Part shown: positions 1-31,463 of the stretch, one piece after another
How the letters are laid out: the number at the start of each line of letters is the position of its first letter
Numbering within the stretch: the stretch's first letter is position 1
From: a virus
IMG/VR virus record: IMGVR_UViG_3300005915_000067
Span: 1-31,463 of that record
Reading direction: 5' to 3' (one strand)
DNA: 31,463 bases
Notes under the pieces: model-generated
Databases searched by the model: none
Told to the model about the DNA's origin: nothing
What the model saw: only the letters and a program-made list of their open reading frames with translations
Translations under genes and position numbers: made by a program

Positions 1-143
1 GAACGGTGCCGCCGCCCCAGACCTCCTGAACGGTGCCGCTCAAGACCTCCTGAACGGTGCCGCCGCCCAAGACCTTCTGAACGGTGCCGCCGCTCAAGAC
101 CTTCTGAACGGTGCCGCCGCTCAAGACCTTCTGAACGGTGCCG
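1..143. repeat. Tandem 27-bp coding repeats (five units plus partial)
   Basis: Units begin at 1, 28, 52, 79 and 106, with a partial sixth at 133. All are 27 bases except the second (24 bases, one codon lost). Each begins GAACGGTGCCG on the plus strand. The units at 79 and 106 are identical and the others differ by a few bases. The array is in frame on the minus strand and encodes GTVQ(K/E)V(L/W)(S/G)G. It probably continues beyond the left edge. Confidence 0.95.
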
Positions 144-469
144 TAGACGTATTCTTTCTCTCTGGTGGATTCTTCTCCGGGCTTGACAACCTTCTCGGCC
201 TGCCATCTTAGAGCAACCGAGCGCACCTTCTTCTCGGCCTTACCAGCGCTCCACCACTTTGGGAACGAGTCCTGGTCAATGTTGAAGGTCCATCCATCAG
301 GATCAGTCCAAAGCAGCCCATCATTAGGCACTAGCTCTACTCGCACAAAGGCTGGCGGCAGAGCGATGTCCTTGATTCCGAATTCTTGGAGAATGTCTTC
401 GTGTCTATCGGAAGTCTTTGACCACAGAACTGCATCCTTGGTTACGATGAAACTTGCGGGTCTACACAT
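1..469 (-). CDS. Repeat-containing protein with conserved MCRPASF N-terminus (partial, 3' end off the window)
   Basis: The start ATG (469-467) overlaps the last codons of the upstream ATPase gene by 8 bases and has AGGAGG about 5 bases upstream, so the start is well supported. The frame stays open to the left edge. The first ~105 residues form a globular domain beginning MCRPASFIVTKD, with WSKTSD and WTFNIDQDSFPKWW motifs. I associate this N-terminus with uncharacterised phage proteins but cannot name a family with certainty. From about residue 110 the protein becomes tandem nine-residue repeats of the type GTVQKVLSG (one copy has eight residues), with alternating small and hydrophobic residues as in beta-solenoid proteins. 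Function is unknown. It is the last visible gene of the left operon. Confidence 0.75.
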   Translation of the reverse strand, partial: MCRPASFIVTKDAVLWSKTSDRHEDILQEFGIKDIALPPAFVRVELVPNDGLLWTDPDGWTFNIDQDSFPKWWSAGKAEKKVRSVALRWQAEKVVKPGEESTREKEYVYGTVQKVLSGGTVQKVLSGGTVQKVLGGGTVQEVLSGTVQEVWGGGTV

Positions 470-1814
470 CGCCTTCCTCCTCAATTCCACCCGGCACTCG
501 GATCACTTCTCCATTCTCGATGATGAACGCGTTGGGATCCTCGTCGCCCACGACCTCGAACACCACCTGCATCCCGTACTCCTCACCAAGGTCCTCGATA
601 TACGCCCGGTGTTTCTTGTCCAGCAAGGACGCATCTCGCACGCAAGTGATGCCGATTTCTGGGTCATCTTTGATCGAAAGCTCGAATCCGATTGTTATCT
701 GCTCAGTCGTGCTTGCTTGCTCGAACGGGATACCGCCTAGTTCTAGCCCCGATTCAGCGAACGAAAGCCCTTGCGGTAGCTCTGCTTCGACGAGAGCGGC
801 TGATTTCGATGACGTCAGCTCTTCGAGCTTCGCGTTGAGGTTCGCGACGTTCGTCTCGATCAAGCCGACGATCTCTTTCTGATGCTCGGCCTTTGCCTTT
901 TGATCGAGAGCGGAGTTAACCTGTCCGGCTGTGCTGATCGTCTGTTCGAGTTCGGTTGTTGATGTGAGTTCAGGTTCGACGTTGAGTTTGGTGACGGCTT
1001 TCAGTTCTTTTTCTTTGGTGGTAACGTCAACCTTATCCGTCTCCAACGCGTTTTCAACATCTTCTATTTGTCTCCGCAGCTCTTCCAATCTTGCTTCCGT
1101 TGTGTTTAGATCTGCTTTCGCTGCATCGAGACCTTGTTGGGCTCTGACAACATCCTGCCCACGCTGCTGATGCTCTCGCTGCTTCGCCGCATTGTCATCC
1201 TTGATCTCGGTCAGCTTGTTCATTGCCTCGCCAACGTCTATCGGTTCGTCCGGCAGCTTCGAGAAGTCCATCAGCGCGTACTCGTCAAGGATCGTCTTCT
1301 GTGCCTTCAGTGAAGAGTTCGCCTGTCGACGGTCTTCATACACCACCTTGTACTCAACGTCGATAGCGGCTGTATCAATGCCGTAGACCTTACGCACAAG
1401 CTCGGCTTGCTCTTCGGGCTTCATCCGTATCAGTGCCATCGGATCGAACGCGAGCTGTCCTAGCTTTGCGTCCAGTACGGCGCGTGGTGTGCCACCAAGC
1501 GGCTGCCCATCCGTACGCTCAATCTTCAGTGAGTCCGGATTGATCAGCTGCGTGACGATATACAGCGGCTTCTCGCCTTTCTTCCCAAGCCCGATCCGTA
1601 CTGCGCCTGACTGCTCTCCTTTCGAGACTGGCATTTTCACCCATTCACGTTTCCCGCACAGTCCGACTACAAGGGAGTTGATCAGGGATGTTTTGCCTTC
1701 CCCGTTGTTTCCCCCGATGACAACGACCGGCGCGCCGTCCGGTTTGATCTTCACGAACTTCGCGCGCATGATATTCTGACACTGCAGCTCGATTACTTTC
1801 AGTCGTTCCTTCAT
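462..1814 (-). CDS. AAA ATPase of the SbcC/RecF-like (SMC-type) phage family
   Basis: 450 residues. Walker A is GGNNGEGKTS at residues 34-43. Residues ~195-345 are charged and heptad-like, consistent with a short coiled-coil arm. The C-terminal head holds FEQASTTEQI (signature-like, following GGIPFEQ), a degenerate Walker B region ITCVRDASLLD, and a final FIIENGEVI strand. This layout matches phage ATPases found in recombination or replication gene sets. Such proteins bind DNA ends and usually work with a nuclease; no SbcD-like partner is visible here. The start has AGGAGG with good spacing (1821-1826). The gene lies 10 bases downstream of a small XRE gene and overlaps the next gene by 8 bases. 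Its exact role is inferred. Confidence 0.8.
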   Translation of the reverse strand: MKERLKVIELQCQNIMRAKFVKIKPDGAPVVVIGGNNGEGKTSLINSLVVGLCGKREWVKMPVSKGEQSGAVRIGLGKKGEKPLYIVTQLINPDSLKIERTDGQPLGGTPRAVLDAKLGQLAFDPMALIRMKPEEQAELVRKVYGIDTAAIDVEYKVVYEDRRQANSSLKAQKTILDEYALMDFSKLPDEPIDVGEAMNKLTEIKDDNAAKQREHQQRGQDVVRAQQGLDAAKADLNTTEARLEELRRQIEDVENALETDKVDVTTKEKELKAVTKLNVEPELTSTTELEQTISTAGQVNSALDQKAKAEHQKEIVGLIETNVANLNAKLEELTSSKSAALVEAELPQGLSFAESGLELGGIPFEQASTTEQITIGFELSIKDDPEIGITCVRDASLLDKKHRAYIEDLGEEYGMQVVFEVVGDEDPNAFIIENGEVIRVPGGIEEEGDV

Positions 1815-1824
1815 TTCGTGCCTC

Positions 1825-2010
1825 CTATTTGACTAGATTGACTTTCAACGCACGCTCGATCGCGGCGATCGTCCTCATGCTTGGCTTGTACCTGTCGCAC
1901 TCAAGGTTTGAGATATGATGAGCGCAGTAGCCTATCTTTGCTGCAAGTTCTGCCTGTGTTAGATTCGCTCCTTCGCGGGCTGACTTGATCCGCTCTCCGA
2001 TGGTTGTCAT
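1825..2010 (-). CDS. Small XRE-family helix-turn-helix regulator
   Basis: 61 residues, essentially one HTH_XRE domain: IGERIKSAR, then LTQAELAAKIGY (first helix pair), HISNLECDR (recognition region) and a closing ALKVNLVK. I chose the ATG at 2010 because GGAGGTGA precedes it and it shares one base with the TAA stop of the upstream gene (TAATG), implying coupled translation. The open frame extends further upstream, but that extension overlaps the HNH coding region and has no ribosome site. About 40 of 60 residues match the HTH domain of the gene directly upstream, so the two are paralogues. It probably binds the same or a related operator. Confidence 0.85.
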   Translation of the reverse strand: MTTIGERIKSAREGANLTQAELAAKIGYCAHHISNLECDRYKPSMRTIAAIERALKVNLVK

Positions 2011-2552
2011 TAAGTCACCTCCAAAGATGCACCCTTGCTGAAATTTTCTTCTGCCCATAGCGGTTGTAGATTTGTATAGTGACACGCCTCCTTGAACTGT
2101 TCTCTGTCTGTAAGGTCGAACGATGCCAGCGGTTTGATGTGATCTATGTGCCATCCACGATAGTTCCAATTATTCCAAGTCATTCCTGGCTTGAATTGCT
2201 CTTCAAGATATGTTTTCAATTGTTGTATTGTGCAGCCAAGATCACGCACTGCACTTCCTGCTTTATAGTTTCCTTTGATTGCACTCCGAATCCGTCCCCT
2301 TAATTTTTTGCTTAATCTGACTTGGATTTTCTTACCGTATGGCTCGTAATTTTTATGCTCAGTAACAAGCGTTACGTTCAACACCTTTTCAATATCTGAG
2401 ATAAACCGCATGCTCGGAGTATACCTGTCACATTCAAGGTTGGAAATATGCTGCGTTCCGTACTGTAGCTTCGCGGCGAGTTCTGCCTGAGTAAGCCTGG
2501 CGTTCTCACGCGCTCCCTTGATCTGCTGTCCGATTGTTTTGGTATCCGTCAT
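2010..2552 (-). CDS. XRE helix-turn-helix / HNH endonuclease fusion protein
   Basis: 180 residues. Residues ~5-63 are an XRE HTH (LTQAELAAKLQY, HISNLECDRY). Residues ~75-175 resemble phage HNH proteins: LRGRIRSAIKG, a central region, then WHIDHIKPL with His135-Asp137-His138, and YTNLQPLWAEEN with Asn161 and Asn170, ending KGAS. Known HNH proteins of this type cut or nick DNA using a single metal ion. The HTH may direct it to specific DNA, or the HNH domain may have inserted into a regulator gene. It heads the left operon: a consensus promoter lies immediately upstream and the predicted transcript starts at or next to the ATG, with no Shine-Dalgarno sequence. The catalytic reading is inferred from motifs. 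Confidence 0.8.
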   Translation of the reverse strand: MTDTKTIGQQIKGARENARLTQAELAAKLQYGTQHISNLECDRYTPSMRFISDIEKVLNVTLVTEHKNYEPYGKKIQVRLSKKLRGRIRSAIKGNYKAGSAVRDLGCTIQQLKTYLEEQFKPGMTWNNWNYRGWHIDHIKPLASFDLTDREQFKEACHYTNLQPLWAEENFSKGASLEVT

Positions 2553-2559
2553 AATTTAC

Positions 2560-2588
2560 AGTGTAACAACTTACATACACAAAGTCAA
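2560..2588 (-). promoter_or_regulatory. Sigma-70-type promoter of the HTH/HNH operon
   Basis: On the minus strand TTGACT (2588-2583) and TACACT (2565-2560) are separated by 17 bases. Only seven bases separate the -10 box from the ATG at 2552, so transcription should begin at or beside the start codon, giving a leaderless mRNA. No Shine-Dalgarno sequence is present. Confidence 0.75.
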
Positions 2589-2590
2589 CC

Positions 2591-2625
2591 AGCAAGGAAA
2601 GCGGGGCGCGTTTCCACACCCCGCT
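2591..2625 (-). terminator. Hairpin terminator after the exonuclease operon
   Basis: The stem AGCGGGG / CCCCGCT (2619-2625 with 2600-2606) encloses a 12-base loop. On the minus strand it is followed by TTTCCTT, a weak U-tract. It lies between the exonuclease stop (2708) and the promoter at 2588, so it would end the middle operon. The remaining bases 2626-2707 hold no gene. Confidence 0.6.
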
Positions 2626-2707
2626 CCCAACGCTCCCTCGTCACAAAGGAGGTCGTACATCTTTCGAGGGCAGGGATAACCCCGGAACGAAACCCCGCCC
2701 CCTGTGC

Positions 2708-3310
2708 CTACGCTAGACGTTTGCAGATCTCATCTAGTTCCTCACAAAACTCCACCAACGCCGCTTCCAGCTTCGCAAGGAACTCACGATCAGGCTCAAC
2801 TCGCAGGACGAACAACGGCAAGCCTGGAACGTACGATACGAAGTCGCACCATTCGCGTTCAGTGACGAGTAGCTGGCCTTGCACCTGCTGGATGTACGCT
2901 GTCGGCAGTTTCGGATCAACCGTCAATAGCCGCTCAACCTGTGTCTTGCCGAGAGGGTTCTTCAGTTCGACCAACCCGTCCTCGCCAACCAACCCGTCAG
3001 GACTTGCGCCCCATCTGCCACAATCGCTGAGACAGAACCCGCATTGAACAACTTCGATCTCGTTCTCCATCTCGTACACCTGACGGCTGAGGCCTTCGCG
3101 CTCAGCCCCCTTCTGCATTGCGATAGAGATGAACGTGTCTTCCTGCTTCCCTGTCAATCGTTCAGCCGCAAGCTCGTACATGTAGGCTGTGCGTTGCTTT
3201 GACGGCTCTCCTTTGCTCGTGACGATCTTCGAGTATTGAGAAGACGTTGGATGGGCGAGGCGTTCCGCCCACCATTCCGGCGAGTATTGTTCACAGTTGA
3301 TGATCCTCAT
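2708..3310 (-). CDS. YqaJ-family / lambda-type exonuclease (PD-(D/E)XK)
   Basis: 200 residues, a normal length for YqaJ viral recombinase domains. It begins with a short aromatic segment QYSPEWWAERLAHPTSS, typical of the family. The catalytic core is visible: Gly-Ala-Ser-Pro-Asp105 (GASPDGL), then Glu115-Leu-Lys117 (VELKNPLG), and a later YIQQVQGQLLVT motif with the conserved Gln residues. These enzymes degrade one strand of duplex ends 5' to 3', leaving tails for an annealing protein; the candidate partner lies one gene upstream (3540-4226). GGGAGG precedes the ATG, and the gene overlaps the preceding 78-codon gene by 4 bases. Confidence 0.85.
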   Translation of the reverse strand: MRIINCEQYSPEWWAERLAHPTSSQYSKIVTSKGEPSKQRTAYMYELAAERLTGKQEDTFISIAMQKGAEREGLSRQVYEMENEIEVVQCGFCLSDCGRWGASPDGLVGEDGLVELKNPLGKTQVERLLTVDPKLPTAYIQQVQGQLLVTEREWCDFVSYVPGLPLFVLRVEPDREFLAKLEAALVEFCEELDEICKRLA

Positions 3311-3543
3311 TCCGCCTCCCTTACTGCTTCCTTCAACGCGCCGATAAGAAGACCTGCGTTGACAACCCCGAGTGAGGATACGATATTGTTGGCGTCGTTC
3401 TTAATGCTTGAGGCAAACGTCATAGGAGAGATCTCCTTGATGTCGAATGTCTCTAGGATAGAGTTCGCCATGCATTTATTGATCCAGCCGCGGCCAGGAA
3501 TATCTCCTGGCTGAGAGTCTAGATGCTTCTTCCTATCGCTCAT
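3307..3543 (-). CDS. Small hypothetical protein between annealing protein and exonuclease
   Basis: 78 residues starting MSDRKKHLDSQPGD. GGAGGTAGCGG precedes this ATG, which overlaps the upstream stop (ATGA), so I prefer it over the in-frame ATG at 3585. It has a central helix-prone segment (NKCMANSILETFD) and a C-terminal helix (LLIGALKEAVREAE), with no cysteine pairs or signal peptide. I do not recognise a family. Tight coupling to the annealing and exonuclease genes suggests an accessory role in phage recombination or its control. Confidence 0.7.
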   Translation of the reverse strand: MSDRKKHLDSQPGDIPGRGWINKCMANSILETFDIKEISPMTFASSIKNDANNIVSSLGVVNAGLLIGALKEAVREAE

Positions 3544-4226
3544 TCCGCTACCTCCGACTTCAATCGTTCGTAGTACGTGGCCCACATAGGATAGACACTG
3601 TCAGCCGCGCCAACCTCTCCGCAGTCTGACTTGATCTGTTCTTTGTTGTCCTCCCACCACTTTTTTGCACCGTCAACGGTCGTGCAAGCTGGGCCACACT
3701 TCTCTTGCCAATCGGCTATCGCTTGACTCTGCGCGTTATCCTCTGGCTTCACTGGTTGCATATCTCTATACTTCGATCCGTCCCATAGCCCTTTGTAGAT
3801 GTCAGCAGCAACGCCAAGTTCCTTCATGGCCACGCTAAGGGCATCAGTGGTCGCCATCTTGTAACCCTCATCGTTGTTGTAGTAGTGGTTCTTCTCTTTC
3901 TCAATCAGCTTGGAGCCACCACTACCAAAGATAGGAGCTGACCATCCGTCCCCTTCTTTCACATAGAGATTGATGTCTACGAAGCACATGAGCTCACCTT
4001 GAACGCTTGGCTCAACTCCTGGCAATGGCGAACCTTGCTCCGTCCAATGTGCCTGCTTCTCGTAATACCAGCCAATGCCGATAGGTCCGAATTTCTCCGT
4101 CATCATCTGCAATCGCCACTGAGGGTTGATGTCTGTCATACCCGATAAGCGTCCGCCGCCGATCTTCTTTAGCGCGTCTGCGGGTGGCCTGCATAATGCA
4201 TTCCACGTTGCTAGGTTCTCGCTCAT
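3540..4226 (-). CDS. Probable Rad52/Sak-like single-strand DNA annealing protein
   Basis: 228 residues. Near the start is GGGRLSGMTDINPQWR. The middle has a beta-rich section (GELMCFVDINLYVKEGDGW) followed by GSGGSKLIEKEK and then YKMATTDALSVAMKELGVAADIY. This helical motif is characteristic of phage Rad52/Sak-type annealing proteins, in which a conserved 'TDALSVA' helix follows the beta sheet. The C-terminal ~60 residues (WQEKCGPACTTVDGAKKWW) are variable and helical. Such proteins form rings that anneal complementary strands in phage recombination. The YqaJ exonuclease two genes downstream supports this, giving a Red-like pair. The family is judged by eye from motifs; an ERF-like assignment is the main alternative. 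Confidence 0.65.
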   Translation of the reverse strand: MSENLATWNALCRPPADALKKIGGGRLSGMTDINPQWRLQMMTEKFGPIGIGWYYEKQAHWTEQGSPLPGVEPSVQGELMCFVDINLYVKEGDGWSAPIFGSGGSKLIEKEKNHYYNNDEGYKMATTDALSVAMKELGVAADIYKGLWDGSKYRDMQPVKPEDNAQSQAIADWQEKCGPACTTVDGAKKWWEDNKEQIKSDCGEVGAADSVYPMWATYYERLKSEVAE

Positions 4227-4576
4227 CCTTCATCCACTCGCTCTTCGAGTGCTTCGCAGATTCGCTCGCGGTAGGCTTCATCCTGCAGACAGACAGCAAG
4301 CGTGTGCTTGCAGTGGCCTCCGTGCTGCTCTCCTTGGTGTTCCCAGCTCGGGCACTCACATTCCCAGCCGAGAATGCCGTCTATGTCCTCAGCTACCCTT
4401 ACCACGTACTTGCTGTCATTGACCGTCCAAGCATACAAGCCGTCCTCGTCGTGCCTCTTCTCATCAAGAGGATGAACAGCGTGGATCAGCCCGAGCGCAC
4501 GGCGTACATACGGCCACAGCTCTAGCCTGTCCAGCGTCTCAATCGATGGTGCCGGTGGCAGTTGTTTAATAGGCAT
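4223..4576 (-). CDS. SWIM zinc-finger protein
   Basis: 117 residues. The SWIM motif CxC...CxH is clear: Cys73-Glu-Cys75 in WECECPSW, then Cys89-Lys-His91 in GGHCKHTLAV. SWIM domains bind zinc and are found in nucleic-acid transactions, including bacterial SWI2/SNF2 proteins and Rad51-associated proteins. Here the protein is almost only the SWIM domain with a helical N-terminus. AAGGAGGCAC precedes the ATG, and the gene overlaps the annealing protein gene by 4 bases. That coupling suggests it assists recombination or single-strand binding, but this is inference. Confidence 0.75.
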   Translation of the reverse strand: MPIKQLPPAPSIETLDRLELWPYVRRALGLIHAVHPLDEKRHDEDGLYAWTVNDSKYVVRVAEDIDGILGWECECPSWEHQGEQHGGHCKHTLAVCLQDEAYRERICEALEERVDEG

Positions 4577-4591
4577 CTGTGCCTCCTTAGG

Positions 4592-4747
4592 CTACTTCTT
4601 TTCGCGCTTGATCTTCTCGCGCTTGATCTTCTCAAGGATCGCATCGCGAATGAATTCACTGCGCGTGTTCTTCGGCAAATTCTTCAGATACTCTCGGTGA
4701 ACAGCATGTTTTTCATCGTCAAGAACGAAAGGGATTTGAGTCTGCAT
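4592..4747 (-). CDS. Small ribbon-helix-helix-like protein
   Basis: 51 residues, preceded by AGGAGGTG five bases from the ATG. The sequence runs from a short strand (QTQIPFVLDDE) into two predicted helices (HREYLKNLPKNTRSEFIRDAI), the order seen in ribbon-helix-helix DNA-binding proteins such as Arc and CopG. It ends in a very basic tail made of two copies of REKIK plus REKK. The tail is encoded by an exact 15-base direct duplication. Inverted repeats sit just upstream of its Shine-Dalgarno sequence and could be its own operator. RHH membership is inferred from pattern and size. Confidence 0.7.
   Translation of the reverse strand: MQTQIPFVLDDEKHAVHREYLKNLPKNTRSEFIRDAILEKIKREKIKREKK
4604..4633. 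repeat. Exact 15-bp direct duplication
   Basis: GCGCTTGATCTTCTC occurs twice head to tail (4604-4618 and 4619-4633). It encodes a duplicated basic pentapeptide at the C-terminus of the 51-residue protein. Confidence 0.95.
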
Positions 4748-4758
4748 AGACACCTCCT

Positions 4759-4793
4759 ATGTCTGTAATATTGTTATATATCGACAAAGACAT
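4759..4793 (-). promoter_or_regulatory. AT-rich leader with nested inverted repeats (possible operator)
   Basis: The outer arms ATGTCT (4759-4764) and AGACAT (4788-4793) are inverted repeats. Inside them, TTGT and ACAA flank nine AT-rich bases. The region lies between the stop of the upstream gene and the Shine-Dalgarno sequence of the RHH-like gene. A weak -10-like TATAAC is present but I see no well-spaced -35 box. An operator for the adjacent RHH-like protein is possible but unproven. Confidence 0.3.
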
Positions 4794-5227
4794 CAAGCTG
4801 CTTTAGCCGCGTCCAGCAACGGCGTTGCATTGTCCATCACAATTTCCGTCTCTTCCGGTCGGTTGTCCAAATAGAACTCCAGGTCTTCTCTTGCCTCATC
4901 AATCTTGAAGAAGACATTGTGAAGTTCGTCATATGCCTTACCCGAGTCACGCAATGATTCAGTTGCTTCATCGAGCAATCCTTTGACAAAGGTCGCGTGA
5001 TCTTCTTCCCACGGCCCCATACATTCGCATCTTGATAATTCTGCACGAACAACAGCAACGTCAATACGGTCGATTACCAAACCTGTCCGGATGAAGTCAC
5101 GGACAGCGTTCGCCACATGGAGCGTTCCGCATAGCTCCTGATCGTCCATCATGAAGGCATGAACTGCTCCACATTGTGGACACCTACCAACGTAGGCCAT
5201 CCTTGCTTCTGTCTTTGTTTCGCTCAT
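4793..5227 (-). CDS. Hypothetical protein with N-terminal zinc-knuckle motif
   Basis: 144 residues. An N-terminal CPQCG (residues 16-20) and a later CEC (about 68-70) could form a small zinc-binding site. The rest is acidic and helical (EEDHATFVKGLLDEATESL, EAREDLEFYLDN), with a coiled-coil feel and no signal peptide. The ATG at 5227 overlaps the upstream stop (ATGA), so I prefer it to the internal ATG nine codons later. I do not recognise a family. It belongs to the middle operon of small accessory proteins ahead of the recombination genes. Confidence 0.65.
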   Translation of the reverse strand: MSETKTEARMAYVGRCPQCGAVHAFMMDDQELCGTLHVANAVRDFIRTGLVIDRIDVAVVRAELSRCECMGPWEEDHATFVKGLLDEATESLRDSGKAYDELHNVFFKIDEAREDLEFYLDNRPEETEIVMDNATPLLDAAKAA

Positions 5228-5460
5228 CGCCCCATCCCCTTCCCGTCATCGTCGCGGCGGTCTTGCGCGTCTTGCTCTGCCTTCTCCCATGCCAGCGAAT
5301 GGTCTAGAATCGCTTGCTCGGATTCGGTTGGTTGCACAAGGTATGCGTGATCGCGCTCGATGGAATACTCCTCGCGGCCTGCGTTGTGATAGACTTGCTT
5401 CCCGTCAATCTTCAGCGAATAGTTGAAGATGTGAACCGGCTTGTATCCTGGATACATCAT
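5224..5460 (-). CDS. Small hypothetical protein
   Basis: 78 residues starting MMYPGYKPVHIF. AGGAGG lies four bases upstream of the first of two consecutive ATG codons, and the start overlaps the upstream zinc-ribbon gene's stop. The N-terminal half is beta-prone (HIFNYSLKIDGKQVYH). The C-terminal half is a charged helix ending DAQDRRDDDGKGMGR. No family is recognised. Confidence 0.65.
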   Translation of the reverse strand: MMYPGYKPVHIFNYSLKIDGKQVYHNAGREEYSIERDHAYLVQPTESEQAILDHSLAWEKAEQDAQDRRDDDGKGMGR

Positions 5461-5579
5461 ACCTCCTCATCAAACGGTTCGAACTCGGTAGCACCGCATT
5501 CGGAACACGTATACAACACGCCATCCTCTAGCTGTTCATACTCTGTGAATACTGCGCCGCAAATACATGTTCCCATCAT
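5457..5579 (-). CDS. 40-residue zinc-ribbon protein
   Basis: The frame encodes 40 residues with two cysteine pairs, CICG near the start and CSECG near residue 25, and an acidic end EFEPFDEEV. The spacing suits a rubredoxin-like zinc ribbon. AGGAGGC sits just upstream of two consecutive ATG codons, and the TGA stop overlaps the ATG of the next gene by 3 bases. The coding structure and coupling make it a real gene despite its size. Its function is unknown. Confidence 0.7.
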   Translation of the reverse strand: MMGTCICGAVFTEYEQLEDGVLYTCSECGATEFEPFDEEV

Positions 5580-5584
5580 GCCTC

Positions 5585-5851
5585 CTAGTACAGCTCTCGC
5601 TCGTTCGCCCACAACATCACACCGCGATCTGTCACCAACTCGATCCCGTAGATGAACGGCGCTTGTGATCTCGGATCGTTCACAATCACCACCTCAACCA
5701 TTGAAGGACCGCTCAAGCCTACTAGACCTGCATCGACCTGGACGTGATCGCCCTCTCGGTGTTTAGGAGACTGCCATCTACTCTTTGGCTTGTGTTGGTG
5801 ACGGTGACGTGCTACGACTTGCCGTTGCCTCTCGCGGTCTGTTGCGATCAT
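5585..5851 (-). CDS. Small basic protein with a predicted beta-barrel core
   Basis: 88 residues. A very basic N-terminus (RERQRQVVARHRHQHKPKSR) is followed by GDHVQVDAGLVGL and VEVVIVNDP, then YGIELVTDRGVMLWA. This strand pattern resembles a KOW or SH3-like small barrel. The basic arm suggests nucleic-acid binding. The ATG overlaps the upstream stop (ATGA), with AGGAACG upstream. No family is assigned. Confidence 0.6.
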   Translation of the reverse strand: MIATDRERQRQVVARHRHQHKPKSRWQSPKHREGDHVQVDAGLVGLSGPSMVEVVIVNDPRSQAPFIYGIELVTDRGVMLWANERELY

Positions 5852-6009
5852 GATTCGTTCCTGAAGTCAGCCTTGTCAAGCGCAAACAGTAGGCGATCCT
5901 TCTCCTGATAGTCGCTTGCTTCCTCATCCGTGAGTTCGTGATTGATGCGCTTGAGGTATCCTGCTTCCACTTCGGCTCTCAGTTTCGCTCTCTCTGATGT
6001 GTCGTTCAT
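5848..6009 (-). CDS. Small charged protein, first gene of the middle operon
   Basis: 53 residues starting MNDTSERAKLRAEV, mostly helical and highly charged. AAGGAGGCAGC precedes this ATG, and a consensus promoter lies 29 bases further upstream. The in-frame extension towards 6285 would cross the promoter and terminator and is rejected. No family is recognised. As the leading gene of the unit, it may be a regulator or early accessory protein. Confidence 0.65.
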   Translation of the reverse strand: MNDTSERAKLRAEVEAGYLKRINHELTDEEASDYQEKDRLLFALDKADFRNES

Positions 6010-6037
6010 CTGCTGCCTCCTTGATGCATATAATATT

Positions 6038-6065
6038 ATTATAGGTATCTGAGAGAAGAAGTCAA
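6038..6065 (-). promoter_or_regulatory. Consensus sigma-70-type promoter of the middle operon
   Basis: On the minus strand TTGACT (6065-6060) and a perfect TATAAT (6043-6038) are separated by 16 bases. The predicted transcript starts about 22 bases upstream of the ATG at 6009 and includes AAGGAGG. The promoter lies immediately after a hairpin terminator. Confidence 0.85.
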
Positions 6066-6070
6066 CCCAC

Positions 6071-6100
6071 AAAACGAAACGGGGCCATTTCTGACCCCGT
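6071..6100 (-). terminator. Hairpin terminator at the end of the late transcription unit
   Basis: The stem ACGGGG / CCCCGT (6095-6100 with 6079-6084) encloses a ten-base loop and is followed on the minus strand by TTCGTTTT. It lies 31 bases after the stop of the 73-residue gene and 13 bases before the -35 box of the next promoter. Confidence 0.75.
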
Positions 6101-6130
6101 CGCGCCAAGGTAGGTTGGTTGTGCGCGCTG

Positions 6131-6352
6131 CTATTCCTTCGCCGGTTTCTTCGCTGGCTTCTTCTCCAGCGCATCAAGCCGGTCCATGATGTCAGCGACA
6201 ATCTGCGCCGTCTCGTACCGCTCGTTCGCTCCACCTCGTAGAGCCTGTGCGGTCTGATCACGATTTGACTTCGGCTCAATGCCAAGCTCAGCCGCGAGCT
6301 TTGACCAGAATACGGGGATCATTCCTTTTGCCAGTGTTGCCCATCGTCCCAT
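6131..6352 (-). CDS. Small hypothetical protein with Lys/Ala/Pro tail
   Basis: 73 residues. AGGGAGGTATC precedes the ATG. The N-terminal third (ATLAKGMIPVFWSKLAAELGI) is mildly hydrophobic but interrupted by charge, so it is not a clear membrane helix. The middle is a helix with DIMDRLDALEKK, and it ends KPAKKPAKE. It is the last gene of the long late operon, 9 bases after the lipoprotein gene. No family is recognised. Confidence 0.65.
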   Translation of the reverse strand: MGRWATLAKGMIPVFWSKLAAELGIEPKSNRDQTAQALRGGANERYETAQIVADIMDRLDALEKKPAKKPAKE

Positions 6353-6361
6353 GATACCTCC

Positions 6362-7195
6362 CTAAATAGAACTCGATGGCGTCTGAACGCCACAGCCAGG
6401 ATATGGATTCGTTGGGATGTCCCACGATCTAGTCGTAGTCGCACCCATCTCATCCTCGAATGTTGCAGTGATGATCGTGTCTGTACGCTCACGGCTTCCT
6501 GTCGGCCACTTGAGCCCACACGTACCGCCGCCAGGGTATCCTTCAACGCCCCAGTCAGGCGGCGAGTATGGAAGCAGTGTCGTGTTTGTCTCAACAGGTC
6601 CGAACCACATACTGAAGAACATGAACGCATTCTGAGCAAGCGCCCCGTTAGGCATACGAACATGGTATTCATCGATGCCTGGAGGATTCGTGCCAGTGAA
6701 TGGCGGACAGAAGACGGTGTTATCCTCATAACCAAAGTACTGCACCCGTGCGTCAATCAGCTTGACGGGACCGCCTTCAAGGTCAGAAGCATAAGGGAAC
6801 GTCACGATGTATTGCTTCCTTGGATGAATCGTCCAAAGGTTCGTAATCGCATTGAGAACTGGGCGCCCGATAACCGGACCCACATTCCTCAGCCAGATCG
6901 TTTCCGTTGCCGTCTGAGAATCGCTTCCGTTAATCCACACAACCGACACCTCAAGTGGCAGCGTGTTGACAGTGACGACTAGGATGTTGTTCGTCTGCTG
7001 GTACGTGTTGCCTTCAACTGAGAACGTGTATTGCCCGCCTTCTACACCACGCGCGATCAACGTCACCTCACATGGAGGATAAGCGGAATCAGGAACGGAC
7101 AGAGTGAGTGTTCCGATAATGTCGCCGCCGATGAGACAACCACCTAGTAAGCTAAGCGACAAGACCATAAGCATCAAAAGCAGTTTGCGTTTCAT
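6362..7195 (-). CDS. Phage-encoded lipoprotein
   Basis: 277 residues. The N-terminus MKRKLLLMLMVLSLSLLGGC is a lipoprotein signal peptide with the lipobox LGGC and Cys20 as the predicted lipidated residue. The mature part is beta-rich: a repeat-like immunoglobulin or PKD-type stretch (EVTLIARGVEGGQYTFSVEGN, LPLEVSVVWING), then an aromatic central part with several cysteines (CPPFTG, GGTCGLKWP), ending GATTTRSWDIPTNPYPGCG. The product should be exported and anchored in a host membrane. Phage lipoproteins can alter the surface or block superinfection, but nothing here proves that. The start has GAGAGGAGAGAG upstream. It lies among exported and membrane proteins after the tail-fibre genes. Confidence 0.8.
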   Translation of the reverse strand: MKRKLLLMLMVLSLSLLGGCLIGGDIIGTLTLSVPDSAYPPCEVTLIARGVEGGQYTFSVEGNTYQQTNNILVVTVNTLPLEVSVVWINGSDSQTATETIWLRNVGPVIGRPVLNAITNLWTIHPRKQYIVTFPYASDLEGGPVKLIDARVQYFGYEDNTVFCPPFTGTNPPGIDEYHVRMPNGALAQNAFMFFSMWFGPVETNTTLLPYSPPDWGVEGYPGGGTCGLKWPTGSRERTDTIITATFEDEMGATTTRSWDIPTNPYPGCGVQTPSSSI

Positions 7196-7224
7196 TTCTC
7201 TCTCCTCTCAACATGAACCGCAGC

Positions 7225-7248
7225 GGGGGGAGACAAGCGGCTCCCCCC
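7225..7248 (-). other. Stable intergenic hairpin
   Basis: An eight-base-pair stem (GGGGGGAG with CTCCCCCC) encloses an eight-base loop, 37 bases after the stop of the OMP-like gene. No U-tract follows on the minus strand, so it may stabilise or process mRNA rather than terminate. T residues follow it only in the plus direction. Confidence 0.5.
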
Positions 7249-7285
7249 TTTCTGCGTAAGGAGGCACAGGTGTGAAGCTGTGCTG

Positions 7286-7816
7286 TTACAGATTGATGTC
7301 GAAGTCGACGCGCAGACCGAAGAATGGTTGAATCCCAAAGCTGCCGGCCCCTGTTGAGTCGTAAGGCAGATTCATGCCAGCCCACACCTCAAGAGGTCCA
7401 ACATATCCAAGAGCCTTGAAACTCGGAATCAGAGTGAGGAGATTGATCTTGGTCGGATACGCAACCGTGTAGGTAATGTCGCAGGCGGCTGTGAAGTTGC
7501 ATCCATAGTAGAGAGTGCCGTCCGTGTCAACCGAAACCAGTTGATCAAAGCCGATGTTGGATTCAACTCCAAAGGCACGATCATTCGTCTTACTAAGCAA
7601 GTCCGCGTCCGCATAAGCGAAACCCAGATCGATGAACCACGAATGAGAAATCCACCCCTCAAGAGTAACTCCCGCATCCAGAGTGGGCGACAATACAGCG
7701 CCACCTACAATCGGAGGAACGTTCACCTCGAACCACGGATTGATAGTCGGAGTGGCAAAAGCCACTACCCCCAAAGCAAATACGCAAATCAATGATAGAA
7801 CTAGTGCTCGTTTCAT
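7286..7816 (-). CDS. Exported protein, possible small outer-membrane beta-barrel
   Basis: 176 residues starting MKRALVLSL, with AAGGAGGG upstream; the longer frame to 7873 overlaps the previous gene and lacks a ribosome site. Residues 1-21 form a signal peptide ending VAFA. The mature chain has alternating hydrophobic and aromatic strands separated by turns (GWISHSWFIDLGFAYADADLL, LEVWAGMNLPY, FGIQPFFGLRVDFDINL), resembling a small outer-membrane barrel. The last residue is Leu rather than the usual Phe or Trp. It may modify the infected cell's surface, or it could be a periplasmic beta protein. It overlaps no neighbour and lies after a holin candidate. Confidence 0.7.
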   Translation of the reverse strand: MKRALVLSLICVFALGVVAFATPTINPWFEVNVPPIVGGAVLSPTLDAGVTLEGWISHSWFIDLGFAYADADLLSKTNDRAFGVESNIGFDQLVSVDTDGTLYYGCNFTAACDITYTVAYPTKINLLTLIPSFKALGYVGPLEVWAGMNLPYDSTGAGSFGIQPFFGLRVDFDINL

Positions 7817-7817
7817 G

Positions 7818-8087
7818 CTATCCCTCCTTGTGAGTAAACTCGCCGATGAGATTCTTGAATGCGACAAAACCATTAATCATCCCAGTCGCACCCTTGACCA
7901 TCATCGACACAATCGATTCTCTAAATCCGAGGCCCAGCATTCCTTCTTCCAATGCTGCAAGAACGGCCTTCAGCTTCTCTTCTCCAAACCCAGGCGTCTC
8001 GAATTGCTTCACCAACGCAGTGATGAATGCAATCGCAACCGGAATGGCTGCAAGGACTTCCGGGATATAACTAAGCCACTTCAACAT
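7818..8087 (-). CDS. Small membrane protein, holin candidate
   Basis: 89 residues starting MLKWLSYIPEVLAAIP; TGGAGG precedes this ATG, which I prefer to the in-frame ATG seven codons upstream. One hydrophobic segment (residues ~8-25, VLAAIPVAIAFITALV) is followed by FETPGFGEEKLKAVLAALEEG, a pattern seen in some small phage holin-like proteins. A second, weaker hydrophobic stretch comes later. Location after the tail fibres fits a lysis cassette. The holin assignment is tentative. Confidence 0.6.
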   Translation of the reverse strand: MLKWLSYIPEVLAAIPVAIAFITALVKQFETPGFGEEKLKAVLAALEEGMLGLGFRESIVSMMVKGATGMINGFVAFKNLIGEFTHKEG

Positions 8088-8117
8088 ATTGTAACCTCCA
8101 TAAGACACGCACGTGGA

Positions 8118-8558
8118 TTATACATCTTTTGCTTCAACAACAACGAATGACGTATTCGCGATCACGTCACGGCGAATGCCGAACCCTACTGAGAACGACA
8201 CGTAGACCTCTGCAACGTATTGCCCCGCTGATAGCTCTCCCTCGATCTCTACCGCCTCTGAGTAGGACAGAGAGCCCTTCCTCATCACCTCCGACCTGCT
8301 GATACTCAGGCATGGAATCTCTCCATTGTCTTGCCGATAGATCGAGATCGTGATCTCAGCAGGCATCGTCTTTGCCACACGCCGCACAATGTTCACCGTC
8401 ACGTCTTGGTCGTTGGTCGTGACCGTCTTGACGTACATCTTTGGAATCGATAGCCATGCTGAATCTGGGAGAATGAACGCATTCGAGAGAACTGAGAGGC
8501 CTATGCCAATGACTAACATCACGGCAACCCACACCGCTGCGTCTTTGAATTTATCCAT
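8118..8558 (-). CDS. Membrane-anchored beta-rich protein
   Basis: 146 residues from the ATG at 8558, which overlaps the preceding gene by 8 bases; an ATG five codons upstream is possible. Residues ~8-30 form one membrane helix (VAVMLVIGIGLSVLSNAFIL). The rest, about 110 residues, is a beta-rich domain (DVTVNIVRRV, EITISIYRQ, GQYVAEVYVSFSVGFG) likely facing the outside or periplasm. No family is recognised. It sits between two multi-span or hydrophobic small proteins and could act in lysis or surface alteration. Confidence 0.65.
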   Translation of the reverse strand: MDKFKDAAVWVAVMLVIGIGLSVLSNAFILPDSAWLSIPKMYVKTVTTNDQDVTVNIVRRVAKTMPAEITISIYRQDNGEIPCLSISRSEVMRKGSLSYSEAVEIEGELSAGQYVAEVYVSFSVGFGIRRDVIANTSFVVVEAKDV

Positions 8559-8829
8559 TGGGTTTCTTTCCATTCTTCCCGACCAGTCCCTTGAAAGGAT
8601 TAAAACCAAACAGCCAGCCGAAGACCGCGCCTGTCAGAGCGTGTACCGCCCACGGCGTAGCGTACGCGGCACTGAACGCATCCCAGCTAACGCTCCCAGC
8701 CCATACGACGATCACGAGGATCGCGCATATATGCCGGGTAGGATCTTCCTTGGCATCTATTCTCCCCCTCACGATCCATCCGACGATTGCTCCAATCAGA
8801 AACGATACTCCACCAATGATCCACTGCAT
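8551..8829 (-). CDS. Multi-span small membrane protein, holin candidate
   Basis: 92 residues. Three hydrophobic segments are visible: residues ~2-20 (IIGGVSFLIGAIVGWIV), ~34-52 (ICAILVIVVWAGSVSW) and ~60-75 (VHALTGAVFGWLFG). They are followed by a basic tail GLVGKNGKKPNG. Size, spans and a charged C-terminus suit a class I holin. The GGAGGAAGGTG upstream region lies a little far from the ATG. No endolysin is recognisable beside it, so the role is inferred from topology and position only. Confidence 0.65.
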   Translation of the reverse strand: MQWIIGGVSFLIGAIVGWIVRGRIDAKEDPTRHICAILVIVVWAGSVSWDAFSAAYATPWAVHALTGAVFGWLFGFNPFKGLVGKNGKKPNG

Positions 8830-8850
8830 TGCGCGGCACCTTCCTCCCCC

Positions 8851-9189
8851 TTATTTGGGGTCTCCACCGCTCTCCTCGCTTCCCTTCTCAGGCCATGTCA
8901 ATACGCTCTTCTTTGGTTGTTTGTGATCCATTTTAGCGGTCCAGGTTTCAACCGCTCCCACTGCCTTCACTCGCTTGCCAATCTTGCCGAGAATCGAGTC
9001 TTTCAGAAGGAAGGCCTCTGCTAGTTCCTTCTTTGAGCTGTTGAACTCTCTCTCGGCCATCTGTGTTGCCATCTCAGCGTTCTTGCGGATCTCAACCATC
9101 CGCGCTTGCTTCTCTTGAAGCGCCGTGATCTCCATGTACTTCGCTGTCAACTGAAAATGTTCTAGCTCGGTTAGCTTTGCTTCTGGCAT
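8851..9189 (-). CDS. Coiled-coil hypothetical protein
   Basis: 112 residues, preceded by AAGGAGAGAAC. Residues ~5-65 are a continuous charged helix with heptad-like spacing (LTELEHFQLTAKYMEITAL, MVEIRKNAEMATQMAEREF). The C-terminal part has a short strand (KAVGAVETWTAKMD) and a disordered tail. It has no signal peptide or membrane helix. No family is recognised; it may be a small structural or lysis-accessory protein. Confidence 0.65.
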   Translation of the reverse strand: MPEAKLTELEHFQLTAKYMEITALQEKQARMVEIRKNAEMATQMAEREFNSSKKELAEAFLLKDSILGKIGKRVKAVGAVETWTAKMDHKQPKKSVLTWPEKGSEESGGDPK

Positions 9190-9198
9190 GTTCTCTCC

Positions 9199-9618
9199 TT
9201 ACCACTCGTGCCGGATAAAGAACTCCGGCTGGAATACATAATGTCCAAGACGATTAGTGCATAACTGATTGAATACGGATATTCCGGCCCACCACTCGCT
9301 CGCAATCATGAGTTGTAATCGTGGTCGCAGTTTTAGGACGTAGAAAGTGAAGCCTCTCAAAGACCTTGGCGTAATGAATGTGAACTGCCCGGCCTCCCAC
9401 TCTAAGGATAGCTCTATGCCGTCATAGATCTCTTCATGGACTCCTCGGGCTCCAAAGTACGGTAGTGGCCCTGTTAGTTGATAGATAGAGTTATAGGAAC
9501 CGCGAGCACCAAAGTATTGAATCCGCGCATCAGGTTGAAAGAATATGGTTACATTGTTTGCACACACCCCAACGCTGAGCAAGATAATTATTGCTGCTGC
9601 GATCAGTCGTGTTTTCAT
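9199..9618 (-). CDS. Exported protein with a duplicated YFGARG motif
   Basis: 139 residues starting MKTRLIAAAIIILLSVGVCA, a signal peptide with cleavage expected after Ala20. AAGGAGGCACG precedes this ATG; the longer frame to 9654 lacks a ribosome site. Two near-copies of a 19-residue unit follow, each containing YFGARG (residues 35-40 and 54-59). The remainder is beta-rich and aromatic (IELSLEWEAGQFTFITP, LQLMIASEWWAGISVF) and ends RHEW. An outer-membrane or periplasmic location is likely. No family is recognised. Confidence 0.7.
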   Translation of the reverse strand: MKTRLIAAAIIILLSVGVCANNVTIFFQPDARIQYFGARGSYNSIYQLTGPLPYFGARGVHEEIYDGIELSLEWEAGQFTFITPRSLRGFTFYVLKLRPRLQLMIASEWWAGISVFNQLCTNRLGHYVFQPEFFIRHEW

Positions 9619-9655
9619 TTCGTGCCTCCTTGTTTCACGGCATATTATAACCATT

Positions 9656-11914
9656 TCACGCGATGTACCCTATTACCCACACCTCAGTCGATGAAGTCGC
9701 CCCGGCTTTCCATTCCACTATTCCACTAGCATCTGTTATACACAGCGCGTAATTGTTCTCTTGGTCAATAGCACAACGACAGCCGAAGACTCCCGGATTC
9801 GTATGCACGTCTTCGTCTTGTTCCCATGATTCTCCATTAGGCCTGAATCTGTAGCCACACTGAATTCCATTGTCTTCTACTAACAAGATTACTAATGCTC
9901 TTCGAGCACCAATTACAGAAGATAGATCAAGATCCGTCCACGAGGTCGGGGCGTTCGCATTGTAGACACGAGTGTATGTATCGTTCGCATCCAACCATCT
10001 AAACGCTCCGTCTGTTGCAAGGTGTGTCTTAGTTGTTGTATCACCACCATGCGCTAGGAGTATCCCATAGTCAGATCGAAGCTCTACTTGGTTGTTGGCT
10101 GTTGACCCTGCGTAGACGATTACTCCAGTTGATTGTAAGTACATACAACCGTTAGTAGTTGCAGCCAAATCCGAATAAAATAAGCCGTCGATCCCGATAG
10201 CGGCATTATGAGTTGCCCCTGGCTTGAACTGTAGATTGCCATCAAGATAGATCTGTGTAGTCCTCACTGAATTGCCGTCAATTTCTGTAGTGCCAACGGT
10301 GTCCAGCGTTGCGAGGTTCCCCTGCCCAGCAATCGCCGCCGCCGTATTGGCAGAGGTCTGATCGGCGTTCGCGTCTGTGCATTTGGCATCTGTTCGCCCT
10401 ACAACTAGAGACCCAGTCGTGATCTTCCCAGCATCGAGATTCGGAATGTATGCCGTGCCAAGAACCGCCCCAGCCCACGTACTCCCTGCGCCTGTGATAG
10501 TAATGTTTGAACATGAGAATAAGCCTGCTGCGGTCAGAGACGTATTCACTCCTTGGAATGAGATATTCGCGCCGTCAAACATAAAGTATCTGTCGCCGGA
10601 AGTTACCCCGCCGTCACCCATGTATGCGCGTGGCGTTCCTGCGTTGTACTGCAGCTGAATCCCTTGGTTTTGCCACACCGCACTATTGATGTTGATCGAC
10701 GCCGAAGACGAGACAACCGTGATGTGGCCAGCCGTGATGTCGGTCGTTGCGACTCGGCTATACCCGCCACCATCGGCGATATCTCCCAGGTCTCCAGTCG
10801 CTGCGGAGAGAAGAATATGGCCTGCGCTTACGTCGGTCTTGAGGACCTTGCTGTAGGTAGCTCCGTCGTCAATGTCGTCAATGTCGCCTGTAGCTTCAGT
10901 GAGAAGGATGTGACCAGCCGTAATATCTGTAGTCAAAACGCGGCTATAGGTTCCGCCGTCAACCACATCGTCAAGATCATTCGTCCCGATGATGTAGGCA
11001 GTGAAAGACAGCTTGTCCGCTGTGATCACCCCCGCCTTGATCATCGGCGCACGAATCTCGTTCGTCGCAATGATGTACTCAGCAAGCACGAGGACGGCTA
11101 TAATGAATTCGTTGTCTCCTTCTGCTGGAAGGAACCCGGCCCCGCCATTGTCTTCGATGTCGGGTGTAGTGCTGATAACCTCGTTCGTCCCATCTGTCCC
11201 GACAGCATAGGCTCGGTACTTGTATGCAGATGTCGTGGTTAGACTTTTGTGAATGTAGGCAGTCTGAGGTACGTTCGGGATTGGGACCCATGCACCGAAG
11301 CCCGCGCCTTCGTTCTTATCCTCAGCATACTCAAGTTCGTAGTGACTGAAGCCGCCCCATGCCGGATCAGGCGTGTTGAAGACGATCCCGATGATGCCGT
11401 CACCGAGGACAATCCCATCACCTGAAACCGAGTCGTCGAAGATCAAGCCGGTAGCATCGTCTGGGATACCAGAAGTAGGAACGACTGAACCAGAGGTTGC
11501 GTGTACTTCAGAAGACGCAGGACTCTCATTCCCCGTCCGGTCAAGCGCAGTCACGACGAAGTATCGAGCGGTCCCGGCTGTGATAGGCTCATCGGTGTAC
11601 TCGTCAACCGGACCGACTACCTTGAAATCCGTGTAGGTTGCTGGATTCGAGATATCAATACCTGCACCAGTGTGGTAATAGATCCGATGCCATCTAAGGT
11701 CAGTCATTGCCGTGCCGTCGATGTTCGTTGTAGGGAGTGTCCACGTGATTCGAATCCCTGAAGCAATGGCCGTTGCGACTACACCCGTAGGAGTAGCAGG
11801 AGAGACTTCATCCCCAACAGCAGTGATCGAAGCCTCTGCAAACTCGCTCGCATACTGCATTGGATACGAGCGCGAGTGAAGCATCAGCTCAAGATTCGAT
11901 CGGTCGTTAGGCAT
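9656..11914 (-). CDS. Tail fibre / receptor-binding protein with fibronectin domains and 31-residue repeats
   Basis: 752 residues. Residues ~35-140 are a fibronectin type III domain (PTGVVATAIASGIRITW ... ARYFVVTALDRTGNESPAS). A second FN3-like domain lies at ~150-255 (FSHYELEYAEDKN, YKYRAYAVG). A helical stalk (VLVLAEYIIATNEIRAPMI) leads to three 31-residue repeats at ~313-405. The distal part is a beta-rich shaft, ending in a compact beta domain from ~640 (SWTDLDLSSVIGARRALV ... WVIGYIA) likely to bind the receptor. AGGAGAATAG precedes the ATG and the gene overlaps the spike gene by 8 bases. The position after the tail-tip genes supports an adsorption role. Confidence 0.8.
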   Translation of the reverse strand: MPNDRSNLELMLHSRSYPMQYASEFAEASITAVGDEVSPATPTGVVATAIASGIRITWTLPTTNIDGTAMTDLRWHRIYYHTGAGIDISNPATYTDFKVVGPVDEYTDEPITAGTARYFVVTALDRTGNESPASSEVHATSGSVVPTSGIPDDATGLIFDDSVSGDGIVLGDGIIGIVFNTPDPAWGGFSHYELEYAEDKNEGAGFGAWVPIPNVPQTAYIHKSLTTTSAYKYRAYAVGTDGTNEVISTTPDIEDNGGAGFLPAEGDNEFIIAVLVLAEYIIATNEIRAPMIKAGVITADKLSFTAYIIGTNDLDDVVDGGTYSRVLTTDITAGHILLTEATGDIDDIDDGATYSKVLKTDVSAGHILLSAATGDLGDIADGGGYSRVATTDITAGHITVVSSSASININSAVWQNQGIQLQYNAGTPRAYMGDGGVTSGDRYFMFDGANISFQGVNTSLTAAGLFSCSNITITGAGSTWAGAVLGTAYIPNLDAGKITTGSLVVGRTDAKCTDANADQTSANTAAAIAGQGNLATLDTVGTTEIDGNSVRTTQIYLDGNLQFKPGATHNAAIGIDGLFYSDLAATTNGCMYLQSTGVIVYAGSTANNQVELRSDYGILLAHGGDTTTKTHLATDGAFRWLDANDTYTRVYNANAPTSWTDLDLSSVIGARRALVILLVEDNGIQCGYRFRPNGESWEQDEDVHTNPGVFGCRCAIDQENNYALCITDASGIVEWKAGATSSTEVWVIGYIA
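10700..10978. repeat. Three 93-bp coding repeats in the tail fibre gene
   Basis: Units 10886-10978, 10793-10885 and 10700-10792 each encode 31 residues of the form D(L/I)xD(I/V)xDGxxYS(R/K)Vxx TD(I/V)xAGHI. The protein repeat is clear, while the nucleotide copies have diverged, so this is an old duplication. Confidence 0.85.
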
Positions 11915-13136
11915 CTATTCTCCTATTCGATTGTGATGGTTTCCTAGCCTCTAGCATCTCTACTCGATCAACCAATTCTCGAATACATCCCTCTAGGAAT
12001 CCGACTTGGTCGTTGAATCCATAGCCAGAGATGTTTCCTTCTTCGTCATAATGAATGACATCTCCGAGAGCTTCCTGCGTTCCAGGAGAGTCAAGGATTG
12101 GCCCAAGATGCTTACGTGCCCACTGTGGCAATCCGCGTCTTTCTTCTCTCAACCCTTCGGCGTGTGTGTCGATAAACTCAAGCATCCCTTTGTCTGGGCA
12201 TGTGCGCAATTTGCCGTGGCGATAAGCGTCGCCTTGGATTGTCTTTGTGCCATCTTCACCGTCAACGATCTCGCCACCGAATGCCTTAACCCAACGCGCT
12301 TGGCTGAAATGCTTGATCGTCGCTGTGCGTATTTCATCTGCGGACACGAAAGGTTTCTTCGTGAACTCAAATAGCTTGAACGACTTGAGTTTGTCAATCA
12401 TACCCGCGCCAGATACCTCGATAGGATTCTCTTTGAAGGCATAGGTAGAGGGATGGCTGTCATATCCATCGGCGATCATGTTTCCTGAGCCGGAGTTGAC
12501 ATCGAGGATTTGGCCGGGCGCTGTTGTTCCGATGCCGACGTTGCCCGCACTTGTTATTCTAACTCGTTCGTTATACCCCCCTGTATAAAACCTTATCCCG
12601 CCACTAGCAATCCCATTATAAATAGAAAAACCTGCATGACCGCTTGAATCATAACCAAAATAACCCAATTGTGTCGTGGAATTGCGATAGAATCTGAACA
12701 ATGACACCGCGTCCGCGTCACTGGATGCTCCTGTGTCATCTATTCTCACATCTGGGCCTGCCGCACCTGCAATATGCAACGCCGCCCCCGGACTCGCCGT
12801 CCCGATACCAACAAAGCCATCAGATCCTTGAATAAATAAGGCATTCTCTGCACCAACACCCTCAATGCGAAAGTCCTTATCTGCTCCGCTCTCATTGAAA
12901 ACAGCAGCGCCGTCAATCCCTAGAGTAGACCCATCCCATGTCCCGGCAGCGGCGGCAGAGAGAAGGCCGCTTGCGCCGGTGTAAACAAGTCGACCTGCCG
13001 TCAACGCATCTGCGGTGAGATTCTGCGCGCGGATGTCGAATGCGCCTGCATCCCAGTTAGCGGTAAGCGCTGTCGTGCCATCTCTACTTACAAAGGTGGT
13101 TGTGGTCCCCCCCGGTATTCTATCTGGCAGTGGCAT
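11907..13136 (-). CDS. Tail spike/fibre with S74-like C-terminal chaperone region
   Basis: 409 residues, with AGGAGGTAAGA before the ATG. The first ~235 residues are a beta-rich shaft containing two copies of the fibre motif VGIGT(A/T)(S/A)PG (FVGIGTASPG and NVGIGTTAPG). From about residue 215 follows SGNMIADGYDSHPSTYAFKEN, which resembles the start of intramolecular chaperone (Peptidase_S74) domains. The protein ends in a helical segment (LEGCIRELVDRVEMLEARK) as those domains do. S74 domains trimerise the fibre and often release themselves. Here the usual Ser-Asp-Lys region reads STYAFKEN, so self-cleavage is uncertain. Confidence 0.75.
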   Translation of the reverse strand: MPLPDRIPGGTTTTFVSRDGTTALTANWDAGAFDIRAQNLTADALTAGRLVYTGASGLLSAAAAGTWDGSTLGIDGAAVFNESGADKDFRIEGVGAENALFIQGSDGFVGIGTASPGAALHIAGAAGPDVRIDDTGASSDADAVSLFRFYRNSTTQLGYFGYDSSGHAGFSIYNGIASGGIRFYTGGYNERVRITSAGNVGIGTTAPGQILDVNSGSGNMIADGYDSHPSTYAFKENPIEVSGAGMIDKLKSFKLFEFTKKPFVSADEIRTATIKHFSQARWVKAFGGEIVDGEDGTKTIQGDAYRHGKLRTCPDKGMLEFIDTHAEGLREERRGLPQWARKHLGPILDSPGTQEALGDVIHYDEEGNISGYGFNDQVGFLEGCIRELVDRVEMLEARKPSQSNRRIDA

Positions 13137-13145
13137 TCTTACCTC

Positions 13146-13544
13146 CTAGGTAGGCGTGACTTTTTGTTCGATTGCGTTAATCACGATGTCTACTGTGTCG
13201 TCATTGTCATTGTCTACGATGAATCTCATGTAGAGAGCATCGCACCACACCGGAACGCTCTTCCGAACGGTATTCCCTGCATCACACGTGACTGTGAAGT
13301 TCCCATCTTCGACAGCCCCATAGTCAACCGCTTGCAGAAACGCTGCGTCTGTATCAAGAGACGAGCAGCGGATATGAACGGTGACATCCCCCTCCGATGC
13401 TGCCTGAAACGTAATGACAGCCTCTACGCAGAACTGCGACCTCTTCTCCAGATTTGTCGTCTCACAGTCACCTTCTGCGGTAGAAGTCCCCGCCGCCTTT
13501 GCACTCACATTTATGACTTCTGTTGGGCTCTTAGATAGTGCCAT
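13146..13544 (-). CDS. Small beta-rich virion-associated protein
   Basis: 132 residues, preceded by AGGAGGAAGA. The sequence alternates strands and turns (EVINVSAKAAGTSTAEGD, FCVEAVITFQAASEGDVTVH, LYMRFIVDNDNDDTVDIVI), suggesting a beta sandwich. It resembles in style the small virion protein encoded at 23904-24287. It lies between the tail-tip genes and the spike, so a baseplate or fibre accessory role is likely. No family is recognised. Confidence 0.65.
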   Translation of the reverse strand: MALSKSPTEVINVSAKAAGTSTAEGDCETTNLEKRSQFCVEAVITFQAASEGDVTVHIRCSSLDTDAAFLQAVDYGAVEDGNFTVTCDAGNTVRKSVPVWCDALYMRFIVDNDNDDTVDIVINAIEQKVTPT

Positions 13545-13552
13545 TCTTCCTC

Positions 13553-14149
13553 CTAGTCAACCAAGCGGTATGCGGTGTATTCGCACCACAGATCAATAAT
13601 GTGCAACGGGCCTGTACACTCTCCGCCCCCGCCAAGGTTCACCGCAATCTTCACGATCACCGTATCCCCCGCTACAATCGGGTACGTCGCCTCATTGTAG
13701 TCAATAGTGCCTGACACCACGTTGGCTTTGTTTATAGCCTCGTCGCCGCCTGTCAGGTCCAATAGCATGGCCACGCTCTGTCCGAGATCCGCCCCAGTCT
13801 CTCCGTCTGCTATCCCGTGCACCGTGCATGTGAACGAAACATCATCCCCATCGTCTTCGGCGATCTCATTCTGAACCAACGCCTTGAGAGTCATGTCACT
13901 TGCGGCATTCCAATCATTCGGCACTTGGAAAGAAACAAGCGCATACTCTGCGTCAGCGTTGAAGTCAATCGACGGAGCGCCAGTGATTGCGGAAATCGTT
14001 ACAGTCCCGCCGCCTGTTTGGATAGGCAGTTGGATATTCCTAGTCCCAGTCCCGTCAATCGCATCGAAGTTGTCATTTATCTTCTGATGCCACGAGGTCT
14101 CCCTGTGCGATGGCTTGTAGAGAAGCCCGTGCGTTGTCGTCGCTCCCAT
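13553..14149 (-). CDS. Beta-rich tail-tip or fibre-attachment protein
   Basis: 198 residues, preceded by GGGAGGTAAC. It starts MGATTTHGLLYKPSHRETSW, then INDNFDAIDGTG, a motif often seen at the N-termini of phage fibre or baseplate-attachment proteins. Strands follow through residue 198 (EYALVSFQVPNDWNAASDMTL, DTVIVKIAVNLGG, IIDLWCEYTAYRLVD), consistent with a beta sandwich. It sits directly after the 563-residue tail protein (2 bases apart). Function is inferred from position. Confidence 0.65.
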   Translation of the reverse strand: MGATTTHGLLYKPSHRETSWHQKINDNFDAIDGTGTRNIQLPIQTGGGTVTISAITGAPSIDFNADAEYALVSFQVPNDWNAASDMTLKALVQNEIAEDDGDDVSFTCTVHGIADGETGADLGQSVAMLLDLTGGDEAINKANVVSGTIDYNEATYPIVAGDTVIVKIAVNLGGGGECTGPLHIIDLWCEYTAYRLVD

Positions 14150-14150
14150 G

Positions 14151-15842
14151 TTACCTCCCGATGTTTCCTGTCACGTCGATTGAATTAATTGGCACGTGCC
14201 GCACCTTCACAAAGACCGTTGCCCCTGGAGGCACTGGCGAGATCATTGCATGGCTCGCCCTGGTAGTCGAATATGGATCCGCTCCATATCGTGCGTTGTT
14301 TCCGATGCTCACCCATACCTCGGAGTGATCGAACCACCACTGATTGCAAGGCCTCCACGATGCGGCGACAGCGGATTCAAAATGCCCGTCGTCTGCTTCG
14401 TGTGTCATTGATCTCAGGGCAAGGTTCTCTACCGTCTTCTCATCATTCCCCCAACCGGCACCCCACTCAGCTTCACCCCAACCTTCTTCCCCTCCGAGTT
14501 GAGACATCCCACCAAGCAACCATTCGGCGCGCACCTTGTTCCTTTCTTCTTCAGAGAGGTCTTGAGAGATCCAATAGGCGCGCTCGCCAATCACCTTGTC
14601 GATCGTCCCCCGGATGGTTGTCGATCCGGTCCAGTTGTTCAAACTCACTTCATGCTCAACAGACATCACTCCGATCTCGATGGTGTAGTCATCACAGATG
14701 ACACGGATAAGGTCGTGTGGCTCAGGGTTCGGCCAGCAATACGGCATCTCAATCACGGCGTCAGGAGTAGGCGAGGACGTATCATGTAGACAGGCATACA
14801 CGTAATCTGTTACCTCACCTTCGGTATCGAGGAATGAATTCGATTGCTCAACTAATCTCATCGGGCGGTGCAGCCTGCCGCCATCACCATCAGGGACCCC
14901 GTAGAGAGCCTGGGCGTCGGTGTCTTCTACGATAACGCTCTGCATCATGCCTTTGACTGCTGACATGTAGTTGACTTCAATCCACGTCCGGACGTCTTTG
15001 ATGTCAAGCTCGATGATTCTCTTGACGTAATCGCCGGTCAGTATTGCATCAGGAGTTCGGCTTGCTTGAATGAGCTCGGTAGCGGTTGCAGGCACTGTGC
15101 CACCAACTCTAAACGGATCAAAGAGAGTGAGGAAGAATCCTTCGGCTGAGGTAGAAAGCCCTGAGCCGTCATTAAACGCTGTCCCAGAGGCATGGTATTT
15201 GACACCGAGTACATACCCCGTTCGCTTGATCGCCGCTTGAAGTACTTCCATGGTAGTAGACTCGCCGGTAGTGTATTCGGTGACGTACAGAGCAGGATCA
15301 TTCTCAACAACAACGTGAGCTCGATCAGACTTGAAATTGGAGTCACCTAGAATAGAGGCAAGCAGGCTTGCAATGTCGCGCCCTTCATAGATCCACTTAC
15401 TCAGGCGTGGAATGGCTTTGTACATCTGGCTCATGCCAACAGGACTGAAGCTCACCTTATCTCCACCCTCGAGCATCTGAACAGCCCCCGGAACTCTGAG
15501 AGCTTGACCGCCAAAGATCAATGCCCACGGATCGCCAGCATCCTTGCGGATCTTCACACGGACATCATGCCAGTTTGAGAGCAACACCTTGTACGCAGCG
15601 GATCCGTTTTGATTCATTGTGCTGAGTTGGTCAAGCGGATCGAGGGATAGATTGTTCGCAACGTGCTCGACGGGGTGATTGACGAACTCCATCTCACACC
15701 ACCAATCTTTGCGGTCAATATCCGATCCCCAACGAAGACTATTGCAACGACCCTCAAGGCTCTTGACCGTGCCATCTGAGTGCTCGACTTCCACATCGAT
15801 GAACACTTTCGTCTTGGTCGTTGCGTTCGCTATGTCTCTCAT
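14151..15842 (-). CDS. Tail tip / baseplate hub-like protein
   Basis: 563 residues. The ATG overlaps the tape measure stop (ATGA), with GGGAGAGGC upstream. The first ~330 residues have the beta-rich look of siphovirus tail hub proteins that follow the tape measure (TKVFIDVEVEHSDGTV, WHDVRVKIRKDAGDPW, LIFGGQALRVPG). Near residues 446-465 a Trp/Gly/Glu-rich linker (GWGEAEWGAGWG) leads to a C-terminal beta domain (WWFDHSEVWVSIGNNARYG). No lysozyme or peptidase motif is evident. Its place is where Dit and Tal are normally encoded, so it may combine both jobs. Family not confirmed. Confidence 0.7.
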   Translation of the reverse strand: MRDIANATTKTKVFIDVEVEHSDGTVKSLEGRCNSLRWGSDIDRKDWWCEMEFVNHPVEHVANNLSLDPLDQLSTMNQNGSAAYKVLLSNWHDVRVKIRKDAGDPWALIFGGQALRVPGAVQMLEGGDKVSFSPVGMSQMYKAIPRLSKWIYEGRDIASLLASILGDSNFKSDRAHVVVENDPALYVTEYTTGESTTMEVLQAAIKRTGYVLGVKYHASGTAFNDGSGLSTSAEGFFLTLFDPFRVGGTVPATATELIQASRTPDAILTGDYVKRIIELDIKDVRTWIEVNYMSAVKGMMQSVIVEDTDAQALYGVPDGDGGRLHRPMRLVEQSNSFLDTEGEVTDYVYACLHDTSSPTPDAVIEMPYCWPNPEPHDLIRVICDDYTIEIGVMSVEHEVSLNNWTGSTTIRGTIDKVIGERAYWISQDLSEEERNKVRAEWLLGGMSQLGGEEGWGEAEWGAGWGNDEKTVENLALRSMTHEADDGHFESAVAASWRPCNQWWFDHSEVWVSIGNNARYGADPYSTTRASHAMISPVPPGATVFVKVRHVPINSIDVTGNIGR

Positions 15843-18800
15843 GTGCCTCTCCCAGTCCAGGCAGAGTTTCCGCCGCTATGGCCGGTCAATTCCCAGCCTT
15901 CGTTCGTCGCCCACTTGACCATACCCTCTCCGACCTTACGGCCATCTAGCATGATAGGGATTACGATAGGGCGCATGAAGCCGCCCCCTCCTGATTTGTG
16001 AGTAGGCAGAATCGTTTCGCCAGGCATAGCTTTGATGGTTTGTTCAATTCCCGGAGGCCCTTGTACGATACCGCCTGAGTGGTATGCTCTTCCAGATACA
16101 TCAGCTAGCACATCCCCACCTAGCCCTCCAAGCAAACCACCTATTGCCATGCCGATGAGCGCCCACGGAAAAGCTGCTACTAACGATCCAACAATTGCTC
16201 CAGCCGCCGCTCCAATGATGACTGCCAATACTCTCTTCAGGATTTCAATCTGTCTGTCGACACCCTCAATAGCTGTCACGATGTCAGGAAGAGCATCCAG
16301 GCCTTCTAGCGCAGTAGTGAAGTCGGTCCATTTACCATTCAACTCAGTCCACGTAGGCAAGGAACCAAGAAGACTAACGATCGCAATCGCAGCAGTGGAT
16401 AGATTGACAAAGAACTTTGCTGCATTACCGGCGAATTCATGAAAGTGCTCAATGATGTAGTCTACCCCTGTACTCAACCAATTGACGATGCTATCCCACG
16501 TGACTCCAGCTTCAGCCAAGACTCCTTTCACTCTTGCAATCCCATTTACAATAGCCATCACTATTGCAGGCAGCCGCGTTGAGATCCACGCCCAGACGTT
16601 CTGAGAGACTCGTTTAGCCCCTTCTAGCAGCTCGGTCCAGTTAGAGATACCGAAGCTAGCTAGAACCAGCTTAATGGAATTAGCAATCGCGTTTCCAACA
16701 GGCTCGGCCCATGCGGGTATTTGAACCTCTTCCTCTTCGCTATCAAAGACCCTGTCACCAGGAGCGATAGCCTGATACCTCAGCCGTTCCGTCTTGTACC
16801 CGGAAGGGACTCCCACCTGTCCCGCTGTTGCTGATCCCCCAACCTCGACACTAGTAATGCCTAGCCATTGTTTTACTATCCTCAAAGCAGCCGCAACGGG
16901 CCACAAGAATTCACCGAGCAGATTTCCGATTTCCGTCCAGATCACCTGTGACGCTTTCTGCATCATCGCACCTGCATCACTTGCCGAGATCAAGTTTTTG
17001 AATGAACTGATCAACACATTCACAAAGGTGACTAAGGACGACAATCCTACGCGCAAGAGATCCATCCCTTCAAGACCGTCAACCACCATCCCAATAGACG
17101 AGACGAATAAATCTATTACGCCTCCGAGAAGACCGCCACCAAAAACGCTCCCCATTGCCTCATAAGCACTGGTGTAGAAATCTAACTGCTCCTCAAGTTT
17201 CGACTTCTTCTCTTCGAGTATTGATATCCAGCCCTGGATCGCTGCTGCAACTAATTGTAGACTAGCGGATACAGCTTCACCGGCAGCCTTCGTCTTTTCT
17301 TCGGCAGAGGCGGCGGTGGCACTGGCAGCCTTCGCCATGGATGCAACATCAACAAAGGCACTGGCAGCGAAAGCAACTTCGGCTGCTGCTGCGGAGGCGG
17401 AGGCGGTAGCAGAATCCGCTACAGCGGTCAACGCGTCCACGATGTTGGTGAATATCGCAGGAATGAATTCAAGTACCGTGTCAACCATTGCACCGTACTT
17501 CTCTATCCATGGCATCATATCAGTGTCTGGAATGTTTGCAGGTGAAATAATTTCTAGTTGCCGTCTCAATTCTGCGACAAGATCGAAGTCACCCGCTTGT
17601 CTCGCAGCCTCTATTCTTGCCTCAAGCGCGGCCACCAAGTCGCCTTCCATGCGAACGAGCTTATTAAGCACATATAGGTTGTCAATGTCCAAATCATGCT
17701 TTAAGGCCATTGCCTTCGCTTCCGCGATCAGCGCAGGGAGATTGCCAGCCATTACGGAGATCGTTTCAGCAGCACCAACCCAGTCGCCAGTCCTCAAGGC
17801 TTTGGCAATCGGATCGATAAATTTGCTGTCAAATATATCCTTAGCCTCTTTGGCTTCTTTCGTGGCCAGGTCTTTGGCATCACTGATAGCTTCATCTGCC
17901 TGCTTCTTTGCCTGCTCTGCTGAGATGCCGAGGAAGTCTTCTAGCCATTGGATGTCATCGGTGAATGTGCCCATGCCGAGAGTTTGAAGCTGTTCCAGAT
18001 CTCGCAAGACGGCAGAGGCAGCACTCCCACCCGCCAGAAGCGCAGCCGGCACCTCGCCGTATGATGTGAGGAAAGAGCGAATGGCATCAACGCCACCCGT
18101 AGGATCTGCGCTGAGCGCGTCTGCCAGTTCGTCAAAGGCATCTGTCCACGGGCCGATGACTGCTTCGGGTACATCGGGCTCTGTGCCAATTCGTGGGCCG
18201 TATTGAGTGGTCGTCTGTGATGGCATCCCGGCACCGCTGAAATCAAATACCGCTGGATCAGAGAAGGCATCGCTGATCATCCCGCTGAGTTCGTTACTCA
18301 GTCGTTTTCTTTCTTTGAAGAATTCCTGGTCTAACAGATCGCCTTCAAAAGCAGGGCGCGGACCTGCTGCGGATGGAAGTGGTTGAAACTGTCCTGTACC
18401 AGGCTGTCCTGTAGGACCTATAGGCATCGTTATTGTTGGGGCTTCTCCCGCTATAGTGTTAATGCCTTCCATCCATTGCCCTGACGCCAACAACGCTACG
18501 CCTTTAGCAATCTTCCATGTTTTGTCTAATATAGCATCTATCCCAGTTCTTTGTTCGAAAGCCTGCATCGCATCATCCAGAGCAACCAGCCATCCCCACG
18601 CATCAGAGATGTCTCCTGCCAGCAGAGTGAAACCATCGATCATACTAGCAAGGAAGTTTTTCATACCGACTTTCCAATCGACAACTGTTCCGATCGACTC
18701 ACCAAGACCCACCATCGCAACTTCCAGATTCGAGGTCGCTACGTCCAATTTCAGTTGCTCCCCGCGCTGTTTCTCTGCAGCAGCTTCCGCTGCGCCTGTT

Positions 18801-19759
18801 GCATCCGCGACCTCATCTTGACTCTGTGCGAACATTTCCGCCTGAGTAGTTGCCAACGGAAGGATAGCCATGATCGCTTCGACAGATGAAAATAGATCGA
18901 TTAGTTCAAGATTGTTCGCAATCGCATATTTGGTTATTTCGGCAATAGAACCAGCCCATCCGATGTTGGCTATCATTGCCTGTCCGGTCTCGTAGCCAAG
19001 AGCCTTCATGACTGCAATCAGAGACTCGCCAGGTTTCGACAATTCAATGATGGATTGACGCATAGATGTCATTGTTTCGGCAGTGCCGATACCGCTCTTT
19101 GTCAGGGTTATGATCGCCCCGGCAAGCTCCTCAAACTCCACTCCAAGAGGAGCGGCGATAGCTGTCAATTTGCCAAACGATGCACCAAGTTCCGAAGCGT
19201 TTGTGACACCCTTCTCGATGACTTTGAAAAACACGTCATTCACATAAGATGCTTTCTCGACAGACCACCCGTAGGCATTGAGCGTTCCGGCGAGCACGTC
19301 TGCTTGTTGCTTAACAGTGGTCATGCCAGCTAGAGCGCCGATCAATGCTTGCTCGAACAACTCCATGCCGTCAGCGCCCTGGAAGCCCGCACTGTAGATC
19401 TGGTACATTGCATCAAGGCCCTCAGTACCCAGCTTGCCATACTCAGCAGCGAGAGTTTGTACTTCTTTGCCCAACCCCTTCATCTGTTCCCACGTCATAT
19501 CTGTGAGAGTCCAGACGTTGCGGAGCTTCGTGTCGAATTCAACGAACTTGTTCACAGCGGCATTGACGCCCTTGATTGCAGCAATGACTACCCCGGCAGC
19601 GGTAGCCATTCCAAGGAACGAGCCAGAGATCTGCTTTGCCATCCCTTGCATCTTCCCGCCTGTGCGGTTGAATGAGGTTCCCATCGCGCCCAACTGTGAG
19701 TTGAACCCGCGCTGGTTTAGCTTGATCTCTGCGTACGCGCTACCGATTGGCTGTGCCAC
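15839..19759 (-). CDS. Tail tape measure protein
   Basis: 1306 residues, the longest gene in the window. Residues ~1-60 hold SAYAEIKLNQRGFNSQLGAM, and ~65-300 match the TP901/PhageMin_Tail pattern (FDTKLRNVWTLTDMTWEQM, ELGASFGKLTAIAAPLGVEF, GIGTAETMTSMRQSI). The middle is helical and Ala-rich (~810-880). A hydrophobic Gly-rich segment at ~1175-1220 (AAAGAIVGSLVAAFPWALIG) may insert in the host membrane, followed by the usual YHSGGIV...PGETILPTH end. At about 0.15 nm per residue the tail would be roughly 195 nm. It overlaps the chaperone extension by 20 bases. Confidence 0.92.
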   Translation of the reverse strand: MAQPIGSAYAEIKLNQRGFNSQLGAMGTSFNRTGGKMQGMAKQISGSFLGMATAAGVVIAAIKGVNAAVNKFVEFDTKLRNVWTLTDMTWEQMKGLGKEVQTLAAEYGKLGTEGLDAMYQIYSAGFQGADGMELFEQALIGALAGMTTVKQQADVLAGTLNAYGWSVEKASYVNDVFFKVIEKGVTNASELGASFGKLTAIAAPLGVEFEELAGAIITLTKSGIGTAETMTSMRQSIIELSKPGESLIAVMKALGYETGQAMIANIGWAGSIAEITKYAIANNLELIDLFSSVEAIMAILPLATTQAEMFAQSQDEVADATGAAEAAAEKQRGEQLKLDVATSNLEVAMVGLGESIGTVVDWKVGMKNFLASMIDGFTLLAGDISDAWGWLVALDDAMQAFEQRTGIDAILDKTWKIAKGVALLASGQWMEGINTIAGEAPTITMPIGPTGQPGTGQFQPLPSAAGPRPAFEGDLLDQEFFKERKRLSNELSGMISDAFSDPAVFDFSGAGMPSQTTTQYGPRIGTEPDVPEAVIGPWTDAFDELADALSADPTGGVDAIRSFLTSYGEVPAALLAGGSAASAVLRDLEQLQTLGMGTFTDDIQWLEDFLGISAEQAKKQADEAISDAKDLATKEAKEAKDIFDSKFIDPIAKALRTGDWVGAAETISVMAGNLPALIAEAKAMALKHDLDIDNLYVLNKLVRMEGDLVAALEARIEAARQAGDFDLVAELRRQLEIISPANIPDTDMMPWIEKYGAMVDTVLEFIPAIFTNIVDALTAVADSATASASAAAAEVAFAASAFVDVASMAKAASATAASAEEKTKAAGEAVSASLQLVAAAIQGWISILEEKKSKLEEQLDFYTSAYEAMGSVFGGGLLGGVIDLFVSSIGMVVDGLEGMDLLRVGLSSLVTFVNVLISSFKNLISASDAGAMMQKASQVIWTEIGNLLGEFLWPVAAALRIVKQWLGITSVEVGGSATAGQVGVPSGYKTERLRYQAIAPGDRVFDSEEEEVQIPAWAEPVGNAIANSIKLVLASFGISNWTELLEGAKRVSQNVWAWISTRLPAIVMAIVNGIARVKGVLAEAGVTWDSIVNWLSTGVDYIIEHFHEFAGNAAKFFVNLSTAAIAIVSLLGSLPTWTELNGKWTDFTTALEGLDALPDIVTAIEGVDRQIEILKRVLAVIIGAAAGAIVGSLVAAFPWALIGMAIGGLLGGLGGDVLADVSGRAYHSGGIVQGPPGIEQTIKAMPGETILPTHKSGGGGFMRPIVIPIMLDGRKVGEGMVKWATNEGWELTGHSGGNSAWTGRGT

Positions 19760-20075
19760 GTGGCCCCTTTAGTCCTTTATCCTCAAACTCTTTGATGATC
19801 TGTTGCAGTCCGTAATCGCTTTCAATCCACAAGGAAGGTGCGGCTGACTGACGTGCTTTGTATGCGTCCTCGTCAAGCATGACCGGATAACGAAGACGGC
19901 CAGCACTCCCAACGCTACCGACCTCAGGATGTGCGGCCAATGCCCAGAAGATGAATTGATCCTCATCAAGATCCCAGACTGATTCCTCGTCAAAGCTAAA
20001 CATGGAGACGACCTCAGGGATGTACGCTTCATAGTTGACCTCCCTCTTATCTAGTCCGCCGCCTCCGTCTCCTCG
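19740..20075 (-). CDS. Tail assembly chaperone, T-like extension reached by -1 frameshift
   Basis: This frame is in the -1 register relative to the G-like gene and is open from 20084 to the TGA at 19740-19742. Slipping at GGGAAAC adds 111 residues to residue 216 of the upstream protein, giving a fusion of about 327 residues. The junction is a Gly-rich linker (RGDGGGGLDKRE). The extension continues MFSFDEESVWDLDEDQFIFW ... LQQIIKEFEDKG. An internal ATG at 20003 would give an 87-residue product, but its ribosome site is weak. Lambda GT works with G to shepherd the tape measure. Here the extension overlaps the tape measure start, as in lambda. Confidence 0.8.
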   Translation of the reverse strand, partial: RGDGGGGLDKREVNYEAYIPEVVSMFSFDEESVWDLDEDQFIFWALAAHPEVGSVGSAGRLRYPVMLDEDAYKARQSAAPSLWIESDYGLQQIIKEFEDKGLKGPRGTANR

Positions 20076-20722
20076 TTTCCCGACTCATCTCCCTTCACGC
20101 GGTCAAGCAGCTCTTGAGGTGTCTTCGCAAGATCCTCTTCCTTGCCATCAACAGACGTGACGTTGGCGACGTGGAAGAACATGTTGGGAAGCATCGGGCC
20201 TTCATCCTCTTCGCTTAGAAGATTGTCAACGAATGGAATGTCGATCAGGACTTCCTCGTCAGAGTTCTCAACACCATAGTTGACGGTCATGCTCTCAGAG
20301 CCTTCGATCTGCTGAATGGCAAGCATGACGCCATAGGCAAGATCCTCCTCATTCAATCCCTCGAAGAGCGTGTCGACGTAGATGGTGTAAATGGCTCCCA
20401 TCTTCGCTTTCAGGATGTTGCCCCACAGACCGGCCTCAGAGTCGTTCTTGAATGTCTCAGGTAGTCCATCGGTGATGAGTTCCTGAATAGCTTGACCCCG
20501 ACACTTGCCATCGACCAGCGCCGCCTTAGATCGCAATGCAGCGAGCGTGAAGTTGTCCGTATGCTTCTGGACGAACAGTTCAACCTTTGCCCGATTGCGA
20601 ATGGAAAGGCGAGGAAGGGTAACCGTTATCGGATCCCCTTCCGCCACCTTAACGATGAAGTCTCTCTTGTGTGTGTCTTTCGACACCCTCTTATACGTAG
20701 TAGCCAGATTCGAGCCGCCCAT
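20051..20722 (-). CDS. Tail assembly chaperone (G-like)
   Basis: 223 residues between the tail tube genes and the tape measure, the position of lambda G. The N-terminal half is compact (DFIVKVAEGDPITVTLPRL, NRAKVELFVQKH). The C-terminal ~70 residues are very acidic (EEVLIDIPFVDNLLSEEDEG), ending GDESGNEETEAAD. Nine codons before the stop lies GGGAAAC in the correct phase for -1 slippage. An AGGAGGA region precedes the ATG. Sequence similarity to known G proteins was not tested; order, acidity and the slip site are the evidence. Confidence 0.8.
   Translation of the reverse strand: MGGSNLATTYKRVSKDTHKRDFIVKVAEGDPITVTLPRLSIRNRAKVELFVQKHTDNFTLAALRSKAALVDGKCRGQAIQELITDGLPETFKNDSEAGLWGNILKAKMGAIYTIYVDTLFEGLNEEDLAYGVMLAIQQIEGSESMTVNYGVENSDEEVLIDIPFVDNLLSEEDEGPMLPNMFFHVANVTSVDGKEEDLAKTPQELLDRVKGDESGNEETEAAD
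20075..20081 (-). promoter_or_regulatory. Programmed -1 frameshift slippery heptamer GGGAAAC
   Basis: In the G-like frame the codons read TCG GGA AAC, so the heptamer has the X XXY YYZ phasing (G GGA AAC). Lambda G/GT uses GGGAAAG. An SD-like GGGAG lies 7 bases upstream on the minus strand and could stimulate slippage as in dnaX. The stop that closes the -1 frame upstream is at 20085-20087, just outside the needed window. Confidence 0.88.
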
Positions 20723-20734
20723 ATTCTCCTCCTT

Positions 20735-21664
20735 CTATCGGTCGGCAAAACCAACGATGCCCGTCAGCTGGAGACTCGCACTCTCTTTGATGAAGGATTT
20801 ACCAGGTACAGTAATTCCCACATTCTTGATGTATGCGAAGAACTCCCAACGAGCAGCGGTCTTCGTTCCTCTCTTTGTGTACAGGATCACGAATACCCTA
20901 TCCCCGTCCTGCATGTCTACGGCGAACGATTCCGCGGCGATGTAAAATGACGGAATCTCCAAGACGGCAGGCTCTTCAGATGCGGGATAGAATACGTGTT
21001 CCCCGTGTGTTCCAATCGTTGCGTATGTGGAGATGTTTTCAAGGAGCGTGTTCTGATCCAAGGCCATATCTCCATACGCCCCGGCGATCTCATCTAGCAC
21101 GTAGGCTTGAATGTTGTCGATGTACCATTCCTGAGCCCCGCCAGCGTTTGAATAGATCTCCAGTTTCACTTTCTTCATGTCTTCTTTCGCAAGAATCGAC
21201 ACAGAGAAGTAACCCCATTCCGTATCTCCGTAGTACGGATGTTCGGAGAGTATGGTGACAGATCCATTCCCTAGATCAGCATCAGCGGCAGATAACCCCG
21301 TTACCTTCAACGTGGCTGTCTTGCCCGTAAGCTCAAACTTAGCCCACACGCTTGCATGGATGATGTAGACATCCTCTTGCGCTGCGGTGATCGCATCGTC
21401 CAGTGTGACAACCTGAGAGATACCGCAAACGCCGTCGCCAGCATCGGCCATAACAACACCCCAGGATCGTTCTTCCCAACCCTTAGCCGCTGTTGCCGTT
21501 ACTGAGGCCGTTCCTCCTGTATCGTCAGTCCAACTCGTCAATGCTTCTGCATCAATTCCAGGGTTGAGCATCAACTGCTCGCGCCTTGCAGCGCCCACCA
21601 ATATGTCTGGTGTACGGAAGATCCCCGCAAGATAACCCTGCGCAGGTGTGACAGTCGCGCCCAT
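20735..21664 (-). CDS. Second tail-tube-like protein with inserted carbohydrate-binding-like domain
   Basis: 309 residues starting MGATVTPAQGYLAG, the same opening as the tail tube gene next door (MGATVTPKQGYL). After residue ~30 an insertion of about 160 residues looks like a CBM 4/9-type jelly roll: LMLNPGIDAEALTSW at its start, ISQVVTLDDA and YIIHASVWAKFEL in the middle, and EWYIDNIQAYVLDE at its end. The tube-like part then resumes (VFYPASEEPAVLEIPSFYIA, VGITVPGKSFIKESASLQLTG). The insertion may project from the tail. No Shine-Dalgarno problems were seen. Family assignment is by eye. Confidence 0.7.
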   Translation of the reverse strand: MGATVTPAQGYLAGIFRTPDILVGAARREQLMLNPGIDAEALTSWTDDTGGTASVTATAAKGWEERSWGVVMADAGDGVCGISQVVTLDDAITAAQEDVYIIHASVWAKFELTGKTATLKVTGLSAADADLGNGSVTILSEHPYYGDTEWGYFSVSILAKEDMKKVKLEIYSNAGGAQEWYIDNIQAYVLDEIAGAYGDMALDQNTLLENISTYATIGTHGEHVFYPASEEPAVLEIPSFYIAAESFAVDMQDGDRVFVILYTKRGTKTAARWEFFAYIKNVGITVPGKSFIKESASLQLTGIVGFADR

Positions 21665-21674
21665 ATCACACCTC

Positions 21675-22100
21675 CTACGCTACGAGAGAACCGGTCAGTG
21701 CGCCAGTGTAAGTGAACACAACATCGAGATTCTGCTGGCCTTCGATGCCTGTCTTGAATCGATAGTTGACGAACGCAGTGCCCGAAAGCAAAGTCGTTCC
21801 CGCCAACGCATCTAGCAAGATGAGCGTGTCGGTTGTCATAGCGATCTTGTGTGCCAGGATTTCCGTCACACCGTCATTCGCCGCGTCATAGACCACGTTG
21901 CAAGGAATCTTCACCCCGCCTCGATCCATCGTACCGGGAGCAAACGACTGATGAGGGACAATCGTATCACCAAGGGCGGAAATGTTGTCTAGCTGCATCT
22001 CGAGCCCTCCAACATCGATGTCATTCAAGACGTGGATGTTATCCCCGCCGAAAGTCAATACTGATAGATAACCCTGTTTAGGCGTAACAGTTGCGCCCAT
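21675..22100 (-). CDS. Major tail tube protein
   Basis: 141 residues, preceded by AGGAGGTGACTC. It starts MGATVTPKQGYLSVL and contains DVGGLEMQLDNISALGD, HQSFAPGTMDRGGVKIPCNVV and a C-terminal FTYTGALTGSLVA. The FVNYRFKTGIEGQQNLDVVFTY region is typical of lambda gpV-like tube subunits. Its place between the tail terminator candidate and the chaperones agrees. The 309-residue neighbour shares its N-terminus. Confidence 0.75.
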   Translation of the reverse strand: MGATVTPKQGYLSVLTFGGDNIHVLNDIDVGGLEMQLDNISALGDTIVPHQSFAPGTMDRGGVKIPCNVVYDAANDGVTEILAHKIAMTTDTLILLDALAGTTLLSGTAFVNYRFKTGIEGQQNLDVVFTYTGALTGSLVA

Positions 22101-22110
22101 GAGTCACCTC

Positions 22111-22539
22111 CTATGTAACTTGTTGTCCTGAGTACACAGCCTTCCAGCGTTTGAGACAGCGCCAGTGGCTTACGTCTTTGTCTATTTCTTCATTTGAATA
22201 TGGGCCGTAGTAGCCTTCGAAGCGGGGCGTTCCCCATCCTGTGATGGTGAGAATCGCGCCGTCCATTACTGTCATGATTGCATCCATCAACGCTTCAGCG
22301 CCGGTTTGAGTCTTTGCAACGGCATCAAGTTGAACTCTGACAAACCGACCGATAGGACCGTGAAAGCCAATACCGTGTTGATCGGCAGCCGGGAGGATCG
22401 AAATTCGGATATAAGGCAACGTCGGCTTTCTCGCACGCCCTGACTTGATGCGTGTCGTGATGGCCGTCACTACCGCTTCGCTTGCGAGGTGAGCTTTGAT
22501 CGCTTTCCTCGTCACGCTAAGGTATCCGGTTGTGGTCAT
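22111..22539 (-). CDS. Tail terminator / DUF3168-like protein
   Basis: 142 residues. The pattern of an N-terminal helix (RKAIKAHLASEAVVTAI), then PYIRISILPAA, GFHGPIGRFVRVQLDAVAKTQ and a helix ALMDAIMTVMDGAI, matches DUF3168-type proteins that cap the tail tube and join it to the head. The gene overlaps the gp10-like gene by 4 bases and precedes the tail tube, the usual siphovirus position. Start and stop are well spaced. Confidence 0.75.
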   Translation of the reverse strand: MTTTGYLSVTRKAIKAHLASEAVVTAITTRIKSGRARKPTLPYIRISILPAADQHGIGFHGPIGRFVRVQLDAVAKTQTGAEALMDAIMTVMDGAILTITGWGTPRFEGYYGPYSNEEIDKDVSHWRCLKRWKAVYSGQQVT

Positions 22540-22925
22540 GTTGCTCCCAAGATGCTCTTGACTGAATCCATGATCTCGTCAATGGTCAATGTCAACCACG
22601 GACGCGGTTCCATCTTTGTAGTCCCGACTTCGAGGTAGTACGCATATTCAAGGAACGTCCCTGAATTCCTGGTCGGCATGATGCCAAATTTCCCGACAAC
22701 AGTTTGCGAATTGATCTCCACTTCGAACGTGATCTCACTTCGTAGAGTGCTAGATTGAACAGCAGGATAAGTACCGGCAGCCGAAGGCACTCCGGCTCCA
22801 AGCTCCTGCATATTCGTCTTGGCTGTTGCCACTGCCAGCACAACAGCACGGCGAATACGAATAACCGCATTCCTCTGTACCTGTGCCTTGAAAGGCGCAG
22901 GATTCCAGTAAGTTCCCGGTCTCAT
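22536..22925 (-). CDS. HK97 gp10-like neck protein
   Basis: 129 residues. The end carries EYAYYLEVGTTKMEPRPWL followed by a helix, the hallmark of HK97 gp10-like proteins, which take part in head-tail joining. The N-terminal half is a basic helix (FKAQVQRNAVIRIRRAVVLAVATAKTN with a few breaks). It overlaps both neighbours by 4 bases. Confidence 0.82.
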   Translation of the reverse strand: MRPGTYWNPAPFKAQVQRNAVIRIRRAVVLAVATAKTNMQELGAGVPSAAGTYPAVQSSTLRSEITFEVEINSQTVVGKFGIMPTRNSGTFLEYAYYLEVGTTKMEPRPWLTLTIDEIMDSVKSILGAT

Positions 22926-23266
22926 GCCGTCACTCCTTGAACATGAACACCCAACACCTCAAGGTGATGGCCCATCTTGTCGGGATCCTCTGCTGTCAGG
23001 ACGCGGTAGTATTCACTCCCATACAAGAGATGATCGTCGACAACGACATCGGTTCCGTCATCGAATAAGAAGACATACACTTTCTCTTCGCCGTAGTGGA
23101 GGCCGATAGCTTCCATGTGGGCCTTATCTGCGAGCGAGACAGTGACGACGCGACACTCCAAATCGGATGCGGTCGCCGTGCCTGGAATGGTGAGAACATC
23201 CTCACCCTCATCACTCTCAGCCCATGTCGGACGATACTTGTCCACCGTTTCATTGAGTCCAATCAT
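22922..23266 (-). CDS. Head-tail stopper / head closure protein
   Basis: 114 residues starting MIGLNETVDKYRP; GGGATG upstream is weak. The longer frame to 23344 lies within the upstream gene and was rejected. It is beta-rich (VLTIPGTATASDLECRVV, EKVYVFLFDDGTDVVVDD) and ends with YYRVLTAEDPDKMGHHLEVLGVHV, the layout of phage head-closure proteins. Its position between connector and gp10-like genes is the standard one. Confidence 0.72.
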   Translation of the reverse strand: MIGLNETVDKYRPTWAESDEGEDVLTIPGTATASDLECRVVTVSLADKAHMEAIGLHYGEEKVYVFLFDDGTDVVVDDHLLYGSEYYRVLTAEDPDKMGHHLEVLGVHVQGVTA

Positions 23267-23267
23267 T

Positions 23268-23894
23268 TCACATCCCAACGATCCAGGTTCTGAGTCGTCG
23301 CTCAACTTCTGCAAGCTCCTCGATCTGGGGCAAGAACGTTGCACTGTACTTGCCGATTGATGTCTTCTGTGCGTTCCGATTCAGCCGATACCTTTCGTCA
23401 ATCTTCAACAGCCAGATAACAGCGACCTCAATGACAGCCTCTTTCAACGGTCGCGGGATGGCAATGTCGTCATCCCCTCCAGCGTCGGAATATCCGCCCG
23501 TGTACGAAATGTCTACATGCTGAGGCAATCGCCGGAACGGGTGCGTTCGTTCGAGAGAGTATGTCCTCAGTGGCACGTAGATATGATCGTCTTCAACCCA
23601 GTAGTCTTCGTTGACTGTGAGAGCAGATTCATCCCACAGGACTTCATCAACAGATACAATCGGCGGGTGGCGCAAAAAGATGCGTTCACCCGCTTCATGT
23701 AGTTCGTTTTCAATATCAGATGAGTCAAAGCCAAGGGTGCGTGAGAGGCCACAGTGCTCACAGACATGCCGATAGGCATCCTGTAGCAAAGAATCAACAT
23801 CAAGACTGTATGTCGTTTTCTTGTCGACATCTATGGTGATCTTCGCTCTAAGAGCGACTTCAGCCGCTGTAGGCCACCCTGTTTCAAGACTCAT
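23268..23894 (-). CDS. Head-tail connector (gp6/gp15-like adaptor)
   Basis: 208 residues, with AGGAGGATTAG before the ATG. Helices at both ends (SLLQDAYRHVCEHCG; RPLKEAVIEVAVIWLLKI) flank a central strand region (RHPPIVSVDEVLWDESALTV, HVDISYTGGYSDAG). PPI-V-V...YTGGY is typical of HK97 gp6-like adaptors that sit under the portal. It ends one base before the stopper gene. Confidence 0.75.
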   Translation of the reverse strand: MSLETGWPTAAEVALRAKITIDVDKKTTYSLDVDSLLQDAYRHVCEHCGLSRTLGFDSSDIENELHEAGERIFLRHPPIVSVDEVLWDESALTVNEDYWVEDDHIYVPLRTYSLERTHPFRRLPQHVDISYTGGYSDAGGDDDIAIPRPLKEAVIEVAVIWLLKIDERYRLNRNAQKTSIGKYSATFLPQIEELAEVERRLRTWIVGM

Positions 23895-23903
23895 CTAATC
23901 CTC

Positions 23904-24287
23904 CTAGCTGACTGGAAGGCTTGGGGAATCCCAACCGACACCGGCGCAACCCATCAAACAGTCCTTTGCGTTGGTAACGGTGTACTGAATTCTCCAATAC
24001 CGCTCCATGTTGATGACCTCTTGAGTCACGGTCACATTTGCAGAGTCTTGATCAAACGCCAACGCGGAATCGATTGCATCCTCCCACGTTGAGTTGTCAT
24101 CAGACTTCTGCACCATAACCGAGACATCAGTTGCCGCGTCAATGGCTCCAAGCGTGAACAGAACAACGCCAGTACGACAGCGTTTCATATCCACACCGGT
24201 TCCATTGACTTCCGATCCGCTACCCGCAATCGTCTGCGCAGGAAGCAAGATTCCATCATGTGCGAAATCGTCAAAGTTTCGTCTCAT
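23904..24287 (-). CDS. Small virion protein after the capsid gene
   Basis: 127 residues directly downstream of the capsid gene. A beta-sandwich pattern is suggested by VVLFTLGAIDAATDVSVMVQ, SDDNSTWEDAI and MERYWRIQYTVTNAKD. Proteins of this kind near capsid genes are often head decoration or accessory proteins, but I cannot assign a family. AGGAGGTAACA precedes the ATG. Confidence 0.65.
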   Translation of the reverse strand: MRRNFDDFAHDGILLPAQTIAGSGSEVNGTGVDMKRCRTGVVLFTLGAIDAATDVSVMVQKSDDNSTWEDAIDSALAFDQDSANVTVTQEVINMERYWRIQYTVTNAKDCLMGCAGVGWDSPSLPVS

Positions 24288-24296
24288 TGTTACCTC

Positions 24297-25526
24297 CTAG
24301 GTAGTCACGCCGGAAACGATGTAGAACTCTTCCGGCTGTTTCGGAATGCCGTCAACGTAATGGACCGCACGAATGAGCATCTGGTCAGAGCTAAACTTCT
24401 CATGCTCCGACACGCGAATCTCAATCGCCCCAGCTTCACCGATTGCATATGCAGGCCAGTTCCCAAGGATCATGTACGAAGCATCAGAGCTACCGCCCTG
24501 AGTTTGCGCGATAGAAATCTTCGAGGAGACTTCAACATCATTCCCAAAGATCGGCTTGCCAGGAATACCGCCCTGAATCGAGCCATCGAAGTACAGCGGC
24601 CGACCGTTACCGTCCGTCAGCGTTCGAACCGTATTGCGCGTTCGAGGGTGCATGGCGAAACCGGTATACGTACCATCGTTGAGTTCGATCTGATACATCA
24701 TCTGGGTGAAGTCCGTCCAGATAGGCGCTCGCCCGTCTGTGCCCATCAGAGTCGTGTTGTTCGTCACGCCTGCCTGAGACAGCAAACCAAGCGGCTGCAC
24801 GCCACCCGTTCCCTGTAAGAAGGCGAGGTCTTCGGCAAGAGCCAACTGCTTCATCAGATCTTGTCGAACGATGGTCTCAATGGAAGGCTTAGCAAACTTG
24901 ATCAGCCGTTCGTGAACTGGCACAAGCCCAATGCACTCGCGTAGATCGAGATAGATCATCTGGAAGGTTGGTTCACTTTCCGTCTTGTCCGTGGACTGAT
25001 CAAGCCAGTACGCGGTCGCCCCAGATAGCATGCGAGTGATCCCTAGCTTCTCGCCATTATCCATCTGGTAAACCGTGGCCCCAAGATTCCTCACAACCGT
25101 ATTCGCGTACAACTGAGGAATCAGCTCAGGCGAAAGGATATCTTGAACGAGGAAACCACCCGCAGAGTCGTCTTCGGTATTAAGGGCTTTCGTCTCGACA
25201 AGCACCTCTTTCTCGAAACCTGCATCTCTCCAGTTCCTTCGCCAACACGCCTGAAGCGCTTTGGCGAACTTGAAGTTCTTGACATCGTCTCGCTGGATAC
25301 CCTGCGGACGAATGGCCGAGGCTGTGCGGAACGCGCCTTTATCGGCATCCGTTTCCGTCGCTTTGGAATCATCGACCGTCTCAATCTTCGTTGGATCTTT
25401 CACAGAGAGCTGGTACGTGACACCTTCAACCTCGATGGTGTCAGGCGCTTTGTCACCCTCCTTGACCTTTTTGAGCGCGGCATCAACTAACTTTTTGCGC
25501 TGCTCATCTGTTAAGGTTTTGTCCAT
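24297..25526 (-). CDS. Major capsid protein (HK97 fold)
   Basis: 409 residues. The first ~110 are charged and helical (DEQRKKLVDAALKKVKEGDK), consistent with a scaffold-like delta domain that the S78 protease would remove. From ~113 the HK97 core follows: SAGGFLVQDILSPELIPQL, VRNLGATVYQMDNGEKLGI, a P-domain EDLAFLQGTGGVQPLGLL, then ILGNWPAYAIGEAGAIEI and VHYVDGIPKQPEEFYIV at the end. AGGAGGTGACC precedes the start. It lies directly after the protease gene. Confidence 0.92.
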   Translation of the reverse strand: MDKTLTDEQRKKLVDAALKKVKEGDKAPDTIEVEGVTYQLSVKDPTKIETVDDSKATETDADKGAFRTASAIRPQGIQRDDVKNFKFAKALQACWRRNWRDAGFEKEVLVETKALNTEDDSAGGFLVQDILSPELIPQLYANTVVRNLGATVYQMDNGEKLGITRMLSGATAYWLDQSTDKTESEPTFQMIYLDLRECIGLVPVHERLIKFAKPSIETIVRQDLMKQLALAEDLAFLQGTGGVQPLGLLSQAGVTNNTTLMGTDGRAPIWTDFTQMMYQIELNDGTYTGFAMHPRTRNTVRTLTDGNGRPLYFDGSIQGGIPGKPIFGNDVEVSSKISIAQTQGGSSDASYMILGNWPAYAIGEAGAIEIRVSEHEKFSSDQMLIRAVHYVDGIPKQPEEFYIVSGVTT

Positions 25527-25539
25527 AACAGGTCACCTC

Positions 25540-26883
25540 CTATTGGTGAACTACAATGTGTGATGCCAGAATCGACACCACGTCTTCCAATTCCTCGGCC
25601 TGTTGTTGCACGGCTTCCATGCTGGAGGTGATGAGCAAGCGCACCAGGAACGTGAACTCCCTTTTGCTCAGGGTTCCCGCAGACCACGCCGAACACAGGT
25701 GCTCGAGGTTTTCCGTCCAATCTTCATTCACCATCAGTTCTGCATACTGTTCGGGGAACAGAATGAACAGTTCTTCAGGTGAGTAATCTTTCCATTCGGG
25801 AATATCTCCCTCTTCGAGCTTCGAAAGTGCATCGGCAGCGAGTTTATAGGCCTCTTCAGAGGCGTCTTGCCCTCTCGCGCCTAAGGAACACGCCAGCGCC
25901 GCTCTGAGCGACTCTACGGTGGTTTCCTCAGCGTCCGTATCCTTGGCAGGCTGTTCGTCTTCAGCTGGCACAGAGGCCTGAATGTCGGCATCGTTTTCGA
26001 CCGGTTCGACGTTTTCCACGTCAGGGGTCTTCACTTCGATAGAAAGGGTAACTTCAGCCTTTCCGATTGACGTAGATTCTTCGTTTTCCACAGGAACCTC
26101 CTTGATCGCCACTGATTGATCCGGTGCGGCAAGGGATCGGATGTCGAACGAGCCAGCTTCACCATCTCCACCGATAGCCACTTGTTTCGGGAGGAATAGA
26201 TCTCGATTCTTCTCAATCATTTCCTTGACCAATGGCGACGGGCCTTCCATCACGACCTCGGCATAACCTTTCAAGAATGACTTGATGCCATCCGTTCGCA
26301 TTGCCTCACGATTCGCAGGAATGACAACCGGGCTATGTTCGAGAATTTCCCACTCGATGAACTTCCATCCAGGGATGTCGTCAGGCGAGCTCCATTCGTT
26401 GATGATGAATCCGATCGACGTACAGTTGAGGGCATGCGCTTCCCACAGTCGTTGATAGACAGCGCCTTGCGTATCGGGTAGGTCAGAAGTCCATTCCCAC
26501 TTTGCCCACACACGCGAGTCAGTAGAGACGATCGCCTGATCGAATCCAACAGGGAATGAGTGCATGTGGCTAGGAAGGACTACGGGATTCTTCATGAAGT
26601 TCTCAGTCACGATCATGCCGCCAGACTCAATTACGTCACCATCACGATCTACCTCAGCAGACGAGATCACAGACTGAGCGGTCGGGCGCCCTGGATGCAA
26701 GAAGTCGCCAGTGAATTCGATTCGCTTACCACCCTGAAGAGCGGCTTCGCGTTCGTAGACTCCAAACTTGTAGAGGGCTTCCACCGTTCCCTCTTTCAGC
26801 GCATGCTCAAGCGCCTCACGAGACAAGACCAAATGCTTGCTCTCGCCTACGATCTGAACTTCGGTCACGCCCATCGGCTTCAT
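25540..26883 (-). CDS. HK97-type prohead protease (S78) with long C-terminal extension
   Basis: 447 residues; AAGGGGGGAAG precedes the ATG. Residues ~70-215 are the protease: AEVDRDGDVIESGGM, PVVLPSHMHSFPVGF with the likely catalytic His, and ALNCTSIGFII with the likely Ser, then EILEHSPVVIPANREAM. The remaining ~230 residues are acidic and helical and could act as internal scaffold. Usual S78 proteases are about 200 residues, so the tail is an extension. The start overlaps the small zinc-ribbon gene (ATGA). Confidence 0.88.
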   Translation of the reverse strand: MKPMGVTEVQIVGESKHLVLSREALEHALKEGTVEALYKFGVYEREAALQGGKRIEFTGDFLHPGRPTAQSVISSAEVDRDGDVIESGGMIVTENFMKNPVVLPSHMHSFPVGFDQAIVSTDSRVWAKWEWTSDLPDTQGAVYQRLWEAHALNCTSIGFIINEWSSPDDIPGWKFIEWEILEHSPVVIPANREAMRTDGIKSFLKGYAEVVMEGPSPLVKEMIEKNRDLFLPKQVAIGGDGEAGSFDIRSLAAPDQSVAIKEVPVENEESTSIGKAEVTLSIEVKTPDVENVEPVENDADIQASVPAEDEQPAKDTDAEETTVESLRAALACSLGARGQDASEEAYKLAADALSKLEEGDIPEWKDYSPEELFILFPEQYAELMVNEDWTENLEHLCSAWSAGTLSKREFTFLVRLLITSSMEAVQQQAEELEDVVSILASHIVVHQ

Positions 26884-26999
26884 CTTCCCCCCTTCGTTAC
26901 GATCTTCTTTCCCTTACGCTCCATGCGCCGGCCACACTGAGGGCAACGCGTGACGTGAGCGGCGACTACCGTCTGACACTTCGGGCATATTCGTTTCAT
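26880..26999 (-). CDS. 39-residue zinc-ribbon protein
   Basis: The frame encodes MKRICPKCQTVV, then TRCPQCGRRMERKGKK: two CPxC knuckles 14 residues apart on a basic background. Its stop overlaps the protease start by 4 bases, and it begins two bases after the previous stop (TGACATG), so it depends on coupling rather than its own ribosome site. A single-ribbon protein of this size could bind nucleic acid or a protein partner. Confidence 0.7.
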   Translation of the reverse strand: MKRICPKCQTVVAAHVTRCPQCGRRMERKGKKIVTKGGR

Positions 27000-27000
27000 G

Positions 27001-27123
27001 TCACAGTTTCGCCCCGCACATCCTGCATACTTTCGCTCCCGGCTTATTGACCGCAGTACACATCCTGCAAGTCTTAGCCTTCGGTGCTTCTGTCTCTTTC
27101 GGTGCTTCTGTCTTCTTGGGCAT
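27001..27123 (-). CDS. 40-residue zinc-ribbon protein
   Basis: Starts MPKKTEAPKETEAPKAK, a duplicated TEAPK element, then CRMCTAVNKPGAKVCRMCG: two CRMC pairs with short spacing. A GGAGTGGGAG ribosome site precedes the ATG. It lies between the surface-type repeat protein and the second ribbon gene. Function is unknown. Confidence 0.7.
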   Translation of the reverse strand: MPKKTEAPKETEAPKAKTCRMCTAVNKPGAKVCRMCGAKL

Positions 27124-27141
27124 ATTCACTCCCACTCCAAG

Positions 27142-27159
27142 GAGGGGCCGAAGCCCCTC
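27142..27159 (-). other. Hairpin with UUCG tetraloop after the 669-residue gene
   Basis: A seven-pair stem (GAGGGGC / GCCCCTC) closes a TTCG loop on the minus strand, 10 bases after the upstream stop codon. No U-tract follows and a Shine-Dalgarno sequence comes next, so RNA stabilisation or processing is more likely than full termination. Confidence 0.6.
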
Positions 27160-27169
27160 TCGGAGTTCA

Positions 27170-29179
27170 CTATTCGATGACGTACGTGATGATGACGTCT
27201 ATGCCAGTAGCCGTATCAGCATCGCCGCCAGTCTTGCTAATGGTAATCGCGGTAGCCGCATCGCATACAGCGAACGAAGCCCCATCAGCTAGGACCGCCG
27301 CGCCAGCATCTCCAGCATTAAGAACTGTTGATTGTGTCAGACTCGCCTGAGCATATGCCACGAGCTTCACGGACCCTGCCGCTTGCGTTCCAAGGATATC
27401 TACCGTTGTCGTTGTTCCAACTGCGCCGCCATAGGCAATCGCAGTGACAGACACAATACGATAGGCCCGTCCTGTGATTGCAGGCAACAGCTCATGCCCT
27501 GCGTTGATCTCAGCGACGGTGACTCGGTGCCGATCATTCAACACCGTAGACTGAGCGTAGCTCGTGATAGGAGCTTGAGCGTTCCAGAATCCATCAGTTG
27601 CGTTGTCTAACGTCTCTCCATTCTGGCCTTGAACTTCTCTAGTAATCGATCCAGACGTTGCAGTGAACAGTAGACCAATAGGAAGGACAGCCGAATCGGT
27701 AGTCTGAACTCGAATAGCTGCTGCCGTATTGTTGTTCCCTACATTCGCACCGAATCCGTAATCGCAGTATCCAGAGCCGCCCATGTCCGCTACGACAGCA
27801 TACTGGTCTCCTGCAAGGTCAATGGTATTTGGTCGCATCGTGAAGTAGCCAGCAGCTACATTCCTGTTGGAAGTTCCGCTACCAGACGATGTGATGCTAC
27901 CGTAGACACCATACCCGCCGCCCGTGGCGTCGAGTGTCGCTGCTCCAGTTACTTCAAACTGACCCATTACGCCGATGAACTGATTCCCTTCAATCGTGTC
28001 TGAAATTAATGTTCGTCCACGAGTTGCATAGGCATCAGTAGTATCATGCGCGATCGTCAGCTTGGTATAGTCGCCCATCCAGATGCCATGCTGAATAGAT
28101 GTCCCAGGACCAGCACCCGATGTGCCTAAAGTCTGATATGTACCCATAACGTACTTATCTACCACACTCATCTGAGCTGATACATCAACGCGCTTGACTA
28201 TAACGCTGTCTGCGACAGATCCGAATGCGATAGTAGCATCGCCGCCGATATTGATAGCACCATCAGACATTCCTAGCTTCCACGTGTCTCCAATGTGGAG
28301 GCCAGAGCCTACCTGTGCTGCAGAGATGCTGATGGCGTGAGTAGTATTTGCGCCTGAGATCTCAAGGCCAATAGTAGAAACGCTGCTGAGAGTAAGAGGA
28401 GCAACCAAATCCAATGAGTCAGCCGTCCATGTAACCGCAGGTGCACTACCAGTATGTGTAATCGCAGTGATACCAGTTGTCACCGTAGTGGCGATCTGCA
28501 TGTACTCAGTGGCGTTCAAACCCATACGGTTTGCCGGCGACTCGTGACTCGTGAATCCGGCACTGACCTCACGGGTAGACGTACTCCCATCAACGAGTGC
28601 AGTCGTGCCATCTACCGAGAGGTTGCCAACAGCCGTGATCGCATCAAGGGCAATCGGGCCTGCAAAGTCGAATCCGTCCGCTGTCCAGGTAACTACAGGA
28701 GCAGAGCCGGTGTGAGTGATTGCTGTGATACCTGTCGTCGCTGTGGTAGCAATCGACATGTATACAGCCGCGTCTGATCCGAATCGATTCGCAGGCGATT
28801 CAAGGCTTACGAACCCCGCACTAATGCCGCGGACTGATGTACTGCCATCCAAGATAATCAGAGTTCCATCTACCGAGAGATTGCCCGTGATCGTTATGGC
28901 ACCAGTAAACCCGACAATACCTGCCAGGTCGATGTACGTCTCTGCAATCGCCAATCGGTCTTCGTCGGTTGCGTTATCTAGTACAGCGCCACCAACGAGG
29001 TCGATAATCCCTGTACTCTCAATTCCGAAGATGACGGTATTGTGTGAATCCGTGAAGTACCGCCCTCCGGCGTAATCCGTTCTGTCCAGCGCAGCCTGCG
29101 CGCTACCAGCAAATAGGAATGCGAACACACCCAAGATAAGCAGCGTTGCAAGTACTGGACCCAATCGATTTCTTTTCAT
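27170..29179 (-). CDS. Signal-peptide-bearing repeat protein inside the head gene cluster
   Basis: 669 residues, beginning with a Sec signal peptide (MKRNRLGP, hydrophobic ~8-24, then SAQA with cleavage near residue 29). The mature chain is Thr/Ala/Gly-rich and beta-predicted throughout, resembling fibre or surface proteins. Residues 100-185 and 186-271 are two copies of an 86-residue unit (NLSVDGT ... DGSTS ... SPANR ... ITAITHTGSAP). The C-terminal part has YRIVSVTAIAYGGAVG and ISKTGGDADTATGIDV. The start overlaps the portal fusion stop by 4 bases. A signal peptide on a gene between portal and protease is unusual: it may be a secreted surface protein, or a virion fibre. Confidence 0.75.
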   Translation of the reverse strand: MKRNRLGPVLATLLILGVFAFLFAGSAQAALDRTDYAGGRYFTDSHNTVIFGIESTGIIDLVGGAVLDNATDEDRLAIAETYIDLAGIVGFTGAITITGNLSVDGTLIILDGSTSVRGISAGFVSLESPANRFGSDAAVYMSIATTATTGITAITHTGSAPVVTWTADGFDFAGPIALDAITAVGNLSVDGTTALVDGSTSTREVSAGFTSHESPANRMGLNATEYMQIATTVTTGITAITHTGSAPAVTWTADSLDLVAPLTLSSVSTIGLEISGANTTHAISISAAQVGSGLHIGDTWKLGMSDGAINIGGDATIAFGSVADSVIVKRVDVSAQMSVVDKYVMGTYQTLGTSGAGPGTSIQHGIWMGDYTKLTIAHDTTDAYATRGRTLISDTIEGNQFIGVMGQFEVTGAATLDATGGGYGVYGSITSSGSGTSNRNVAAGYFTMRPNTIDLAGDQYAVVADMGGSGYCDYGFGANVGNNNTAAAIRVQTTDSAVLPIGLLFTATSGSITREVQGQNGETLDNATDGFWNAQAPITSYAQSTVLNDRHRVTVAEINAGHELLPAITGRAYRIVSVTAIAYGGAVGTTTTVDILGTQAAGSVKLVAYAQASLTQSTVLNAGDAGAAVLADGASFAVCDAATAITISKTGGDADTATGIDVIITYVIE
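28367..28882. repeat. Two 258-bp coding repeats (86 residues each)
   Basis: Repeat 1 is at 28625-28882 and repeat 2 at 28367-28624. The protein copies match at most positions (GITAITHTGSAP is identical), while the nucleotide copies differ mainly at third codon positions, indicating an old duplication kept by selection. Confidence 0.85.
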
Positions 29180-31377
29180 GACTCCTCCTCCGCTCCCGCG
29201 AGCGTGTAGAAATGATCGAGATACCTTTTCTTCTCGCGCTGGAAGAAGGCCACCAGTGCCGCCATATATCGCGCCCCTGCACCTTCTTCAAGCAGAGCCT
29301 GTTCCCAATCCGTGAAACTCTTTAGCGTGTAGCTCGCTGCCTTGCCTTCGTCGTTCATCGGAACGAGATCGCAATGACAGTTGATGACTTCGACAGCCAA
29401 CCCCGCGCCGTCGCCAGGATGATTCATAGCGTTACCCGTGACGGACATGATGAAGAATGACTCCATCGGGATTCCGTCCACGTACTTAGCGTCGGTTTCG
29501 ATGTGCCAGTCTCGGGGGTTGAGCTGTCCAGGATGTGCCAGCCATCGCTTCTTCGGCACGCCTACGCCTTTGTAGAGATCGAACTGGCCTGTCTCAACCG
29601 CGCCGTGGATCTCAGTCTGTGCGATCGTTCGGCTGCGTGAAATGCTCATATCGTCGAACTGACCCCGAAGCCTTCGAGCGATGGCCTCGACCCCTTCACC
29701 CTCTCTCATTCCCGAGCTGATGGTGTTGGAGATTAGCTTCCGTGTCTCTGTGTCGATGCTGTTGACAATTCCTCTCCCGACGTTATGCCCAAGGCGTTCA
29801 TTCACATAGGAATCTATTGACCGCTGGAAGTTGTACCGGCCAATCCACTCCTCGGGCACTTCAAACCCGATCTCCAAAGATAATCCTCTGGCACGCTCTC
29901 CACCCTCTTTCATCAAGTCGGGGATGTTGTTCGTATGCACTGCGCGTTGATCTACCAACGACGCATGAGCATCAGGGAGATACGCGGCAGGATCACCGGC
30001 AAGTGGAACGTCCTTGCCGTATCGCCGACTCCTACCGCGCGCCCTTGTTGAGGAGAGAACCGTGCCGGCTACTTCAGCCGGTCCAGTCATTAGGATGGAA
30101 TTGACAAGCTCTCCAGTCGCTTCAGGCATGTTCAGGAACTCTCGCCGCTCGTTCATTGTGAGTGGTTGCTCTTTCAGGAATCGCGCTACCCGCGCCTTGC
30201 GCTCCATGTCTTCCTGTAGAGCTTCGATGGTGGAGAGATCGAACATCAGCATCACTTTCGGATCGTCCTTCATCAGCCCGTAGTTGATCTTCGATTGGAG
30301 CAACTGAAGGCGAGGCAGGACGGTATTCTCGTAGAAGATCTCCTCTTGGATCTGTGCGACTGCGCGATTCAATCCCTGATCGCGTGCTTGTGCAATCATG
30401 ATAGGGGGCACACCGTACACGGCGAGGATCTCTTCGCGGTTCATCTTGCGAAGCTGTTCAAATGCCATCTCACTGTGCGAGAGCCCTGTCCTTTGATACT
30501 CGAAGCCACTCCCGAGTACGGCAGTCTGGAAAGCTCTGCCCGTCCCTTGATGGCTTTCGTCCCATCGGCGCTTGATTTTCTTGGCAACGGTATCAGTCAC
30601 TACCTTGTCAGTCTTGAGCAAACCCAAGGGCTCCGCTTGATGCTCGAAGAACATGCGGTTGTAATCCTGCGCACGAACGTCACCAATCAGGACGGACCTC
30701 AGCACCTTTGTAGCGCCCAGCCCGAACCAAGGATTCTCAGGATTGAACTCCTCGAAGTGGATGATGTGATTCTTCTTGAGATAGACGACACGCCCGCCGC
30801 CGTAGAATACCCAGCCGTCGATTAGCTTCTCACCGGGGATGGGGAGCATCTGCCGTGGGTCGATCTTCGGCCAAATAGACGTGACTTCTTTCTCACGCTC
30901 TGACGCGAACACTTTCTCCCAGTAGGCATTGCCGTCCAGGTCGATGTAGGCAGAGGTGGCGAAGATCAAATCGTATCGCGTGAGTTCGGCGTCATCGTTC
31001 GGATTGTTGAGCAGGTCAACCATCTTGTGTCCACCGTCGAGGATCTTGCCACCTTCAAACTTCACCCATTCCTCGAAAGCCTCTGCATAGTTGGGGATGC
31101 CGTGCATCGACTTGAAGTCCTGAACCGTTGCTATCTTCGGCCGCTTGTTCGGCATACTGACAGCGATGATAGGAACACGCCCACAAGCCCGGGCGATGGC
31201 TTTGATTGCAGCATTCGCCCACGTGCCTACACGGTATGCGGGAATAAGGTCGGCTGAGTATCGAGGGCGGTTGACAGTCGCGCCTGCGTTCTCTATCACA
31301 GCTGTGATGGTGTCTGGTCTTTCGACGCCTCGTGTAGCAGATCCGAGGCCGCGTTCGAGCATATTCTGAAAGCTCAC
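29176..31377 (-). CDS. Portal protein fused to Mu gpF-like minor head protein
   Basis: 733 residues from a GTG at 31377 (GGGGGAG three bases upstream); an ATG five codons in is the alternative. Residues ~1-440 are an HK97-type portal: WANAAIKAIARACGRVPI near the start, IIHFEEFNPENPWFGLGATKV, and IPPIMIAQ-like GVPPIMIAQARDQGLN. After a linker (~440-500) the Mu F domain follows: SRSRTIAQTEIHGAVETG (~575-592), WLAHPGQLNPRDWH, and VINCHCDLVPM at ~668. Portals form the DNA gate and MuF proteins enter the head or are ejected. Both parts are intact in one frame. Confidence 0.88.
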   Translation of the reverse strand: MSFQNMLERGLGSATRGVERPDTITAVIENAGATVNRPRYSADLIPAYRVGTWANAAIKAIARACGRVPIIAVSMPNKRPKIATVQDFKSMHGIPNYAEAFEEWVKFEGGKILDGGHKMVDLLNNPNDDAELTRYDLIFATSAYIDLDGNAYWEKVFASEREKEVTSIWPKIDPRQMLPIPGEKLIDGWVFYGGGRVVYLKKNHIIHFEEFNPENPWFGLGATKVLRSVLIGDVRAQDYNRMFFEHQAEPLGLLKTDKVVTDTVAKKIKRRWDESHQGTGRAFQTAVLGSGFEYQRTGLSHSEMAFEQLRKMNREEILAVYGVPPIMIAQARDQGLNRAVAQIQEEIFYENTVLPRLQLLQSKINYGLMKDDPKVMLMFDLSTIEALQEDMERKARVARFLKEQPLTMNERREFLNMPEATGELVNSILMTGPAEVAGTVLSSTRARGRSRRYGKDVPLAGDPAAYLPDAHASLVDQRAVHTNNIPDLMKEGGERARGLSLEIGFEVPEEWIGRYNFQRSIDSYVNERLGHNVGRGIVNSIDTETRKLISNTISSGMREGEGVEAIARRLRGQFDDMSISRSRTIAQTEIHGAVETGQFDLYKGVGVPKKRWLAHPGQLNPRDWHIETDAKYVDGIPMESFFIMSVTGNAMNHPGDGAGLAVEVINCHCDLVPMNDEGKAASYTLKSFTDWEQALLEEGAGARYMAALVAFFQREKKRYLDHFYTLAGAEEES

Positions 31378-31389
31378 TTTCTCCCCCTC

Positions 31390-31419
31390 AAAACAGAAAC
31401 GCCCCTCAATACGAGGGGC
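31390..31419 (-). terminator. Hairpin terminator upstream of the portal gene
   Basis: A perfect seven-pair stem (GCCCCTC / GAGGGGC, 31401-31407 with 31413-31419) with a five-base loop is followed on the minus strand by GTTTCTGTTTT. It lies 13 bases before the portal ribosome site region, so it either ends the upstream (probably terminase) message or attenuates it. No separate promoter is visible between it and the GTG. All three minus-strand frames have stops in 31449-31463, so the upstream gene ends at or beyond the window edge. Confidence 0.6.
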
Positions 31420-31463
31420 ATTCGTCTAGAACGCTCTTCTTCGTCTTCTAAGCTAAGATACTA

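Follow-up and report, generated by a model that had tools for sequence, protein, structure and literature searches.

A predicted Sec signal peptide on a modular fibre-like protein encoded among phage head genes

Several phage products are exported to the host envelope, including Llp of T5, Cor of phi80, and Lom and Bor of lambda, and these are small lipoproteins or barrels that are encoded outside the head operon and possess no fibre architecture. PblA and PblB of the streptococcal phage SM1 are structural-type proteins that end on the host surface as adhesins; both are tail proteins and carry no signal peptide. Proteins of the head operon are assumed to be cytoplasmic. At the locus described here, a predicted signal-bearing fibre is coupled to the portal gene and belongs to a family with tips in common with capsid cement. 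The question raised is whether some tailed phages decorate their heads or the host surface with fibres that pass through Sec. Precedents for signal peptides in head or virion proteins were sought in the open literature, and none was found. Cement proteins of the GP4 type are described as trimeric, Ig-like in fold, and located at the surface of the capsid (PMC9698820), and gp76 of phiCbK, for which the accessible part of the source reports no signal, is a candidate head filament only (PMC3556154).

Gene neighbourhood and predicted signal peptide

In the window, which is the whole 31,463-nucleotide stretch of DNA that was analysed and comes from an uncultured tailed phage, the genes run in the order portal-MuF, 669-aa gene, two tiny Cys-ribbon ORFs, S78 protease, and major capsid protein (MCP). 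The main features are as follows.

29176-31377, minus strand: portal-MuF fusion, upstream of the 669-aa gene (phrog_2662, 9e-79; phrog_2468, 5e-30)
27170-29179, minus strand: signal-bearing fibre-like protein, 669 aa (ORF, Shine-Dalgarno sequence, homologues in the same position)
29093-29179, minus strand: predicted Sec signal peptide, residues 1-29, MKRNRLGPVLATLLILGVFAFLFAGSAQA (tripartite n-h-c structure; homologues all have one, of different sequence and under the same -3/-1 rule)
28958-29092, minus strand: constant mature N-terminal domain, residues 30-74, ALDRTDYAGGRYF...STGIIDLVGGAVLDN (47-55% identical to same-position homologues, whose tips are unrelated)
28367-28900, minus strand: two 92-residue repeat units, residues 94-185 and 180-271, register 86, 65% identity
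27173-27544, minus strand: C-terminal tip domain, residues 546-669, a predicted jelly roll with cement-protein fold likeness
27142-27159, minus strand: perfect hairpin GAGGGGC-TTCG-GCCCCTC, seen in the sequence 10 nt 3' of the 669-aa stop codon
25540-26883, minus strand: prohead protease, Peptidase_S78 (PF04586 barely over the cut-off; phrog_80)
24297-25526, minus strand: MCP, HK97 type (phrog_10, 1.5e-47)

The start ATG of the 669-aa gene overlaps the portal-MuF stop codon (ATGA) and is preceded by a strong Shine-Dalgarno sequence, GGAGGAGGAG; through this overlap the gene is predicted to be translationally coupled to portal-MuF. A known family for the protein was ruled out, as sequence searches of Pfam, PHROG, NCBIfam, and PDB were all empty, and no relatives of the protein or its tip were found in isolated phages. 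Host assignment from GTDB genomes yielded one MAG contig only (L024), labelled Actinomycetes, which was too weak for use. The two Cys-ribbon ORFs between the gene and the protease overlap each other, are about 40 aa long, and carry paired CxxC motifs (26881-27122, minus strand; MPKKTEAP...CRMC...CRMCGAKL and MKRICPKCQ...CPQCGRRM). The hairpin lacks a clear T-run and is a possible processing or attenuation element.

The translation start of the ORF coincides with the signal, which comprises a KR n-region, a 10-residue h-region with a mean hydropathy of 3.09, and small residues at -3 and -1, giving a predicted cleavage site of AQA/A and a mature start of ALD. The call is based on comparison and on a home-made heuristic that requires a positive n-region, a 10-residue h-region with mean hydropathy of at least 2.2, and agreement with the -3/-1 rule. 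Only 1.7% of shuffles of the mature protein were accepted by this rule, and it was passed by 32/628 genes around related loci, 18 of the 32 being members of this family or of an adjacent decoration-type family. Shine-Dalgarno-like sequences precede the signal starts in relatives. A wrong start or a chance hydrophobic stretch was ruled out by the Shine-Dalgarno sequence, the start-stop overlap, and the homologues. A bacterial lipoprotein was likewise rejected, as there is no Cys near the signal; cysteines occur only at 472 and 639, and a lipobox with Cys at +1 is absent. Judged from its sequence, the hydrophobic N-terminus is a canonical Sec signal and not an accident. The earlier note had described a large ORF between portal and protease with a clear Sec signal and an AQA cleavage site, and both points were borne out by the single 669-aa ORF on the minus strand and its textbook signal.

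Further exported-looking products were noted in the window. These are a probable lipoprotein of 277 aa (6362-7195, minus strand; MKRKLLLMLMVLSLSLLGG/C), a signal-bearing protein with an alternating hydrophobic, outer-membrane-barrel-like C-terminus and no family match (7289-7873, minus strand; MKRALVLSLICVFALGVVAFA/TPT), and a signal-bearing protein that ends in W (9199-9654, minus strand; MKTRLIAAAIIILLSVGVCA/NN). Together with the 669-aa protein, the lipoprotein-like product and the other two signal-bearing late proteins bring the exported-looking proteins of this phage to at least four, so that export through Sec seems to be a normal property of it.

Homologues in the same genomic slot

The MCP, portal, and N-terminal domain served as queries in the search for homologues. 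The arrangement of portal, homologue, S78 protease, and MCP was found in phages with portal identity down to 37% and MCP identity down to 33%. One set of loci (L175, L177-L180, L187) has portals 51-53% and MCPs about 58-61% identical to those of the window, and a more distant set (L209-L213, L217-L220) has portals 37-39% and MCPs 33% identical. All same-position relatives come from metagenomic contigs, some of them fragments. A signal peptide is present in 18/18 viral loci with the N-domain, a partly redundant sample with about eight distinct N-termini, in which the L220 contig begins mid-signal.

Between L175 and the L209/L212 groups, the signals are only 20-30% identical and the next 45 residues are 64-70% identical. 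Across homologues the signals nevertheless keep their length (20-29 residues), charge, hydrophobicity, and -3/-1 residues; as a -3/-1 set, position -3 is always A/G/T and -1 always A/G, and the n-region is net positive with no acidic residue. The mature protein then starts with ALDxxDY or LDxxDY. Such divergence of sequence with retention of signal features is the pattern of a signal peptide selected for function. Because the signal occurs in every positional homologue, real export is favoured, and Sec export of the 669-aa protein is well supported by comparison.

Modular architecture and tip exchange

The two repeat units align with a score of 314 against a shuffle maximum of 54, and residues ~272-545 are non-repetitive. 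The 640 residues of fibre-like beta repeats in the earlier note were therefore an overstatement, as only two 92-aa units repeat, and they are followed by a stretch without repeats and by a distinct domain at the C-terminus. A full-length structure model reached pLDDT 37 and was unusable.

It was noted that close relatives differ sharply in their distal parts. In L213 and L217 the signals are identical and the N-domains match at 96%, but the distal parts are unrelated, and L175 and L177 are 95% and 93% identical in signal and N-domain with unrelated tips. At least four tip types occur on the common stem: the window type, a cement-like type (L177), a phrog_11997 type, and the L217 type. The phrog_11997 type (L212, L213) is also found on a signal-less 201-aa protein of Pseudomonas phage Rollin, and the L217 type, by reading rather than alignment, also ends a signal-less protein in L022/L023. 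These comparisons indicate that close relatives exchange the whole distal part while the N-terminal part stays constant.

The window tip occurs in 76 viral loci and one MAG, mostly on short proteins without a signal, whose N-termini are quite different and soluble. In L071 (6.6e-15) and L057 (9.3e-6) it is fused to Phage_cement_2 (PF09956), and some signal-less carriers match the head-decoration PHROG_122. The tip was modelled by AF2 (pLDDT 93) as a beta jelly roll, and its nearest structural matches are the STIV turret domain and the trimeric cement proteins of KHP40 (VIA Z 8.9) and KHP30 (8.6), followed by those of Pam1 (7.2) and GP4 (6.7), where values of about 7-9 denote a common arrangement and not membership. 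Set beside cement and decoration proteins, it has the jelly-roll or Ig-like beta fold as predicted, shows no significant sequence match to known cement families, and belongs to a protein that is not signal-less and cytoplasmic. The tip tree does not divide cleanly by the presence of a signal: signal-bearing proteins lie in several early branches, and one large clade contains most of those without a signal. As the tip sits on signal-less proteins, some of them fused to capsid-cement domains, the body of the 669-aa protein is, by homology and predicted fold, built of capsid-decoration parts.

Two adjacent signal-bearing decoration-type genes lie directly after the MCP in two other loci (L012:5413-6975, L010:4987-6298). 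The second post-MCP domain, A8, has relatives that include a gene annotated 'cement protein' in phage DSL-LC04, and a signal in 6/62 of them. Homology between A8 and the window tip was unsupported (hhalign probability 0.1). Given signals on A8 and no detectable relationship to the window tip, decoration-type domains appear to have been joined to Sec signals more than once. In L008:4207-6408, a soluble N-terminal domain comes first, then a hydrophobic, signal-like segment within the protein (LVVVLAFVLGGLVLIQRAGA/ADK), and finally a window-type tip, perhaps a decoration gene fused to a signal-bearing one. Signal-bearing proteins were also seen among connector genes (L043:2914-3486) and before terminase genes (L045:129-3313).

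Alternative readings and comparison with known systems

We place a probability of roughly 0.5 on the 669-aa protein being a modular fibre that is exported by Sec and cleaved by signal peptidase, in which the anchor is constant and the tip can be exchanged, and whose site of action is the host envelope or the cell exterior. The fibre would be translated together with the portal protein and made with the head proteins, the host Sec system would carry it across the inner membrane, and signal peptidase would cut at AQA/A. The cleaved protein would start with the constant N-terminal domain (ALDxxDYxGGxYF...TSTGxFDLIGGARFDN), which would serve in anchoring or assembly. A variable number of beta repeats would follow and, at the C-terminus, the interchangeable tip, which in this protein is a predicted jelly roll like that of trimeric capsid cement; the fibre itself may be trimeric. 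Its most likely role would be that of an adhesin or of a protein that covers receptors, active late in infection on the surface of the cell or within the host envelope, with the tip exchanged as the ligand changes. The comparison suggests that the phage sends a capsid-type fibre through the host membrane, an odd property for the product of a head gene. Counted against this reading, the gene is embedded in and apparently coupled to head genes and draws its tips from the capsid-decoration pool, which points to the virion. No tip was found to be shared between the protein and the tail-fibre genes of the window, and this makes a receptor-covering role less likely. We regard as doubtful the wider proposal that these phages export capsid-type fibres via Sec that are attached to virions only at lysis or displayed on the dying host, in parallel in several lineages and with at least two unrelated decoration domains.

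An unlikely alternative is that the processed fibre is stored in the periplasm and joins the finished capsid at lysis, attaching to the virion through its constant N-domain to form a fibre of the head or neck. The location among head genes, the fold likeness of the tip to cement proteins, and its occurrence in Phage_cement_2 fusions and PHROG_122 matches of other phages all fit this, as does the finding that both post-MCP decoration-type genes of L010/L012 bear signals, leaving no obvious cytoplasmic one there. The window, however, has another candidate decoration gene after the MCP (23904-24287), and we know of no phage whose head is decorated after lysis by a periplasmic protein. We consider it quite unlikely that the protein is a cytoplasmic virion component whose hydrophobic N-terminus, instead of being used by Sec, fixes the fibre to the head or the portal. 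Although the coupling to the portal and the capsid-type tips are in keeping with this, the highly diverged signals retain their features ahead of an unchanging mature start, a pattern that suits cleavage by signal peptidase but not an anchor between proteins, and signal-less relatives use quite different N-termini. A purely cytoplasmic virion role is less likely because it leaves the conserved cleavage site unexplained.

Very unlikely, in our assessment, is a moron-like cargo gene for an exported adhesin that is useful mainly to the lysogen or infected cells and unrelated to phage production. Rapid tip swapping agrees with it, as does the finding that more distant phages (L197, L198, L206) lack the homologue between portal and protease, but position and portal coupling are kept over deep divergence, and no promoter-like site was found before the gene by simple consensus. 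A membrane-tethered assembly factor, held uncleaved in the inner membrane beside the portal on the model of the membrane-associated prohead initiation of T4 gp20/gp40, would suit the coupled position directly behind the portal but is highly improbable, as it leaves 280-640 residues of swappable fibre and the good signal peptidase sites of all relatives unexplained.

The earlier note had proposed either a host surface protein or a virion protein with its N-terminus used otherwise, and had named homologues without the hydrophobic N-terminus as evidence against its claim. With signals at 18/18 loci, none was seen for the protein as such and real export is favoured; signal-less homologues exist for single domains, namely the tip, and sequence does not decide between the two proposed roles. 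If the wider proposal of capsid-type fibres exported via Sec is true, this would be a virion-decoration or host-surface-remodelling route so far undescribed for tailed phages. Caution is also advised for annotation pipelines, in which the tip domain by itself leads to such genes being called 'tail fibre' or 'decoration'.

The trimeric cement proteins of KHP30/KHP40, Pam1, and GP4 resemble the window tip in predicted fold and are likewise late head-module products. They are single domains of ~110-160 aa with no signal, whereas the window tip is a domain of 124 aa at the end of a signal-bearing protein of 669 aa. The Phage_cement_2 proteins of L071 and L057 have a C-terminal domain homologous to the window tip, and carry an N-terminal cement domain where the window protein has its signal, anchor, and repeats. 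The post-MCP signal-bearing decoration-type proteins (L010/L012, L029, L005/L007/L021) have in common with the window protein a Sec signal together with beta repeats and/or the same tip, but differ in position and mature N-terminus, and their combination of signal and decoration probably had a separate origin. Like PblA and PblB, the window protein would be a structural-type phage protein at the host surface, and it differs from them in its signal and in not being of tail origin. Like Llp, Cor, Lom, and Bor, it is predicted to be a phage product exported to the host envelope, and unlike them it has a fibre-like architecture and is encoded within the head operon.
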